64,000 bases of DNA from Acidobacteriota bacterium. Lineage in GTDB: Bacteria; Acidobacteriota; Terriglobia; Terriglobales; Acidobacteriaceae. The stretch is taken from assembly GCA_021846275.1 (NCBI GenBank), contig JAJZBZ010000003.1, positions 372,001 to 436,000 of the forward strand. The letters run 5' to 3'. Made by a program: the position numbers and the translations under genes. The notes under the pieces were generated by a model. The model ran no database searches, was not told where the DNA came from, and was given only the letters and a program-made list of their open reading frames with translations. This document shows positions 1 through 64,000 of this stretch, one piece after another. How positions within the stretch are numbered: the first letter of the stretch is position 1; the number at the start of each line of letters is the position of its first letter.

Positions 1-40
1 GGCCGAGCAGCTCAAGGCAAGCTCCGCCCATGCCGCCTGA
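1..40 (+). CDS. prfA: peptide chain release factor 1, C-terminal end (partial)
   Basis: The first 40 bases read in frame (from base 2) as AEQLKASSAHAA followed by TGA. The Ala-Glu-Gln-Leu ending resembles RF1 C-termini, and prfA is the usual gene immediately upstream of prmC, whose product methylates RF1. The prmC start codon lies inside this frame, an 11-base overlap that suggests translational coupling. Only 12 codons are visible, so the call rests mainly on context. Confidence 0.5.
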   Translation, partial: AEQLKASSAHAA

Positions 41-899
41 GTCCGTCACGGCGCTCCTGCGCCAGGCCGAGTCCGCGCTCGCCCGCAGCCCCCATCCGGA
101 CCGCGCCCGCGCCGACGCCGAGCTGCTCCTGCGCCACGCCGTCGGCCAGAGCAGAGCCTGGCTCCTCGCCCACGCCGATGACCCGCTCGACGCCGACACC
201 GCCGCGCGTTTCCATTCGCTCCTCCACCGCCGCATCCTCGGCGAGCCAGTCCAGTACATCCTCGGCGAAGCCGAATTCCACTCGCTCACCCTCGCCGTCA
301 ATCCAAGCGTCCTCATCCCGCGCCCGGAGACCGAGCTGCTCGTCGAGCGCGTGCTCGCATTTCTCGCTCAGACAAAAATTCCCGCCCCGCGCCTGCTCGA
401 CATCGGCACCGGCAGCGGAGCCATCGCCATCGCCTGCGCCGTCGCCAACCCTACAGCGCAAATCACCGCAGTCGATCTCTCGCCCGCCTCACTCGCCGTC
501 GCCCGGCAGAATGCCGCGCGCCACCACGTCGCCGCGCGCATCACCTTCCGCGAAAGCGATCTCTTCGCCGCGCTCACCGGTGAGCGCTTCCACTGCATCG
601 CCTCCAACCCGCCCTACGTCCCGCTCGCCGACGCCGCCACGCTCGCCGCCGAGGTCCGCGACCACGAACCAGCCCTGGCTCTCTTCGCCGGACCCGACGG
701 ACTCGACCTCTATCGCCGCCTCATTCCCGCAGCGCGCCAGCATCTCCACCCCGGCGGCCTCCTCGCGCTCGAAATCGGCTTCGGCCAGCGCGACGCCATC
801 GCCGCTCTGCTCGCCGACTCCCGCTTCCACCAGATCGAATTTCTCTCCGACTACCAGCAAATCCCGCGCATCGCCACCGCCATCCAGCCTCAACCCTGA
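30..899 (+). CDS. prmC: peptide chain release factor N5-glutamine methyltransferase PrmC/HemK
   Basis: PrmC uses S-adenosylmethionine to methylate the glutamine of the GGQ motif in release factors, in the cytosol. The 289-residue length is normal. The N-terminal helical substrate-recognition part (about residues 1-90) is followed by a Rossmann methyltransferase domain with the SAM loop LLDIGTGSGAIAIA and the family signature NPPY (in IASNPPYVPL), which binds the target glutamine amide. The ATG at 30 overlaps the end of the presumed prfA. The coding strand is C-rich, with CTC and GCC codons preferred, as in other plus-strand genes of this part of the window. Confidence 0.95.
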   Translation: MPPESVTALLRQAESALARSPHPDRARADAELLLRHAVGQSRAWLLAHADDPLDADTAARFHSLLHRRILGEPVQYILGEAEFHSLTLAVNPSVLIPRPETELLVERVLAFLAQTKIPAPRLLDIGTGSGAIAIACAVANPTAQITAVDLSPASLAVARQNAARHHVAARITFRESDLFAALTGERFHCIASNPPYVPLADAATLAAEVRDHEPALALFAGPDGLDLYRRLIPAARQHLHPGGLLALEIGFGQRDAIAALLADSRFHQIEFLSDYQQIPRIATAIQPQP

Positions 900-1013
900 T
901 TCCAGCCCGCACCCTCGATTCCGGCCCGCTGATTCGTTCCCGCCCACCGCTGCATCTAAACTTGAGTTGCAGCTTCCGCTCCGCTTCACCCACTTCCAGA
1001 TCGAGGTATTTTC

Positions 1014-2057
1014 ATGACTGCTTCCAAGGGCTACGCCGCCACCAGCGCGCAATCCCCGCTTGCTCCTTTTTCCTTCGAGCGCCGCCAGCCGCTCTCGACC
1101 GACATCGTCGTCGACATCCTCTACTGCGGCGTCTGCCACAGCGATCTCCACATGGCGCGCAACGAGTGGGGCCAGGCCGTCTACCCCATGGTTCCCGGCC
1201 ACGAAATCGTCGGTCGCGTCACGGCCGCCGGCTCCGCCGTCACCAAATTCAAAGTCGGCGACATCGCCGCCATCGGCGTCATCATTGACTCCTGCCGCGC
1301 CTGCGCTCCCTGCCACGGCGGCCAGGAGCACTACTGCGAACGCGGCGCAACCCTCACCTACGCCGCCAAGGACCGCGTCGACGGCTCCATCACCATGGGC
1401 GGCTACTCCAGCAACTACGTCGTCGACCAGCGCTTCGCACACACCGTCCCCGCCAACCTCGACCTCGCCGGAGTCGCGCCGCTGCTCTGCGCCGGCATCA
1501 CCACCTACTCACCGCTCCGTCACTGGAAGGTTGGCCCCGGCATGAAGGTCGGCATCGTCGGCCTCGGCGGCCTCGGACACATGGGCCTCAAATTCGCTCA
1601 CTCCTTCGGCGCTCACACGGTCCAGCTCACCACCTCGCTCAAGAAGAAAGACGACGCGCTCCGTCTCGGCGCTGCGGAGGTTCTGCTCTCGACCGACTCC
1701 GCGGAAATGGCCCGCCACGCGCGCAGCTTCGACTTCATCCTCGACACCGCCTCCGCACCGCACGACCTCGACCCGTACCTCTCGCTGCTCCGGCAGGACG
1801 GCACGCTCGCTCTCGTCGGACTGCCCGAAAAACCGCCCGCCGTCAGCGTCTTCTCGCTCATCACCAAACGCCTGTCCATCGCCGGCTCCATGATCGGCGG
1901 CATGCCGGAGACCCAGGAGATGCTCGACTACTGCGGCCAGCACAACATCACCGCCGATGTCGAAGTCATCCCCGTCGCGCAGATCAACGAAGCCTTCGAG
2001 CGCATGCTCCGCCAGGACGTGAAATACCGCTTCGTCCTCGACATGAAAACCCTCTGA
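1014..2057 (+). CDS. zinc-dependent NAD(P) alcohol dehydrogenase, cinnamyl-alcohol dehydrogenase group
   Basis: A 347-residue medium-chain dehydrogenase that should interconvert alcohols and aldehydes with NADP(H). Catalytic zinc ligands are visible in CGVCHSDLH and GHEIVG, and the structural zinc site in the cysteine cluster DSCRACAPCHGGQEHYC. The Rossmann motif GLGGLGHMGLKFA lies near residue 185. The pattern matches the YahK/CAD-type subgroup rather than class III formaldehyde dehydrogenases. It stands alone between prmC and the convergent his operon and ends in a strong terminator. The physiological substrate cannot be read from sequence. Confidence 0.9.
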   Translation: MTASKGYAATSAQSPLAPFSFERRQPLSTDIVVDILYCGVCHSDLHMARNEWGQAVYPMVPGHEIVGRVTAAGSAVTKFKVGDIAAIGVIIDSCRACAPCHGGQEHYCERGATLTYAAKDRVDGSITMGGYSSNYVVDQRFAHTVPANLDLAGVAPLLCAGITTYSPLRHWKVGPGMKVGIVGLGGLGHMGLKFAHSFGAHTVQLTTSLKKKDDALRLGAAEVLLSTDSAEMARHARSFDFILDTASAPHDLDPYLSLLRQDGTLALVGLPEKPPAVSVFSLITKRLSIAGSMIGGMPETQEMLDYCGQHNITADVEVIPVAQINEAFERMLRQDVKYRFVLDMKTL

Positions 2058-2094
2058 TCCGCGCACCAAACAACAAATCCGCAGACAAACACAA

Positions 2095-2139
2095 AGCGGG
2101 AAGGTGACGGCGAATTCGCTCCCACCCTCCCGCTTTTTT
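2095..2139. terminator. bidirectional intrinsic terminator between adh and hisA
   Basis: Arms 2095-2106 and 2123-2134 pair in 11 of 12 positions, and TTTTTTC follows directly on the plus strand. The minus side also has a T-rich tail (complement of the A-rich 2085-2095). It sits between the convergent adh and hisA stop codons, so it probably serves both. The loop contains a GCGAATTCGC palindrome. Confidence 0.8.
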
Positions 2140-2177
2140 CTGTCTCGTTTTCGTCGCGGATTCCCGCGCCGCCGCGC

Positions 2178-2912
2178 TCAAGCCTTCAGCAGATTCGTAT
2201 AAATCGCCATCCCCGCCACAGCATCCACGCCCATCGCCTCCAGCGCGTCAATCTCCGCCTGGCTGCGAATCCCGCCCGCCACAATCAGCCTGCGCCGGGT
2301 CAGCGCTCGCAGCCGCTCGGCCACCTCCAGCGGAAACCCCTGCAACAATCCCTCGCCATCGATGTGCGTATAGAGATACCCATCCACACAGGGATCGAGC
2401 TGCGCCATCGCCTCGTCCGCCGCGAGCGCAATCGTCTTCTTCCATCCCTGAATCGCAATCCGTCCGCCGCGCGAATCCATCCCGGCCAGCACGCTTTCCG
2501 CGCCCACAGCCTCAGCCAACGCCTGCGCAAACTCCACGCGCACCACGCCTCGCAGCACGCCTCGCAAAGCGCCTTGTGCAGCGCCGCGCGCGACTCCACC
2601 CTCGTCCACTTCGGCAAACAGCGCCGAGCCAAGAATCACCTGCCGCGCGCCAGCCTCCAGCCTGCGCCGCGCCGCCTCCACCGTGCGAATCCCGCCGCCC
2701 ACCTGCACCGGCAGTCGCCGCGCAATCCGCTCCACCAGCGCCGTATTCTCGCCCGTGCCCATCGCCGCGTCCAGGTCAATCAACTGCACCCGCTCATACG
2801 CCGCGAACCGCTCCACCCAGTAATCAACATCGTCCGACGCCACGCGCAGCCGCTCGCCCTGCTCCAGTTGCACCACGCGCCCGCCCATCAGGTCAATCGA
2901 AGGAATCAGCAC
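2178..2912 (-). CDS. hisA: HisA, ProFAR isomerase
   Basis: Catalyses the Amadori isomerisation of ProFAR to PRFAR, the fourth histidine step. The 244-residue (beta/alpha)8 barrel has the expected first catalytic aspartate in [11 protein letters not shown] and the second in GMDSRGG, plus the phosphate-binding VGGGIR and VAGGIR motifs. It is the last gene of the minus-strand his operon; its ATG overlaps the end of hisF by 7 bases, which implies coupled translation. A strong terminator lies about 40 bases downstream. HisA length and motifs are complete. Confidence 0.96.
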
Positions 2913-3685
2913 GGATACCTCACCGCAACTCCGCGCCCGGCAAGCTGCGCCTTCAGCTCCCGCGCGCTCGCCACGCCAAAGTGAAAGATGCTCGCCGCCA
3001 GCGCCGCATCCGCGCGCCCCGCCGTAAACACCTCCGCAAAATGCTCCACGCTTCCCGCGCCGCCCGAGGCAATCACCGGAATGCTCGCCGCCCCGCTCAC
3101 CGCCGCCGTCAGTTCGCAGTCAAATCCCGCCCGCGTCCCGTCGGCATCCATCGACGTCAGCAGAATCTCGCCCGCGCCGCGCTCTTCGGCCTCGCGCGCC
3201 CACTCCATCACCGTCCGCCCCGCGTCGCGCCGTCCGCCATGCGTATACACCCGCGCGCCGAGCACCGGATCGGCGCCCGTCGCGCCGCGCCGCGCATCGA
3301 TCGCCACCACCACTGCCTGCGCGCCATACTCGGCCCCAATCCGCCCGATCAGCTCCGGCTCCGCCAGCGCCGCCGAGTTCAGGCTCACCTTGTCCGCGCC
3401 CGCCGCAAACACCGCAGCCGCGTCCTCCAGCGTGCGAATCCCGCCGCCCACCGTGAACGGCACAAATATCTGCTCCGCCGCGCGCCGCACCGCGTCCACC
3501 AGCGTCCCGCGCCCCTCATGCGTCGCCGTAATATCCAGCAGCACAATCTCGTCCGCGCCCGCCTCGGCATGCCGCCGCGCCAGCTCCGCCGGATCGCCCG
3601 CATCCACCAGGTCCACAAACTGCACACCCTTCACCACGCGCCCATCCCGCACATCCAGGCACGCAATCACCCTCCGCGTCAGCAT
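2906..3685 (-). CDS. hisF: HisF, imidazole glycerol phosphate synthase cyclase subunit
   Basis: HisF uses ammonia delivered by HisH to convert PRFAR into imidazole glycerol phosphate and AICAR. The protein starts at [15 protein letters not shown]; the ATG at 3685 is chosen because HisF homologues begin right there, although the frame stays open upstream. The 259-residue barrel has the catalytic aspartates in ACLDVRDG and AIDARRG and phosphate loops TVGGGIR and ASGGAG. It overlaps hisH upstream and hisA downstream by 7 bases each, consistent with equimolar, coupled synthesis of the HisF-HisH complex. Confidence 0.96.
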
Positions 3686-4299
3686 CCATCCATCTCCAGA
3701 AAATTCCGCAAAATCCGCAGTCCCGTCGCGCCCGATTTCTCCGGATGAAACTGCACGCCGCACACACGCCCGCGCTGGCTCGCCGAGGCAAACGCGCCCA
3801 TGTACTCCGTCACCGCCGCCGCATCCTCGCTCACCGGCGCGCGCCACCCGTGCGTGAAATACGCATGCTCCCCGCTCCCGACGCCGCGCATCAGCGGCGT
3901 CGCGCTCGCAATCTCCAACTCGTTCCATCCCACATGCGGCACTTTTTCACCACCCGCCGGAAACCTCGTCACCCGCCCGCGAAACCATCCCACGCCCGCA
4001 ACATCCGGAGCTTCCGTGCTGCCTTCGTAGAGCCACTGCATCCCCACGCAAATCCCCAGCAGCGGCACGCCTCGCGCCATCGCCCGCATCAGCGCCAGCT
4101 TCATCCCGCTCGCGTCCAGCCGCGCCGTCGCGCGAAAATGCCCCACGCCCGGCAGCACGATCCGCTGCGCCTGATCGATGTCCTCCGCGCGCTCGGTCAC
4201 GCTCACCTCGGCTCCCAGCGCGCGCAACGCCTTCTCGACCGACGCCAGATTCCCCGCCTTGTAATCGACCACCGTCACTCTCACAGCAAGCTCCGTCAC
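3679..4299 (-). CDS. hisH: HisH, imidazole glycerol phosphate synthase glutaminase subunit
   Basis: Class I glutamine amidotransferase that supplies ammonia to HisF. The 206-residue protein shows the nucleophile cysteine in LLGICVGMQ and the catalytic histidine and glutamate in VQFHPEKSG. The start is a GTG at 4299 overlapping the hisB stop (GTGA); a few residues downstream begins the conserved [10 protein letters not shown], so the true start could be slightly later. It overlaps hisF by 7 bases. Nothing unusual in length or motifs. Confidence 0.95.
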
Positions 4300-4940
4300 A
4301 GCAGGCCTTTCGTGCTCGGCAGCAGCTCCGCCATCTGCCGGTCGCGCGACGACGCCCCGCGCATCGCCCGCGCAAACGCCTTGAAACTCGCCTCGATCTT
4401 GTGATGATTGCTCCGCCCATACATCACCTTCACATGCACATTCGCCCGTGCCCCGCGCGCAAATCCCTCAAAAAAATCCACCACCAGCTCCGTCTGCAAA
4501 TCCCCCACCATCCGCGCCTTCACCTTCGTCTCCACGGCATACGCCGCGCGCCCGGAAAGGTCCACCGCCGCCACCGCCAGCGTCTCGTCCATCGGCATCA
4601 CAAAATATCCTGCCCTCAGAATCCCGCGCTTCTCGCCCAGCGCGCGATCAAACGCCTCGCCCAGCGCAATCCCCACGTCCTCCACCGTATGGTGCTGGTC
4701 CACATCCAGGTCGCCCTTGCACGTCAGCTCCAGATCGAACCCTCCATGCCGCGCAAACAGCTCCAGCATGTGATCGAAAAACCGAATCCCCGTCTTCACC
4801 CGGTACTGCCCGCGCCCTTCAATCGTCAGCCGCAGCACAATCGACGTCTCCGTCGTGTGGCGCATGATCTCGGCCTGCCGCACCGGCATCGTCTCCGCTC
4901 GGCCCTCCGCTTCGTTCTCCGTCAACATTTGCCCTCTCAT
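4296..4940 (-). CDS. hisB: HisB, imidazoleglycerol-phosphate dehydratase
   Basis: Dehydrates imidazole glycerol phosphate to imidazole acetol phosphate. Only the dehydratase is present, with no fused histidinol phosphatase. Manganese-binding repeats are visible in [31 protein letters not shown] and [12 protein letters not shown]. The ATG at 4940 overlaps the hisDC stop as ATGA and has a GGAGG seven bases upstream (inside hisC), giving 214 residues. ATGs at 4889 or 4865 would give the more usual 190-197 residues. A separate histidinol-phosphate phosphatase is not found in the operon. Confidence 0.94.
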
Positions 4941-7324
4941 CGCGTCGCCTCCGCCATCCGTTCCATTCCCAACTCCACCATCACCGCGCGCATCGCCCGC
5001 GCCGCACGCGCCATCTGCTCGCGCGTCCCCACCGTAATCCTCACCAGCCCGTCGCACCCAGGGTCCGCCGAGCGATCCCGCACCAGCACGCCCGCCTCGC
5101 GCATCCGCGCGCAGAACTCCCTGTGCCGCGAGCCGATCTCCACCAGCACAAAATTCGCCCGCGACGGCCATCGCCGCACGCCCATCCCATCCAGCGCCGC
5201 TTCAAACTCCCCGCGCGCCGCCAACACTTCGCTCACATACCGCGCCAGATGCGCTTCATCCTCCAGCGCCGCGCCCAGCGCCGTCAGCGCCGCCGCATTC
5301 ACGCTGTACGGCGACAGCACGCGCCGCACCCAGCGCAGATTCTCTCCGCGCCCCACCAGCGCGCCCAGCCGCAGCCCGGCCAGCCCGTATGCCTTGGAAA
5401 ACGTCCGCGCCACCAACAGATTCGGCACCATCCCGATCACGTCCATCAGCGTCTCGCCGTGAAAATGAAAGTACGCCTCATCCACCAGCACCATCGCCTG
5501 CGGCGCAGCCTCGGCCACGCACAGCAACTGCTCCCGCGTCGCCACCGATCCCGTCGGACTGTTCGGATTGGCAATCGCAATCAGCCGCGTCGCCGGCGTA
5601 ATCGCCCGCATCAGCCGCTCCGCCGGAAACGCAAAATCTTCCGCAGCCTCCACGCGCACCACGCGCGCATCCGTCGCCGCCGCATAAATCTCGTACATCG
5701 CATACGTCGGCACCGGCAGCAGCAGCTCATCGCCCGCATCCAGATACGTCTGGCACAGCAGATGAATCGCCTCATCCACGCCATTCGTCAGCACCACCTC
5801 CTCGGCCCCAACGCCCAGATGCGCCGCCACACGCGCCTCCATCGGTCCCCGCTCCGGATACCGCGTCAGCGCCTCGGCCGTCAGCCCGCGCAGCGCCTCC
5901 ACCACGCGCGGCGACGCGCCTTCCGTGTTCTCGTTGAAGTCCAGACGCAGCGCGCTCCGGTCGCCCAGCGGCGGATGATACTCCGGCATCCGCAGCACAA
6001 GCGCGCGCGGCGTCGGAAACCGCGTCGTCCCATCGTCCACATCGTCCTTCGCGCTCGCCTGCATCCGCTCGCGGATCGCCGCCTCGTGCCCGCGCAAACC
6101 CTCCGCCTGCGCCAGCCGCGCCGCATGCGGACCCAGTTCGGTCAGCGCGCGCGGCGAATACTCCTGCACCGTCATCAGCTTCAGAAAATCCATCACGCTC
6201 AGCCCGCCGCGCTGCGCCGCCTGTCCGCCCGTCGGCAGCGTGTGGTTCGGCCCCGAAACATAATCCCCCATCGGCTGCGGCGACCACGCGCCCACAAACA
6301 CGCTCCCCGCATTCCTCACCCACTCCACGTCCGCCGCCGCGTCCACCGTCAGGTGCTCGGCCGCCAGCCGATTCACCACCGCGCGCGCCTCGTCGCGTGT
6401 CGCCGCCACAAAAATATATCCATTCGCCGCCATCGCCTGCTGCGCCGTCTCATTCGTCGTGCGGCTCACTTCGGCCATCACCGCCTCGGCCAGCTCCGTC
6501 CGCGTCGTCACCATCACCGCCAGCGCATCCGGATCGTGCTCGGCCTGCGCCACCAGGTCCGCAGCAATCGCCCGCGCATCGCCCACCTCGCTCGCCACCA
6601 CAATCTCCGTCGGCCCGGCCTGCATATCGATCCCGCAGCCCGCCTGCCGCGCCACCAGCGCCTTGGCCGCCGTCACCCACCGATTCCCCGGTCCCACAAT
6701 CTTCCTCACCGGCAGAATCGTCTCCGTCCCCCACCCGAGCGCCGCCACCGCCTGCGCCCCGCCCACGCGATAGAACTCCGTCACGCCCAGCAGGTGCGCC
6801 GTCGCCAGCGTCTCCGCCGCCGGATTCGGCGAGACCACCACAATCCGCTCCACGCCCGCCACCTGCGCCGGAATCACCGTCATCCCCATCGTCGAAGGCA
6901 GCGGATGCCGACCGCCCGGCACATAGCAGCCCACCGCGTCCAGCGCGCGAACTCGCTGCCCGACGCGCAGCCCGCTCGCTTCCATTTCTTCAAATTCGCG
7001 CGGCATCTGCCGCTCGGCAAACCGCCGTACGCGCGCCGCCGCCACGCGCAGCGCCTCCTGCAACGCCGCGTCCAGCCCGTCCCACGCCCGCCGCATCTCG
7101 TCGCAGGAAACGCGCAGCGCCACACCCTCCTGCAATCCATCCCACTCCATCGCAAACCGCCGCAGCGCCGCGTCGCCCTCCGTGCGCACCGCCTCCACCA
7201 TCGCCTCCGCACGCGGCATCGCGGCATCCACCGCCGCGCCCCCGCGCATCTCCAGCCGTCGCAGTGCGGCTTCCGCCTGCCTGCGATCTTCTTCGTTCGT
7301 GGAGCACAAAACATACCGTTGCAT
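4937..7324 (-). CDS. hisDC: HisD-HisC fusion: histidinol dehydrogenase / histidinol-phosphate aminotransferase
   Basis: One uninterrupted 795-codon frame encodes two his enzymes. Residues about 1-425 are histidinol dehydrogenase, with all active-site elements present: [13 protein letters not shown], the metal-ligand GDYVSGPNH and the late histidine in LRGHEAAI. A short linker rich in charged residues (around DDVDDGTT) leads to residues about 445-795, a class I/II PLP aminotransferase with [26 protein letters not shown] and the Schiff-base lysine in [10 protein letters not shown]. HisC makes histidinol phosphate; HisD performs the last two oxidations. The ATG at 7324 has GGGAGA nine bases upstream; ATG 7333 and GTG 7402 are alternatives. 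No frameshift or internal restart signal was seen. The stop overlaps hisB as ATGA. Confidence 0.95.
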
Positions 7325-7405
7325 CCTGGCCATTCTCCCGCTCGTACCGTCCTGAAAAATCCGGCCCTGTTCGCTACCAGAGCCGTTCCCTTCGCACGCC
7401 ACCGC

Positions 7406-8281
7406 TCACAGCACCACCTTGTTCAGCGGATACTCCACAATCCCCGTCGCGCCCGCGTCCTTCAGCCGCGGCACCACCTCGCGCACCGCTGCTTCCTCCA
7501 GAATCGTGTTCACCGCCACCCACTCCGGGTTGCTCTGCTCGGAGATCGTCGGCGAGTTCAGCGCCGGCAACACCGCCAGCACCTGGTCCAGATCGCCGCG
7601 CCGCACATTCAGCATCAGCCCCACCTGCCGCTGCGCGTCAATCGCCGCCCGCAGCATCAGCGCCAGCGAATCCAGCTTCCGCCGCTTCCACGCGTCCTCA
7701 CACGCCGCCCGGCTCGCAATCAGATGCGTCTCGCTCTCCATCACCGTGTCAATAATCGCCAGACGATTCGCGCGCAGGCTGCTGCCCGTCTCCGTCACCT
7801 CCACAATCGCATCCGCCAGCATCGGCGGCTTCACCTCCGTCGCGCCCCAGCTGAACTCCACCTTCACCGTCACGCCCTTCTGCTCGAAGTAGCGCCGCGT
7901 CACCTCCACCAGCTCCGTCGCCACAATCTTGCCTTCCAGATCCTCGGCCCGCGTAATCCCCGAACCCTCCGGCACCGCCAGCACCCACCTCACCTTGCGC
8001 CGACTCTGCTTGGCATAGGTCAGCGACGTAATGCTCGTCAGCTCCAGCCCGCTCTCCACCACCCAGTCAATCCCCGTCAGCCCCGCGTCCAGCGCCCCGT
8101 GGTCCACATACCGCGCCATCTCCTGCGCGCGAATCAGCATGCACTCAATCTCCGGATCATCAATCGACGGAAAGTACGACCGCCCGTCGGCATAGATATT
8201 CCAGCCCGCCCGCTGGAACAGCGCAATCGTCGCATCCTGCAAACTTCCCTTCGGAATTCCCAGCCGCAGCTTACCCGACAT
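7406..8281 (-). CDS. hisG: HisG, ATP phosphoribosyltransferase (long form)
   Basis: First enzyme of histidine synthesis, joining ATP and PRPP. At 291 residues it is the long form: two catalytic lobes ([10 protein letters not shown] at the N-terminus, [10 protein letters not shown], and a PRPP-binding loop around [17 protein letters not shown]) followed by a C-terminal regulatory domain of the kind that binds histidine for feedback inhibition. HisZ is therefore not needed. The ATG at 8281 is chosen because the conserved [12 protein letters not shown] begins there; the frame is open further upstream only inside hisI. It overlaps hisI by 11 bases. hisDC starts 81 bases after the stop. Confidence 0.96.
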
Positions 8282-8666
8282 TCGCCACCTCCGCCGCAAT
8301 CTCGCCCTGCGCCGATTCCATCTGCGCCGTGCGGATCGACTTCGTGAAGCACGAAACCGTCCCCTCGTGACACACCAGACCGTCGCCCTCCACCACCACG
8401 CGAAAGACGATCGCGTCGTTGTCGCAATCCGTCGCAGCCTCGACAATCCGCAGCCGATTCCCGCTCGACTCGCCCTTCATCCACAGCTTCTGCCGCGTCC
8501 TGCTCCAGAACGTCACAAAGCCCGACTCCAGGCTCATCGCATAGCTCGTCTCGTTCAGAAATCCAACCATCAACACCTCGCCCGTCGCGGCATCCTGCAC
8601 CACGCCCGGCACCAGTCCATCCAGCTTGCTGAAATCCAATTCAGGGTTCATCCCATCACGATTCAT
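8271..8666 (-). CDS. hisI: HisI, phosphoribosyl-AMP cyclohydrolase
   Basis: Opens the purine ring of PR-AMP, the third histidine step. The 131-residue protein shows the Mg-binding ATDCDNDA motif and the zinc cysteines in CDND and VCHEGTVSC. It lacks the HisE (PR-ATP pyrophosphatase) domain that is fused in many bacteria, and no hisE is seen in this window. It is the first structural gene of the operon, with AAGGA seven bases before the ATG, and lies 65 bases downstream of the attenuator terminator. Confidence 0.95.
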
Positions 8667-8730
8667 TTCGTTTTCCTTTTTCTCGTTTCGTCTGTTTCGT
8701 TTTCCGCTTGCTTTCCTCGCGGGTTCCAGG

Positions 8731-8763
8731 CAAAAAATAAGCCCGCCGATGGGGTCGGCGGGC
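8731..8763 (-). terminator. his attenuator: intrinsic terminator in the operon leader
   Basis: On the minus strand 8763-8755 pairs perfectly with 8749-8741 (nine base pairs, mostly G-C, five-base loop), followed by TTATTTTTTG at 8740-8731. The T tract exists only on the minus strand, so it acts on his transcription. It lies between the leader peptide and hisI and would stop transcription when histidine is plentiful. Confidence 0.88.
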
Positions 8764-8822
8764 AGTCCAGAGGAGGATACTTTTACTGTCTATATACCTC
8801 AGCTAGAATCATGGCTGCCCGC
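8758..8822 (-). promoter_or_regulatory. his antiterminator pairing region
   Basis: GCGGGCAG (minus strand 8822-8815, within leader-peptide codons 17-20) is exactly complementary to CTGCCCGC (8765-8758), whose last six bases belong to the 5' arm of the terminator. The two structures are mutually exclusive. A ribosome stalled on the His codons leaves 8822-8815 free to form the antiterminator; one that reaches the stop codon (8811-8809) covers it and lets the terminator form. A competing upstream hairpin, TGCATG-AACTC-CATGCA, lies around 8840-8824. Confidence 0.75.
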
Positions 8823-8874
8823 ATGCATGGAGTTCATGCAAGTGGTGCAAATCGTGATGGTAGCTGCGACTCAT
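8809..8874 (-). CDS. hisL: his operon leader peptide (histidine-rich)
   Basis: A 21-codon frame, ATG at 8874 to TGA at 8809. Residues 5-16 read YHHDLHHLHELH, so six of 21 residues are histidine, with two His-His pairs. It lies between a consensus promoter and the attenuator, exactly where a ribosome-sensing leader peptide is needed. There is no Shine-Dalgarno sequence, and the predicted transcript start is at or just before the ATG, so translation may be leaderless. Two in-frame ATGs at 8907 and 8904 would add 11 residues but overlap the promoter. The mechanism is known from enterobacterial his operons; its presence here is read from sequence only. Confidence 0.85.
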   Translation of the reverse strand: MSRSYHHDLHHLHELHACGQP

Positions 8875-8882
8875 CTTCTGCG

Positions 8883-8912
8883 AAGATAAGCAAAAGGCGC
8901 GCATCATGTCAA
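8883..8912 (-). promoter_or_regulatory. his operon promoter
   Basis: Minus strand TTGACA at 8912-8907 and TATCTT at 8888-8883 with an 18-base spacer. An A tract lies directly upstream (8922-8916). The expected transcription start, about 8876, coincides with the leader-peptide ATG. Confidence 0.7.
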
Positions 8913-8976
8913 CTGTTTTTTTGCTTCATACTCCCGTAACTTTTAGTGGATTATTCACTGAACACGAGGTTTTATA

Positions 8977-9258
8977 GTGAAATCAGCTTTTCAATATCCC
9001 TGTCTCCTCGCGCTTCTGGCGGCAATTCTCATTCCGCGCCCGCTTTCCGCCAGCGAAAATTCCCCCCTCGACATCAACTCCGCCACGTATTCTCAGCTCC
9101 TGCGGCTCCACGGCATGACCCCCGTCTGGGCGCGCCGCATCCTGCGCTTCCGCCCCTACACCGCAAAGAACGAGCTCTACACCCGCGGCATCGTCTCCCT
9201 CGACGAGTACTACCGCATCGAAGACCAGATCGTCGCCCACCGTGCTCACCGCCACTGA
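8977..9258 (+). CDS. small exported helix-hairpin-helix protein, ComEA-like
   Basis: A 93-residue protein with a signal peptide (MKSAFQYPCLLALLAAILIP, cleavage near LSA-SE), then a helix-hairpin-helix DNA-binding type fold seen in LDINSATYSQLLRLHGMTP. ComEA proteins bind incoming DNA during competence; short periplasmic HhH proteins of this sort are common and often not tested. It is divergent from the his operon with a 100-base gap to the his promoter. No other competence gene is nearby, so a DNA-uptake role is only inference. Confidence 0.7.
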   Translation: MKSAFQYPCLLALLAAILIPRPLSASENSPLDINSATYSQLLRLHGMTPVWARRILRFRPYTAKNELYTRGIVSLDEYYRIEDQIVAHRAHRH

Positions 9259-9296
9259 CCTGCGCCAACACCTCGCGCCAGCCAGATGCCGAGCGC

Positions 9297-9328
9297 AAAA
9301 AAGCGGGGATGCCAACCGGCATCCCCGC
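9297..9328 (-). terminator. terminator downstream of the RND pump operon
   Basis: Eleven-base perfect stem (9303-9313 with 9318-9328), loop AACC, followed on the minus strand by TTTTTT (9302-9297). It lies 38 bases after the RND stop codon. The plus strand has only a loose T-rich tail, so it may also weakly end the HhH gene. Confidence 0.85.
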
Positions 9329-9366
9329 TCGCATTCTGCTTCTGTTTTTCTGACCCTGCTTTTGCC

Positions 9367-12300
9367 TCAGTGCGTCGCCTGCAACGCCGGTTCCTTGCTG
9401 CGCTTCAGCCGCGCCAGCACGTTGCTCAGCGTCACATACAGCACCGGAATGAACAGCAGATTCAGCACCGTTGAAACCAGCATCCCGCCCACAATCGTCG
9501 TCCCCACCGAGTGCCGTCCCAGCGCTCCTGCGCCCGTGGCAAACACCAGCGGAAACACACCCAGTATGAATGCGAACGAGGTCATCAGAATCGGCCGCAG
9601 TCTCAGCTCCGCCGCTTCAATCGCCGCCTCGGCAATGCTGCGTCCCTTTTCGCGCAACTGCTCGGCAAACTCCACAATCAGAATTGCGTTCTTCGCCGAA
9701 AGACCGATCAGCATCACCAGCCCGATCTGGCAGTACACATCGTCGGACAGTCCGCGCGCCGCCACCGCGCCCAGCGCGCCCAGCACCGCCATCGGAACCG
9801 CCAGCAGAATGATGAACGGCAGCGCAAAGCTCTCATACTGCGCCGCCAGCGTCAGGTAGACCACAATCAACCCCAGCGCAAAAATCAGCGCCGCCTTGCC
9901 GCTCGATTCAATCTCCTCCAGCGTCAGTCCCGTCCACGAATACGTCATGCCCGGCATCATCGCCCGCTTCGCCAGCGCCTCCATCGACGCAATTCCCTGG
10001 CTCGAACTTCTGCCCGGCGCAGCCGAACCATCCAGCTCCACCGAGCGGAACAGGTTGTAGTGGCTGATCACCTGCGGCCCGGAAGTATTTTCCACCGTCA
10101 CCAGATTGTCCAGCGGAATCATCTGATTCGTCGTATCCGACCGCACATAGAACGCATGCAGATCGCTCGCCTTCATGCGAAACGGCTGGTCCGCCTGCGC
10201 ATACACCCGGTACACGCGATTGTTGTAGTCGAAGTCGTTCACATACTCCGACCCCATGAAAACATTCAGCGTCGTCGCAATCTGCGTGAACGAAACGCCC
10301 AGCGCCTTGGCTTTTTCGCGGTCCACATGCACCAGCAGTTGCGGATCGCTCGCCGAAAAATTCGTAAACAGCCCGGTCAGTCCCAGCTTCGGATCCTGTC
10401 GGCTCATGCCGATCATCTGGTGCGCCACGCGATCCAGGTCCGCCAGCGTATTCTGCCCCAGGTCCTGCAACTCAAACTGGAATCCGCCAAAGCTGCCAAG
10501 TCCCTGCACCGCCGGCGGCTCAAACAGCGCCACCGTTCCGCCTGGCACCATGAACAGCCGTGGCGTCAGCGCCGCCACAATATCCGCCGCCGAGTGACCC
10601 TTGGCCAGCCGCTGGTCCGCCGGCTTCAGCGCGGCAAAGATCATCCCCGCGTTCGGCGAACTGCCCGTCAGCGAAAATCCCGACACCGCAAACGCGCCCG
10701 CAATATCCGGGTTCGTCGCCAGCACCCGCTGCGCCCGATCCGAGATCGCCGTCGTATCGCTCAGCGAAGCGCCCGGCGGCGCCTGCACAATCACCATCAG
10801 CATCCCCTGGTCTTCCTGCGGAATGAAGCCCGTCGGCACATGCACATACATCCATCCCGTCGCCGCCAGCCCCGCAAAAAACACCACCACCAGCAGATAC
10901 CGCAGCCGCAGCGCCAGATGGATCAGCCCCGCATACCCGCGCGAAATCCAGTGGATAAAGCCGTCGATTCCGTGCGCAATCCCGGCCCACGCGCGAGAAA
11001 GCACGGGCACGCGCAGAAAATCCAGTTGCCCATACTTCGCCTCTTCGCCGCGCAGAAACAGCGCCGCCAGAGCAGGAGAAAGCGTCAGAGCATTCAGCGC
11101 CGAAATCGCAATCGAAAACGCAATCGTCAGCGAAAACTGCCGATACAGAATCCCCGTCGTGCCCGGAAAAAATGAGACCGGCAGAAACACCGCAATCAGC
11201 ACCAGCGAGGTCGCAATCACCGCGCTCGTCACCTCGCCCATCGCCACCGATGTCGCGTCATGCGGGTCCGTGTGCTCGGCGGAAATATGCCGCTGCACAT
11301 TCTCGATCACCACAATCGCGTCGTCCACCACCAGCCCCGTCGCCAGCGTAATCCCGAACAGCGTCAGCGAATTGATCGAGAACCCGAACGCCTTGATGAA
11401 CGCGAACGTTCCAATCAGCGAAACCGGAATCGTCACCGCCGGAATGATCGTCGCGCGCCAGTCCAGCAGGAACAGAAAGATCACCACAATCACGATCCCG
11501 ATCGCCTCGCCCAGCGTCACGATCACCTCGTGAATCGAGTCGCCCACAATCGTCGTCGAGTCAAACGCAATCGCATATTCCAGGCCCGGTGGAAAATGCG
11601 CCGAAAGCTGCTTCAGCACATCCTTCGCCTCGCGATCCACCTCCAGCGCATTCGCGTTCGACAACTGCTGCACGCCGATGCCGACCGCCTCCTGGCCCTG
11701 ATACTTCAGGTTCGAGCTGTAATCCTCCGCGCCCAGTTCCGAGTGGCCCACATCGCGCAGATACACCAGCCCGCTCGGACTGCTCTTCACAATAATGTCG
11801 TCAAACTGCTTCGGATCCGTCAGCCTGCCCACCACCCGCACGGCCACCTGATACGACTGGCTGTTGTCCGCCGGCGGCTGCCCCAGTTGCCCGGCCGGAA
11901 CCTCCACATTCTGCTCCGCCAGCGCATTCACCACGTCGGTCGCCGTCAGCCCGTGCGTCGCCAGTTCGTTCGGGTCCAGCCACACCCGCATCGCATACTT
12001 GCGCTCGCCAAAAATCTGCACATTGCCCACGCCCGGCACTCGCTTCAGCGCGTCGGCCACATACACGTCCAGATAATTCGAGATGTACTCGTTCGTGTAG
12101 CGATTGTCCCGCGTAAAAAATCCCGCGCCAAACACAAAGTTGCTGTTCGCCTTGGTAATCGTGATGCCCGCCGAGTTCACCGCCGCCGGCAGCCGTCCGC
12201 TCACGCTCGCCACGCGGTTCTGCACGTCCACCGCGGCAATCGACAGATCGTAGCCCGTCTGGAACGTCACCGTGATCGTGCTCACGCCGGAGTTCGTGCT

Positions 12301-12546
12301 CGCCGACGTGATGTAGTGCATTCCCTCCACGCCGTTGATCGCCTCTTCCAGCGGAATCGTCACCGCCTTTTCCACCGTCTCGGCGTCGGCGCCAATATAC
12401 GTGCTCGTCACCATCACCTGCGGCGGAGCAAGCTGCGGATAGAGCGAAATCGGCAGCGTAGGAATGCTGATCGCGCCGACCAGAATAATCATCAGCGCCA
12501 CCACCGTGGCAAAGACCGGACGGCGAATGAAAAAATCCACAAACAC
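9367..12546 (-). CDS. RND multidrug efflux permease, HAE1 (AcrB/MexB) family
   Basis: Inner-membrane proton/drug antiporter of 1059 residues, normal for HAE1 pumps. The N-terminus MFVDFFIRRPVFATVVALMI is typical of the first membrane helix. The proton-relay aspartates are in LVVDDAIVVIENV (TM4) and the matching lysine in LSAKNAILIVEFA (TM10). Two large periplasmic porter/docking regions lie between TM1-2 and TM7-8. The start is a GTG at 12546 with AAGGA upstream. It follows its adaptor gene by 35 bases. No outer-membrane TolC-type gene and no local regulator is seen, so both must lie elsewhere. Confidence 0.95.
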   Translation of the reverse strand: MFVDFFIRRPVFATVVALMIILVGAISIPTLPISLYPQLAPPQVMVTSTYIGADAETVEKAVTIPLEEAINGVEGMHYITSASTNSGVSTITVTFQTGYDLSIAAVDVQNRVASVSGRLPAAVNSAGITITKANSNFVFGAGFFTRDNRYTNEYISNYLDVYVADALKRVPGVGNVQIFGERKYAMRVWLDPNELATHGLTATDVVNALAEQNVEVPAGQLGQPPADNSQSYQVAVRVVGRLTDPKQFDDIIVKSSPSGLVYLRDVGHSELGAEDYSSNLKYQGQEAVGIGVQQLSNANALEVDREAKDVLKQLSAHFPPGLEYAIAFDSTTIVGDSIHEVIVTLGEAIGIVIVVIFLFLLDWRATIIPAVTIPVSLIGTFAFIKAFGFSINSLTLFGITLATGLVVDDAIVVIENVQRHISAEHTDPHDATSVAMGEVTSAVIATSLVLIAVFLPVSFFPGTTGILYRQFSLTIAFSIAISALNALTLSPALAALFLRGEEAKYGQLDFLRVPVLSRAWAGIAHGIDGFIHWISRGYAGLIHLALRLRYLLVVVFFAGLAATGWMYVHVPTGFIPQEDQGMLMVIVQAPPGASLSDTTAISDRAQRVLATNPDIAGAFAVSGFSLTGSSPNAGMIFAALKPADQRLAKGHSAADIVAALTPRLFMVPGGTVALFEPPAVQGLGSFGGFQFELQDLGQNTLADLDRVAHQMIGMSRQDPKLGLTGLFTNFSASDPQLLVHVDREKAKALGVSFTQIATTLNVFMGSEYVNDFDYNNRVYRVYAQADQPFRMKASDLHAFYVRSDTTNQMIPLDNLVTVENTSGPQVISHYNLFRSVELDGSAAPGRSSSQGIASMEALAKRAMMPGMTYSWTGLTLEEIESSGKAALIFALGLIVVYLTLAAQYESFALPFIILLAVPMAVLGALGAVAARGLSDDVYCQIGLVMLIGLSAKNAILIVEFAEQLREKGRSIAEAAIEAAELRLRPILMTSFAFILGVFPLVFATGAGALGRHSVGTTIVGGMLVSTVLNLLFIPVLYVTLSNVLARLKRSKEPALQATH

Positions 12547-12581
12547 GATACAAAATCCTTCCTGTGCGTCCTGCGCCGCGC

Positions 12582-13685
12582 TTACGCGCCCAGCGGCATC
12601 ACCGGCATCTGGTCGGCCAGGAACTGCGTCCGCGACGTAATCACGCGATCTCCCGCCTTCAGTCCCGCGCTCACCGCATACGAATTGCCCACCGTCTGGT
12701 CAATCGTGATGCTCACCTGATGCGCCACCGTGCGGCCGCCTTCCGTCGCCACCACAAACACAAAGCTCTGTCCGCCCTGCCGCACCACAGACAGAATCGG
12801 AATCGTCGGCAGCGGCCGTGTATTCCACACCACGCGCGCCCGCACCAGTTGCGCCGAGCGCAGCCTCTGGTCGCCCGGACTCACCGGAGCCTTCACCAGA
12901 ATCCCCTGCAAATTGCTGTCCACCTGCGGCGAAAGAAAATCAATCGCCGTCCGCTCGATCACGCTTCCATCCGTATCCAGCAGCTCGACCGGCAGCCCCA
13001 TCCGAACATCCGCGCTGCGCTCCGTCGGAATGTAAATATACGCCTCGAAATCCCTGTTCTCATCCACCGTTGTCAGCGCCGAACTCGTCGTCACATAGTC
13101 GCCCACATGCACCGGAATATCGCCCACCACCCCGTCAAACGGCGCGCGAATCCTGTAGTACGCAAGCTGCTCCTCCAGCGACTTCCTGGTCGCAATCGCC
13201 GACTGCCAGTCCGCATTCGTGTTCTGGTAGAGCTGCTCGGCCTGGTCCAGCGCATCGCGGCTCACCACGCCATCGGCAAACAGCTTCCGCTCGCGCTCAA
13301 TCTCAATCGTGTTGTAGTCAAACAGCGCCTTCTTCTGCCGCTCCGTCGCAATCTGCGCATTCACCAGCGCATCCTGCTTCGCCGGGTCGATCGTCATCAG
13401 CAACTGCCCGGCCTTCACATGGTCCCCCGAACGCACCAGAATCGACGTCAGATTCCCATCCACCTGCGGCATCACCGTCACCGACCGCCGCGACTTGATC
13501 GTCGCCACGTAATCGCTGCTCGACGCCACCGGCTGCAACGCCACCGTCTCCGTCGCCACCGGCATCGCCTGCATCGCCGCCGCATTCACCGCCGGAGCCG
13601 CCGACTGCCTGCACCCAACCAGCAACACTCCGGAAACTGCCCCCATCAGGACGAAAAAACGTATGTATTTCAAGCAAACCCTCAC
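12582..13685 (-). CDS. RND efflux periplasmic adaptor (MFP) lipoprotein
   Basis: Membrane-fusion protein that links the RND permease to an outer-membrane channel. Residues 1-26 are a lipoprotein signal with lipobox LVGC. Then come a barrel-sandwich/biotinyl-like half (VTVMPQVDGNLTSILVRSGDHVKAGQLL), an alpha-helical hairpin about 100-160, the second lipoyl half (IRAPFDGVVGDIPVHVGDYV) and beta-barrel regions. The 367-residue length is typical. The GTG at 13685 is the longest start; a TTG at 13673 with GAGGG just upstream would begin MKYIRFF and may be the real one. First gene of the pump operon. Confidence 0.92.
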   Translation of the reverse strand: MRVCLKYIRFFVLMGAVSGVLLVGCRQSAAPAVNAAAMQAMPVATETVALQPVASSSDYVATIKSRRSVTVMPQVDGNLTSILVRSGDHVKAGQLLMTIDPAKQDALVNAQIATERQKKALFDYNTIEIERERKLFADGVVSRDALDQAEQLYQNTNADWQSAIATRKSLEEQLAYYRIRAPFDGVVGDIPVHVGDYVTTSSALTTVDENRDFEAYIYIPTERSADVRMGLPVELLDTDGSVIERTAIDFLSPQVDSNLQGILVKAPVSPGDQRLRSAQLVRARVVWNTRPLPTIPILSVVRQGGQSFVFVVATEGGRTVAHQVSITIDQTVGNSYAVSAGLKAGDRVITSRTQFLADQMPVMPLGA

Positions 13686-13912
13686 TGAACTCTACAAACC
13701 CTGTATTCATTCCCGAAACAGAATCGAAGGCTACTCGACCCGCAACGGACTGACCGCTCCGCTCCCGCCTCAATGCCCGGAAAACAAGCGTCAGACTCCA
13801 GATGCGCCAGCCCCGCCGCGCGCTTCACGGATTCCAGTTTATTCCTCGTGAAATCGGACAGACGCGGAGTCGCTTCGCGCGGTCAACTCGCAGAGCCGCT
13901 TCGCAGCATCCC

Positions 13913-14644
13913 TCACCCGTAAAACGCAAACGGGTTGAAGTTCGTTCCCCGGTCAAACGCATCCACGCCCTCAGCCCGCTTCAGCCATCCCACCACCAGA
14001 TACGTCACCGGCGTCGCCAACACCTCATACGCCACCTTGAACCCATACGACGAGCCAATCATCACCGCCATCTGCCGCGGCGTCGCCACGCCCCAGAACG
14101 CAATCAGGATCACCAACGTCGTATCCACCAGTTGCCCGCTCACCGTCGATCCAACCGTGCGCGTCCACAGCATCCGCCCGCCCGTCCACAGCTTCATCCT
14201 CGCCAGCGTGTAGCTGTTCGTGAACTCACCCGCCCAGTACGCCACCAGGCTCGCCGCCGCAAACCGCGGCACCAGCCCGAAGACCCGCGCAAACGCCGCC
14301 TGATCCTGCCATCCCGGAGCCGGCGGCAACAGCACCGCAATCTCGCCCATCCCCGCCAGCATCGCCATCCCGAAAAAACCCAGCCAGATCGCCCTCCGCG
14401 ACGCCGCGTACCCATACACCTCCGTAAACACGTCGCTCCAGACATACGTGATCGGAAACAGCAACTGCGCCCCGCTCACCAGCAGCGGACCAAACCGGCA
14501 AATCTTCGGCCCCACCAGATTCGACACCAGCAGAATCGCCACAAACGCAATCGTCAGCGTCTCCAGATACCGGAACCGGCCCGCAGCCACGCCCGCACCA
14601 GCACCGGAAGCAGCGCCCGCTCCACTCGTCTCGCTCCGCTTCAT
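13913..14644 (-). CDS. queuosine precursor transporter, YhhQ family
   Basis: A 243-residue integral membrane protein of the VUT/YhhQ family, which imports 7-cyano-7-deazaguanine or its aminomethyl form for queuosine tRNA modification. Family features are LLVSNLVGPKI in the first helix, ITYVWSDVFTEVYGY and TVGSTVSGQLVDTTLVI, with about six membrane helices. The alanine/glycine-rich first 20 residues look unconserved. No queuosine biosynthesis gene is nearby. The 200 bases between this start and the tentative promoter for the divergent hypothetical gene hold nothing else recognisable. Confidence 0.88.
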   Translation of the reverse strand: MKRSETSGAGAASGAGAGVAAGRFRYLETLTIAFVAILLVSNLVGPKICRFGPLLVSGAQLLFPITYVWSDVFTEVYGYAASRRAIWLGFFGMAMLAGMGEIAVLLPPAPGWQDQAAFARVFGLVPRFAAASLVAYWAGEFTNSYTLARMKLWTGGRMLWTRTVGSTVSGQLVDTTLVILIAFWGVATPRQMAVMIGSSYGFKVAYEVLATPVTYLVVGWLKRAEGVDAFDRGTNFNPFAFYG

Positions 14645-14742
14645 CGTCTGAGCATATCGCAGCCGCGCCCATCACCCATCCTCTTGCAGCCGGGCCGGTA
14701 GCAATCCGGCATCGCCTCTGCCAGCAAATTCCATCTCCCCTC

Positions 14743-14770
14743 TTGAAATTTCCAATGCGTCCGATATTCT
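14743..14770 (+). promoter_or_regulatory. possible sigma-70 type promoter
   Basis: TTGAAA at 14743 and TATTCT at 14765 are separated by 16 bases and lie in an AT-richer stretch about 120 bases before the hypothetical gene at 14894. Call based on sequence pattern only. Confidence 0.4.
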
Positions 14771-14893
14771 CTGTGTCAAAGAACGAGGAATGGGCCGCGC
14801 TGCCGACCTCCGAAACTCAGCCCGGCTTGACACGCAACTGCCTCAAACCCATCCGCGAGCACAATCGCCATCGCGGAGAGACAGGAGACGACA

Positions 14894-15457
14894 ATGTCAT
14901 CCGCCAGCCATCCCGACCCTCATCCCGCCCACCATCCTCTGGAGCCTTTCTTTCACCAGGTCGTGCGCAACAACTATGCCGGCAAACTCGGCATCCACGA
15001 CGCCGACATCACCCGCTACATCGCCCAGCTCCTCTGCGAGTTCAGCGAATCCGAAAAACTCTACAAAGTCCGCGACCCATCCGGCCATCCCCTCTACTCG
15101 CTCGAAGAAATGGTCCTCGCCGCCGACCCCGTACACGGCACCGCGCCCTCCTTTGACGCCGAACGCTCCGTCCGCAAACACATCGGCGACTACGCCCTGT
15201 TCATCTCCGGCATGTACCCGGAATCCATGGACCCCTGGCGTCGCCGCCACGGCCAGCAGAGCTTCGAGGAACTCGTCCAGATCGGCAAGCAAAGCTACTA
15301 CATCGTCAGCCAGTTCGACCTCGACGAATACGCCGAGGAAGCCCCGCTCTTCGCGCGCCTCACCGAGTGGTTCGACCGCTGCATCTACGGCCTGCGCCTG
15401 GTCCGCGACGACCTCACCGCCACCCGCCCAGCCACCCTCCCCGCCCGCGTCAACTAG
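14894..15457 (+). CDS. conserved-looking hypothetical protein
   Basis: A 187-residue soluble protein with no signal peptide or membrane segment and no family I recognise. It has a proline/histidine-rich first 18 residues, then an acidic, helix-rich body with several aromatic residues (LFISGMYPESMDPWRRRHG, SYYIVSQFDLDEYAEEAPLFARL). The ATG follows GGAGACGACA. Codon use matches its neighbours, so there is no sign of transfer. It stands alone between the queuosine transporter and tRNA-Pro; the surroundings give no hint of function. Confidence 0.75.
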   Translation: MSSASHPDPHPAHHPLEPFFHQVVRNNYAGKLGIHDADITRYIAQLLCEFSESEKLYKVRDPSGHPLYSLEEMVLAADPVHGTAPSFDAERSVRKHIGDYALFISGMYPESMDPWRRRHGQQSFEELVQIGKQSYYIVSQFDLDEYAEEAPLFARLTEWFDRCIYGLRLVRDDLTATRPATLPARVN

Positions 15458-15748
15458 CCCCGGCAGACACTGATCCCGCGAGCGCCGAACTGACCCGTCC
15501 GGCGTTCGCGAGCCTCGCGTCAGATCTCAGAAACCGAATTCAACCACACTGATCGGCCTCGGTATTTCCGATCCAGATTTGAATGTTAGTCTTCGGCCAG
15601 AACCGAGCCTGATTAGGCGGCAGTTGGCGGAGGACTGAAAAGGAGCGATGACCGCAAATGCAGGGCGCTGCAATGAGGGTTCCCACAGATTCCCCCACAA
15701 TCTCTGAGACATGGACCGAAGTTGAAATTTGCAAGTGACGGATTTGAA

Positions 15749-15825
15749 TGGTCGGGACGGGCAGATTTGAACTGCCGACCCCTCGCACCCCAAGCGAGTG
15801 CTCTACCAGGCTGAGCCACGTCCCG
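15749..15825 (-). tRNA. tRNA-Pro (GGG)
   Basis: Read on the minus strand, CGGGACG (15825-15819) pairs with CGTCCCG (15759-15753), discriminator A, and an encoded CCA at 15751-15749. The D arm (GGCTCAGCCTGGTAGAGC), the anticodon stem-loop with TTGGGGT (anticodon GGG) and the T arm with TTCAAAT are all present. The 291 bases between this tRNA and the stop codon at 15457 hold no gene I can support. Confidence 0.95.
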
Positions 15826-15913
15826 ACACGGTTTGCGCTGGCCTTTGCAGCCAGCGCGGGGGATTCTCTAGAAAGTGTACACGACGCCTCTTCGCGCCGT
15901 TCTGGCTGCGGCG

Positions 15914-16186
15914 TCAGTGCGACGGCGGCACGTACTCGGCAGGCAGCGCGGCTCCATCGCCGAAGAAGAACTCCTGCATCTGCTCGACGAGGAAGGTCTG
16001 CGCCTGCGGCGTCCACGGTTGCAGCCGATACTCATTGAGCAGCATCTTCTGGCGTTCCACCCACTCGGCCCACGCCTGCCGCGAGACGCTCTTGAAAATC
16101 TTCTGTCCGAAATCGGAATCAAACGGAGGCTCATCGAGACCCTCCATCTCCTTCTTGTAGCGCGCGCAGAAAACCATGTGTGCCAT
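15914..16186 (-). CDS. yggX: YggX-type Fe(II)-trafficking / oxidative damage protection protein
   Basis: A 90-residue cytosolic protein of the YggX family, which protects iron-sulfur proteins and limits damage from labile iron. The family pattern is clear: VFCARYKKEMEGLDEPPF at the N-terminus, then SRQAWAEWVERQKMLLNEYRL. The start at 16186 has GGGAG eight bases upstream and gives the usual length; the frame is open further upstream but without conservation. Transcribed away from ispE, in a short monocistronic unit between tRNA-Pro and ispE. Confidence 0.93.
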   Translation of the reverse strand: MAHMVFCARYKKEMEGLDEPPFDSDFGQKIFKSVSRQAWAEWVERQKMLLNEYRLQPWTPQAQTFLVEQMQEFFFGDGAALPAEYVPPSH

Positions 16187-16269
16187 CGTGCTCACTCCCG
16201 TCACCATTGTAAATCGGAGTCGCTTGTCGGCGCGCAGCCGCATCTCGCGCCGTACTACACTGAGAATTC

Positions 16270-17343
16270 ATGGCAGTCACCGCGCGATCCCACGCAAAGA
16301 TCAATCTCGGCCTGGCCATCGGACCGCCGCGTGCCGACGGCTTTCACTCCCTCGTCACCGTCTACCAGACCCTCGCCGCACACGACCTGGTCACTGTCTC
16401 CGCCACGCCCGCAGCGCGTACGACGATTCACCTCACCAGCAACGACGCGCGCGTGCCGACCGACGAGCGCAACACCGCCTGGAAGATGGTTGCGCTCGCG
16501 CTGGACCGGCTCGGCCTCGCCGCCGAGGTGGCGATCCACATCGACAAGCGGCTGCCGGTTCAGGGCGGTCTGGGGGCTGGCTCGGCCAACGCCGTGGCCG
16601 CGCTGCTGGCGCTCGAAGCTGAACTGGCCTTGCCGGGCAACATTGCCAACTTAGCCACTGGCTGGCCCGCCGAGCGGATGCGCCTTGCCGCCGAGGTTGG
16701 CTCCGACGTGCCGCTGTTTCTCATTGGCGGAACGATTCTTGGCCTCGATCGCGGCCAGTCCGTCTTTCCGATGCCGGACCAGCCCGCCACCTGCTGCCTG
16801 GTGGCCACGCCCGCCGTCGGCGTCTCCACGCCGCAGGCCTTTCGCGACTGGGACGCGCTCGGCAACATCGAAAACCCCGCCGACGATGCCGCATTGACCT
16901 CCGCCGCAGGGAACGATAGACTGAATCAGTTGAGTCGTCTCTACGCAGGGGCCTGTGCTTGTTCTCAGGCCGGTTTCCAGCCGGAAACCAGTGCGGTGAC
17001 GGACTCTTCCGGTGTTCTGCCCAGCGGGCAGAGCCTTGCCGGGCCACTGGTGTCCGCGCTTGTCCGCGCCGGGATTGGAAACGACTTTGAGCGAGTGGTT
17101 TTCGCTCAGCATCCCTTCCTTGCTCAGATCAAGCGCATCCTCCAGGCCGCAGGCACGCCGGAGGAATCCATCTACGCATCCCTGTCCGGATCCGGTTCTT
17201 CACTTTTCGGCCTTTACCCGGGCCGAAAAGAGGCGGAAGCAGTCCGTCAGCGCCTGTCCGAGGCCGGTGTCGATGCATTTCTGACGCACACCCTGCCGCG
17301 AGCAGCCTACTGGTCGGAAATCTTTCCGCCAAATGCCGGTTGA
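16270..17343 (+). CDS. ispE: IspE, 4-diphosphocytidyl-2-C-methyl-D-erythritol kinase, with in-frame insertion
   Basis: GHMP kinase of the MEP isoprenoid pathway. The lysine/asparagine substrate motif SHAKINLGL is at the N-terminus, the ATP loop PVQGGLGAGSANA at about residue 100, and the C-terminal GHMP motif SLSGSGSSLFGLY near 300. At 357 residues it is much longer than the usual 280-300. The excess lies at about residues 205-257 (16885-17040), a segment rich in Ser, Ala and Cys without counterpart in IspE, and its DNA holds two small perfect palindromes. The kinase motifs on both sides are intact, so the gene is probably functional. It precedes tRNA-Gln and prs. Confidence 0.93.
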   Translation: MAVTARSHAKINLGLAIGPPRADGFHSLVTVYQTLAAHDLVTVSATPAARTTIHLTSNDARVPTDERNTAWKMVALALDRLGLAAEVAIHIDKRLPVQGGLGAGSANAVAALLALEAELALPGNIANLATGWPAERMRLAAEVGSDVPLFLIGGTILGLDRGQSVFPMPDQPATCCLVATPAVGVSTPQAFRDWDALGNIENPADDAALTSAAGNDRLNQLSRLYAGACACSQAGFQPETSAVTDSSGVLPSGQSLAGPLVSALVRAGIGNDFERVVFAQHPFLAQIKRILQAAGTPEESIYASLSGSGSSLFGLYPGRKEAEAVRQRLSEAGVDAFLTHTLPRAAYWSEIFPPNAG

Positions 17344-17392
17344 CACCCGTTTGCGAGCGATGCAACACTCGCCAGCGGCTAGTCGGAGCAGT

Positions 17393-17466
17393 TGGGCGAT
17401 CGACTAACGGTAGGTCAAGTGCCTTTGACGCACTTTGTCCAGGTTCGAATCCTGGTCGCCCAGCCA
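17393..17466 (+). tRNA. tRNA-Gln (TTG)
   Basis: TGGGCGA at 17393-17399 pairs with TCGCCCA at 17456-17462; discriminator G and encoded CCA follow. The anticodon loop CTTTGAC gives anticodon TTG, and the T loop TTCGAAT is standard. It lies 50 bases after ispE and 83 bases before prs. Confidence 0.95.
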
Positions 17467-17549
17467 GACAATCGCCGCGCGGAAGTGGTTTTTCCGACCG
17501 GCAAAACGCAGAGCAGCCCATGCCAACCAGCACAGGAGGAACTGCAAGG

Positions 17550-18608
17550 ATGAATGCGAAAAGCGCCAGTGTGGAAGAGAACGTGACAACCCTTCAGGCC
17601 GAGATCGAGCCGAAAACCCGCGAAGTCAAGCTCGCCGCTGAGCGCAAGCGCAGCCGCGGCCTGGGCGACGACAAGAGCTTCAAGCTCTTCAGCGGCACGG
17701 CCAACCGCGCCCTCGCCGAGGAGATTGCCGGTTTCGTCGGCGTCAAGGTGGGCGAAAGCAAGCTCCAGCGCTTTGCCGACGGCGAAGTTTACTTTCAGCT
17801 TCTGGAAAATGTTCGTGGTGCCGATGTCTTCCTCGTCCAGCCCACCTGTTTCCCGGTGGACCAGCATCTGCTCGAACTGCTCATCATGATCGACGCGCTC
17901 AAGCGAGCCTCCGCCGGGCGCATCACCGCCGTTGTTCCCTATTACGGCTATGCCCGCCAGGACCGCAAGGATCGTCCGCGCGTGGCCATCAGCGCCAAGC
18001 TCATCGCCGACCTGCTCACCACGGCCGGGGCCAACCGAGCGCTCTTCGTCGATCTCCACGCCGCTCAGATTCAGGGCTTCTTTAACATTCCCGTCGACCA
18101 TCTCTTCGCCAGCCCGGTGCTGGTCTCTTACTTCCGCGATCTGAACCTGCCGAACCTGACCGTGGTCTCGCCGGACGCCGGCGGCGTGGAGCGCGCGCGC
18201 TTCTTCGCCACCCGCATGGGCGCGCCACTGGCCATCGTGGACAAGCGCCGCACCGACATGAACGTGGCCGAGGCCATGAACGTCATCGGCGACGTGCGCG
18301 GGCGCACCTGCCTGGTCATTGACGACATCGTGGACACAGCCGGAACCCTCGTGAAAACCGTCGACGCGCTGCTGGCCAACGGTGCCGCCGCCGTCCACGC
18401 CTGCGCCAGCCACGCCGTGCTCTCCGGCCCCGCCATTGAGCGCATCGCCGCCTCGCGCATGGAGCAGCTTGTCGTCACCAACACCATCCCGCTGAGCGAA
18501 GCCGCGCAGCAGGTGCCAAAGATCCGGGTGCTTTCCATCGCTGGCCTGCTGGGCGCAGCCATTGAGAGCATCCACATGGAGACCAGCGTCAGTTCGCTTT
18601 TCAACTGA
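17550..18608 (+). CDS. prs: ribose-phosphate pyrophosphokinase
   Basis: Makes PRPP from ribose 5-phosphate and ATP, feeding purine, pyrimidine, histidine and tryptophan synthesis. Shows FADGEVYFQL, the ATP/metal region DLHAAQIQGFFNIPVDHL, YGYARQDRKDRPR and the PRPP loop LVIDDIVDTAGTL. The ATG at 17550 has AGGAGG ten bases upstream. It gives 352 residues, about 35 more than usual, owing to a charged N-terminal extension before SFKLFSGTANRALA; a later start is not excluded. Transcribed with rplY and pth downstream, the common prs-ctc-pth order. Confidence 0.95.
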   Translation: MNAKSASVEENVTTLQAEIEPKTREVKLAAERKRSRGLGDDKSFKLFSGTANRALAEEIAGFVGVKVGESKLQRFADGEVYFQLLENVRGADVFLVQPTCFPVDQHLLELLIMIDALKRASAGRITAVVPYYGYARQDRKDRPRVAISAKLIADLLTTAGANRALFVDLHAAQIQGFFNIPVDHLFASPVLVSYFRDLNLPNLTVVSPDAGGVERARFFATRMGAPLAIVDKRRTDMNVAEAMNVIGDVRGRTCLVIDDIVDTAGTLVKTVDALLANGAAAVHACASHAVLSGPAIERIAASRMEQLVVTNTIPLSEAAQQVPKIRVLSIAGLLGAAIESIHMETSVSSLFN

Positions 18609-18721
18609 CGCTGCTTTGTAACCAGAAACCCCGGCCCGCCAAGCGCGAGCCGCGAACAAAGGGAGCGCAATCCGCCGGTCGCCCGGCCTGAGCGTGCCCG
18701 AGAAAGAAACGAGTGAGTCGT

Positions 18722-19378
18722 ATGCCAGAGACAGTCGCAGCCCGCACACGCACGGGCAAGTTCAACAAGAATGCCGCCCGCCGCGTCCGCGCAGCAGGCA
18801 AAATCCCGGCCATCCTTTACGGCGCGGGTCATGAATCGATCGCCATCGAGGTCGATCCCAAACAGATTCTCCGCATCCTCCACTCCGAGAGCGGTCACAA
18901 CTCGATCTTTGATGTCGTGGTCGAAGGCCAGGGCGCGGTCAAGGCGATGATCGTCGATTGGCAGTACGAGCCGATCAAGGATTCGCTCCTGCATATCGAC
19001 CTCAAGCGCATCGCGCTCGACAAGCTCATGCGCGTCCGTGTTCCTGTTCGCCTGCTCGGCACCGCCATCGGCGTCAAGACCCAGGGCGGCGTCCTCGACC
19101 AGGTGCTGCGCGAGATTGAGATCGAGTGCCTGCCCACGGATATTCCGCAGCACATCGACGTGGACATCAGCGGCCTCGCGCTGCATCAGGGGTTGCGCGT
19201 CTCTGACTTGCCTCACGCGGGCAAGCTGCGCTTCCTCACCGCCGAGGACGCAACCGTCGCTCACGTCATCAGCGTGCGCGGCGAGGTTGAGCCTGTGGCC
19301 GCCGATGCGACTGCCGCAGCGGCCACGCCGGCTGAGCCGGAGGTTGCCAAGAAGGGCAAGACGGAGGCGAAGAAGTAA
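18722..19378 (+). CDS. rplY: 50S ribosomal protein L25, Ctc form
   Basis: Binds 5S rRNA. At 218 residues it is the long general-stress (Ctc/TL5) form: an N-terminal L25 domain (RVRAAGKIPAILYG, IFDVVVEGQGAVKAMIVDWQYEP) plus the C-terminal beta domain (QGGVLDQVLREIEIECLPTDIPQHI). It ends in an alanine/proline- and lysine-rich tail. The ATG at 18722 is preferred to a GTG at 18713. It sits between prs and pth, three bases before the likely pth start. Confidence 0.95.
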   Translation: MPETVAARTRTGKFNKNAARRVRAAGKIPAILYGAGHESIAIEVDPKQILRILHSESGHNSIFDVVVEGQGAVKAMIVDWQYEPIKDSLLHIDLKRIALDKLMRVRVPVRLLGTAIGVKTQGGVLDQVLREIEIECLPTDIPQHIDVDISGLALHQGLRVSDLPHAGKLRFLTAEDATVAHVISVRGEVEPVAADATAAAATPAEPEVAKKGKTEAKK

Positions 19379-19381
19379 CCG

Positions 19382-20041
19382 TTGTTCGGCGCGCGTCCAG
19401 CAACTGACCCCGACCAGCGTAGCCAGCAGGCTCCGTTTCTCGTCGTTGGGCTGGGCAACCCCGGCATGGAGTACGTCTGGACCCCGCATAACGCGGGTTT
19501 CATGGCCATCGACCGCATCGCCGCCAACCTCGGCGCAGCGGTCGGCAACCGGCGCGGCAGGGCTGCGACCGGCACCGCGAAGATCGGTGGCCGTTCCGTC
19601 CTGCTGGCCAGGCCGGAGACGTACATGAACCTGAGCGGGCTTTCGGTCAAGGCCCTGCTCGATGAGTTTTATCCCGGCGATGAGGACGCCGGGCGACAGA
19701 ATCTGGTCGTGCTCTACGACGAACTGGACCTGCCGCTCGGGTCGATCAAAATCCGGGAGCGAGGCTCGGCTGCCGGCCACAACGGCGCCCGCAGCATCAC
19801 AGCCTCGCTGGGTACGGAAAACTGGCTGCGCATACGCATCGGCGTCGGGCAAACCCTTCCCGCCGAGGCCATCGCAGCCGGGGCAAAGCGGCCGGGCGGC
19901 AGTGGTTACCTGCTCTCGCCCATGCGCAGGGCCGATCTCGCGCTCCTTGATGAGGCGCTCGATCACGCAGCGCAGGCCGTGCGGCAGATCGTCACCGACG
20001 GCGCTGCCGCCGCCATGAATGAATGGAATCGCAGGGATTGA
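19382..20041 (+). CDS. pth: peptidyl-tRNA hydrolase
   Basis: Releases tRNA from stalled peptidyl-tRNA. The catalytic and binding residues are in VVGLGNPG, TPHNAGF (active histidine), YDELDLPLG and GHNGARSI. No ATG precedes the essential GLGNPG motif, so the start is taken as TTG at 19382, three bases after the rplY stop with GGAGG about 12 bases upstream. This gives 219 residues. A small acidic insertion (YPGDEDAGRQN) lies before the catalytic aspartate. Confidence 0.93.
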   Translation: MFGARPATDPDQRSQQAPFLVVGLGNPGMEYVWTPHNAGFMAIDRIAANLGAAVGNRRGRAATGTAKIGGRSVLLARPETYMNLSGLSVKALLDEFYPGDEDAGRQNLVVLYDELDLPLGSIKIRERGSAAGHNGARSITASLGTENWLRIRIGVGQTLPAEAIAAGAKRPGGSGYLLSPMRRADLALLDEALDHAAQAVRQIVTDGAAAAMNEWNRRD

Positions 20042-20197
20042 ACCTCGCCCTGCAAAACAACGGGCACCCGGCGGCGCGAACCCGCCCGCAATCGCCCACG
20101 GCAGTTTAACCCAGCGCCGCAGCGGCACCGGACGATTCCGGCGCTCCGCTCAACGGCCACAGCCCGGCTCACCGAGCCGCGCAGAAAAGAGCAGAAG

Positions 20198-20581
20198 ATG
20201 AATCGGCAATACGAAGTCATGTTTATCATCCGGCCCGATGTCGAAGAGGAAGAGATCGAGAAGCTGATCTCCGGCTTCGAATCGACCGTCACCACCGGCG
20301 GCGGCACCGTCAAGTCGGTCGAGCGCATGGGCCGTCGTCGCCTGGCCTACACCGTTCGCAAGTGCAACGACGGCGTGTACATCCTTCTCACCGTTGCCGC
20401 CGACGGCAAAGTCGTGGCTGAGCTGGAGCGCCGTCTGCGCGTTTCTGAGCCAGTCATCAAGTTCATCACCGTCCGCACCGATGAGGAAGACAAGCGCGTC
20501 GCCAAGGTCAAGGCCGCTCGCGGCGAACGCCGCAAGCCCGCCGCTGAGGAAGCCCCGGCCGCCGAGCCTGTCAGCGCCTGA
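20198..20581 (+). CDS. rpsF: 30S ribosomal protein S6
   Basis: A 127-residue S6 with the typical start [20 protein letters not shown] and [13 protein letters not shown], plus an Ala/Glu-rich tail that is often variable. S6 partners S18 in the central domain of the 30S subunit, and the two genes are neighbours here. The single-strand binding protein gene often found between rpsF and rpsR is absent. The 156 bases upstream, after pth, contain no gene. Confidence 0.96.
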
Positions 20582-20693
20582 GAGCCTCCAACGCCGAAGC
20601 GGATCAAACCGAGCTGACCGGGACAAAGTCCAGGCCAGCCGCCAATCGAACAAGCATCTTCGCCTGTGCGCGAAAGAAGAAAAGAGAGTCACC

Positions 20694-21032
20694 ATGTCAG
20701 AGGAAATTCAAAGCAAGGCAACGGAAAGCGCCGCTCCGGCGGCAGCTTCGGCCGGCCCGTCGGCTGGCCCGCGCGGCCCGCGCCCGGCAGGCGGCGGTCC
20801 CGGCGGACGCGGCAAGTTCTTCCGCCGCAAGAAAGTCTGCAAGTTCTGCACCGAGAAGATCGATTCGGTGCCCTACCGCGACGTTCGTCTCCTGCAGGGC
20901 TTCATCGCCGAGCGCGGCAAGATCGTTCCGCGCCGTCTCACCGGAGTCTGCACCACGCATCAGCGTCGTCTCACACGGGCCATCAAGCAGGCGCGAAACA
21001 TCGCTCTGCTGCCGTTCGCTTCCGGCTTTTAA
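20694..21032 (+). CDS. rpsR: 30S ribosomal protein S18
   Basis: A 112-residue S18. The first 40 residues are an unusual Ala/Gly/Pro-rich leader; the S18 core begins at [16 protein letters not shown], where CKFC could bind zinc, and continues with [26 protein letters not shown] and the basic [19 protein letters not shown]. The ATG at 20694 is the only start that fits. It lies between rpsF and rplI, the classical S6-S18-L9 cluster. Confidence 0.96.
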
Positions 21033-21297
21033 GCGGATCGGATGAGCCTCTGTCTGGGCTTTTCCAGCCCAGCCGGAAGCAGTCTCCCGCACGGTCGTAA
21101 CGGCTTTTCCGCCTTCGGTTTGCGCATTCGGTTCGGCCGGGAGAAAATTCCTCGCCCAGCCTCTTGCACAACCGTCATGCGGGAGGAATACAATCACACG
21201 CGGCGCAACCTTTCCCCGCCGTCCGGTGTCCAATTCACCAGGACGAAAATCAAGCGGCGGCGAGACTCAGCGTCGTAGGAACACTGGAGAGTTTCCC

Positions 21298-21780
21298 ATG
21301 GAAGTCATTCTGAAAGAAGACGTAGCCAACCTCGGTCACCGCGGCGATGTCGTCAGGGTTGCCGACGGCTACGGTCGCAACTACCTGCTGCCGCGCAAGC
21401 TTGCGCTGCAGGCCACCGCATCCAACAAGTCCGTCATCGAGCAGATGAAGGCCGCGGCCGCGCGCCGCGCCGCCACGGAAAAGGCGCAGGCCGAATCCCT
21501 CGCCGCTCAGCTCGCCACCCTCAGCCTGGTCTTCACCCGCAAGTCCGGCGACAGCGGCCATCTCTTCGGCTCCGTCACCGCTGCTGACATTGCCCACGAA
21601 CTGGCCGCGAAGGGCTTCGAGGTCGATCGCCGCAAGATTCAGCTCGTTGAGCCGCTGAAATCCACCGGCGACTTCACCGTCCCGGCCCGTCTCTACCGCG
21701 ATGTCGTCGCCCGGCTTGCCGTGCGCGTGCTGGCCGAGGCGGTCGAGGCACCGGCGGACGCCGAGCCTGCTATCGCCTGA
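21298..21780 (+). CDS. rplI: 50S ribosomal protein L9
   Basis: A 160-residue L9, with the conserved N-domain MEVILKEDVANLGHRGDVV and VADGYGRNYLLPRKLA, a long connecting helix rich in Ala, Lys and Arg, and the C-domain (LFGSVTAADIAHELAAKGFEVDRRKI). The ATG at 21298 is fixed by homology. Last gene of the rpsF-rpsR-rplI cluster; 265 bases separate it from rpsR. The region contains no other gene. Confidence 0.96.
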   Translation: MEVILKEDVANLGHRGDVVRVADGYGRNYLLPRKLALQATASNKSVIEQMKAAAARRAATEKAQAESLAAQLATLSLVFTRKSGDSGHLFGSVTAADIAHELAAKGFEVDRRKIQLVEPLKSTGDFTVPARLYRDVVARLAVRVLAEAVEAPADAEPAIA

Positions 21781-21904
21781 GCCTGTTCGGCTGAGCCTGC
21801 CTCAGCCTGATCCAGCTTCCGCATCCTCCGTCTTCTTTGCCGCGCGGTCCATCGCGCGGCGAAGAAGCATTTCCGCCAATTCCCGGCCCACGTATACTCA
21901 AGGC

Positions 21905-23080
21905 ATGCGCCTGCTGCATGTGATTCGCACTCTGGACCCCGATGCCGGCGGTCCCAGCGAATCCGCGCGCATCTTTGCGCTCGCCCATCAGCGCCTGGGC
22001 AACCAGGTTGAAATCGCCACCACGGACCCGCCCGATGCCGGTCCTGAGCGCGACGCCTTCCAGCACCGGCTCAGTTGTCCGGTCCATCCCTGCGGACCAG
22101 GAAAATCCGGCTACGCCTACACCCCCGCGCTCGAAGACTGGCTGCGCCAGAACCGCTCCCGCTTCGACGGCGTCATCGTCAATGGCGTCTGGCAGTTCCA
22201 CACCCTGGCCGCACGCCGCGTCTTCGCCGGACACGTCCCCTACGCCGTCTTCAGCCACGGCATGCTGGACCCGTACTTTCAGCGCCGTTTCCCGCTCAAG
22301 CATCTGAAAAAGCTCGCCTACTGGACCCTGGCCGAAGCCTGGAACCTCAACCGCGCCCACGCCGTCTGCGTCACCAGCGCGGAAGAGTACCGCACCGTCG
22401 CCCAGGGCTTTCCGTTCCGCCATTTTCGCCGCCTGCTCGTCCCCTATGGCTCCGCCGGACCCGACGGCGACCCGGATGCGAACCGCGCCGCGTTCCTCGC
22501 CGCATTCCCTCATCTGGCTGGCAAGCCGCTCCTGCTCTACCTCGGCCGCATCCACCCCAAAAAAAGCTGCGACCTCCTCATCGAAGCCTTCGCACGCGCC
22601 GCCCATCCTGACCTCGAACTCGTCATGGCCGGCCCCGACGAGACCGACTGGAAGGCCAGGTTGCACGTCCGCGCCGAGGCTCTCGGCATTGCCAATCGCG
22701 TCACCTGGACCGGCATGCTGCGCGGCGCGGAAAAATGGGGCGCATTCCTCAGCGCCAGCGCCTTCATTCTGCCCTCGCATCAGGAAAACTTCGGCATCGC
22801 CGTCGCCGACGCGCTCGCCTGCGGCCTCATCCCGCTCATCAGCGACAAGGTCAACATCGCCCCGGAGGTCGCAGCAGACCGTGCCGGGCTGGTCGAGCCG
22901 GACACCGTCGAAGGCACCGCGCGCCTCATCGAGCGCTTCCAGTCCATGACCACACCGGAGCGCGAGGCCATGCAAACCGCCGCGCTCGACTGCTATCGCC
23001 GCCGCTACTCGCTCCACGATGCGCCCCTGGTCATCTACCGCGCGCTCGGCCTCGTGCCCGATTCCGCACCGCTTCGGTAA
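21905..23080 (+). CDS. glycosyltransferase family 4 protein
   Basis: A 391-residue GT-B glycosyltransferase that should transfer a sugar from a nucleotide donor to a cell-surface glycan or lipid. The N-terminal domain begins MRLLHVIRTLDPDAGGPSES; the C-terminal donor-binding domain has LLYLGRIHPKKSCDLLIEAF and the GT4 EX7E region ILPSHQENFGIAVADALACG. The ATG at 21905 is chosen because the fold starts there. It is convergent with the S53 protease gene, only 13 bases apart. No polysaccharide operon is next to it, so substrate and acceptor are unknown. Confidence 0.88.
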   Translation: MRLLHVIRTLDPDAGGPSESARIFALAHQRLGNQVEIATTDPPDAGPERDAFQHRLSCPVHPCGPGKSGYAYTPALEDWLRQNRSRFDGVIVNGVWQFHTLAARRVFAGHVPYAVFSHGMLDPYFQRRFPLKHLKKLAYWTLAEAWNLNRAHAVCVTSAEEYRTVAQGFPFRHFRRLLVPYGSAGPDGDPDANRAAFLAAFPHLAGKPLLLYLGRIHPKKSCDLLIEAFARAAHPDLELVMAGPDETDWKARLHVRAEALGIANRVTWTGMLRGAEKWGAFLSASAFILPSHQENFGIAVADALACGLIPLISDKVNIAPEVAADRAGLVEPDTVEGTARLIERFQSMTTPEREAMQTAALDCYRRRYSLHDAPLVIYRALGLVPDSAPLR

Positions 23081-23093
23081 ATTCGCAGCCCAC

Positions 23094-26000
23094 TCAGTAA
23101 ATCCGATACCCCAGCGTCGTCTGCGCCGTCAGCCCATCGCCCGTCGCCGTAATCCCCAGCGTCCCCGTCGCCGCGCGCGCCGCACCCTCCACCGCCAGCC
23201 GCAGCGTCACCGTCCCGCCCGTCGTCGCCGCCGTGCTCCATGTCGCGGTCACGCCAGTCGGCAGATGCTCCACGGTCAAATGCACCGGCGCGCTCAGCGC
23301 AGCGCTCGCCGTCACCGTCACCGGAATCGCCGCCGTCCCGCCCGGCAGCAGCAGCACGCTTGCCGCAGCAGCCGCAACTGTCAGCGTCGCCTGCGGATGC
23401 ACCTCCACCTCGACCGGCTCCACGCCGTCGTAAACGATCCCGCTCGCCACATCCGTCACCTCGGCCAGCGCCACGGCGCGTGTCACGCCCTCCGTCGCCG
23501 TCGTCGCGGCCGTCACCGTCCCCTGCGCCGTCAGCACTCCATTCGCCTCGCTCCACGCGCCCCACGCCGCCGTCACTCCGGCGGGCAATCCCTCCATGCG
23601 CATCGCGACATCGGAGAGATTTGCCGCCAGCGCCAGCGGCCCCACGATCCTCACCGTCGCCGTCACCGGCGTTGAGCTGCCGGGCACGAGGCTCACCGGC
23701 GAAACAGCCAGCTCAATCGCCGTCGGCAGCGCCACCGTCAGGCTCACAGACCCATACGCCGTCTGCCCGTCGCCAAAGGCCGTGAGCGTCAGGTTGCCCA
23801 CCCCCTCCGCGGCCGTCGCCGTCGCCTCCAGCGTCAGCGTCAGATGCACCGTATCCGGCCCCGCTGCCTCAAACTTCACCGCGCTCCACGTCGCCGTCAC
23901 CCCGGTCGGCAGCCCGGAGACACCGACGCGTGCCAGCCCGGAAAACCCGCTCGCCGCCGTCACCGTCACCGGCAGCGTCAGCTCTCCGCCGGCAATCAGC
24001 CGCGCCGACCCCGTCCCGGCCACAATCCCCAGCTCGCTCTGCGCCACGAGCACCGTCACCGCAATCGCCGTCGTCGCCGTCACCTCGTCACCGGCCGCCG
24101 TCACGGTCACGCGCACCGCGGTCACCGGCGTGGCATTGGCCGCCGCCACCAGCGTCAGCGTCGCCGCGCCCGGCGGTGTCAGTGTCGTCCGGGTCCACAC
24201 CGCCGTCACTCCCTCGGGCAGCCCGCTCACCGCGAGCGCCGCCGAGCCGGAAAACGTCCCGCCGCCCGTGACCGTGATCGCCGTTCCCGCGCTTGCTCCC
24301 TGCGTCAGCACCAGCGTCGCCGTCCCAGCCGCCACCGTCAGCGATGGAGCCGGCTCGACCGTCAGCGCCAGCTTCACCATCTGCGTCGTCGAGCCGCTCG
24401 TGCCCGTCACCGCAATCGTCCCGCCGCCCACCGGAGCATTCCCCGCCGCGGCCACCGTCACCGTCGCGCTCTGGCCCGGCGTAATCGCCGCCGGCTGAAA
24501 CGTCACCGTCACCCCCGCCGGAGCCGTCGCCGAAAGCGTAATCGCCCCTGTGCTTCCCGTCACGCTCGTCGCCGCCAGCGTCAGGCTGGTCTGGCTCCCG
24601 TCAATGACCGTCACCGCCGTCTCCGAGGGTGTCAGTTCAAAACTCTCCGCCAATCCTTCGGGATTGAAGGCCCAGTCCTTCACCAGCACCGCCGCATCCA
24701 CCGACCCCAACCCCGTCGCCAGGTTGTATCCACCGTTTGCCGAATACCCATTCACCCCCGGCACAGTGTTGTTTCCCGTCCGCGTCGAGTGGAACGGCGA
24801 GGCATTCACCAGCGCGTACAGCTCCGGATTGGCGGACCCCTGGGCTGAACCGGCCCCGGTGCCGCTTTGCGTCTGATTCACCATCGCCAGCAATCCCGCC
24901 CACGCCGGAGCCGACAGCGACGTGCCCGAAAACACAAACCACGACCCGCCCACGCAGCCGAGATACCCATCATGCTGCGCCGTCGAAACCGAGACATCCG
25001 GCACCGTACGCATCCCGTTGCCAGCGCCACCCACCACCGCCGCCTGCCACGGCGGCTGCGCATACACTGTGCTTACTCCGCCGCCGGACGACCATAACCC
25101 CGACCCGCCATTCGCTCCGCTCTCGTTCCACACCACCTCCGGGATATAGCTGAGCGCCGACTCGCTCCCCGCTCCGTTATACGGATTCCAATACGTGTAA
25201 TCCCCCTCGTCAAACTCCGTTCCGCCCACGCACGTCGACCACTCCGGCGAACACATCCCGCTCACCGCCCTTCCGCTGCCCGACGGATCGCTGCCCGCAT
25301 TGCACCCCGCCGCGCCAGCGTCGCCCGCCGCTGCAAACACCGAAATTCCCTCGCTCGCCGCCTGCGTCCACAGGTCGTCATAAAACGCCAGCTCCGTCGC
25401 CCCCATCGACTGCTCGCAGTTAGCATAGCTCAGGCTCAGAGCCGACGCCAGACGCGCATTCACCGCATACGCCGCCGCCAGGTCCACCCCGTCCGTCGTC
25501 GCCGTCGATCCCGCCTCCACATAGCTGATCTGCGCCTGCGGAGCCACCGCGCCCGCCCACTCAATATCGAGCGTCGCCTCGGTCTGGTCCCCGCTCACCA
25601 GCCCCGGATCCGGCCCGTCCGTTGTCACCTCCACCGTCGGCCCGCCCAGGAGCGCGCTGAAGCTGCGAAACTCCGCAATGTCGGCCAGCGATATATCGCT
25701 GCGCCCGATCACCGCAATCGACTCACCCGCCCCGTTGATCCCCTCCGCGTACAGCGGATTCGCGTCATAGATCGTCGCAAAATCCGCCGGAAACAAATAG
25801 TGCGTCGTCCCCTGCGTAAAGAGCGGTCGCAGCCTCGGCGGAGTTCCGCCGCCTGACCCGGTGCCAGGCCCAGCACCTGTTCCCGATCCGGCACCACTCC
25901 CCGCCTGTGATCCCTCGCCCGGCAGCGTGATCGGCACCTGCCGCGCAATCTGCGACTGGCTCATCGGCTGGCTCAGCGACAGCACCCCGCGCACCACCCC

Positions 26001-26588
26001 GGCCAGCGCAGCGGGAATCTGCGGATCGTCGCCGTTGCCCACGCGCACCGCCCCGTCCACGGCATACCGCCGCAGCGCCACATGAAACGCATCCTCCACC
26101 GCGCCTTCGGTCCCGGAAAAAACAATCAGCCGCCGACCCGCGCTCACCGGCTCCACGCTGAACCCGTGACTCCGCAGCCAGCCCGTCACCTGCGCCAGCT
26201 CGCCGTCGGTCGCCCCAAACCGCCGCCCGAACTCCGCAGGGGTCAGCCAGCGATGAAACTCCGCCGACCCCGGCTCATGCTGCCGCTGGACAAACCGCCG
26301 CAGCTCCTGCTCGCGTCCCGCGTCCGCCTTCAATACCAGCACCATCCGCCGCAGCTCCACCTCGGGAGCCACGATTCCCACCACGCGCCCCGGCTCGGCC
26401 CAGCGCGGAGTATTCCCAAACAGCGTCACCACCTGCCGCTCGTCGACCGGCGCTGGCACCTGCTCTGAAATCCCCGCCGTCATCCCGCGCTGCCCGGCCG
26501 CCGCAGCCAACGCCTGTCCCCGCGCCACGCTGCCAACCGCTCCCATCAGCGAAAACAGTGCCGCCAGCGTTCCCAGCGCCAGCTTCAT
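23094..26588 (-). CDS. secreted sedolisin-type (S53) serine protease with Ig-like repeats
   Basis: A 1164-residue exported protein. A signal peptide (MKLALGTLAALFSLMGAVGS) is followed by a pro-kumamolisin activation domain (VQRQHEPGSAEFHRWLTPAEFGRRFG), then the S53 catalytic domain. Its Glu/Asp pair lies in QTEATLDIEW (about 25.57 kb), the oxyanion aspartate in FAAAGDAGA (about 25.32 kb) and the nucleophile in SGTSLSAP (about 24.92 kb). A Gly/Ser-rich linker separates pro and catalytic parts. The C-terminal third is at least five beta-sandwich repeats, each marked by a variant of LPxGVTATWS, probably for surface or substrate binding. S53 enzymes are usually acid-active. ATG 26588 fits the signal peptide. 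Confidence 0.9.
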   Translation of the reverse strand: MKLALGTLAALFSLMGAVGSVARGQALAAAAGQRGMTAGISEQVPAPVDERQVVTLFGNTPRWAEPGRVVGIVAPEVELRRMVLVLKADAGREQELRRFVQRQHEPGSAEFHRWLTPAEFGRRFGATDGELAQVTGWLRSHGFSVEPVSAGRRLIVFSGTEGAVEDAFHVALRRYAVDGAVRVGNGDDPQIPAALAGVVRGVLSLSQPMSQSQIARQVPITLPGEGSQAGSGAGSGTGAGPGTGSGGGTPPRLRPLFTQGTTHYLFPADFATIYDANPLYAEGINGAGESIAVIGRSDISLADIAEFRSFSALLGGPTVEVTTDGPDPGLVSGDQTEATLDIEWAGAVAPQAQISYVEAGSTATTDGVDLAAAYAVNARLASALSLSYANCEQSMGATELAFYDDLWTQAASEGISVFAAAGDAGAAGCNAGSDPSGSGRAVSGMCSPEWSTCVGGTEFDEGDYTYWNPYNGAGSESALSYIPEVVWNESGANGGSGLWSSGGGVSTVYAQPPWQAAVVGGAGNGMRTVPDVSVSTAQHDGYLGCVGGSWFVFSGTSLSAPAWAGLLAMVNQTQSGTGAGSAQGSANPELYALVNASPFHSTRTGNNTVPGVNGYSANGGYNLATGLGSVDAAVLVKDWAFNPEGLAESFELTPSETAVTVIDGSQTSLTLAATSVTGSTGAITLSATAPAGVTVTFQPAAITPGQSATVTVAAAGNAPVGGGTIAVTGTSGSTTQMVKLALTVEPAPSLTVAAGTATLVLTQGASAGTAITVTGGGTFSGSAALAVSGLPEGVTAVWTRTTLTPPGAATLTLVAAANATPVTAVRVTVTAAGDEVTATTAIAVTVLVAQSELGIVAGTGSARLIAGGELTLPVTVTAASGFSGLARVGVSGLPTGVTATWSAVKFEAAGPDTVHLTLTLEATATAAEGVGNLTLTAFGDGQTAYGSVSLTVALPTAIELAVSPVSLVPGSSTPVTATVRIVGPLALAANLSDVAMRMEGLPAGVTAAWGAWSEANGVLTAQGTVTAATTATEGVTRAVALAEVTDVASGIVYDGVEPVEVEVHPQATLTVAAAAASVLLLPGGTAAIPVTVTASAALSAPVHLTVEHLPTGVTATWSTAATTGGTVTLRLAVEGAARAATGTLGITATGDGLTAQTTLGYRIY

Positions 26589-27080
26589 CTCTGTCACGCC
26601 GCTCTCACGCTGCCTGGTTCTGATGCAACCATCCATCCGGGCCAAACCCCTCAGTCTCCATCCTGAGCGGTTTCACCCACCGCGCGACGCACCTCCGCAA
26701 CTCAGTTTTCTCACCCGGTTGCGAAACGAAACTCCGCCCCGCCCCAGTGCAGAATTGGAATTTCCCAATCTTCCACGTCCGCAACCGCCAAACGGCCCAC
26801 TCCTCGCGAGGCCCTTGTCCTGGCCGCTGTCCTTGCTTTTTTTGTTGTCTTTCCAGTCGGGAATAGGCTCCCTTCAACGGTGCGCGCTCTCTCAACTCGG
26901 TTCGCATGCCGGACAGGTTGATCTTTCAGCAGGACAAGGTTCAAACGGGCTGCAAGAGCGGAACCTGGGATTCGCCGAATGGTGAGGTGGTGGGTTTGGT
27001 GGCGGATGGATTGGTGGGCGCGTGAGGGGCAAATGGCGCTCGCATAGAATGAGTGGAAAGAGCATGGGGAGGGTTGGACG
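26589..27080. other. intergenic region with base-skew switch
   Basis: 492 bases without a convincing gene. The plus strand is C-rich up to about 26,930 and turns G-rich after that, marking the left edge of the inverted segment. It contains a dispersed repeat (about 26,826-26,875), the left inverted repeat from 26,993, and the likely yqeY promoter region (TAGAAT at about 27,044). Confidence 0.6.
26826..26875 (+). repeat. dispersed intergenic repeat, copy 1
   Basis: Resembles the copy near 53.3 kb: both read TGT(T)CTTGCTT, a T-rich stretch, GTTGTC, then TTCC...GGGAAT. In this copy the central palindrome is degenerate. It lies about 65 bases outside the left edge of the reversed-skew segment. 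Confidence 0.45.
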
Positions 27081-27243
27081 GTGACGATTGAGGAAGCGGT
27101 GAAGCAGGCGACGATTGTGGCGATGAAGGCGCGGGATGCGGAGCGGACGACGACGCTGCGGATGGTGACGGCGGCGCTGAAGAACCGGGCGATTGAGAAA
27201 CGGGCCAAAAGCGCCGAGCCGGTGACGGAAGCTGAGGCGCAGC
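26993..27243 (+). repeat. left copy of a 250-bp inverted repeat
   Basis: Covers about 88 bases upstream of yqeY and its first 54 codons. It matches the complement of 38,257-38,499. In the coding part I count 14 mismatches in 163 bases; 27,064-27,138 is identical over 75 bases. The upstream part is more diverged, with small gaps. Confidence 0.85.
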
Positions 27244-27563
27244 AGGTGCTGGCCGGGATGATCAAGCAGCGGCGGGACTCGATCGAGCAGTTTACGAAGG
27301 GCGGACGGCTGGAGCTGGCGGCGAAGGAAGCGGTGGAGATCGGGGTGATTGAGGAGTTTCTGCCAAAGGCTCTGAGTGAGGCGGAACTGCGCGCGATCGT
27401 GGAGGCTGCGGTGAGCGAGGTGACGGCGGCGAGCGGCGCGAAGCCGGGGCAGCGCGAGATGGGCGCGGTGATGAAGGCTGTGCAGGCGCGGCTGGCCGCC
27501 GATGGGCTGCGCGCCGAGGGTCGCGTGGTGAGCGAGGCGGTGAAGGCGGCGCTGGCGGGCTGA
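27081..27563 (+). CDS. yqeY: GatB/YqeY domain protein
   Basis: A 160-residue helical protein of the YqeY family, related to the tail domain of GatB, which contacts tRNA in the amidotransferase complex; the cellular role of stand-alone YqeY is not firmly known. Typical motifs are MKARDAERTTTLRMVTAALKN, EEFLPKALSEAEL and the C-terminal GQREMGAVMKAVQARL. The GTG start at 27081 is supported by GGAGGG seven bases upstream. Its promoter and first 54 codons are duplicated in inverted orientation at 38.3-38.5 kb. First gene of the reversed-skew segment. Confidence 0.92.
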   Translation: MTIEEAVKQATIVAMKARDAERTTTLRMVTAALKNRAIEKRAKSAEPVTEAEAQQVLAGMIKQRRDSIEQFTKGGRLELAAKEAVEIGVIEEFLPKALSEAELRAIVEAAVSEVTAASGAKPGQREMGAVMKAVQARLAADGLRAEGRVVSEAVKAALAG

Positions 27564-27638
27564 GGATGACTTGACGGCCTGGAGCAGGGTTGGCGGCGAG
27601 CGGGCGAGCGCGTAGGATGTTGTGCGGAGGCGCGAGCG

Positions 27639-29504
27639 ATGACGACACGACGCGAGATTCTGCGAATGGGCGCGGTGGCTTTTGGCGCGGCTGCTTTGGG
27701 TGGGGTGGATGCGGCGGCGGATGCTGGCACGGCTGGGCGGCTGTTCGGTGGACAACAGGCTGCGGAAGTGGCGACGCTGGCCGAGCCGCTGAGTGAGTTT
27801 GGCTATGGCGCGGTGACGCTCAATCCGGGACGGTTTGAGAGCCAGTTTCGCGAGACGCAGACGGTTCTGATGGGGTTGAACGAGGACGCGCTGCTGGCAC
27901 CGTTTCGCGTGCGGGACGGGATGGCTGCTCCGGGGCCTCGGCTGGGCGGGTGGTATGACGAGGGCGGGTTTGCGCCGGGGCATTCGTTCGGGCAGTGGAT
28001 TTCGGCGCTGTCGCGCGGCTATGCCGTGGACGGGGACGCGGCCAAGCGGGCGCGTGTGCAGCGGCTGCTGGGGCTGTATGGACAGGCGATCAGCGGGAAG
28101 TTTTTTACGAACTTCCGCTTTCCGGCGTATGACTACGACAAGCTGGTGATCGGGCTGATTGACGCGCATGAGTTTGCGTCAATTCCGAATGCGTTTGCGC
28201 TGCTGAACCAGACGACGGACGCAGCCGAGCCGCACCTGGAGCCGAAGGCGCTGGACCGGGATGCGGTGCAGCGGGCGTGGCGAGCGTCGATTGGCGACAA
28301 GACGACGGATGACTATACGTGGGACGAGCCGTATACGCTGCCGGAGAATCTGTATCTGGCGGCGAAGCGCGGGGCGGGCGCGCGGTATCACGCGATGGCG
28401 GGGCGCTATCTGCTGGACCGAACGTGGTTCGATCCGCTGGCCGAGGGACGGAATGTGCTGGCCGGGCACCATGCGTATAGCTTCTGTAACTCGCTGAGTT
28501 CGGCAATGCAGGCGTATCTTTCGGCTGGCAGCGAGAAGCATCTGCGGGCGGCGCGGAATGCGTTCGGGATGATTCGCGCGCAGAGCTTTGCGACGGGAGG
28601 ATGGGGACCGGATGAGAGCTTTGTGGAACCGGGAACGGGCGCGCTGAAGGCGAGTTTGACGAAGACCCGGCATAGCTTCGAGACGCCGTGCGGGAGTTAT
28701 GCTCACATGAAGATTACGCGGTATCTGACGCGCGTGACGGGCGACGGAAGTTATGGCGACAGCATGGAACAGGTGATATGGAATACGGTGCTGGGCGCTA
28801 AGTCTCTGGAGCCGAATGGGCAGGCGTTTTATTACTCGGACTATAGCAACGGGGGTGGAAAGTTTTATTTTCCGGATGCGTGGCCGTGCTGCTCGGGGAC
28901 GCTGCCGCAGGTGGCGGCGGATTATCGGATTGCGGCCTATCTGCGCGGCGCCGACGGGGTGTATGTGAGCCAGTATCTGCCGTCGGAGCTGCGATGGACG
29001 GGGGCCGATGGCGCGGAGTGGAAGCTGGCGCAGAGCGGGGAGTATCCGCTGGAGGAGCACGTCACACTGCGACTGAGCGGCACGCGGGCGAGTGAGTTTG
29101 CGCTCTATCTGCGCGTGCCGCAGTGGGCGACGAGCGGCGGCGCGGCGATGACCGCGATGGTGAACGGCAAGCCGGTGGCTCTGGAGCCGAAGCGGGGATT
29201 TGCGGCGATACGGCGGCGGTGGAGCGGCGGCGATGTGGTGGAGCTGCGGATTCCGCTGGCGATGCGGCTGGTGGCGATTGAGCCGGGGTCGAATACGGTG
29301 GCGCTGATGCGCGGGCCGCTGGTCTTGTTTCCGCTGACGCATGAGTCGCCTGCCGTGACGCGGAGGCAGCTATTGGCGGCGCGGCGGACGGGCAAGTGGG
29401 AGTGGGCGGCGGAGACGTCGGACGGGCTGGTGCGGATGAAGCCGTTTGTGGCGATTCACGACGAGCCGTACAGGACGTATCTGGACGTGGCGACGACGGC
29501 GTGA
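27639..29504 (+). CDS. Tat-exported glycoside hydrolase, GH127/DUF1680 family
   Basis: A 621-residue protein of the GH127-type (alpha/alpha)6 barrel group, whose studied members are beta-L-arabinofuranosidases using a zinc-bound cysteine nucleophile. The N-terminus TTRREILRMGAVAFGAAALGG is a Tat signal. Motifs include FETPCGSYAHMKITRYLTRVTGD and PDAWPCCSGTLPQ, the latter holding the CC pair that binds zinc in the family. The first motif reads ETPC rather than the common ETC, so the cysteine position should be checked. GGAGG lies eight bases before the ATG. No sugar transporter or other carbohydrase is adjacent. Confidence 0.85.
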   Translation: MTTRREILRMGAVAFGAAALGGVDAAADAGTAGRLFGGQQAAEVATLAEPLSEFGYGAVTLNPGRFESQFRETQTVLMGLNEDALLAPFRVRDGMAAPGPRLGGWYDEGGFAPGHSFGQWISALSRGYAVDGDAAKRARVQRLLGLYGQAISGKFFTNFRFPAYDYDKLVIGLIDAHEFASIPNAFALLNQTTDAAEPHLEPKALDRDAVQRAWRASIGDKTTDDYTWDEPYTLPENLYLAAKRGAGARYHAMAGRYLLDRTWFDPLAEGRNVLAGHHAYSFCNSLSSAMQAYLSAGSEKHLRAARNAFGMIRAQSFATGGWGPDESFVEPGTGALKASLTKTRHSFETPCGSYAHMKITRYLTRVTGDGSYGDSMEQVIWNTVLGAKSLEPNGQAFYYSDYSNGGGKFYFPDAWPCCSGTLPQVAADYRIAAYLRGADGVYVSQYLPSELRWTGADGAEWKLAQSGEYPLEEHVTLRLSGTRASEFALYLRVPQWATSGGAAMTAMVNGKPVALEPKRGFAAIRRRWSGGDVVELRIPLAMRLVAIEPGSNTVALMRGPLVLFPLTHESPAVTRRQLLAARRTGKWEWAAETSDGLVRMKPFVAIHDEPYRTYLDVATTA

Positions 29505-29523
29505 GGGGTGCAGAGTCTGTGAC

Positions 29524-30156
29524 CTACTGGCGGGTGATGCGGACGAAGATGCCGTCGGGCAGGGTGCCCTCGACGAAGTGGACGACGCCGTTTTTGACGA
29601 AGCCGAGGGCTTCGGATTTTGCGGATGTGGATTGGGGTTCCGGGCTGCGTGGGGCGGGTTTCGGGCTGGTCGGGCGCGGGCTGGCTGAGTCTGGACTGTT
29701 TGCCGGGACTCGGCCCATGCCTCGGTCCATGGCTTCGTTGGCGAGCTGGTCGGCGAGTTTGTTGCCGCCGCGCAGGGTGTGTTGAATTTCAAAGAAATCA
29801 AGCTGGCCGGCGCGGCGGCGAGCCTCTTCCCAGAGCGGGCGCAGGTCGGGGCTGTTCACCTTGTAGCGGCCCTGCATCTGGCGGACCATGAGTTCGGAGT
29901 CGGCGACGACGCGCAGGCGGCGGTAGCCTTGTTCGAGCGTCCAGGCGAGGACGGCGAGCAGGGCGGAGTATTCGGCGTAGTTGTTGGTGCGCTTGCCGAG
30001 GTATTCGCTGAGGCGGGCGAGGATGGCACCGCGCTGGTCTTCGAGGACGGCGCCGAAGCCGGCTGGGCCGGGGTTGCCGCGCGAGCCGCCGTCGCAGTGG
30101 GCGATGACGAGGGTTTCGGGATTCGGCGAGCGATGCGAGGGAGTTCCATCCGACAT
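29524..30156 (-). CDS. rnhA: ribonuclease HI family protein with C-terminal extension
   Basis: Cleaves RNA in RNA-DNA hybrids. Active-site carboxylates are visible in order: AHCDGGSRGNPGPAG, NNYAEYSALL, VVADSELMVRQMQG and GNKLADQLANEAMD. This is the compact class without the basic protrusion of E. coli RNase HI. After residue 145 comes a 65-residue tail: a Pro/Ser-rich linker and then a small folded-looking end (LGFVKNGVVHFVEGTLPDGIFVRI). The gene opposes its neighbours and, unlike other minus genes in the window, has a C-rich coding strand, in line with the inverted segment. Confidence 0.9.
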   Translation of the reverse strand: MSDGTPSHRSPNPETLVIAHCDGGSRGNPGPAGFGAVLEDQRGAILARLSEYLGKRTNNYAEYSALLAVLAWTLEQGYRRLRVVADSELMVRQMQGRYKVNSPDLRPLWEEARRRAGQLDFFEIQHTLRGGNKLADQLANEAMDRGMGRVPANSPDSASPRPTSPKPAPRSPEPQSTSAKSEALGFVKNGVVHFVEGTLPDGIFVRITRQ

Positions 30157-30271
30157 AGGACTTTAGTTTAGCCGTCGGCGCGTGGCCGGTGCTCACCAAA
30201 GACGCGGCTGGGGCGTCCATTGGAGTGAGCCAGCGGGAGTGAAGTTTTAAGCGCGAGGTCAAAACGGCGAT

Positions 30272-31018
30272 ATGGCGGGCGAAGCGTTTCCGTTGCAAGC
30301 GATGGCGGCCTGGCTGCGGGAGCCGGGCGTACAATCCACTCAGACGATGGAGATCAAACTGAGTGGCGGAAAAAGCGAGCTGTCGCGGATACGCGGGACG
30401 GGTGCGAGAACTGCGGAGGCGGCGCACGAGTCGCAGCGCGCACGGGCGACGGAGATCGATCTGATCCGCGAGGCGCAGGCCGGGTCGCGTGCGGCTTTTG
30501 ACACGCTGGTGCGGCAGTATGAGCACCAGGTGCTGCGGCTGGCGCTGCACCTGACGGGCAGCGAGCAGGACGCGGAGGATATTTATCAGGAAGCGTTTCT
30601 GAAGGCGTATCGCTACCTGGGGAATTTTCGCTTTGAGTGCTCGTTTTATACGTGGATTTATCGGATTGTGACAAACCTCTGTCTCGACCAGTTGCGGCGC
30701 AGGAAGACGCGCCGCGAGGAGTCGACGGTGATGACGGACGCGCATGGCGAGGAGATGGACATGATGACGTCGATCTCCGATGATCGAGCGTTTTCAAATC
30801 CGGATCGGGAGCTGAACCGGAAGCTGCTGGGCGAGCGGATTCGTCAGGCGCTGGAAAAACTGACGCCGAGGGAGCGGATGGTCTTTGAGCTGAAGCATTA
30901 TCAGGGACTGCGGCTGCGGACGATTGGCGAGATGCTGCATACGACGGAGGAGACGGCGAAGAACACGTTGTTCCGCGCAACGAAGAAGCTGCGCGGGCAA
31001 CTGTCAGGATTGCGCTGA
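30272..31018 (+). CDS. ECF-type RNA polymerase sigma factor
   Basis: A 248-residue sigma factor with only regions 2 and 4. Region 2 is DAEDIYQEAFLKAYRYLGNF to YTWIYRIVTNLCLDQLRRRK (core binding and -10 recognition); region 4 is LTPRERMVFELKHYQGLRLRTIGEML with the -35 helix-turn-helix near TEETAKNTLFRATKKL. The first 60 residues are outside the conserved part; the ATG at 30347 (Met26) is an equally possible start. Directly followed by an anti-sigma-like gene and a PDZ protein, so it probably responds to an envelope signal through them. Confidence 0.93.
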   Translation: MAGEAFPLQAMAAWLREPGVQSTQTMEIKLSGGKSELSRIRGTGARTAEAAHESQRARATEIDLIREAQAGSRAAFDTLVRQYEHQVLRLALHLTGSEQDAEDIYQEAFLKAYRYLGNFRFECSFYTWIYRIVTNLCLDQLRRRKTRREESTVMTDAHGEEMDMMTSISDDRAFSNPDRELNRKLLGERIRQALEKLTPRERMVFELKHYQGLRLRTIGEMLHTTEETAKNTLFRATKKLRGQLSGLR

Positions 31019-31122
31019 GCGGGATTGCAGGACGAAAAGACGATCGCCGGGCACAGATGACCCGAGCGACGCGGGCAGGATGAACAGGCAGGAAAACTTT
31101 TGAGGCAGACAGGACGTAAACC

Positions 31123-32142
31123 ATGACATGCAATGAAATCCAAACGATGATCGTGCTGGCGGTTTATGGCGAGCTGGCCGACGACCGGCTGCATGTGTTG
31201 CAGCAGCATTTGCAGCGTTGCCCGGCGTGCGGCATGGATCTGGAACAGGCTCTGGCGATGAAGACTCTGGCGGACGCGGTGCCGGTGGCTGAGCCGGAGG
31301 CGAATCTGGTGGCGCGGTCGCGAATGCGGCTGGAGGACGCGCTGGACCGGCTGCCGCCGAAGCGATGGTATGATCGCGCGGCGGAGTGGCTGACGCGCAG
31401 TGCGGCGGGAATGGCGGCGGCACCGATGGCGGCTAGCTTTCTGTTGCTGACGGGAATGGGCGCGGGGCTGGTGGCGGGCTATCATGTGGCGGTGCGGCAC
31501 GCGATGCAGGCGGCGATGCGGCAGGGTGAGGAAGCGACTGCGACGCTGACGACGGACCCGGCGAACACAACGAGCCTTGCGAAGACGACGAGCGCGGCGA
31601 ACCTGTCGGATGTGGCCGAGGTGAGCCAGACTCCGAAGACAGGCGTGATCGATGTGCGGTACAGCACGATGGAGCCGCGGCGGGCGCAGGGAACGCTGGA
31701 GGATCCGCAGATTCGCACGCTGCTGATGTTTGCCGCTCAGGAGGCAGCGAATCCAGCGGTGAGGGATCATTCGATTGCGCTGCTGGCGGCGGCGTGCAGC
31801 CAGGGCAAGGAGTGCGCGGGACCGGAGACGGAGGGTGGCAGCCTGCGCGATGCGCTGATGATTGCGCTGCGCTATGACCGCAGCGCGGAGGTGAGGGAAA
31901 AAGCTCTGGATGGACTGCAACCGTATGTGAGCCAGGACGTGGAGGTGCGCAATGCCCTGCTGGAGGCGGTGATGGACGATCCGGATGCGCATGTGCGTTC
32001 GCGGGCGATCACGATGCTGACGCCGGTGGACGCGGACACGAGCGTGCGCCAGGTGCTTTCAACGGCGGCGGAGCAGGATCGGAATTCGAGTGTGCGCAAC
32101 GCGTCGCGGCTGATGCTGGAGCGGGTTTCAGACGTGCAGTAA
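31123..32142 (+). CDS. anti-sigma factor-like zinc-finger membrane protein with HEAT repeats
   Basis: A 339-residue protein. The N-terminus carries a zf-HC2/ZAS-type anti-sigma motif (first cysteine in MTCNEI, then HLQRCPAC). A membrane segment follows at about residues 105-125 (AAPMAASFLLLTGMGAGLVAG). The outer part, from about 190 on, is a set of HEAT-type helical repeats (LMFAAQEAANPAVRDHSIALLAAA, EVREKALDGLQPYVSQDVEVRNALLEAV). It should hold the preceding ECF sigma factor at the membrane; the HEAT region may sense a partner outside. The combination of ZAS and HEAT repeats is characteristic of some Acidobacteria (from general knowledge, not searched). Confidence 0.82.
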   Translation: MTCNEIQTMIVLAVYGELADDRLHVLQQHLQRCPACGMDLEQALAMKTLADAVPVAEPEANLVARSRMRLEDALDRLPPKRWYDRAAEWLTRSAAGMAAAPMAASFLLLTGMGAGLVAGYHVAVRHAMQAAMRQGEEATATLTTDPANTTSLAKTTSAANLSDVAEVSQTPKTGVIDVRYSTMEPRRAQGTLEDPQIRTLLMFAAQEAANPAVRDHSIALLAAACSQGKECAGPETEGGSLRDALMIALRYDRSAEVREKALDGLQPYVSQDVEVRNALLEAVMDDPDAHVRSRAITMLTPVDADTSVRQVLSTAAEQDRNSSVRNASRLMLERVSDVQ

Positions 32143-32290
32143 CGGCGGCGGAAGCAATTGCTGCGCGCAGCCAGGGATTGAATGGAAGATTTTCAGATTC
32201 TGCGTGGAAGTGCAGGGAAGATGGACGATTGGGCGGCGTACGCGCCAGCCGAACGTACCGGAAAATCAGGGTAAATTTCAGGAGCTTTCG

Positions 32291-33148
32291 ATGCTTTGCT
32301 TTGGATGGCCAGGAAACAGGAAGGGAATGTGGGTCGCAGTGGCGGTGTGTGGCGTGGTGTGTGCTGCGGCGTGGGCACCGGCGAGCCGGGCGGCGGGAAC
32401 GGCGGTTGGAGGTCAGTTGACGAGTCCGCTGAGGACGCTGCTGCACGCGCAGACTCACGGGTATCTGGGTGTGGATGTGGCGGACGTGACACCGGCGAGC
32501 GAGCCGACGCTGCGGGTGAGCGGTGGCGCCGTGATTACGATGCTGGATCATGATGCGCCGGCGGGCAAGGCGGGGCTGCGCGTGGACGACGTGATTGTGG
32601 CGGCGAATGGAGCGAGGATTGCGAATGCGGAGCAGTTCCGGAAGCTGCTGCTGCATGCGCAGTCGGGGAAAAAGCTGCGCTTGCAGGTGAGCCGCGCGGG
32701 CGCTGTGAAGGCGATCAGCGTGCAACTGGAGGACCGGCGCAAGGTGGAGCAGGAGGCGCGGCAGGAGATGGCGCAGAGCGCGATGCCGCCGATGGCGCAG
32801 GGATTTCTGGGCGGTGACGACGCGCCGAAGATGGGCGGCGGATTTCACTTCTGGAGCCTGGGCAGCAGCTTTCATGTGGGTGCGCTGGTGGAGCCGATGA
32901 CGCCGGAGATGCTGGATTACGTGGGCGTGTCGAATGGAGTGATGGTGAAGAGCGTGGCGCGACGCAGCGCGGCTGCGCGCGCGGGACTGCGCGCCCACGA
33001 CGTGATTCTGATGGTGGGCGAGGATGCCGTGGCGACGACGAGCGACTGGGAGCGTCTGCTGCGCACGAGCCAGGGCAGAGTGGTGCCGATTGCGATCGTG
33101 CGCGCGCGCTCTCGGGAGACACTGTGGCTGCAATTGCGGGAGAGATGA
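32291..33148 (+). CDS. exported protein with two PDZ domains
   Basis: A 285-residue protein. The ATG at 32291 has AGGAG seven bases upstream. A signal peptide or N-terminal anchor (MWVAVAVCGVVCAAAWAPASRA) is followed by PDZ 1 at about residues 50-130 (LDHDAPAGKAGLRVDDVIVAANG) and PDZ 2 at about 195-280 (VARRSAAARAGLRAHDVILMVGEDAV). There is no protease domain. Third member of the sigma/anti-sigma/PDZ cassette; a role in sensing misfolded or processed proteins upstream of the sigma factor is inferred from position only. Confidence 0.85.
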   Translation: MLCFGWPGNRKGMWVAVAVCGVVCAAAWAPASRAAGTAVGGQLTSPLRTLLHAQTHGYLGVDVADVTPASEPTLRVSGGAVITMLDHDAPAGKAGLRVDDVIVAANGARIANAEQFRKLLLHAQSGKKLRLQVSRAGAVKAISVQLEDRRKVEQEARQEMAQSAMPPMAQGFLGGDDAPKMGGGFHFWSLGSSFHVGALVEPMTPEMLDYVGVSNGVMVKSVARRSAAARAGLRAHDVILMVGEDAVATTSDWERLLRTSQGRVVPIAIVRARSRETLWLQLRER

Positions 33149-33199
33149 GCGGCACAGACAGCGTGTCGCCTGGCAGCGAGCGGTGAGCGAATTTAGACC

Positions 33200-34279
33200 G
33201 TGCGCAAGCGAGTGTGGTTCAATAAAAGAGTGGGCAAGGCACGGAAACAGACCGTGCGCGGAAGATGGCTGGCCGCGCAGCGCAAGGTGAGAGAGCTGGC
33301 GATTGTGGGTCGCGCGCTTGTCTCGACCGGGCATCCGGTGATGGCGCAGATTGTGCCGATGCGATTCTGCAATCTCTCCTGCGCGTACTGCAATGAGTAT
33401 GACAAGGTTTCGGAGCCGGTGCCCCTGGACGAGATGCTGCGTCGGATCGACGATCTCGGTCGGCTGGGCACGAGCATCGTTACAATTTCAGGCGGCGAGC
33501 CGCTGACGCATCCGGAGCTGGACGAGGTGGTGCGGCGGATTCGCAAAGTGGGCGCGCTGGCGGGGATGATTACCAATGGCTATCTGCTGAACGCCGAGCG
33601 GATCGAGCGGCTGAATCGCGCGGGTCTGGACCACATGCAGATTTCGATTGACAACATCGAGCCGGACGATGTGTCGATGAAGAGCCTCAAGGTGCTCGAC
33701 AAGAAGCTGCAGATGCTGGCCGAGCATGCGGAGTTTCATGTGAATATCAACTCCGTGGTGGGCGGCGGGATTCGCGAGCCGAACGACGCGCTGGTGATTG
33801 GGCGGCGCGCGCTGGAGCTTGGATTTACTTCGACGATCGGGATTATTCACGATGGGAGCGGGCAACTGAAGCCGCTCAGGGACAATGAGGCGCGCGTTTA
33901 TTTCGAGATGCGCGGGATGAAGAAGCGGAATTATTCGCGGTTCAATCATTTTCAGGAAGCGATTGCGCAGGGACGGCCGAACGAGTGGCGCTGCCGCGCG
34001 GGTTCGCGCTATCTGTATATCTGCGAGAACGGTCTGGTGCATTACTGCTCGCAGCAGAGGGGGTTTCCCGGCGTTCCGTTGTCTGGCTATACGCATGAGG
34101 ACGTGAAGCGGGAGTACAGGACGGCGAAGTCGTGTTCGCCGAATTGCACGATCAGTTGCGTGCATCAGATCAGCTATATCGACCACTGGCGCGGGCCGCA
34201 GAGCGAGACGGTTTCGCCAGGAAACGACAGGCATCCGGCTGTACCCGAGCTGGTGTCGATTCGCGGCGCGGACTCGTAG
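33200..34279 (+). CDS. radical SAM protein of unknown function
   Basis: A 359-residue radical SAM enzyme with the cluster motif CNLSCAYCN at about residues 55-63, the glycine motif SGGEPLTHPE and a C-terminal cysteine group (YCSQQRG, CSPNCTISCVH) that may hold an extra iron-sulfur cluster, as in MoaA/PqqE-like or SPASM proteins. The start is a GTG at 33200. Substrate is unknown: no peptide precursor or cofactor gene is adjacent. It stands 51 bases after the PDZ gene and could be co-transcribed with it. Confidence 0.85.
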   Translation: MRKRVWFNKRVGKARKQTVRGRWLAAQRKVRELAIVGRALVSTGHPVMAQIVPMRFCNLSCAYCNEYDKVSEPVPLDEMLRRIDDLGRLGTSIVTISGGEPLTHPELDEVVRRIRKVGALAGMITNGYLLNAERIERLNRAGLDHMQISIDNIEPDDVSMKSLKVLDKKLQMLAEHAEFHVNINSVVGGGIREPNDALVIGRRALELGFTSTIGIIHDGSGQLKPLRDNEARVYFEMRGMKKRNYSRFNHFQEAIAQGRPNEWRCRAGSRYLYICENGLVHYCSQQRGFPGVPLSGYTHEDVKREYRTAKSCSPNCTISCVHQISYIDHWRGPQSETVSPGNDRHPAVPELVSIRGADS

Positions 34280-34502
34280 ACAGGTTTTGTCGGCGGCGTC
34301 GCTTTCGCATCTCAATTTCGCATCCAATGAAAATCGAAGCCGCGGAAGCGTGACAGCGGCAGGAACGAAACAGACGGTCTTGCAGGGATGAAGACGTTCT
34401 GATTTTTGTTGCAGCGCATGGTTCTTTTGTTGGACTGAGTTGCCGTGGTGAGCCAGAGACGCAAGGTGGGAGGTGATCCCGCGCCTGCATCGGAGGATTG
34501 CC

Positions 34503-36812
34503 TTGAAGAGCATTGGTCTGCGCCTGATCGTCGCGCTGGTGGTGGGCATCACGCTGGTTTCGACTGCCTCGTCGTGGTATGAGGTGAGGCAGCAGAAGCA
34601 GAGCCTGTATGCGGATCTCGAGCGCAAGGCCGATACCCTTGCCGACGGGCTGACGAATACGGCGGAGCTGATGCTGCTGACGAACAATCGGGATGCAATC
34701 AGCCGATTGAGCGAGCAGTTTCACAATCGCGGACAACTGCTGGGCATTACGATGCTGGACGCCAACGGGCAACTGCTGGCGATGCCGCGGGAGATTGCGC
34801 CGCTGTTGCGCAGGCTGCCGACGCAGGCGCAGGCGGCGCTGCGCGAGAATCGTACGGTGCGGTTCTATACGCGGATGCGGCTGTGGCGTGTGTACGTGCT
34901 GGTGACGCCACTGCGGCAGAGGAACGAGAAGCCGGTGGGCGCGCTGGTGATGGTCTATGACACGGGCTATATTCGCGCGGCGACGGTGAGGGTGTGGGCG
35001 CTGGCGCTGGTGCATTTCGGTTTTCAGGTGCTGATCATCGCGGCGATCACGCTGGCGATTGTGCGCTGGACGCTGATGAGGCCGGTGACGCGCGCGGCGG
35101 AGTGGCTGCGCGCGATGAGGATGGGTGAAAGCCGGACTGCGCCGCCGGAGCTGGATTTTCTTGCTCCGCTGACGAGCGAAGTCGCTCCTCTGATTGAGAG
35201 CATGCAGGAGGCGCGCGCGGCGGCGGCGGCTGAGGCGCGGCTGCGCAATGCGCGGGCGCAGATATGGACGGCGCAGCGACTGGCGGATCATCTGAGGACG
35301 AAGCTGGCGGGCAGCCATCTGTTTGTGGTGTCGAATCGCGAGCCGTATATCCACAACCACGCAGGACAGGGAGTCACGGTGCAGGTGCCGGCCAGCGGAC
35401 TGGTGACGGCGATCGAACCGATTCTCTGCGCATGCAACGGGACGTGGGTGGCGCATGGCAGCGGTTCCGCGGATCGGGAGACGGCGGACGCGCAGGGACG
35501 CCTGCCCGCGCCGCCCCACGAGCCGCGCTACACGCTGCGGCGGGTGTGGCTGACCGAGGAAGAAGAACAGGGGTATTACTACGGATTTTCGAATGAGGGC
35601 TTGTGGCCGCTGTGTCATGTGGCGCATACGCGACCGACCTTTCGCGCAGGCGACTGGGATCAGTATGTGCGCGTGAACGAGCGATTTGCCGAGGCGCTGG
35701 TCGAGGAGATTGGCGACCATCCGCATCCGGTGGTGCTGATCCAGGATTACCACTTCACGCTGTTGCCGAGGATGCTGAAGGAGCGGATTCCGCGCGCGCG
35801 CGTGGCGATCTTCTGGCATATTCCGTGGCCCAATCCCGAGTCGTTCGGAATCTGCCCGTGGCAGCGGGAACTGGTGCATGGACTGCTGGGCGCGGACATG
35901 ATCAGCTTTCACGTCCAGGCGCACTGCAACAATTTCCTGGACACCGTGGATCGTGCGCTGGAGGCGCGTGTCGACTGGGAGCACTTTGCCGTGCGGCGCA
36001 ACGATCACTGGTCGCTGGTGAGGCCGATTCCGATCAGTGTGGACCTGCCGCCTGACGAATATCCCGCTGGCCACGGCGAGAACGAGTTGGAGGCAATCCG
36101 GAAGCAATGGAACTTCGAGGCCGCGGTCATCGGGATTGGCGTCGATCGCATGGATTATACAAAGGGGATCATTGAGCGATTTCTCGCCGTCGAGAGCATG
36201 CTGGAGCGGCATGAGGAGTATTTGGGCGAGTTTTCGCTGGTTCAGATCGGGGCACCGACGCGCTCGATGATTCCGCGCTACGCCGAATTGCAGCGCGAGA
36301 TTGAGCAGGAGTCGGAGCGGATCAATGCGCGATTCCGTCGTGGAAACTGGAGGCCGATTGTGCTGATTGAGCAGCAGCAGGATCATCGCGAACTGGAGCG
36401 ATATTATCGTGCCGCGGCGGTCTGCCTGGTCACGTCGCTGCATGACGGAATGAATCTGGTCGCGAAGGAGTTTGTGGCCGCGCGCAGGGATGAGCGCGGG
36501 GTGCTGATCCTGAGCCGGTTCACGGGCGCGGCGCGCGAACTGCGGGATGCGCTGATCGTCAATCCGTATGACATTGCCTCGACGGGCGAGGCGATTGCCG
36601 AGGCGCTGCGCATGGACGCGACGGAAGCGACGGACCGCATGAGGCGGATGCGGAACTGGGTGAGCGAACACAATATCTACTGGTGGGCGAACCGGCTGCT
36701 GGGCGAGCTGTGTGAGCTGCGGCTGGAGCCGAACGAAACACAAACCGAAGAAATGGCCGAGGCGCATGCGAGCCACAGAGGAGTGGGCCGCGAAGCATCC
36801 GGCAGAAACTGA
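34503..36812 (+). CDS. otsA: membrane-anchored trehalose-6-phosphate synthase with sensor-like N-terminus
   Basis: About 769 residues in two parts. Residues 1-260 look like a sensor kinase input: TM1 (SIGLRLIVALVVGITLV), a periplasmic domain of roughly 130 residues, TM2 (VWALALVHFGFQVLIIAAITLAI) and a HAMP-like linker (MRPVTRAAEWLRAMRMGE). From about residue 270 comes a complete GT20 synthase: LFVVSNREPY, IQDYHFTLLPRML, FWHIPWPNPESF, GVDRMDYTKGI (donor-binding Arg and Lys) and LHDGMNLVAKEF. It joins UDP- or ADP-glucose to glucose 6-phosphate on the cytosolic side. TTG at 34503 with GGAGG six bases upstream is preferred; GTG 34473 is the longer option. otsB follows. Confidence 0.9.
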   Translation: MKSIGLRLIVALVVGITLVSTASSWYEVRQQKQSLYADLERKADTLADGLTNTAELMLLTNNRDAISRLSEQFHNRGQLLGITMLDANGQLLAMPREIAPLLRRLPTQAQAALRENRTVRFYTRMRLWRVYVLVTPLRQRNEKPVGALVMVYDTGYIRAATVRVWALALVHFGFQVLIIAAITLAIVRWTLMRPVTRAAEWLRAMRMGESRTAPPELDFLAPLTSEVAPLIESMQEARAAAAAEARLRNARAQIWTAQRLADHLRTKLAGSHLFVVSNREPYIHNHAGQGVTVQVPASGLVTAIEPILCACNGTWVAHGSGSADRETADAQGRLPAPPHEPRYTLRRVWLTEEEEQGYYYGFSNEGLWPLCHVAHTRPTFRAGDWDQYVRVNERFAEALVEEIGDHPHPVVLIQDYHFTLLPRMLKERIPRARVAIFWHIPWPNPESFGICPWQRELVHGLLGADMISFHVQAHCNNFLDTVDRALEARVDWEHFAVRRNDHWSLVRPIPISVDLPPDEYPAGHGENELEAIRKQWNFEAAVIGIGVDRMDYTKGIIERFLAVESMLERHEEYLGEFSLVQIGAPTRSMIPRYAELQREIEQESERINARFRRGNWRPIVLIEQQQDHRELERYYRAAAVCLVTSLHDGMNLVAKEFVAARRDERGVLILSRFTGAARELRDALIVNPYDIASTGEAIAEALRMDATEATDRMRRMRNWVSEHNIYWWANRLLGELCELRLEPNETQTEEMAEAHASHRGVGREASGRN

Positions 36813-36853
36813 GCCGACCGGGAATGCGGCGAGATCAACGCGAGGCGAGACGG

Positions 36854-37672
36854 ATGATGGACACGAAGCAGGGACAGCAGGATTTCTTTCGCGCGCTGGC
36901 GGCGGCTTCGCTGCTGATCGTGGACTACGACGGGACGCTGGCACCGTTTCGCGTGGAGCGCATGAAGGCGCGGCCCTACGCGGGGGTGTTGGAGCGGCTG
37001 GCGACGATTCAGAGTACGCCGGGGAGCGGGTTTGTGGTCGTCTCCGGACGACCGGCGGCGGAGGTGGCGCGGCTGATGGAGCCGCTGGCCGGGTTTGCGA
37101 TCTATGGCGCGCATGGGCTGGAGGTGATGGAGGCCGATGGGCAACTGGAACGGCCTGCGCTGGACGAGCGCGACGCGCGGGCGCTAAAGACGGCGCGCGG
37201 ACAACTGGAAGACCTGGGAATGACGGCGGCGCTGGAGGAAAAAGCGGGCGGGCTGGCGCTGCACTGGCGCGACGAGGAGCCGCACGCGGCCGAGCGGATG
37301 CGCGCGCTGGCGCTGCGGCAGTGGACGCCGCTGCTTGCGCGGAGCTCGCTGCGGATTCTGCCGTTTGACGGCGGGCTGGAGCTGCGGGTCACGAAGCCGG
37401 ACAAGGGCGACGCGGTGCGGGCGATTCTGGCCGGGCTGCCTGCGGGCGGGCGCGCGGCATATCTGGGCGACGACGTGACGGATGAGGATGCGTTTCGCGC
37501 GATGGGCGAGTCAGGTGCTGGCCTGCTGGGCGTGCTGGTGCGCGAGGAGTGGCGCGAGACGGCGGCGAGGCTGTGGGTGCGGCCGCCGGAGGGTCTGCTG
37601 GATTTTCTGGATGGGTGGATTGAGGCGGCGCGAGCCGAGCCGACGTCAGAAAAACCTACAGGCCGGCGCTGA
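36854..37672 (+). CDS. otsB: trehalose-6-phosphate phosphatase
   Basis: HAD-family phosphatase that turns trehalose 6-phosphate into trehalose. Motif I is LLIVDYDGTLAPF, motif II VVSGRP, and the lysine and motif IV lie in TKPDKGDAVRAIL and YLGDDVTDEDAFRAM. The length of 272 residues is normal. ATG 36854 follows GAGGCGAG; ATG 36824 and 36857 are alternatives. It starts about 40 bases after the synthase gene, so the pair forms an otsAB unit, presumably induced by osmotic or desiccation stress (inference). Confidence 0.93.
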   Translation: MMDTKQGQQDFFRALAAASLLIVDYDGTLAPFRVERMKARPYAGVLERLATIQSTPGSGFVVVSGRPAAEVARLMEPLAGFAIYGAHGLEVMEADGQLERPALDERDARALKTARGQLEDLGMTAALEEKAGGLALHWRDEEPHAAERMRALALRQWTPLLARSSLRILPFDGGLELRVTKPDKGDAVRAILAGLPAGGRAAYLGDDVTDEDAFRAMGESGAGLLGVLVREEWRETAARLWVRPPEGLLDFLDGWIEAARAEPTSEKPTGRR

Positions 37673-37704
37673 GGCTGGCCTGCTGAGAAGCAATGGAAGC
37701 CGGA

Positions 37705-37974
37705 TTACGCCGTGGCCAGAGCCTTCAGGCGTGCGTTCAGGCGGCTCTTGTAGCGCGAAGCGGTGTTCTGGTGGAGGACGCTCTTCTGGACGGCGCGGTC
37801 AAGGGCCGAAGCGGTGGAGCGGTACTGCGCCTGAGCGGCCTTCACGTCGCCGGAGGTGAGCGCCTCGCGCATGGCGCGCAGAGCGGAGCGGACGCGGGAG
37901 CGATTGGCGCGATTGACCTCGGTGCGGGTAACGGTCTGACGGGCGCGCTTCAGAGACGAGACATGATTGGCCAT
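37705..37974 (-). CDS. rpsT: 30S ribosomal protein S20
   Basis: An 89-residue, lysine/arginine/alanine-rich helical protein with the standard S20 start ([17 protein letters not shown]) and the [20 protein letters not shown] ending. It binds 16S rRNA. It is convergent with otsB and is the last complete gene inside the reversed-skew segment, near its right end. As an essential core gene it argues that the segment is native DNA turned around and not an island. Confidence 0.95.
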
Positions 37975-38256
37975 AACGTGTGCATTATCCTTCGATGCCC
38001 CGATTGGGGCGAAATTCGCTGCTCAGGCTTTGGAGGGTGGACCCAACCGGAGTGCGTACGGCAGTCCCTTGCGGGGACGGGCGACTGGCACAAAGCTTTG
38101 CATCTTCAATGGTAGGGGAAAAGCGGTTGGTGGTCAATGGCGGCGCCGGATGATGGAATATTCGAATCGGAATACAAATCACGCCTTCGCGGGCGATTCG
38201 ACATGCCAGAGAAACAGGCTACGATTCGGCTGCAACTTCTACAAGATTTACCGCAG
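37975..38256. other. intergenic DNA upstream of rpsT
   Basis: About 280 bases, G-rich on the plus strand up to about 38,130-38,240. It should contain the rpsT promoter, but I cannot name clear boxes. No gene is supported. Confidence 0.4.
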
Positions 38257-38419
38257 GCTGCGCCTCAGAGTCCGTCACCGGCCAGGCTCTCTTCGCCCGC
38301 TACTCAATCGCCCGGTTCCTGATCGCCGCCGACACCATCCGCAGCGTCGTCGTCCGCTCCCCATCCCGCGCCTTCATCGCCACAATCGTCGCCTGCTTCA
38401 CCGCTTCCTCAATCGTCAC
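38257..38419 (-). pseudogene. truncated yqeY copy
   Basis: Begins with the same GTG start (38419) and ribosome site as yqeY. The first 39 codons read almost identically (VTIEEAVKQATIVAMKARDGE), then a TAG replaces a lysine codon at codon 40 (38302-38300). Similarity continues to codon 54 and ends abruptly. The remaining two thirds of the gene are missing. It cannot make a working protein. Confidence 0.88.
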
Positions 38420-38499
38420 CGTCCAACCCTCCCCATCCAACCCATTCTAAGCGACCCCCATCTCCCCCGCGCACCCACTGATATGCCCAACACCAAACC
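38257..38499 (-). repeat. right copy of the 250-bp inverted repeat
   Basis: Complementary copy of 26,993-27,243. The match starts with the GGTTTGGTG/GTGGG block upstream of yqeY, passes through the TAGAAT element, the GGAGGG ribosome site and the start codon, and stops after codon 54 (GCGCAGC), beyond which the sequences differ. Confidence 0.85.
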
Positions 38500-38578
38500 G
38501 AAGCATCCGTGCGCGATAAACGCAAAGGGATTGAAGAGAAGAGCATCATGTATAGTCGCACGTTAGAGGCCTTCGTAA

Positions 38579-39373
38579 ATGGCAAAAGGTATGAACATAT
38601 CGACATACGGCGAAAACCTCCTCGCAGAGTATCTCACCACACAGGGCTTCAATTTTGAACGGGAGCCGAAGCTGCCCGGCGTATCGCAACTTATCGACTT
38701 CGTGATCGATCATCCCACACATGGCAAAATTTTGCTCGAAGTGAAAGACATTGTGAATCCCCCTCCAATTGGATTTTCGACGTTAGACCCGTACAAGCCA
38801 ATACGGGAACACATCGAAGAAGGCACGAGGAAGTTCAAGTCGACAGCAAACTACGTCTGCTGTTTGGTACTCGCCGCCCCACCAGGCAGTTTTGTGGAGC
38901 TAGACGAACCGAGTACTATGCTCGGCGCTATGTATGGTGACTTAGTATTTCGCGTCCCGCTGGATACAAAAGGAAATAAATCAGAAGACGCAGGGGTAAC
39001 ATGGGAATTTCAGATCGGCAATGGCAAAATGATTCGACCATCGAAATCCCAAAATACGCGGATAGCTGCACTCATTTCGATCCAAGAGTTCGCGGTTTGG
39101 TGTCTTGCCATGCGCAAATACATCAACACTGATAATGGGAGGAGTAAAAATGAACGTCTCGAAGAAATCCGAAACGGAAATGCCGCGCTCCCCGAAGACA
39201 CAGAGGCTCGCGAGATTGGCGCGACCATCTGGGAAAATGCGGTTGCTACAAAGAAACTGCCTCAAGACCTCTTCAAAGGACCAATGGACGCGTGGTACGA
39301 GTTCTCTGAAGGCCATCAGAGGTTAGGCTTCATTGGCAATCGTCGTAGAGAACTCGGCGTTGATAACTCTTGA
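38579..39373 (+). CDS. putative PD-(D/E)XK nuclease-like protein, low GC
   Basis: A 264-residue protein of clearly lower GC and different codon use than its surroundings, which suggests horizontal acquisition. Near the N-terminus it shows GENLLAEYLTTQGF, then QLIDFVIDH and GKILLEVKDI, matching the E...D...ExK arrangement of PD-(D/E)XK nucleases; this fold assignment is from motif spacing only. The C-terminal half (EFAVWCLAMRKYIN, LGFIGNRRRELG) is unrecognised. It starts with ATG at 38579, 80 bases beyond the right inverted repeat. No methyltransferase or other defence gene is adjacent, so a restriction role is not supported. Confidence 0.6.
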   Translation: MAKGMNISTYGENLLAEYLTTQGFNFEREPKLPGVSQLIDFVIDHPTHGKILLEVKDIVNPPPIGFSTLDPYKPIREHIEEGTRKFKSTANYVCCLVLAAPPGSFVELDEPSTMLGAMYGDLVFRVPLDTKGNKSEDAGVTWEFQIGNGKMIRPSKSQNTRIAALISIQEFAVWCLAMRKYINTDNGRSKNERLEEIRNGNAALPEDTEAREIGATIWENAVATKKLPQDLFKGPMDAWYEFSEGHQRLGFIGNRRRELGVDNS

Positions 39374-39556
39374 AACTGCGATTAATTCTTGATCGTACCG
39401 ATGAATTGAAAGCCGAACCTTCGTTATTCCGGAACCGAGCTGACCGCATAAATCAGTTTGTGGTAAATTCTGCGCCTGAAGCAAATTTCCTACGCCAACA
39501 ATCCCCAAACCGGCCACAGCGCCTCCGCGCAACCGCGAAAAAATCCCACCCAGCCA

Positions 39557-39589
39557 TTCACATTTATCACATTCCTGTGTATTCTGTGA
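39557..39589 (+). promoter_or_regulatory. promoter with overlapping dyad operator
   Basis: TTCACA (39557) and TATTCT (39580) are 17 bases apart. Over them lies a symmetric arrangement at 39558-39589: TCACA, five bases, CACA, TTCC, TGTG, five bases, TGTGA. The dyad covers both promoter boxes, 50 bases before the aminotransferase ATG, and so looks like a repressor site. Confidence 0.6.
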
Positions 39590-39638
39590 TTACACCGCCA
39601 GCCTCACCGGCGCAACCACCTCGAACGGAGATGCCCTC

Positions 39639-40859
39639 GTGTTCCGCAAAACCCGCCTTTACACCCCCGGTCCCACGCCGCTCCTGCCTGCCGCCCAGTT
39701 CGCCATGGCCTCCGCCGACATACACCACCGCACCGCCGAGTTCCGCGCCCTTTACAGCAAAGTCCTCGCCCAGTTGAAGCAGTTCGTCGGCACCGAAAAC
39801 GACGTCATCGTCCTTTCCAGCTCCGGCACCGGAGCCATGGAGGCCGCCGTCAGCAACCTCACCTCGCCCGGCGACCGCGTCCTCGTCCTCAGTGCCGGCA
39901 AATTCGGCGAGCGCTGGGTCTCGCTCGCCAGGGCCTTCGGCTGCCAGGTCGATCTTGTCACAGCGCCCTACGGCCAGACCTTCGATCCAGCCGCCATACG
40001 CGCCGCGCTCCAGCCCGACACCCGCGCCGTCTTCGTACAGGCCACTGAAACCTCCACCGCCGTCCGCCACTGCATCCAGTCCATCGCGGAAACCCTCCGC
40101 GCCGCAGCGCCCGACGCCCTGCTCGTCGTCGACGCCATCACCGGCCTCGGGACGACGCATTTTGAGGTGGACGCCTGGGGCATCGACGTCCTCATCGGCG
40201 GCTCGCAGAAGGCCGTCATGATCCCGCCCGGCCTGGCGTATCTGAGCGTGAGCCAGCGCGCCTGGGCCGCCATGGAGACCAGCAAAAATCCGCGCTACTA
40301 CTTCGACCTGCGCAAGGAGCGCAAGGTCGCACCGAAGGGCGAAAGCGCCTACACGCCCGCCGTCGCGCTCATCGCCGGTCTTGGCGCGGCGCTGGATTAC
40401 ATCGCCGGCCAGGCCGGTGGCGATCTCGTCGCCGGTCGCAGGCTGCTTATCGAGAACGCCGAAAGCTGCGCCGCCATGACCCGCGCCGGACTGACCGCGC
40501 TCGGCTTCACGCTCTTCGCGCCGGACGCACCCGCCGCCGCCGCCACAGCCGTCGCCGTCCCCGACGGCATGGACTCCGGTGCCGTCGTCAAAGCCCTCAA
40601 ATCCCGCTTCGGAGCCGTCATCGCCAACGGCCAGGGCGAGATGCAGGGCAAACTCTTCCGCATCGCCCATCTCGGCTTCTTCGATTACATGGACTCGATC
40701 GCCCTGCTCGGCGCGCTCGAGTTCATCGCCCGCGACACGCTCGGCCTGCCCGTCGAATTCGGCTCCGCCGTCGCCGCCGCCCAGCGGGTCTTTGCCGCGC
40801 GCAAGCCGGACGAGGCCGCAGCCTGCCTCTGCGGCCGCGCCAACTGCGCCCGAAGCTGA
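39639..40859 (+). CDS. class V aminotransferase (serine-glyoxylate / phosphoserine type)
   Basis: A 406-residue PLP enzyme of the alanine-glyoxylate/serine-pyruvate aminotransferase group. It shows LYTPGPTPLLP at the start, HHRTAEFRALY, the cofactor region SSSGTGAMEAAV, VVDAITGLGTTHFEVD and the PLP lysine in LIGGSQKAVMIPPGL. Enzymes of this group can serve as phosphoserine aminotransferase, and the next gene is serA, so a serine-synthesis role is likely but not proven. The C-terminal tail ACLCGRANCARS has three cysteines and is unusual. The start ATG may instead be GTG; the conserved part begins at once. Confidence 0.85.
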   Translation: MFRKTRLYTPGPTPLLPAAQFAMASADIHHRTAEFRALYSKVLAQLKQFVGTENDVIVLSSSGTGAMEAAVSNLTSPGDRVLVLSAGKFGERWVSLARAFGCQVDLVTAPYGQTFDPAAIRAALQPDTRAVFVQATETSTAVRHCIQSIAETLRAAAPDALLVVDAITGLGTTHFEVDAWGIDVLIGGSQKAVMIPPGLAYLSVSQRAWAAMETSKNPRYYFDLRKERKVAPKGESAYTPAVALIAGLGAALDYIAGQAGGDLVAGRRLLIENAESCAAMTRAGLTALGFTLFAPDAPAAAATAVAVPDGMDSGAVVKALKSRFGAVIANGQGEMQGKLFRIAHLGFFDYMDSIALLGALEFIARDTLGLPVEFGSAVAAAQRVFAARKPDEAAACLCGRANCARS

Positions 40860-40923
40860 GCACTCCAACGAATCGCGGGGGAGGGAATTCCACCTCTGCG
40901 GAAACCGTCACCCGGAGAAATCC

Positions 40924-42756
40924 ATGCCCGAACTCACCTTCGCTGAAAAGCTCATTCTCGCCCGCCGTCAGCTCGGCCTTTACCAGTACCAGATGGCCGA
41001 AAAACTCGGCGTCCATCCGAACTCCATCTGGAAGTACGAGCGCGGCGAGGGTCGTCCGCAACCCTCCGTCGTCCGCCTCTTTGAGCTTTTCTGCGAACAG
41101 AACCAGATCCGCTTCGACGCCTACACCGCCGACACCGCGAAAGGAACTTCCATGAAGATCGTTCTCGCCGAAAAAGTTTCGCCCGCCACGCTCGCCGTCC
41201 TCGCCGAGGAGCCGGACTGGAATATCCTCACCCACGATCAGGTCGCCGCGCTCGACGGTGGCCTGCCCGCCGCGCTCGCTGACGCCGACGCGCTCATCGT
41301 TCGCTCCGCCGTACAGGCCGACGACGCCCTGCTCGGCCACGCTCCGCGCCTTCGCGTCATCGGTCGCGCCGGCGTCGGCGTGGACAACATCGACACCGAC
41401 GCCGCCACCCGTCGCGGCATCGTCGTCATGAACACTCCCGGAGCCAACGCCGTCGCCGTCGCCGAACTCACTCTCGCCATGATGATCGCGCTCGCCCGCA
41501 AGCTGGCCATCGCGAACTCCGGCATGCACGTCGGCAAATGGGAGAAAAAATCCCTGCAAGGCACCGAGCTGCGCGGCAAATCCCTCGCCATCCTCGGCCT
41601 CGGTCGCATCGGCCTTGAGGTCGCCCGCCGCGCCCGCGCCTTCGGCATGGAACTCGTCGGCCACGATCCCTTCGTCTCGCCCGCCGTCGCCCGCGAAACC
41701 GGCATCCGTCTCGTCACCCTCGAAGAGCTTTTCCAGGCCGCCGACTACCTCACGCTCCACGTCGGCCTCACGCCGCAAACTCATGGCATCATCAACCCGC
41801 GCACCCTCGCCACCATGAAAAAAGGCGTGCGCATCCTCAACTGCGCGCGCGGCGAACTCATCGACGAAGCCGCGCTCGCCGCCGCGCTCGCCGCCGGCCA
41901 CGTCGCCGGTGCCGCGCTCGATGTCTTCGCCTCGGAGCCGCTCAAGGACTCGCCGTTCTTCGCCATGCCCAACGTCCTGCTCACCCCTCACATCGCCGGC
42001 TCCACGGACGAAGCGCAGGAGGCCGTCGGCATTCAGATCGCCCGACAGGTCCGCGACTATCTCCGCCTCGGCGTCGTCCAGAACGCCGTCAACGTCACCT
42101 CGCTCACCCACGAGGAATACGTCCAGCTCGCGCCCTTCATCGAACTCGCCGACCGCCTCGGCCAGTTCCTCGCTCAGGCCGCCACGCGCAGCATCGAGAG
42201 CATTGAACTCATCTACTCCGGCCAGCTCGCCGAAGCCAAAACCGAACTGCTCCGCAACGCCGCCATCGCCGGCCTGCTCACCGGCTCGGAAAACGTCAAC
42301 CGCATCAACGCCGCCGCCCTCGCCGCCGAGCGCGGCATACGCCTCCACGAAGAGCAGCAATCCTCCGTCCGAGGCACCGCCGCCGACGCCCTCCGCATCA
42401 CCATCCGCGACGCGCACGGTGCCAGCACCGCCGTCGGCACCGTCCTCCACGGCGAACAAACGCGCCTCATCGAACTCGACGGCCTCGACCTCGAATCCCC
42501 GCTCGAAGGCACTCTGCTCGTCTGCCGCAACCGCGACGTTCCCGGCGTCATCGGCAACATCGGCACCGTCCTCGGCCACCAGGGCGTCAACATCGCCAAC
42601 TTCGCCCTTGGCCGCGAGCGCAGCCAGACCGGCGCGTCCACTCCCGTCAAGGCGCTCTCCGTCGTACAGATCGATGAACCCGTCGCGCCCACCCTGCTTG
42701 ACGAACTGGCCAAAGTCCCCAACCTGCTCGAAGCCCGCCTCGTCCGTCTGAGCTAG
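40924..42756 (+). CDS. serA: XRE helix-turn-helix / D-3-phosphoglycerate dehydrogenase fusion
   Basis: One open frame of 610 codons. Residues 1-62 form an XRE-type HTH (LILARRQLGLYQYQMAEKLG, VHPNSIWKYERGEGRP). At residue 77 a long-form SerA begins (MKIVLAEKVSPATLAVL). It has the NAD loop ILGLGRIGLEVARRA, catalytic arginine NCARGELID, catalytic histidine TPHIAGST, an allosteric substrate-binding domain and a C-terminal ACT domain (LVCRNRDVPGVIGNIGTVL). Both the ATG at 40924 (CGGAG upstream) and the internal ATG at 41152 (AAAGGA upstream) have ribosome sites, so a 610-residue fusion and a 534-residue enzyme may both be made. First step of serine synthesis. It lies 64 bases after the aminotransferase. 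Confidence 0.9.
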   Translation: MPELTFAEKLILARRQLGLYQYQMAEKLGVHPNSIWKYERGEGRPQPSVVRLFELFCEQNQIRFDAYTADTAKGTSMKIVLAEKVSPATLAVLAEEPDWNILTHDQVAALDGGLPAALADADALIVRSAVQADDALLGHAPRLRVIGRAGVGVDNIDTDAATRRGIVVMNTPGANAVAVAELTLAMMIALARKLAIANSGMHVGKWEKKSLQGTELRGKSLAILGLGRIGLEVARRARAFGMELVGHDPFVSPAVARETGIRLVTLEELFQAADYLTLHVGLTPQTHGIINPRTLATMKKGVRILNCARGELIDEAALAAALAAGHVAGAALDVFASEPLKDSPFFAMPNVLLTPHIAGSTDEAQEAVGIQIARQVRDYLRLGVVQNAVNVTSLTHEEYVQLAPFIELADRLGQFLAQAATRSIESIELIYSGQLAEAKTELLRNAAIAGLLTGSENVNRINAAALAAERGIRLHEEQQSSVRGTAADALRITIRDAHGASTAVGTVLHGEQTRLIELDGLDLESPLEGTLLVCRNRDVPGVIGNIGTVLGHQGVNIANFALGRERSQTGASTPVKALSVVQIDEPVAPTLLDELAKVPNLLEARLVRLS

Positions 42757-42791
42757 TTTTCGCTCAGACTACCCATCCCACCCAAAACAAA

Positions 42792-42820
42792 CAGCCGCCG
42801 GAGTCCTCGCCCGGCGGCTG
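42792..42820. terminator. bidirectional terminator between serA and the phosphohexomutase
   Basis: Ten-base perfect stem (42792-42801 with 42811-42820), nine-base loop. Plus side is followed by CTTCGTTTCC; minus side by TTTGTTTTGGG. It separates convergent genes. Confidence 0.75.
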
Positions 42821-42849
42821 CTTCGTTTCCAGCTTCTGTCCGCGCGATT

Positions 42850-44292
42850 TCACCCGCGCAGCGCAAACTCCCGTCCGGCTTCGAGCAGCTTCGCCACCGA
42901 CTCCCGCGAGCAGCTTTCGCAGTAGACGCGCATCAGCGGCTCGGTCCCGCTCGCCCGCAGCAGCAGCCACGTCTCGGCCGCGCGCGGCTTCGCCTCCGGA
43001 TTGCGCAGGAAAAACTTCACCCCGTCCATCGTCTCCACGCGCTCAATCTCCATCCCCGCAAACGCAACCTCACCCGCACGCAGCGCGCGCGCCCGCTCCA
43101 CCGCGCTCCGCTTCACTTCCTCGCTCAGGTGCAGATCGATCCGCCCATACTGATGCTCGCCATACTCGGCCTGCAACTCGCTCACCAGCTCGCCCAGCGT
43201 CCTGCCTTCCTCGGCCATCACATTCGCCAGCAACAGCGCATTCAGAATTCCATCCCGCTCCGGCAAGTGCCGCTGAAATCCAATCCCGCCCGACTCCTCG
43301 CCGCCCATCACAATCTCACCGGCCAGCATGTAATCCACCACATACTTGAACCCGATCCCGTGCTCATGCAGCCTGCGCCCATGCCGCTCGCAGATCCGGT
43401 CCAGCATCTTCGTCGTATTGAACGCGCGCGTCACATCCCCCGCCCATCCCCGCCGCTTCAGCACCCACTGGAGCAGCACGCTGTAAATCTTGTGAGGGTC
43501 CACAAAATTCCCATGCTCATCCGTCGCGCCAATCCTGTCCGCGTCCCCATCCGTACACAATCCCGCGTCACACCCGTGCCGGACCACCGCCTCGCCCAGC
43601 GCGCGAATATGCGGCTCGATCGGCTCCGGATGCACGCCTCCGAACAGCGGATCAACATTGCCGCGAATCTGCACATAATCGACCCCAATGCGATCAAAAA
43701 TCCCCGCAATCAGCCGCCGTCCCGCGCCATGCATCGAGTCAATCGCAAACCGCCGCCCGCAGCGCGCAATCGCGTCCAGATCGACAAATTTCTCGACAGC
43801 CCGCATATACGGCGCAATGAAATCCACGCGCTCGATCCGTCCCGCCACAGCCGCGCGCGCGACCGGCTCGCCCAGCCGCGCTTCAATCGCGCGTATGATC
43901 TCCGGACTGCCCGACCCGCCGTACCAGGCCTTGTACTTCACCCCGTTCCACTGGCACGGATTGTGCGACGAGGTAATCATCACCCCGCCCGCCGCGCCGC
44001 GATCCCTCACTGCCATCGACAGTGCCGGCGTCGGCGTCACTGCGTCAGCGAGTGCCACGGCTATCCCCGCCGCGCTCAGCTCCTCGGCGCACGCCAGCGC
44101 GAACTGCGCCGACAGAAATCGCGAATCATACGCAACGCAAACGCCGCGCCCGGCCTGCTCGCGAGCGTCCTCACTCGTCAGCAGATACGCCGCAATCGCG
44201 CGCGCCGCCACACGAACATTCTCAAACGTAAAATCCTCGGCGATCACGCCGCGCCAGCCATCCGTGCCAAACCGTATCGTCCCGTGCTTCAT
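42850..44292 (-). CDS. phosphoglucomutase/phosphomannomutase family protein
   Basis: A 480-residue alpha-D-phosphohexomutase. The N-terminus IRFGTDGWRGVIAEDF is the family opening; the phosphoserine loop is VMITSSHNPCQWNGVK, the metal loop CTDGDADRIGATDE, the sugar loop GGEESGGIGFQRH and the phosphate loop RASGTEPLMRVY. It interconverts hexose 1- and 6-phosphates; with galU just upstream (42 bases), glucose 1-phosphate supply for UDP-glucose is the likely role, although mannose or glucosamine phosphates cannot be ruled out. All catalytic loops are intact. Confidence 0.93.
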   Translation of the reverse strand: MKHGTIRFGTDGWRGVIAEDFTFENVRVAARAIAAYLLTSEDAREQAGRGVCVAYDSRFLSAQFALACAEELSAAGIAVALADAVTPTPALSMAVRDRGAAGGVMITSSHNPCQWNGVKYKAWYGGSGSPEIIRAIEARLGEPVARAAVAGRIERVDFIAPYMRAVEKFVDLDAIARCGRRFAIDSMHGAGRRLIAGIFDRIGVDYVQIRGNVDPLFGGVHPEPIEPHIRALGEAVVRHGCDAGLCTDGDADRIGATDEHGNFVDPHKIYSVLLQWVLKRRGWAGDVTRAFNTTKMLDRICERHGRRLHEHGIGFKYVVDYMLAGEIVMGGEESGGIGFQRHLPERDGILNALLLANVMAEEGRTLGELVSELQAEYGEHQYGRIDLHLSEEVKRSAVERARALRAGEVAFAGMEIERVETMDGVKFFLRNPEAKPRAAETWLLLRASGTEPLMRVYCESCSRESVAKLLEAGREFALRG

Positions 44293-44334
44293 CCGCAGTC
44301 TGTCCTCGCGTTCCTGTTGTTCCGCTTCGCCCCG

Positions 44335-45210
44335 TCAGATCGGCAGATTCCGCAGATACGCGCGAAACCGCTCGCCAAACTCCTCGCGCTTCAGCGCAAA
44401 CTCCACCGTCGCCTGCAACATTCCAAATTTGTCGCCCGCGTCGAATCGCCTGCCCTCAAACGTGTAGCCATACACTTTTTCCGTCTCCAGCAGAGCCAGA
44501 ATTCCATCCGTCAACTGCAACTCGCCGCCCGCGCCAAATCCCGTTCGCTCCAGCGTCTCGAAAATTCCCGGCGTCAGAATGTACCGCCCGATAATCGCCT
44601 GCTTCGACGGAGCCTCTTCAAACTTCGGCTTTTCCACCATCCCCGTGCAATCGTAGAGCCGCTCATTCGTCGCGTCCTGCGCGCCCGCCAACACGCCATA
44701 CGCGCTGATCGACGGTCCTTCAATCGTCATCGTTGCCAACACCGACGCCTGCCGCTCGTTGTACACATCGATCATCTGCGCAATGCACGGTCGCTGCGCG
44801 TCAATCACATCGTCCGGTAGGATCACTGCAAACGGCTCATCGCCCACCAGTTGCTTCGCGCACAACACCGCATGACCCAGCCCCATCGGCTCCTTCTGCC
44901 TCACGTAGCTCACGCGCGCCAGCCCGGAAACCTTGCGCGAAATCTCCAGCAGCTCGCGCTTGCCCTTGCGCTCCAGCGTCGCATCCAGCTCGAAGCTCAC
45001 GTCAAAGTGATCCTCCATCGCGCCCTTCCCGCGACCCGTCACAAAGATCACATGCTCAATCCCCGACGCAACCGCCTCTTCCACGCCATACTGAATGATC
45101 GGCTTGTCCACCAGCGCCAGCATCTCCTTGGGAATCACCTTCGTCGCAGGCAGAAATCGGGTGCCCAGTCCGCCTGCCGGAAACACCGCCGTCCTCACTC
45201 GTTTGCTCAT
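44335..45210 (-). CDS. galU: UTP-glucose-1-phosphate uridylyltransferase
   Basis: Makes UDP-glucose from UTP and glucose 1-phosphate. The nucleotide motif AVFPAGGLGTRFLPATKVIPKE, the GHAVLCAKQLVGDEPFAVILPDD region and EKPKFEEAPS are typical. The ATG at 45210 has GGAGAG six bases upstream and gives 291 residues, the normal length. It sits between the DUF885 gene and the phosphohexomutase, on the same strand; UDP-glucose could also feed the otsA of this window. Confidence 0.95.
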   Translation of the reverse strand: MSKRVRTAVFPAGGLGTRFLPATKVIPKEMLALVDKPIIQYGVEEAVASGIEHVIFVTGRGKGAMEDHFDVSFELDATLERKGKRELLEISRKVSGLARVSYVRQKEPMGLGHAVLCAKQLVGDEPFAVILPDDVIDAQRPCIAQMIDVYNERQASVLATMTIEGPSISAYGVLAGAQDATNERLYDCTGMVEKPKFEEAPSKQAIIGRYILTPGIFETLERTGFGAGGELQLTDGILALLETEKVYGYTFEGRRFDAGDKFGMLQATVEFALKREEFGERFRAYLRNLPI

Positions 45211-45272
45211 CGTCGTCTCTCCTTTTTTCTTCGCGCTCGTTCTCGTCTCAGCAACGTCGTCTCGCGCCGTCG

Positions 45273-47078
45273 TCACAGCGTCGGCGAATCATCACCCAGC
45301 ATCGCCTCGCGCACAATCTTGATCGGCGGAAATCCCTGCGCCAGAAACGCGTCGTGGAATTTCTCCAGCGAAAACGCAGCGCCTTCCTTTTTCATCAGGT
45401 CGCTGCGCAGCTTCAGAATCTCCAGCTTGCCCAGCGTGTAGTAAAGATACGTCCCATCCGCCGTCCCGCGCTTCGTCTCGACCACCGCCGTCTCGTGCGA
45501 CTGGTAGCCCTCGTGCTCAAAGAACGCCATCGCCTGGTCCATCGTCATCGACCCGGTGTGCATCTCGATCCCCACTACAAATCGCGCATCGCGCAGCAGC
45601 GCATCCTGCAACTGTCCCAGCCGCAGCAGCTTCGCCTCGCGTTCCGTCTTCGCGCCCGCGCCCGGCTGTCCATAGCCCTCGTCCAGCATCATCTGCTCGC
45701 AGTAGTGCGCCCATCCTTCCGCATTCGACGACGCACCCAGCAGCTTCCTCACGCGGCTCGGAGCCTTCGGCACCCACAGGAACTGCACATAGTGCCCCGG
45801 ATACGCCTCATGCACCGCCGTGCTCACCACCGTGCCCACGTTGAACGAATGCATGTAGCTCTCCACCTGTGCCGGCGTCATGCTCCTGTCCGGCAGCGTC
45901 ACGTTGAAATACGCCTCCGTCGCATGCGTCTCAAACGGCCCCGGCGTATCCATCGACGCAAACGTCGTCGCCCGCATGAATGGCGGCGTCTCCTCCACAA
46001 TCGGCCGCACTTCCGATGGAATCGTCACAATGTGTCGCGACTGAATGAAGCCGATCAGCCCGCTGAAGGTATCGCGAAAACTCTGCAACAACTGGTCCGG
46101 CGCCGGATGGTCCGCGCCCAGCTCTTCCAGCACGGCGCGCGCGTCCTTCGTCGGCTCCAGCTCCTTCGCCAGCGCATTGAACGCCGCCTGATTCTTTTTC
46201 AAATCCGCCTCGCCAATCGCCAGCAGCCGCGGCAGCGGAATATCCACCATCTCGTCATACGCGAGCTTCCGCTGAAACGTCTCCGCGCCCCAGCGAAAAT
46301 CCCCATTCGACCGCGGCAGCAGATCCGCCTTCAGCCACTGCTCATACCGCTCCAGCGCCGCAATCAGCGCCGCATTCGACTGCGCAAACTCTGCGCGCAC
46401 CGTCGCGTCCTGCGCGCCCGTGAACGCCGCCGGAACGTCATGCTGAAAGAAACTGACAATTCCCGGCAACTGCTCAATCGCAATCTCCGTATACACGCGC
46501 GGCGCATCCGTCAGATTCACGCGCGCCTGTCCCAGCAGCACCAGCGACTGTTTCTCGCGCTCCACCACCGAGCGCAGCCGCTCATCGGGCGAAGCGAAAT
46601 TCCGCTCCATCAGCGAGAAAACGCCATTGGAAATCGTGCTCGAATACGCATCCGCATCCTTCTGCCACGGGCGAATCGTCTTGAGCGTCAGCAGTCGTGA
46701 CTCGATGCTCGCCAGCACCAGTTCGCGATCCGCGCGCGTCGGCTGGTCCAGCCCCGTCGGTGCAATCGCCGCCACCTCTTGCTTCGCCCGGTGCAGCGCC
46801 GCAATCTCCGCCGCGCGATTCGCCGCGGAAAAATCCTCCAGCTTCGCGTCGTACTGGTGATAGCCCGCCAGCGTCCCGTTCGTCGGCTGGAAGGGAAAAT
46901 ACACCTCGTCGAAGTACGCATCGGAGGCGCGCAGAAACGCTGCCTTCGCCTGCCCAACCTGCGCCTGCCCAACCTGCGCCTGCCCAACCTGCGCCATCGC
47001 CACTCCCGTCATCATCACTCCCGCCACACACCCGGCCAGTATTCGTCGCTTCGTCTCACGCCCTGTCCTGCATCTCAT
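45273..47078 (-). CDS. exported DUF885 family putative metallohydrolase
   Basis: A 601-residue secreted protein of the DUF885 family, predicted zinc peptidases without well-established substrates. It has a signal peptide (RRILAGCVAGVMMTGVAMA), then a 15-base tandem repeat giving QVGQA three times, and a mainly helical body. The likely zinc motif is VHEAYPGHYVQ (HExxxxH), with supporting SNAEGWAHYCEQMMLDEG and FVVGIEMHTGSMTMDQA. ATG 47078 has GGAG nine bases upstream. It lies 35 bases after mfd and 62 before galU and is probably part of that operon. Confidence 0.88.
   Translation of the reverse strand: MRCRTGRETKRRILAGCVAGVMMTGVAMAQVGQAQVGQAQVGQAKAAFLRASDAYFDEVYFPFQPTNGTLAGYHQYDAKLEDFSAANRAAEIAALHRAKQEVAAIAPTGLDQPTRADRELVLASIESRLLTLKTIRPWQKDADAYSSTISNGVFSLMERNFASPDERLRSVVEREKQSLVLLGQARVNLTDAPRVYTEIAIEQLPGIVSFFQHDVPAAFTGAQDATVRAEFAQSNAALIAALERYEQWLKADLLPRSNGDFRWGAETFQRKLAYDEMVDIPLPRLLAIGEADLKKNQAAFNALAKELEPTKDARAVLEELGADHPAPDQLLQSFRDTFSGLIGFIQSRHIVTIPSEVRPIVEETPPFMRATTFASMDTPGPFETHATEAYFNVTLPDRSMTPAQVESYMHSFNVGTVVSTAVHEAYPGHYVQFLWVPKAPSRVRKLLGASSNAEGWAHYCEQMMLDEGYGQPGAGAKTEREAKLLRLGQLQDALLRDARFVVGIEMHTGSMTMDQAMAFFEHEGYQSHETAVVETKRGTADGTYLYYTLGKLEILKLRSDLMKKEGAAFSLEKFHDAFLAQGFPPIKIVREAMLGDDSPTL
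46948..46992 (-). repeat. three 15-bp tandem repeats inside the DUF885 gene
   Basis: Three exact copies of a 15-base unit (plus strand GCCTGCCCAACCTGC). They encode repeated QVGQA just after the predicted signal peptide. Unit length is a multiple of three, so copy changes keep the frame. Confidence 0.9.
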
Positions 47079-47113
47079 TTTCGCGTTCTCCGCCTCGCTC
47101 AGATTTTGTCCGT

Positions 47114-50100
47114 TCACACCGTCACAGCTTCCGCACGAATGCTCTCCAGCAGTGCGCGCGCCTCGTTCATCACGCCGCCGGCATCGCCCGTCGCCAGCGG
47201 ATACTTCAACACACCCTGCGGCGTAAACTGCGCCCCGCGCCGCGCTCTTCGCGCCACCTCCTGCATCAGCCGCTCGGCGTCCACCGCCGCATGCTCGGTG
47301 AAGCGCAGATGCAGAAACTCCCGCTTGCGATCCAACTGCGCCACGCCCATCTGCTCGCACAGCACGCGCAGGCCAGCCGCCTCCAGCAGCGCATGCGCAT
47401 GCGTTGGCAGCGGCCCATATCGATCCAGCATCTCCGCGCGAATCTCCTCGATGTCCTTCGCGCTCGCCGCTCCTGCAATCTTCTTGTAAAGCCGCAGCCG
47501 CTGATTCTCCTCGCTCACATACTCCTCGTCGATGCGCAGAGCGATCCCCAGGCTGAGCTGCGTCGTAGCCCGCGTCTCTTCCTGCTCGCCCTTCAGCTTC
47601 TTCACCGCATCCTCCAGCATCGACGTGTACAACTCAAATCCCACCGCCTCGATATGCCCGCTCTGCTCGCCGCCCAACAGATTTCCCGCGCCGCGCAGCT
47701 CCAGATCCAGCGCCGCAATCTTGAATCCCGCGCCCAGGTCGCTGAACTCCTTCAGCGCCGCCAGCCGCCTGCGCGCAATCTCCGTCAGCTCGCGCTCCGG
47801 CGGAATCATCAGATAGGCATACGCTCGTCGATTTGACCGTCCCACGCGCCCGCGCAGTTGATACAGCTCGCTCAGCCCGTGCCGGTCCGCGCGATTGATC
47901 AGGATCGTATTGGCCAGCGGAATATCCAGTCCATTCTCAATAATCGATGTCGCCACCAGCACGTCAAACTCGTGCCCCATGAACGCCAGCATCACCTTTT
48001 CCAGATCGCTCTCGCCCATCTGCCCATGCGCCACCACCACGCGCGCCGCCGGCACCAGCTCCTGGATCCGCATCCCGATCTCGTAGATGCTCTCCACGCG
48101 ATTGTGCACAAAATACACCTGCCCGCCGCGCTCCAGCTCCAGCTCCACCGCTGATCGCACCAGCTTCTCGTCAAACTTCGCCACCACCGTCTGGATCGCC
48201 ATCCTGTCCTTCGGCGGCGTCTCAATCACGCTCATGTCGCGCAGTCCCACCAGCGACATGTGCAGCGTCCGCGGAATCGGCGTCGCGCTCATCGCCAGCA
48301 CATCGATCGCGCGGCGCATCTCCTTCAGCCGCTCCTTGTGCTTCACCCCAAACCGCTGCTCCTCGTCCACGATCAGCAGTCCCAGATCCTGAAACTGAAT
48401 ATCCTTTGACAGCAGCCGGTGCGTGCCGATCAGAATGTCCACCTTGCCCGTCGAAACCCGCTCCAGGATTGCCTTCTGCTCCTTCGGCGTGCGAAACCGC
48501 GAGATCATCTCCACCGTGATCGGAAACTGCGCAAACCGCTTCCTGAAAGTCTCAAAATGCTGGAAGCAGAGAATCGTTGTCGGCGTCAGCACGGCCACCT
48601 GCTTGCCATCCTGCACGGCCTTGAACGCCGCCCGCATCGCCACCTCGGTTTTGCCATAGCCCACATCGCCACACAGCAGCCGATCCATCGGACGCTCCGA
48701 CTCCATATCGCGCTTGATGTCCTCAATCGCGTTCAACTGGTCGTCGGTCTCCGTGTAATCGAACGCCTCCTCAAACTCGCGCTGAAACTCATTGTCCGTG
48801 CTGAAGACGTGCCCGCGCGCCGCATGCCGCTCCGCATAGAGCTTCAGCAGGTCGTCGGCCATGTCGGCCATCGCCTTCTTCACCCGCGCCTTCGTCTTCG
48901 CCCACTGCTGCGAACCCAGTTTGTTCAGCTCCGGCGCGGGTCCGGCGTCCGTCGAGCGATATTTCTGGATCAGGTCCAGTCGCGTCAGCGGCACATAGAG
49001 TCGCGCCTGCTCGGCAAACTCCAGCACCATGAACTCCACACGCATCCCGTCCTGCTCAATCTCCTTCAGCCCCTGATACCGCGCGATTCCGTGCTCCACA
49101 TGCACCACGTAATCGCCCACCGTGAGATCGCGAAAATCCGAAACAAACGCCGCCGTCTTTGACTTCCTCGGCTCCATCCGCGCCTGCACGTCCATCTCGT
49201 CGCTGATGTCGTTGGCCCCGAAGATCGTCAGCCGCGTCTCGCCCACATGCACGCCCGCTGCAAGCTGCGCCCGCACAATCACCGGCACGCGCAGATCGCC
49301 CGCCAGATGGCTCGTCTCGTCATAGAGCGTCTCGCTGCCCGCGTGCGGATTCCGGCTCCCGATCCGATACGGAATCTCGTACTCGCGCAGCATCGTCGCC
49401 ACGCGCTCCACCTCGCCCTGGTGCGGCACCGCGATCAGCGTCCGCTGCTCCTGCCGCATCAGGTGCTTCAACTGCTCGGCAAACGCCGGAATCGATCCGT
49501 GAAAGCGCAGCGTCGGCCTCGTCGCAAACTCCACCTCGCCCATCGTCCTGTCTTCGTCCAACACATCCACCGCGCCCAGTTGATCCAGATCCAGCCCCGG
49601 ATGCGAATCCAGAATCCCCTGCAAAATCTCCGGGCGAATGTAAACATCCTCCGGCCTCACCAGATCGCCCATCGCCGAGCGCGCATGCCGCTGCTCCACC
49701 TTGTTCCACCACCGCTCGATCTGGTTCTTCACCATCGCCGGCTCTTCCACAAACACCGCGCACCGCGGCAACAACCGCGTCAGATGCGTCTCCGCGCCCG
49801 CCGCCGCAAAAAACTCCCACCCCGGAAAGATCGTCGCACCCTGCGTCTCCAGCGTCTCGGCCATCTCCGCTTCATCGCCGGCCACGCGCCCCCGGCTCAG
49901 CCGCGCATGCACCGCCGCCAGCAGTTTTTCCGTCGCCGGAGTCTCCGTCAGCGGCAGCAGCAGCGCCTCGTCCATCGCCGTCGCCGAGCGTTGCGTCTCC
50001 GGATCGAACTTCCGCATCGACTCAATCTCGTCGCCAAAAAAATCCACCCGCACCGGACGATCCATCTCCGGCGAATACACATCCAGAATCCCGCCGCGCC

Positions 50101-50659
50101 GCGCAAACTCGCCCGGCATCTCCACCAGGTCCACGCGCTCGTACCCCACGCTCGACAGATGATCCGTCACCAGTTCCACGTCCATCTCTTCGCCGCGCTC
50201 CAGCCGCAGCGCCAGATTTCCGTAGTACCCGCGCTCAAACAGCCGCAGCGCCAGCGCCTCCACCGGCGCAATCAACACCGTCACCGCGCCCGTCACAAAC
50301 TTCCACATCACCGCCGCCCGCTGCTCCTGTATATCCGGATGCGGCGAAAGATTTTCAAACGGCAGCACGTCATGCGCCGGCAGCCGCGCCAGCGCCTTCC
50401 CATCCACCGCGCCCGTCAGCTCGCATCCCACGCGCAGCGTCTGCTCCAGCGCCTCGGCGGCCTTGTTGTCCGGCACCACCACAATCACCGGCACTCGCGC
50501 CGCCCGCGCCATCAGCGGCAACAGCAGCGCCCGCGCCGTCACCGTCAGCCCGCTCACGCGCCTGCGCCCGATCCCGCGCGACAAGTGCCTGCGCACCTGC
50601 TCCATGCCTTCCGTCGCGTCCAGCTCGGCAAAAATCTCTCTCACAAAAGGCAGGATCAT
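47114..50659 (-). CDS. mfd: transcription-repair coupling factor Mfd
   Basis: ATP-driven translocase that removes stalled RNA polymerase and recruits UvrA. The 1181-residue length is normal. The UvrB-like N-terminal part (LPAHDVLPFENLSPHPDI, FARRGGILDVYSPEM) is followed by the polymerase-interacting CarD/RID domain (VGDYVVHVEHGIARYQGL), helicase motors with LLCGDVGYGKTEVAMRAAF, LIVDEEQRFGVKHKE and SATPIPRTLHMSL, and the C-terminal TRCF domain. The ATG at 50659 is used; a GTG two codons earlier is possible. Begins a minus-strand run with DUF885, galU and the mutase. Confidence 0.96.
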   Translation of the reverse strand: MILPFVREIFAELDATEGMEQVRRHLSRGIGRRRVSGLTVTARALLLPLMARAARVPVIVVVPDNKAAEALEQTLRVGCELTGAVDGKALARLPAHDVLPFENLSPHPDIQEQRAAVMWKFVTGAVTVLIAPVEALALRLFERGYYGNLALRLERGEEMDVELVTDHLSSVGYERVDLVEMPGEFARRGGILDVYSPEMDRPVRVDFFGDEIESMRKFDPETQRSATAMDEALLLPLTETPATEKLLAAVHARLSRGRVAGDEAEMAETLETQGATIFPGWEFFAAAGAETHLTRLLPRCAVFVEEPAMVKNQIERWWNKVEQRHARSAMGDLVRPEDVYIRPEILQGILDSHPGLDLDQLGAVDVLDEDRTMGEVEFATRPTLRFHGSIPAFAEQLKHLMRQEQRTLIAVPHQGEVERVATMLREYEIPYRIGSRNPHAGSETLYDETSHLAGDLRVPVIVRAQLAAGVHVGETRLTIFGANDISDEMDVQARMEPRKSKTAAFVSDFRDLTVGDYVVHVEHGIARYQGLKEIEQDGMRVEFMVLEFAEQARLYVPLTRLDLIQKYRSTDAGPAPELNKLGSQQWAKTKARVKKAMADMADDLLKLYAERHAARGHVFSTDNEFQREFEEAFDYTETDDQLNAIEDIKRDMESERPMDRLLCGDVGYGKTEVAMRAAFKAVQDGKQVAVLTPTTILCFQHFETFRKRFAQFPITVEMISRFRTPKEQKAILERVSTGKVDILIGTHRLLSKDIQFQDLGLLIVDEEQRFGVKHKERLKEMRRAIDVLAMSATPIPRTLHMSLVGLRDMSVIETPPKDRMAIQTVVAKFDEKLVRSAVELELERGGQVYFVHNRVESIYEIGMRIQELVPAARVVVAHGQMGESDLEKVMLAFMGHEFDVLVATSIIENGLDIPLANTILINRADRHGLSELYQLRGRVGRSNRRAYAYLMIPPERELTEIARRRLAALKEFSDLGAGFKIAALDLELRGAGNLLGGEQSGHIEAVGFELYTSMLEDAVKKLKGEQEETRATTQLSLGIALRIDEEYVSEENQRLRLYKKIAGAASAKDIEEIRAEMLDRYGPLPTHAHALLEAAGLRVLCEQMGVAQLDRKREFLHLRFTEHAAVDAERLMQEVARRARRGAQFTPQGVLKYPLATGDAGGVMNEARALLESIRAEAVTV

Positions 50660-50834
50660 GGCCACTTCAGTCTATCAGCGGCCTGTTTTCGCCTCACTCC
50701 CGCCTTCGTCTCGCTCACGCACTCTCCGCTTCGCGCGCCGCACCCGCCATCGCTTAAAGTAGTAGGGCGGCTTCCCGCGTCCGTCAGCGTCTCTCGCTCG
50801 CCCGCGCCCACAGCCGCAAACAGGAGTTCCATCC

Positions 50835-51869
50835 ATGAAAGCGCTCGTCAAAAAACACGCCCAGCCGGGCCTCTGGCTCGAAGAAATCCCCGAGCCAACC
50901 ATCGGCATCAACGACGTGCTCATCCGCGTCCTCCGCGCCGGCATCTGCGGCACCGATGTCCACATCTACCAGTGGGACGCCTGGGCGCAGAAAACCATCC
51001 CCGTCCCCATGGCCATCGGCCACGAGTTCGTCGGCGAAATCGTCGCCGTCGGCTCCAACGTCAACGACTTCCATCCCGGCGACATCGTCAGCGGCGAGGG
51101 CCACGTCGTCTGCGGCCTCTGCCGCAACTGCATGGCCGGCCGCCGCCATCTCTGCGCCAACACCCAGGGCGTCGGCGTCAACCGTCCCGGCGCATTCGCC
51201 CAGTACATCGCCCTGCCGATGGCCAACATCTGGCGTCACCACTCCGGCATCGACCTCGACGTCGCCGCCATCTTCGATCCCTTCGGCAACGCCGTCCACA
51301 CCGCGCTCTCATTTCCCGTCCTCGGCGAAGACGTGCTCATCACCGGAGCCGGTCCCATCGGCATCATGGCCATCCCCGTCGTCCGCCGCGCCGGCGCGCG
51401 CCACGTCGTCATCACCGACATGAACCCCTACCGCCTCGACCTCGCCCGCAAAATGGGCGCAACCCTCGCCGTCAATCCCGCCGAAACCTCGCTCACCGAC
51501 GTGCAGCGCCAGCTCGGCATGGCCGAGGGCTTCGACGTTGGCCTCGAAATGTCCGGCAACCCCGCCGCGCTCGCCCAGATGATCGACAACCTCTGCCACG
51601 GCGGCAAGGTCGCCATCCTCGGCATCCCGGCGCGCGAAATGCCCATGGACTGGCGCAAAGTCATCTTCAACATGATCACCCTCAAAGGCATCTACGGCCG
51701 CGAAATGTACGACACCTGGTACAAAATGTCCGTCCTCATCGAATCCGGACTCGACCTCGCGCCCGTCATCACTCACCGCTTCGACTTCGCCGACTACGAA
51801 CAGGGCTTCGCCGCCATGATCTCCGGCAACACCGGCAAAGTCGTCCTCGATCTCAGCCGCCTCGGCTAG
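50835..51869 (+). CDS. tdh: L-threonine 3-dehydrogenase
   Basis: Oxidises L-threonine to 2-amino-3-ketobutyrate with NAD. The 344-residue zinc medium-chain dehydrogenase has the catalytic zinc motif [22 protein letters not shown], the structural cysteines [15 protein letters not shown], the Rossmann loop [12 protein letters not shown] and the threonine-type ending [12 protein letters not shown]. The ATG follows CAGGAG. kbl lies 101 bases downstream, completing the two-step pathway to glycine and acetyl-CoA. The gap contains a short direct repeat (CAGCATTGAAAT twice). Confidence 0.95.
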
Positions 51870-51970
51870 CCCGCGCCAGGCCCGACGCCCATCGCGTCGC
51901 AGCCCAGCGTCGAAGTCCGCATCGAACCCAGCATTGAAATCAGCATTGAAATCAGCGCGGAGCATCCACC

Positions 51971-53164
<1,194 letters not shown>

Positions 53165-53228
53165 CCCACCCTCCCTGTCCGCAGGCCAGGCTAGAAGTCG
53201 TCAGCAGTCAGCCGTCAGTAAAGCTGCC

Positions 53229-53325
53229 GCCGTCGCTGCCGCCGTTGCCTTCGCCGTTGCCTTTGCCGTTGTTCTTGCTTCTGCTTTTCCTGTTGTCATT
53301 CCCGCAGGGAATCTGCTTCTGTCTT
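53229..53325 (+). repeat. dispersed intergenic repeat, copy 2
   Basis: A stretch of imperfect GCCGTTGCC(T)TT units followed by TGTTCTTGCTT, GTTGTC and the perfect hairpin ATTCCC-GCA-GGGAAT (53298-53312). It occupies most of the 298-base gap between kbl and hom; copy 1 is at 26.8 kb. No gene is supported in the gap. Confidence 0.5.
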
Positions 53326-53462
53326 TCCTTTCCCGTCGCCATCACCCACCGCTCACCTGCGACCAGCGGAAGCGGCCACAAACGGTCGTGACGGGCGAAG
53401 GTCGCGGCCGCCCCATGCAATGGTTATCATGGAAGGAATCATTTTCTTCGAGGAACTCCATC

Positions 53463-54731
53463 GTGCCCTCATCCGCTGTCTCGTCTTCTCCGCTGCGCAT
53501 CGGCCTCGTCGGCTTCGGCACGGTCGGCAGCGCCGTCGCGCGCATCCTCACCGAATCCTCACCCGTCGGCCTCGTGCTCACCAGGATCGCCAACCGCTCC
53601 GTCGCCCGCAAGCGTGTTGACTGGATTCCGCCCTCCGTCATCTGGACGGACAGTGTCGATGATCTCCTCGCGCCCAGCGCTCCCGTGGATATTCTCGTAG
53701 AGTTGGTCGGCGGCCTCGATCCCGCCGGCAACTGGGTCCGCCGCGCGCTGTCGGCTGGCAAAAGCGTCGTCACCGCCAACAAGAAGCTCATCGCCTTCCA
53801 CGGTCCCGAACTGGAGTCGCTGGCCCGCGCCCACAACGCCCATCTGCTCTTCGGCGCAGCCGTCGCCGGCGGCATCCCCGTCATTCCCGGCATCGAGCAC
53901 GGCCTCTCCGGCGACCGCATCACGCGCGTCGAAGGCATTCTCAACGGCACCTGCAACTTCATCCTCTCCGCCATGGAATCCGGCTCCGACTACGCCGCCG
54001 TGCTCGCCGACGCTCAACATCGCGGCTACGCCGAAGCCGACCCGACCGAGGATGTCGGCGGCTTCGACGCCCGCGCCAAACTCGCCATCCTCATGCGCCT
54101 CGCCATGCGCGTCCACGTCGCGCCCGACGAGATCGAAACCCGCCCCATCACCACCGTCTCCGCCGTCGATTTCGCCTACGCCGCCGAACTCAACTCCACC
54201 ATCCGCCAGATCGCCCGCGCCGAAATCACCCCCACCGGACTGGCCGCCGTCGTCAGCCCCATGCTCATCCCGCGCCGTTCCCCGCTCGCCTGGTCCACCG
54301 GCACGGAAAACATGGTCATCACCACCGGCGCTCACGGCGGCGACGTCGTCTTCTCCGGCCACGGTGCCGGCGGCCATCCCACCGCCGTCGCCGTCGTCAG
54401 CGATCTCGTCAACCTCGCTCACGGACTCGGCCGCGCGCCCATCCCCTTCGCGCCTGCCCACATCAGCGCCGAGCCGGAGGTGCCTCACTACATCCGCTTC
54501 CTCGTCCGCGACCGCCCCGGCATCGTCGCCGCCATCGCCGGCGCGCTCGCCGCCGAAGAGATCAATCTCAACGCCATCCTCCAGAAACCCGGCTGCTGCG
54601 CCGACAGCCTTCCCTTCGTCGTCACCGTTGAGCCATGCCGCGCCTCCTCACTGGCCCGCGCCCTGGCCGCCATCACCCGCATGGACTTCGTCCTCACCCC
54701 GCCATTTGACATGCAAATCCTCGAAAAATAA
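53463..54731 (+). CDS. hom: homoserine dehydrogenase
   Basis: Reduces aspartate semialdehyde to homoserine for threonine and methionine synthesis. Shows the Rossmann motif RIGLVGFGTVGSAVA, TANKKLIAFHG, the family signature around GIPVIPGIEHGLSGDRI, RVEGILNGTCNFIL and AEADPTEDVGGFDARAKLAIL, and a C-terminal ACT domain (IRFLVRDRPGIVAAIAGAL) for feedback control. The GTG at 53463 has GAGGA nine bases upstream and gives 422 residues; ATG 53415 would add 16 residues. The 266 bases after the stop hold no gene and contain the second base-skew switch. Confidence 0.95.
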   Translation: MPSSAVSSSPLRIGLVGFGTVGSAVARILTESSPVGLVLTRIANRSVARKRVDWIPPSVIWTDSVDDLLAPSAPVDILVELVGGLDPAGNWVRRALSAGKSVVTANKKLIAFHGPELESLARAHNAHLLFGAAVAGGIPVIPGIEHGLSGDRITRVEGILNGTCNFILSAMESGSDYAAVLADAQHRGYAEADPTEDVGGFDARAKLAILMRLAMRVHVAPDEIETRPITTVSAVDFAYAAELNSTIRQIARAEITPTGLAAVVSPMLIPRRSPLAWSTGTENMVITTGAHGGDVVFSGHGAGGHPTAVAVVSDLVNLAHGLGRAPIPFAPAHISAEPEVPHYIRFLVRDRPGIVAAIAGALAAEEINLNAILQKPGCCADSLPFVVTVEPCRASSLARALAAITRMDFVLTPPFDMQILEK

Positions 54732-54997
54732 GCATTGTGCGCCATGCGCCCGCTCCACCACCCGACACGCCGTCCGCACGCTCCGGTCCTGCTCCTGAGC
54801 AGGATCCACCGCCGTGGCTCCGGTGCTTGCCTCCTCGCCCTTGCCCCACGCCTTCGCGTGATGGCTTCGGCTCATTGCTTTTCCCCATCCCTTCGTCCGG
54901 ATCGTCTTCCAGATACGGACGAATTCAGGGGCGGGCCAGGGGCTTCGTCTCGATGCGGGCGAGCGAACAGGTTGAGCGGAACCTTTAGACTGGACAG

Positions 54998-55810
54998 ATG
55001 CAGATTCTGTATGGAATACACCCGGTCGAAGAGGCGTTGAAGGCGGGTCGGCGACGGTTTGACCATGTGCTGGTGGCGCGGGAACGGCGGGACGAACGGC
55101 TGGAGGCGATTGTGGCGCTCTGTCGCGCGCTGAAGGTGAGGGTGCGCGCCGAGCCGAGGGAGTCGCTCAATGATATTGCGCGGACGCCGACGCACCAGGG
55201 CGTGGTGGCGATTGTGCGTGCGCAGGAGTTTCTGACGATTGAGGACGTGCTGGAGCCGACCGGCGAGCCACGGCTGGTGCTGGCTCTGGACGGCGTGGAA
55301 GACCCGCAGAATCTGGGCGCGCTGCTGCGCTCCGCGGATGGCGCGGGTGTGGATGCGGTGGTGATGCCGGAGCGGAGGTCGGCTCCGCTCAGCGCCGTGG
55401 CGGCCAAGGCGGCGGCGGGCGCTCAGGAGCACCTGCGGATTGCGCGGGTGGTGAATCTGGTGAGGGCGCTCGAAGAGCTGAAGCGCAGGAACCTCTGGGT
55501 CATTGGGCTGGACGAGCGCGGCACGACCGACTATGACCAGTTTGATTTCACGGGCGACTGCGTGCTGGTGATGGGCAGCGAGGGAGATGGGCTGCATGAG
55601 CTGGTGAGGCGGACGTGCGACCATCTGCTGCGGATTCCCATGGCCGGCGCGGTGAGTTCGCTGAATGTTTCAGCGGCGGCTTCGGTGGTGCTGTTTGAGG
55701 CGGCGCGGCAGCGGCGGCGGGCGCGGCGCGGTGGCAGTGCATCGGCTGGCGGCGCATCGGCTGGCGGCGCGGCGGGGAAACGGAAAAAACAGAAAGGGCT
55801 GGGATCATGA
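54998..55810 (+). CDS. rlmB: 23S rRNA (guanosine-2'-O-)-methyltransferase RlmB family
   Basis: SPOUT-class enzyme that methylates a guanosine ribose in 23S rRNA (G2251 in E. coli). It has the N-terminal substrate domain (ILYGIHPVEEALKAGRRR) and SPOUT motifs LDGVEDPQNLGALLRSADGAG, VMGSEGDGLHELVRRTCD and IPMAGAVSSLNVSAAASVVLFE. The basic Gly/Ser/Ala tail after residue 245 is unconserved. Length is 270. Its stop overlaps the next ATG as ATGA, so the two are translationally coupled. Confidence 0.92.
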   Translation: MQILYGIHPVEEALKAGRRRFDHVLVARERRDERLEAIVALCRALKVRVRAEPRESLNDIARTPTHQGVVAIVRAQEFLTIEDVLEPTGEPRLVLALDGVEDPQNLGALLRSADGAGVDAVVMPERRSAPLSAVAAKAAAGAQEHLRIARVVNLVRALEELKRRNLWVIGLDERGTTDYDQFDFTGDCVLVMGSEGDGLHELVRRTCDHLLRIPMAGAVSSLNVSAAASVVLFEAARQRRRARRGGSASAGGASAGGAAGKRKKQKGLGS

Positions 55811-57798
55811 AGCTGCGGGAGTGGTCTGCCGCGGCGTGGCTGATGGTGGTTTTCGCCTGCGGAGCGTCGGCGTGCGCCGCGCAGCAGGCGGCGGGAACGA
55901 ATACCGGCGCTGCCCAGACGAATGCCGGCGCGCCGACTTCGAGCGGGACGGTCCTGTTTTCGCGGCACATCGGCGACGATGGGCAGGTGGTGACGAGCGG
56001 GCAGGCCGTGGCGGGCGCTGCTGCGGCTGGAGCGGCGGGAAACAGCGCTGTTGCGAGTGGCGCGGCGGCGGGCAATGCCGCGGCGTTGCCGCCCTTGGCC
56101 ACGGATGCCGAGCGGCGGGCTGTCGCGTATCGGACGCTTGATCTGGATGTGCATCTGAGGCCGGCGCAGCAGTACCTGGCGGTGCGGGCGCGCATGGTGG
56201 TGAGGAATGCGGGCGCCGTGCCGCTGCGGCATCTGCCCATGCAGCTTTCGTCAACTCTCGCCTGGCAGCAGATTCGCGTGGCGGGCCGCGAGGTGCGGTT
56301 TGCGCAGGCGCTCGTCAACTCCGACACGGATCACACGGGGCAGTTGAACGAGGCGACGGTGACGCTGGCCGAGCCGTTGGCGGCTGGCGCGGAACTGGCC
56401 GTCGATGTGACGTATGCCGGGCGCGTGGAGGATTCTGCGAAGCGGCTGCTGGCGATCGGGACGCCGGAGAATGTGGCGGCGGCTTCGGACTGGGATCGCG
56501 TGTCGAGCGGGTTCACGGGGCTGCGCGGATTTGGCAATGTGGTCTGGTATCCGGTCTCGTCGGTGCCTGCGATTCTGGGCGACGGGGCGAAGGTGTTTGA
56601 TGAGATCGGGCGGCATAAACTGGGGCTGAGCGGGGCGCGGCTAAGTCTGGAACTCACGGTGGAGACGACGGCGGCCGAGAGCGCCGAGGGCGGGATGCCA
56701 AACGTGGCGCTGGTGGACGGGCTGCCGGTCGAGCTGTCGGTGACCCAATCCAGTGATCCGTCGATTCCGAATCTGGCGATGGGTCGCGTGGAGAACCAGA
56801 CGCTTGGGTTTGAGACGGTGAGTTTGTTTGTGGCCACCAGGACGGCGCACAAGCTGGCGGCGACGACGGTGTGGGCGACGGCAGCTTCGGCGGCAAATCT
56901 GGCGGCCTGGTCGGATGCCGAGGCCGCGGTGCTGCCGTTTCTGCGCGGATGGCTGGGCGGGACGCGGCACCGGGATCTGACCGTGCTGGATCTGCCGGAG
57001 AGCGCCGATATTCCGTTCGAGGCGGGAGCGATGTTGGCGACGCCGGTGCGGGCGGCTTCTGAAGAGGTGCTGGACAATGTGTTTGCCCATGCGCTCACGC
57101 ATGCGTGGGTGATGTCGCGGCGGGCCTGGCTGTCAGAGGGCGTGGCGCACTTCATGGGCACCCTGTGGATGGAGAAACAACGCGGACGCGAAGAGGCTCT
57201 GGCGATGCTGGCCGATTCACGGCAGGCGCTCGCGCTGGCCGAGCCGGCGAGTCCCGGCGAGGGCGATGGCCAGCCGCTGCTCACGGCGACCGCGCCGGTG
57301 TACTACAGGACGAAGGCGGCGTATGTGCTGTGGATGCTGCGCTCGCTGGTGACCGATGAGACGCTGTCGGCGGCGCTGCGCGCGTACAATCCCGATGCGG
57401 ACAGGACGCCGGATTACTTTGAGCATCTGCTGGAGAATGCGGGCGCGCGGCGCGATCTGCGCTGGTTTTTCAACGACTGGGTGTACCACGACATGGGGCT
57501 GCCGGATCTCGCGATTGACAATGTGTTCACGACGCCGACCGCGCTCAGCGGGAGCTACCTCGTCGCGGTCACGGTGTCGAATGACGGCTACGCCGGAGCC
57601 GAGGTGCCGGTGCAGGTGATCAGCGACCTGGCGACGGTGACGCAGCGGGTGGTGGTGGCCGGGCGCGCCAGGGCGACGCTGCGAATCCTGCTGCAGGGGC
57701 AGCCCACGGAGGTGCGCGTGAACGACGGCACGATTCCGGAGACGGATGCTTCCATTCATGTGAAGAAGCTGGATACGGTGCCTGCGCCTGCGAAGTGA
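55807..57798 (+). CDS. exported M1-peptidase-like protein with degenerate zinc site
   Basis: A 663-residue secreted protein. A signal peptide (MKLREWSAAAWLMVVFACGASACA) is followed by an alanine/glycine-rich stretch, a beta-rich N-terminal domain typical of M1 aminopeptidases (YRTLDLDVHLRPAQQYLAVRARMVV) and a helical catalytic-like domain. Where M1 enzymes have HExxH, this one has HALTH (H428, A429, H432): the catalytic glutamate is missing. The third-ligand motif is recognisable (WLSEGVAHFM, E444) but closer than usual. The C-terminus has a beta domain (TVSNDGYAGAEVPVQVI). It is probably not an active peptidase. Coupled to rlmB. Confidence 0.75.
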   Translation: MKLREWSAAAWLMVVFACGASACAAQQAAGTNTGAAQTNAGAPTSSGTVLFSRHIGDDGQVVTSGQAVAGAAAAGAAGNSAVASGAAAGNAAALPPLATDAERRAVAYRTLDLDVHLRPAQQYLAVRARMVVRNAGAVPLRHLPMQLSSTLAWQQIRVAGREVRFAQALVNSDTDHTGQLNEATVTLAEPLAAGAELAVDVTYAGRVEDSAKRLLAIGTPENVAAASDWDRVSSGFTGLRGFGNVVWYPVSSVPAILGDGAKVFDEIGRHKLGLSGARLSLELTVETTAAESAEGGMPNVALVDGLPVELSVTQSSDPSIPNLAMGRVENQTLGFETVSLFVATRTAHKLAATTVWATAASAANLAAWSDAEAAVLPFLRGWLGGTRHRDLTVLDLPESADIPFEAGAMLATPVRAASEEVLDNVFAHALTHAWVMSRRAWLSEGVAHFMGTLWMEKQRGREEALAMLADSRQALALAEPASPGEGDGQPLLTATAPVYYRTKAAYVLWMLRSLVTDETLSAALRAYNPDADRTPDYFEHLLENAGARRDLRWFFNDWVYHDMGLPDLAIDNVFTTPTALSGSYLVAVTVSNDGYAGAEVPVQVISDLATVTQRVVVAGRARATLRILLQGQPTEVRVNDGTIPETDASIHVKKLDTVPAPAK

Positions 57799-57835
57799 GC
57801 AGGCGCGAGACTGCGTTGTTCCTCGTTCTTTCGCG

Positions 57836-57865
57836 TTGACAATAATGTAATCGTTCGATTACGAT
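57836..57865 (+). promoter_or_regulatory. toxin-antitoxin promoter and operator
   Basis: TTGACA (57836) and TACGAT (57860) with an 18-base spacer. The spacer contains a perfect inverted repeat, GTAATCG-TT-CGATTAC (57847-57862), running into the -10 box: the likely binding site of the HTH antitoxin. The expected start of transcription is at or next to the toxin ATG. Confidence 0.7.
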
Positions 57866-57871
57866 TTATGC

Positions 57872-58204
57872 ATGTTCTCGGTTCGTCCCTTGCCTGAATT
57901 TACGATGTGGCTCGACGGATTGAAGGATAAGACGGTGCGCGGCGTAATTGTGGCCAGAATCAAACGCCTGGAGTGTGGTTTGATGGGCGATGTTCCGCCG
58001 GTGGGTGAGGGCGTTTCGGAACTGCGCATCCATGTGGGCGCGGGATGGCGTCTCTACTTCACCCGGCGCGGGTCGCAGGTGATCGTGCTGCTTGCGGGTG
58101 GCGCGAAGGGGACGCAGAAGAAGGATATTCAACGGGCCAGGGCGCTGGCCGCGCTCTTGGATGGAGCGGAGGAACATCATGAGCAAACGCATCAGGATCA
58201 CTGA
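57872..58204 (+). CDS. HigB-like (RelE/ParE superfamily) toxin
   Basis: A 110-residue protein of the phage Gp49/HigB-like group, ribosome-dependent mRNA interferases. Typical features are FTMWLDGLKD, RIKRLECGLMGDVPPVGEGVSELRIHVGAGWRLYFTRR and the IVLLAGGAKGTQKKDIQRA end. The toxin comes before the antitoxin, as in higBA. No Shine-Dalgarno site precedes the ATG (57872; an ATG at 57868 is out of frame), and the predicted transcript start falls on it, so the mRNA may be leaderless. It overlaps the antitoxin by 26 bases. Confidence 0.88.
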   Translation: MFSVRPLPEFTMWLDGLKDKTVRGVIVARIKRLECGLMGDVPPVGEGVSELRIHVGAGWRLYFTRRGSQVIVLLAGGAKGTQKKDIQRARALAALLDGAEEHHEQTHQDH

Positions 58205-58526
58205 CCTGCCGGAGTTCGATGCGGCGCAGTATCTCGACAGCGAGGCGGCCATTGCCGCGTATCTGACGGATATTCTGGAGGCCAACGATGCGGCTTTGCT
58301 GGCGTCGGCGCTGGGAGATATGGCCCGCGCGCGCGGCATGACGGAGATCGCGCGAGCGGCGGGAATTACGCGGGAGGCGCTCTACAAGGCGCTGCGCCCG
58401 GACAGCGCGCCGCGATTCGACACCGTGAGCCGCGTGTGCGCCGCGCTGGGCGTGCGGCTGGTGGCGCAGCCGGTCCATTCGGCTGCGCATGGAGCGGGGG
58501 TTTCATCCTTGCGCAGGATTCGCTGA
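58179..58526 (+). CDS. HigA-like HTH antitoxin
   Basis: A 115-residue antitoxin of the addiction-module antidote (HI1420/XRE-like) family. The N-terminus RITDLPEFDAAQYLDSEAAIAAYL is typical, and the HTH lies in MTEIARAAGITREALYKALRPDSAPRFDTVSRVCAALG. ATG 58179 has a strong GGAGG site inside the toxin gene, unlike the toxin itself, so the antitoxin is probably made in excess. It likely binds the palindrome at 57847-57862 to repress the pair. Confidence 0.88.
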   Translation: MSKRIRITDLPEFDAAQYLDSEAAIAAYLTDILEANDAALLASALGDMARARGMTEIARAAGITREALYKALRPDSAPRFDTVSRVCAALGVRLVAQPVHSAAHGAGVSSLRRIR

Positions 58527-59460
58527 GCGCGCCTCTCAGAATTGATTGCCACCTGGACCCCGTCGAATGGGCCGATGTCCTCCGGCTGCATCGCCTCCTG
58601 ACAGCTTGGTCGAGATGTAAAGCAGCCAATAGCCTGATGAGCAAATCGCATGCGGCTTCCGTACGGCTGCCACTGGAGCGTGTTTCATCAGCGAAATCAA
58701 GCCCGGGACGCCCTGGATCAGACCCGCCGCCAAAGCGGGGCTGAGGAATCAGGACGAAACCACAAAGGCATGGAGGAAACACGCTCGCATACAAGTTGAT
58801 CGCGAAGCTCATCGGTGAGATCGATTTCGGCTTCCTTGGGAATATGAAGCTGCATCAACGGACCTGGCGTAATCCAGGATCTGTTCCCGAAGCGAGTACG
58901 GCGGTTCTGGGGCGAATTCATTCCCCTGGCGCAGGCTCATCGCTTTGCCCCGTATGCCTGAGTGGACTCTTGTTCACGATCCTGCCTGCCTGAATTGAAG
59001 CTGCCAACCCAATCGCAGATAAATGAGATAGCCCAATGGCTCCGTTTGCGCCAACCGGCCAATGCAGTCCTTGGCACTCGCTTCATCGCCGCGGGGAAGG
59101 TTGCTGCCTGTAAACGCGCCTCCCGTCACTTCATCCCTCCGCACCCATCCCCCACAAACGCCTCTCCGGCTGGTCTGCGGCCCGGTCGGCGGATTCGTCA
59201 GCGGGCGCATCGGAAAGCCTGCGCACCCCGCGCTGCCGCTGTCGTCCTCCGTTGCTCCGCGCACGCCACAGCCTGTCGGCGGCGACAACCTCCGGGCAAC
59301 CTGCGCGGAACGAACTCCGGTCCTCAGCCACCCGTCCCCCTGACAACTGACCCCTGACCACTGACCCCTGACAACTTCTACCCTTCGACCCGGCCCCAAA
59401 AAATCTTTCCAAAAACTGGCATGCAATTATTTCCGTTTGTGCTACAGTCTCTTCCATCGC
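58527..59460. other. gene-poor intergenic region
   Basis: About 930 bases with no frame I can support. A minus-strand frame at 58718-58921 has protein-like stretches (LHIPKEAEIDLTDELRDQLV) but no recognisable family or ribosome site. At 59341-59372 the words CTGACC and CCCTGAC recur several times as short direct repeats. The plus-strand skew returns to C-rich near 58,530. Confidence 0.5.
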
Positions 59461-59496
59461 GGTCCGTCTGCTCCTCAGACGGGCCGTTTTTCTTTC
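59461..59496 (+). terminator. terminator just upstream of the 59,513 gene
   Basis: Ten-base stem (59461-59470 with 59476-59485, one G-U), loop CTCCT, then TTTTTCTTTCT. It lies only 17-50 bases before the next start codon, so it either ends an upstream or small RNA or is a leader attenuator. Confidence 0.65.
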
Positions 59497-59512
59497 TACG
59501 AAGGGACCAAGG

Positions 59513-60055
59513 ATGGATTCCAGACTCGAAGCAATCACCGAACAGCGGTCCGCCGCTAAGTCAGGCCCTGGCCCGATCGCCAGGGAGCTTTACCAGAAAT
59601 TCAATGAAGCCATTCACCGGCAGGAGCGGAGCAACTACCGTTTGCCGAATCGCATACGGATCACCGGAACCGCCGCCGAAAACCCGGCCATCGTCGCCTG
59701 CGCGGCAGCCTGGCACGAGGAGTATCAACGGCTCATCGACGACGACGACTCCGACACCAGTCACGCGCGCAGCGAAGCCAATGCCGCCTGGCTCACCGCG
59801 CTGCCTCCGCTCTACGGAGCGGAAAACATCCAGAGCTTCATCGCCTGTGTCGCCTACGGCCTCGCCACCGGCATCCTCAGCCCGGAAAAGGGCTCACGCC
59901 TGCTCTACGCCGCCCAGGTCGCCCTCGGCGCGCAGGGCCATCACAACCATCGACCCGCGGGACGGCCCGCAAAAACACCTCCGAGTCAACACAATGAGCC
60001 AGCCACCGCTGAGACCCTCCCGGCTTCCGAGCCGGATTCCGGGCAAAAATGTTAA
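59513..60055 (+). CDS. hypothetical protein
   Basis: A 180-residue protein with no family I recognise, no signal peptide and no membrane segment. The middle (NPAIVACAAAWHEEYQRLIDDDDSDTS, NIQSFIACVAYGLATGILS) looks helical; the last 40 residues are low-complexity and rich in Pro, Ala and His. AAGGGA lies six bases before the ATG, which supports translation. An intrinsic terminator stands right in front of it. The 129 bases to the next gene contain a C/G-rich CCCCCCTGGGGGG palindrome at about 60,108-60,118. Confidence 0.65.
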   Translation: MDSRLEAITEQRSAAKSGPGPIARELYQKFNEAIHRQERSNYRLPNRIRITGTAAENPAIVACAAAWHEEYQRLIDDDDSDTSHARSEANAAWLTALPPLYGAENIQSFIACVAYGLATGILSPEKGSRLLYAAQVALGAQGHHNHRPAGRPAKTPPSQHNEPATAETLPASEPDSGQKC

Positions 60056-60184
60056 CTCATCCAGCAACAAATCGGGCAAAACCTGCTGGCAGGAAAATAA
60101 ATACCACCCCCCTGGGGGGTAACCGGGTTAATAGCAAACTGGTTACTCCTGAAAATCTCCATCAAACCAATGATTCGATGAGCC

Positions 60185-60979
60185 TTATGCAACTAAATCC
60201 GGCGTAGCCGCAATCAGGCGCTTCGTATACTCCGCCTGCGGATTGCGGCAAATCGCCTCCGATTCCCCGCTTTCCACCAATTTTCCGCGCTCCAGCACCG
60301 CGATCCGCGTCGCCAGATACCGCACCAGCGGCATCGAGTGGCTGATGAACAGATACGTCAGCCGCAGCTCCCGTTGCAGCCCGCGCAACAGGTTCACCAC
60401 CTGCGCCGCCACGCTCACATCCAGCGCCGACACCGGCTCATCCAGCACCAGAATCTCCGGCTCGATCGCCAGCGCCCGCGCAATGTTGATCCTCTGCTTC
60501 TGTCCGCCGCTGAACTCATGCGGATACCGTCCCAGCGCCGACTCGTCCATCCCCACCGCGCCCATCAGCTCCGCCGCCGCCAGCCGCAGTCCGGCCCTGC
60601 TCGTCGCCTCGCTCCGCCGATGAATCACCAGCGGCTCCGTCACCAGGTCCAGCACGCGCATCCTCGGGTCCAGCGCCGCCGCCGGATCCTGAAAGACCGG
60701 CTGCATCCGTCGTCGCAGCCCCTGAATCGTCGCCGCATTCACGGTCACGCCGTCAATCCGCACCGCGCCCTCGTCCGGCTCCACCAGCCCCAGAACCATC
60801 CGCGCCAGCGTGCTCTTGCCACTGCCCGATTCGCCCACAAGCCCCAGCGTCTCGCCGCGCTCGATCGTGAAACTCACCTGATCGACAACCGTCGTCACCG
60901 CGCTTTCCAGACGAAAGCCGCGCAGCGCCGCTCGCCGCGCATAGCGCTTCGTCACACGATCCACTTCGATCAGCGCCAC
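60185..60979 (-). CDS. peptide-type ABC transporter ATP-binding protein (DppF/OppF group)
   Basis: A 264-residue ATPase with Walker A GESGSGKSTLAR, Q-loop QPVFQDPAAALDPRM, signature EFSGGQKQRINIARAL, Walker B ILVLDEPVSALD and switch histidine FISHSM. The VFQDP...LDPR and QAEYTKRLI features are those of oligopeptide/dipeptide importer ATPases. No permease, partner ATPase or binding protein is near. It starts five bases after the amidase stop and is therefore co-transcribed with it; a joint role in amide or peptide use is inference. Confidence 0.9.
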   Translation of the reverse strand: MALIEVDRVTKRYARRAALRGFRLESAVTTVVDQVSFTIERGETLGLVGESGSGKSTLARMVLGLVEPDEGAVRIDGVTVNAATIQGLRRRMQPVFQDPAAALDPRMRVLDLVTEPLVIHRRSEATSRAGLRLAAAELMGAVGMDESALGRYPHEFSGGQKQRINIARALAIEPEILVLDEPVSALDVSVAAQVVNLLRGLQRELRLTYLFISHSMPLVRYLATRIAVLERGKLVESGESEAICRNPQAEYTKRLIAATPDLVA

Positions 60980-60984
60980 CGTCG

Positions 60985-62856
60985 TCAGCCCAGCTTCGGA
61001 TGCAGCTTGTGGTAGCCCGTCGCATCCTGATACGCCCGGCCAAAGGCCAGCAGCTTCGCGTCCTGGTACGGCGCGGCCAGCATCGTCAGGCTCACCGGCG
61101 TTCCCGGCCCGCCAATGTTGTCGTCATTGCCGTCATCGGTCTGCGGCGGAGTCGGCGCATCGGCTCCGCGCAACCCGTTCGGCAGGATCAGCGCCGGATG
61201 CCCGGTCAGGTTCGTCGCCACCAGTTGCTCGCCATAGGTCGGCGTCACAATCACGTCCACCTCTTCAAACATCCGCGCCCACTCCGCAATCGCCAGCGTC
61301 CGCGCACGGTTCGCCTGAATGTACTCCACCGCCGGATAGAGCCGCGCCACGCGAAAGTCATTCGGCCAGTCCGCCGGTCCCTGCTCGGTCAGCAGGCTGT
61401 CGCGCCCGCTCATCGTCAGCTCGTCAAAGGCCGCCGCCGCCTCGGCCGTCAGCAGCGGCGTCATCGCCCCATACGGCAGCTTCGGCATCTCCACCGGAAT
61501 CAACGCCACGCCCATCTTCCGCAGCGCCGACAGCGCCGCCCGGTCGTACTGCTGATCGTAAACTCGCCGCGCGTGACCCGCCGCCGCCTGAGCATTCCGC
61601 GCTTCGCGAGCCTTTTTCTGCTCCGCCGTCTCGCCCGGTTTCGCCTCGCGCGCATGGAATGGCGGAATCGAATTGAAATCGCTCTTGAAGTATCCAACGC
61701 GCAGCCGCTTCCAGTCGTAATCCGCATCCCAGTTGAAAGCTGCCGGTTTCACCGTCAGGTCCATGCCGTCCGGCCCGAAGATCGACTGCATCACCATCGC
61801 GCAATCCTCCACGCTCCGGCAGATCGGCCCCAGCTTGTCCATCGTCCAGCTCAGCGCCATTGCGCCGGTCCGCGGCACAAATCCGAAGGTTGGCCGCAAC
61901 CCCGTATCCCCGCAGCGCGTCGAAGGCGACGAGATCGACCCCAGCGTCTCGGAGCCAATTGCAAAACCCACGCACCCGGCAGCCACCGCGCTCGCCGGTC
62001 CAGCCGACGACCCACTCGACCCCTGCCGTGGGTTCCACGGATTCCGCGTCTGCCCGCCAAACCAGTGGTCCCCCATGGCCAGCGCGCCCAGCGTCAGCTT
62101 CGCCACCAGAATCGCCCCCGCCGCATCCAGCCGCTCAACGACTGTCGCATCCGCGTCTATCACCTGCTTCTCAAAACCGCCAGCGCCCCACGTCGTCGGA
62201 TAGCCTTTCACCGCCAGCAAATCCTTCGCGCCCCACGGAATGCCGTGCAGCGGTCCGCGATACAGCCCCGCCGCAATCTCCGCGTCGGCGGCCCTGGCCT
62301 GTGCTCGCGCCCGCTCCTCGGTCAGCGTAATCACAAAATGCAGCGTCGCGTCGTTTCGCTTCAGCCGCGCCAGATACATCTCCGTCAGCTGCATTGCAGT
62401 GATTTTGCGCGCCTTCACCAGCGCGGCCAACTCGCCCACCGTGGTAAAGGCCAAATCTTCCAGATTGGACGGAACTGCCGAGACCTCCACCTTGCTCCAG
62501 CGCGGCTGTTCGATGCCCGTTTCCAGCACGGCTCCGGCAGCCAGGGGATCGAAGACGAAGGCCGGTGCCACGCTGTTCGGCATCTTCAGCGCGCGAATCG
62601 CCTGGTAGCTCTCGCGCTGCCCCTCGACACCCTCGATCATCATCTTGCGCTGCGCCTCGGTCAGCTTCACTCCAGCCACCGCCGCCGCCTCGTCAATCAG
62701 CTCCGGCGTAATCGGCAGCGTCGCCGACTGGCTTTTCTCCTGCGCCTGAGTGGCAAGTGTGTAGAGCGCGCCCGGCAGCAACGTGCTGCCGACACCCGCC
62801 TGCGCGCACAGGGTGAGAAATCTGCGCCGATTCCATCCGTCTGCCTCTGCGTTCAT
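60985..62856 (-). CDS. Tat-exported amidase-signature family hydrolase
   Basis: A 623-residue protein. The start MNAEADGWNRRRFLTLCAQAG is a Tat signal. The amidase-signature catalytic triad is visible: lysine in GIPWGAKDLLAVKG, cis-serine in RQGSSGSSAGPASAV and nucleophile serine in GFAIGSETLGSI. These enzymes cleave amide bonds; an exported copy is more likely to act on peptides or amides than in Glu-tRNA amidation. The first 90 residues (PITPELIDEAAAVAG) are an extra helical part. ATG 62856 has AGGA upstream. The ABC ATPase follows immediately. Confidence 0.9.
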   Translation of the reverse strand: MNAEADGWNRRRFLTLCAQAGVGSTLLPGALYTLATQAQEKSQSATLPITPELIDEAAAVAGVKLTEAQRKMMIEGVEGQRESYQAIRALKMPNSVAPAFVFDPLAAGAVLETGIEQPRWSKVEVSAVPSNLEDLAFTTVGELAALVKARKITAMQLTEMYLARLKRNDATLHFVITLTEERARAQARAADAEIAAGLYRGPLHGIPWGAKDLLAVKGYPTTWGAGGFEKQVIDADATVVERLDAAGAILVAKLTLGALAMGDHWFGGQTRNPWNPRQGSSGSSAGPASAVAAGCVGFAIGSETLGSISSPSTRCGDTGLRPTFGFVPRTGAMALSWTMDKLGPICRSVEDCAMVMQSIFGPDGMDLTVKPAAFNWDADYDWKRLRVGYFKSDFNSIPPFHAREAKPGETAEQKKAREARNAQAAAGHARRVYDQQYDRAALSALRKMGVALIPVEMPKLPYGAMTPLLTAEAAAAFDELTMSGRDSLLTEQGPADWPNDFRVARLYPAVEYIQANRARTLAIAEWARMFEEVDVIVTPTYGEQLVATNLTGHPALILPNGLRGADAPTPPQTDDGNDDNIGGPGTPVSLTMLAAPYQDAKLLAFGRAYQDATGYHKLHPKLG

Positions 62857-62901
62857 CTTCGATCCTTCCGCGCTCTGGGTTGCATTCCAAATCCCGCAAG
62901 A

Positions 62902-62936
62902 ACAGCGAAAGCCTCCCATAAGGAGGCCTTCGCTGT
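62902..62936 (-). terminator. hairpin between the TPR gene and the amidase gene
   Basis: Arms 62902-62916 and 62922-62936 pair in 14 of 15 positions with a CATAA loop. There is no long T tract on either side, so it is a probable but not textbook terminator for the TPR gene, or a transcript-stabilising hairpin. It lies 16 bases after the TPR stop codon. Confidence 0.55.
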
Positions 62937-62952
62937 CATATCCCAATTTGTA

Positions 62953-63789
62953 TCAGTGCATGTTTCCGTTCGAGTCCATCACGATTCCGCCAGACCCCTG
63001 GTTCTGCTTGGCTTCGTTGGCCTTGCGCGTGCCCATTGCCTTGTCGCGCCAGTCGTCCGCCGACGCCACATCCGCCTTGCGCCCTGCCTCGTTGCCGCAT
63101 TCCAGATCAGCCTTGCGGCGATAGATCAGGTTCATATAAGCCATCGCGTCGTCGTAGTCCGGACGATTCTCAATCGCCATGTTCAGATACTTCAGGCCAT
63201 CCTCGACCAGCGGAGCATTCTCCTCCTGAAGCTTTTGGCAGTCCTTCTTAGGCAGCTTGACGTTTCCAAGGCCGTCATCGTTGATTCCATCCGGAGCCAG
63301 AATCTTCAGCGCGTTCTCGTGCGCCTCGGTCCAGTCGATCACTCCCACGGTGTATGCGGCTTCCGGATCTTTAGGGTCCACAGCCAGAACTTTTTCCTGC
63401 CACTGCTTCGCCTCGTCCAGTTTCTTGATGTTGAAGTAGAGGCTTGCAATTCCCTTGATGCTGTTCACATCCGTGGGATCCTGCTGCAAGACTTCCTGAT
63501 AAATCTCAATCGCCTGATTGGCGGTCTTCAGATTGTCCGGCGAGTCCAAACCAGGAACAACATTCTGAGAGAGAGCGGTGGCCAGGTAATTCTTTGCCAT
63601 TGGCAGTGTGGGATCGTCCGCAATGGCGGTCTGGAAATGAGCAATCGCAGCCTCATATTTGCCCGCTTTGTATGCCTCGACACCCTTGTTCAGTTGATCT
63701 CGTGCCGCCAGCCGTTTGCATCCGGTGAAGGTAACCGCCATCACAACCAGGCTTGCCGCAAGGATCGGCAGACGTACGCTTCGATTCAT
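62953..63789 (-). CDS. TPR-repeat lipoprotein
   Basis: A 278-residue lipoprotein with lipobox FTGC at residues 21-24, so it is anchored in a membrane facing the periplasm. At least three tetratricopeptide repeats follow (LNKGVEAYKAGKYEAAIAHFQTAI, ANQAIEIYQEVLQQDPTDVNSI, AKQWQEKVLAVDPKDPEAAY), with a fourth near NMAIENRPDYDDAMAYMNL. TPRs bind proteins; the partner is unknown. The exbD-like gene end lies 91 bases upstream on the same strand, so a link to a TonB/ExbBD energising system is possible. Confidence 0.85.
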   Translation of the reverse strand: MNRSVRLPILAASLVVMAVTFTGCKRLAARDQLNKGVEAYKAGKYEAAIAHFQTAIADDPTLPMAKNYLATALSQNVVPGLDSPDNLKTANQAIEIYQEVLQQDPTDVNSIKGIASLYFNIKKLDEAKQWQEKVLAVDPKDPEAAYTVGVIDWTEAHENALKILAPDGINDDGLGNVKLPKKDCQKLQEENAPLVEDGLKYLNMAIENRPDYDDAMAYMNLIYRRKADLECGNEAGRKADVASADDWRDKAMGTRKANEAKQNQGSGGIVMDSNGNMH

Positions 63790-63880
63790 GTTCGTTTCCT
63801 TCTCCTTCGAGTCCTCGCCAGCGGTTCGTGCCTGGCTCCCCCGCGTTATGCTGCCAACCGATTCCCTGTTCGCAACCCGA

Positions 63881-64000
63881 TCACTGACCCGCCAGAATCT
63901 TCGGCGTCATCAGGCCCACATGGTCCACTCCGGCGGCGGTGCCGATGTCGATCACCTCGGCAACCTTCGCGAAATCGACATCATCGTCACCCTTGACGAA
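63881..64000 (-). CDS. ExbD/TolR-type biopolymer transport protein, C-terminal end (partial)
   Basis: The last 39 codons of a gene that continues beyond the window. The visible part ends with VDFAKVAEVIDIGTAAGVDHVGLMTPKI and TGA at 63883-63881, a pattern typical of the periplasmic domain of ExbD/TolR proteins, which work with ExbB/TolQ and TonB/TolA to energise outer-membrane transport. Only the end is available. Confidence 0.75.
   Translation of the reverse strand, partial: FVKGDDDVDFAKVAEVIDIGTAAGVDHVGLMTPKILAGQ

Follow-up and report, generated by a model that had tools for sequence, protein, structure and literature searches.

A putative ribosome-mediated attenuator with a probably leaderless sensor frame ahead of the histidine operon in Acidobacteriota

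Is the short histidine-rich reading frame that lies between a promoter and an intrinsic terminator, just ahead of a his operon in this 3.34 Mb Acidobacteriota genome, the sensor of a transcription attenuator, and by what route would a ribosome enter it? A sequence-only reading of the window, by which we mean the whole 64-kb stretch of DNA that was analysed, had proposed control by leader-peptide attenuation, and the comparative tests described below, which concern the conserved frame, the covarying helices and the association with hisI, support this proposal. We put at roughly 0.9 the probability that a ribosome here controls transcription of the his operon by attenuation, translating a sensor frame that has a leaderless start.

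Parts of the element and the operon behind it

All parts of the element are on the minus strand. The sequence and a promoter scan give a near-consensus promoter, with a -35 hexamer, TTGACA, at 8907..8912 and a -10 hexamer, TATCTT, at 8883..8888, separated by a spacer of 18 nt. The his leader frame, MSRSYHHDLHHLHELHACGQP (8809..8874), comprises 21 codons, six of them for His, and runs from an ATG at 8874-8872, which begins 8 nt past the -10 hexamer, to a TGA at 8811-8809; it is putatively leaderless, the transcription start being expected ∼7-9 nt past the -10 hexamer, i.e. at the ATG or 1-2 nt before it. Inside leader codons 18-20 lies the 5' arm of an antiterminator, GCGGGCAG (8815..8822), referred to in what follows as region 2. 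Its partner, the 3' arm CTGCCCGC (8758..8765), is a perfect 8-bp complement (8822-8815 with 8765-8758) and overlaps the 5' arm of the terminator (region 3). The intrinsic terminator itself, GCCCGCCGA-CCCCA-TCGGCGGGC (8741..8763), is a 9 bp stem made up of regions 3 and 4, and is followed by a T-rich tract, TTATTTTTTG (8731..8740), the expected 3' end of a short RNA for which the coordinates (∼8875 to 8731) predict a length of ∼145 nt. A further hairpin of region 1 with region 2 (8797..8869), predicted by RNAalifold and clade-specific, would mask the antiterminator arm whenever no ribosome is stalled on the leader. The promoter, the six-His frame of 21 codons, the 9-bp terminator and hisI had all been reported before, and all are read directly from the sequence; the 8-bp antiterminator likewise stands as a perfect helix overlapping the terminator 5' arm, with its position corrected from leader codons 17-20 to 18-20.

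The element stands out above chance. Both strands of the window were scanned for short frames that open with ATG or GTG less than 12 codons ahead of a His cluster and stop within 45 codons; a single case had six His among 12 residues, and the one other frame listed had 4 His. Promoter-like sites numbered 2, one of them the leader promoter, vs 0.4 expected, and terminator-like sites 1 vs 0.3 expected. The leader fold has a z-score of -3.4, with 0 of 200 shuffles equally stable.

The genes that follow the leader on the minus strand are ordered hisI-G-DC-B-H-F-A. The first structural gene, hisI (8271..8666), scores 127 bits against NF000768 (cut-off 126). Next is hisG (7406..8446), over cut-off with both TIGR00070 and TIGR03455; the matches start at residue 60 and the true start is probably inside this ORF. 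A single 821-aa frame (4937..7402) carries hisD and hisC, the hisD part matching TIGR00069 over cut-off (residues 66-446) and the hisC part TIGR01141 with 266.6 bits (residues 469-805), just under the cut-off of 276.55. There follow hisB (4296..5171; NF002111, 253.9 bits, cut-off 231), hisH (3679..4299; TIGR01855 over cut-off), hisF (2906..3928; TIGR00735 over cut-off) and hisA (2178..2912), the last scoring 150 bits with TIGR00007, under the cut-off of 228.95, so that its name is assigned from best match and position. The HisD and HisC motifs could be assessed in 43 of 80 named relatives, the frame being joined in the 5 closest (L046-L050) and separate in 38, which looks like a gene fusion specific to the clade. 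Divergent from the his promoter, on the plus strand, is a 93-aa frame (8977-9258) that presumably encodes a small helix-hairpin-helix (ComEA-like) protein. By hisI the closest named relatives are Acidobacteriaceae, namely Acidicapsa, Terracidiphilus, Edaphobacter and Granulicella, together with many metagenome-assembled genomes.

Conservation of the frame, its start and its place

The comparison rests on 155 hisI loci, 95 near (L031-L125, some genomes being represented twice) and 60 far (L126-L185), the far loci and those of the phylum set having been hand-picked from match lists, within the family for low hisI identity and from other families by best score and then for spread. A leader was counted when a frame starting with ATG and holding four or more His within 12 residues lay at most 450 nt upstream of hisI; the leader ATG was taken as the nearest in-frame ATG upstream of the His block, and promoter position was not used in this choice. 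Such a frame is present at 148 of the 155 loci. The seven misses are L033, which was read in the wrong orientation and was counted as a miss, L047 and L129 at contig ends, L173, where the leader is present but starts with GTG, and the far loci L183-L185, in which no leader was found in the 450 nt upstream of hisI; L181, where a stop is near the assumed hisI start, was kept among the counted loci. With L173 taken as having a leader, none was found in 4 of the 60 far loci. Removal of identical -40..+100 sequences leaves 139 distinct leaders of 19-31 residues with 5-10 His each (mean 7.1). The conservation in relatives that the sequence-only reading had predicted for the His frame and the stems is thus found, both helices covarying as set out below.

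Most of the relatives fetched have a dense His block, as in HRHHGHHHHH or MQSLRHHGHHHHHGTSMPADCHGLK; the scattered His codons noted earlier are a feature of the window's small clade and do not describe the family of elements at large. The window's own leader, with the same 48 nt upstream, recurs in the genus-mate G001 (L040) and in Acidicapsa dinghuensis (L058). Among 83 aligned Acidobacteriaceae leaders the GCG of region 2 is invariant (83/83), and in 77 it stands in a single reading phase to the ATG. Pairwise differences over five aligned His-block codons fall on positions 1:2:3 in the ratio 1785:3197:6703; reading phase and third-position bias together show, as far as aligned sequences can, a coding constraint on the leader. 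Within a clade the residues that follow the His block, e.g. SVLAAVSG or MPADC, tend to be kept. The leaders of the window and of L046 have 2 nt fewer after the His block than that of L048 (L048:4793-4942) and so end in a different frame (ACGQP/ACGQS) with an earlier stop, an antiterminator helix being kept.

The start of the frame is conserved as well. TTGAC is found 33-45 nt before the leader ATG in 128 of the 139 distinct loci, with 78 occurrences at -38/-39, and all 128 have TAnnnT at a spacer of 16-19, a count that falls to 1-7 if the spacer is moved by 6 or 9; the end of the -10 element is 8-10 nt from the ATG in 93 of the 128. Only 5 of 139 leaders have a Shine-Dalgarno 4-mer (AGGA, GGAG, GAGG) ahead of them; in the same loci such 4-mers precede 179 of the 360 first ATGs that open long ORFs, and 388 of 2780 positions taken at random. 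Because the promoter-to-AUG spacing is conserved and Shine-Dalgarno motifs are rare, a strong though indirect argument, the leader frame looks leaderless, with the RNA 5' end probably at the AUG or a few nt from it. The absence of a ribosome site that had been remarked on before can therefore be restated as a conserved, apparently leaderless start. Predicted leaderless genes make up on average 13.3% of three Acidobacteria genomes, with a range of 9.7-19.4%, according to the part of PMC3160421 available to us.

A covariance model of the leader was searched in 120 Acidobacteriaceae genomes, a match with E < 1e-10 being called strong. There is one strong match per genome in 83 of them, which are also 83 of the 85 genomes with hisI, and in all 83 it shares the strand of the hisI match and precedes it by 6-133 nt. 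The two hisI genomes that have no strong match, G073 and G080, have hisI 60 nt from, or at, a contig end. Strong matches were found in 0 of the 35 Acidobacteriaceae genomes that have no hisI, and eight genomes of this search gave weak matches only. The 35 genomes with no hisI match at E 1e-15 (G015, G018, G024, G089 and others), several of them near complete, are possibly histidine auxotrophs or have a diverged hisI.

Across the phylum, strong matches occur in 26 of 247 genomes, every one of family f1, and 70 of the 247 reach E 0.01; the weak matches (E 1e-5 to 0.01) of the family and phylum searches include some away from hisI. Eight genomes, from f35, f48 and f26, have moderate matches (E 4e-7 to 7e-5) directly upstream of hisI, and a moderate match also falls on the leader at L254 (f69). 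The families in which a leader adjoins hisI are f1, f2, f5, f17, f26, f48, f60, f46, f35 and f64, that of f64 (L182) being the least typical. None was found near hisI in 40 further, chosen phylum genomes, but in two of these a leader stands ahead of hisG, ∼5 kb upstream (f69, L254; f20, L255), and extending the upstream DNA for 20 of the 40 added one more, in f27 (L272, G263), behind which come a terminator-like hairpin and a frame resembling HisZ (TIGR00443, 167 bits, under the cut-off of 271.65). The remaining 37 have no leader within the DNA fetched. With at least 13 families represented, the element is widespread in Acidobacteriota, though apparently not present throughout.

A wider use of the design was looked for before two other genes. 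No leader of the same grammar was found before ilvB-type or trpE-type genes at 15 loci each in 15 genomes, where 13 of 15 loci of each type score over the family cut-off and the gene need not be the first of its operon; the same search recovered 138 of the 155 his loci as a positive control, one frame being non-His. The combination of a promoter, a start codon and four or more His within 12 residues occurred 0 times in the 266,572 strand-bases of these 30 control loci, so that its presence in the window is more than chance.

Exclusive helices and competing explanations

The helices were examined in the alignment of 83 Acidobacteriaceae leaders. In the antiterminator 91.4% of cells are paired, and sliding the partner by 1-3 columns lowers this to 33.6-41.4%; for the terminator the corresponding values are 84.0% and 29.5-43.1%. 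Cells changed on both sides of a pair number 46 in the antiterminator (shuffle mean 19.9) and 74 in the terminator (shuffle mean 32.7), in each case with 0 of 500 shuffles as high, these controls treating as independent samples relatives that share descent. Of the five measures taken, two, the counts of pairs with double change and of further pair types, showed no excess over shuffles, either in the antiterminator (76 and 347 of 500 shuffles as high) or in the terminator (422 and 500 of 500). Without any structure as input, RNAalifold returned seven of the ten antiterminator pairs and no others. When arms were swapped between loci, own arms gave 24.0, swapped arms 20.5 and shuffled arms 17.1, and own arms exceeded the mean swap at 117 of 139 loci (near 75/84, far Acidobacteriaceae 22/33, others 20/22). 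Beyond Acidobacteriaceae (22 loci) the values are 20.4 for own and 18.3 for swapped arms, and the antiterminator is less clear there. Terminator and antiterminator are mutually exclusive, and both covary.

By RNAalifold the region 1:2 hairpin has -24.3 kcal/mol in the window's clade (5 sequences) and -29.2 in the window alone, -10.5 in the SVLAAVSG clade (26 sequences), and -5.3 and -0.9 in the other two groups (31 and 13 sequences), 75 of the 83 sequences having been grouped for this folding. A simple terminator finder detected nothing in 18 of 93 near loci and only weak hairpins in some others, mainly with leaders of the SVLAAVSG type; the 18 misses arise because it allows only one mismatch and short loops, and in the alignment these leaders have an interrupted terminator stem with a T-tract. 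Comparison thus establishes a conserved frame, a conserved promoter spacing, two exclusive covarying helices and a fixed place before his genes.

These observations bear on two readings in which transcription control in cis is not the main function. The leader might raise translation of hisI by termination-reinitiation, and a coupling role has been proposed for short leader genes near a main gene, with a distance peak that extends to Acidobacteria (PMC4833913, in the part available); here, however, the leader stop is ∼140 nt before hisI (8809 to 8666) with a terminator in between, and this terminator covaries together with the antiterminator, so that coupling of this kind is very improbable. 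Alternatively the short transcript or its peptide might act in trans, as with rnTrpL/peTrpL of Sinorhizobium, control of hisI in cis then being secondary. A leaderless leader frame has a precedent in that system (available part of PMC7298713), and the clade-specific conservation of the post-His residues SVLAAVSG and MPADC would suit a peptide with a function of its own. The conserved stretch is, however, region 2, and changes in it, including ones that alter the amino acid (Pro/Ser), are matched in region 3, as in aligned columns 76/174 of the antiterminator, where UA is found 45 times, CG 21, UG 9 and other combinations 7. To action in trans we give the same small credence as to coupling.

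Two further explanations are more remote still. T-boxes control his genes in Firmicutes (PMC9413887, in the part available), which is what commends a T-box or some other riboswitch, yet a T-box has no need of a conserved His frame, and 16 relatives match no Rfam 15 family at gathering apart from two cobalamin riboswitches elsewhere in L053; the window yields five Rfam matches up to E 10, all far under gathering and none a T-box, and we regard this explanation as hardly credible. The five, anti-hemB, Betaproteobacteria_toxic_sRNA, Pseudomon-1, suhB and MIR834, were set aside as chance matches or terminator look-alikes. The cobalamin riboswitches of L053 stand in tandem on the minus strand within ∼520 bases (L053:1422-1613 and 1760-1937). 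With up to 10 His encoded, the frames could also be those of an unrelated metal-binding micropeptide that happens to precede hisI, but such a coincidence is scarcely conceivable when the strong copies lie directly upstream of hisI in 83 of 83 Acidobacteriaceae genomes and the same stretch has a terminator and an antiterminator built into it.

Proposed mechanism, precedents and significance

For the attenuator reading we infer transcription start, translation, stalling, termination and response to histidine as follows. RNA polymerase would start at the AUG or within ∼2 nt of it, and a ribosome would load at the 5' end with no use of a Shine-Dalgarno site. When His-tRNA is charged, the ribosome would pass the His codons and then region 2, which in the window is formed by codons 18-20; this region would be covered or refolded with the His-codon region, and region 3 would pair with region 4, ending transcription near 8731. 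When His-tRNA is short, the ribosome would stall in the His codons, cover region 1 and free region 2, which would pair with region 3 as the antiterminator; no terminator would form and hisI-G-DC-B-H-F-A would be transcribed. In the window, where the frame has 21 codons and stops right after region 2, a ribosome standing on the stop codon would be enough to mask that region. As a general model, coverage of region 2 by a stop-codon ribosome was rejected, as it fits the window but not leaders of 25-28 codons, in which the stop is ∼20 nt past region 2, an argument that assumes a ribosome footprint of ∼28 nt (an estimate). Because the stop is so far past region 2 in those leaders, we provisionally prefer a model in which region 2 refolds with the His-codon region, although the support for this hairpin is uneven across clades.

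How does this compare with known systems? The window's five matches up to E 10 do not include Rfam His_leader (RF00514), the enterobacterial his leader or hisL attenuator, and none of 16 relatives matches it at gathering, in agreement with the earlier claim of an unrelated sequence. Like enterobacterial hisL, the element combines a leader frame rich in His codons with an antiterminator and an intrinsic terminator that exclude each other, upstream of a his operon. The logic of his leader-peptide attenuation is therefore known; what appear new are the unrelated sequence, the leaderless frame, the arm inside the frame and the phylum. Mycobacterial polycysteine leaderless short ORFs reportedly act as attenuators (a 2020 study by Canestrari et al.), and these differ in their amino acid, cysteine, and in belonging to Actinobacteria. 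Unlike hisL (PMC3896937), the acidobacterial leader lacks a Shine-Dalgarno site and has its promoter directly at the AUG, its antiterminator arm is inside the leader frame, and hisI or hisG/hisZ comes first, in another phylum.

The earlier statement, which places such attenuation in enterobacteria, is correct but needs widening, since candidate his attenuators have also been described from the Bacillus cereus group, Eubacteriales and Erysipelotrichales (PMC9413887), and from bacilli before hisZ and hisS* (PMC2965389). By description they resemble the present element, with a His-rich leader peptide and alternative hairpins outside Proteobacteria; they differ by phylum, and the available parts of both papers make no mention of leaderless starts. 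The start predicted here would have a counterpart in Sinorhizobium meliloti trpL (rnTrpL), an attenuator whose leaderless frame puts the ATG at the very beginning of the RNA; it senses Trp and not His, and both a peptide and an RNA are reported to act in trans in that system (PMC7298713). A search of the open literature turned up no account of his attenuation in this phylum, the likeliest place for one, Lopatovskaya et al. (2010), being outside the search.

It is tempting to go one step further and to see in the leaderless start a working part of the switch, and in this start together with the in-frame antiterminator arm a separately evolved, old attenuator design of the Acidobacteriota; this we offer tentatively, as an idea that is rather doubtful. 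If it were true, the ribosome would load on the 5'-terminal AUG as soon as this leaves RNA polymerase, such 5' loading would provide the tight coupling in place of the enterobacterial pause hairpin, and histidine synthesis would be tied not only to His-tRNA charging but to the factors that favour leaderless initiation, such as initiation-factor levels and stress. A his attenuator with a proposed mechanism is here assigned in a common soil phylum, and its leaders form a small, comparable collection in which the coupling of leaderless translation to transcription can be studied. They also supply a signature by which annotators can recognise a small gene without a match in Rfam 15. The unrelated sequence and the leaderless sensor bear on whether his attenuators arose repeatedly.
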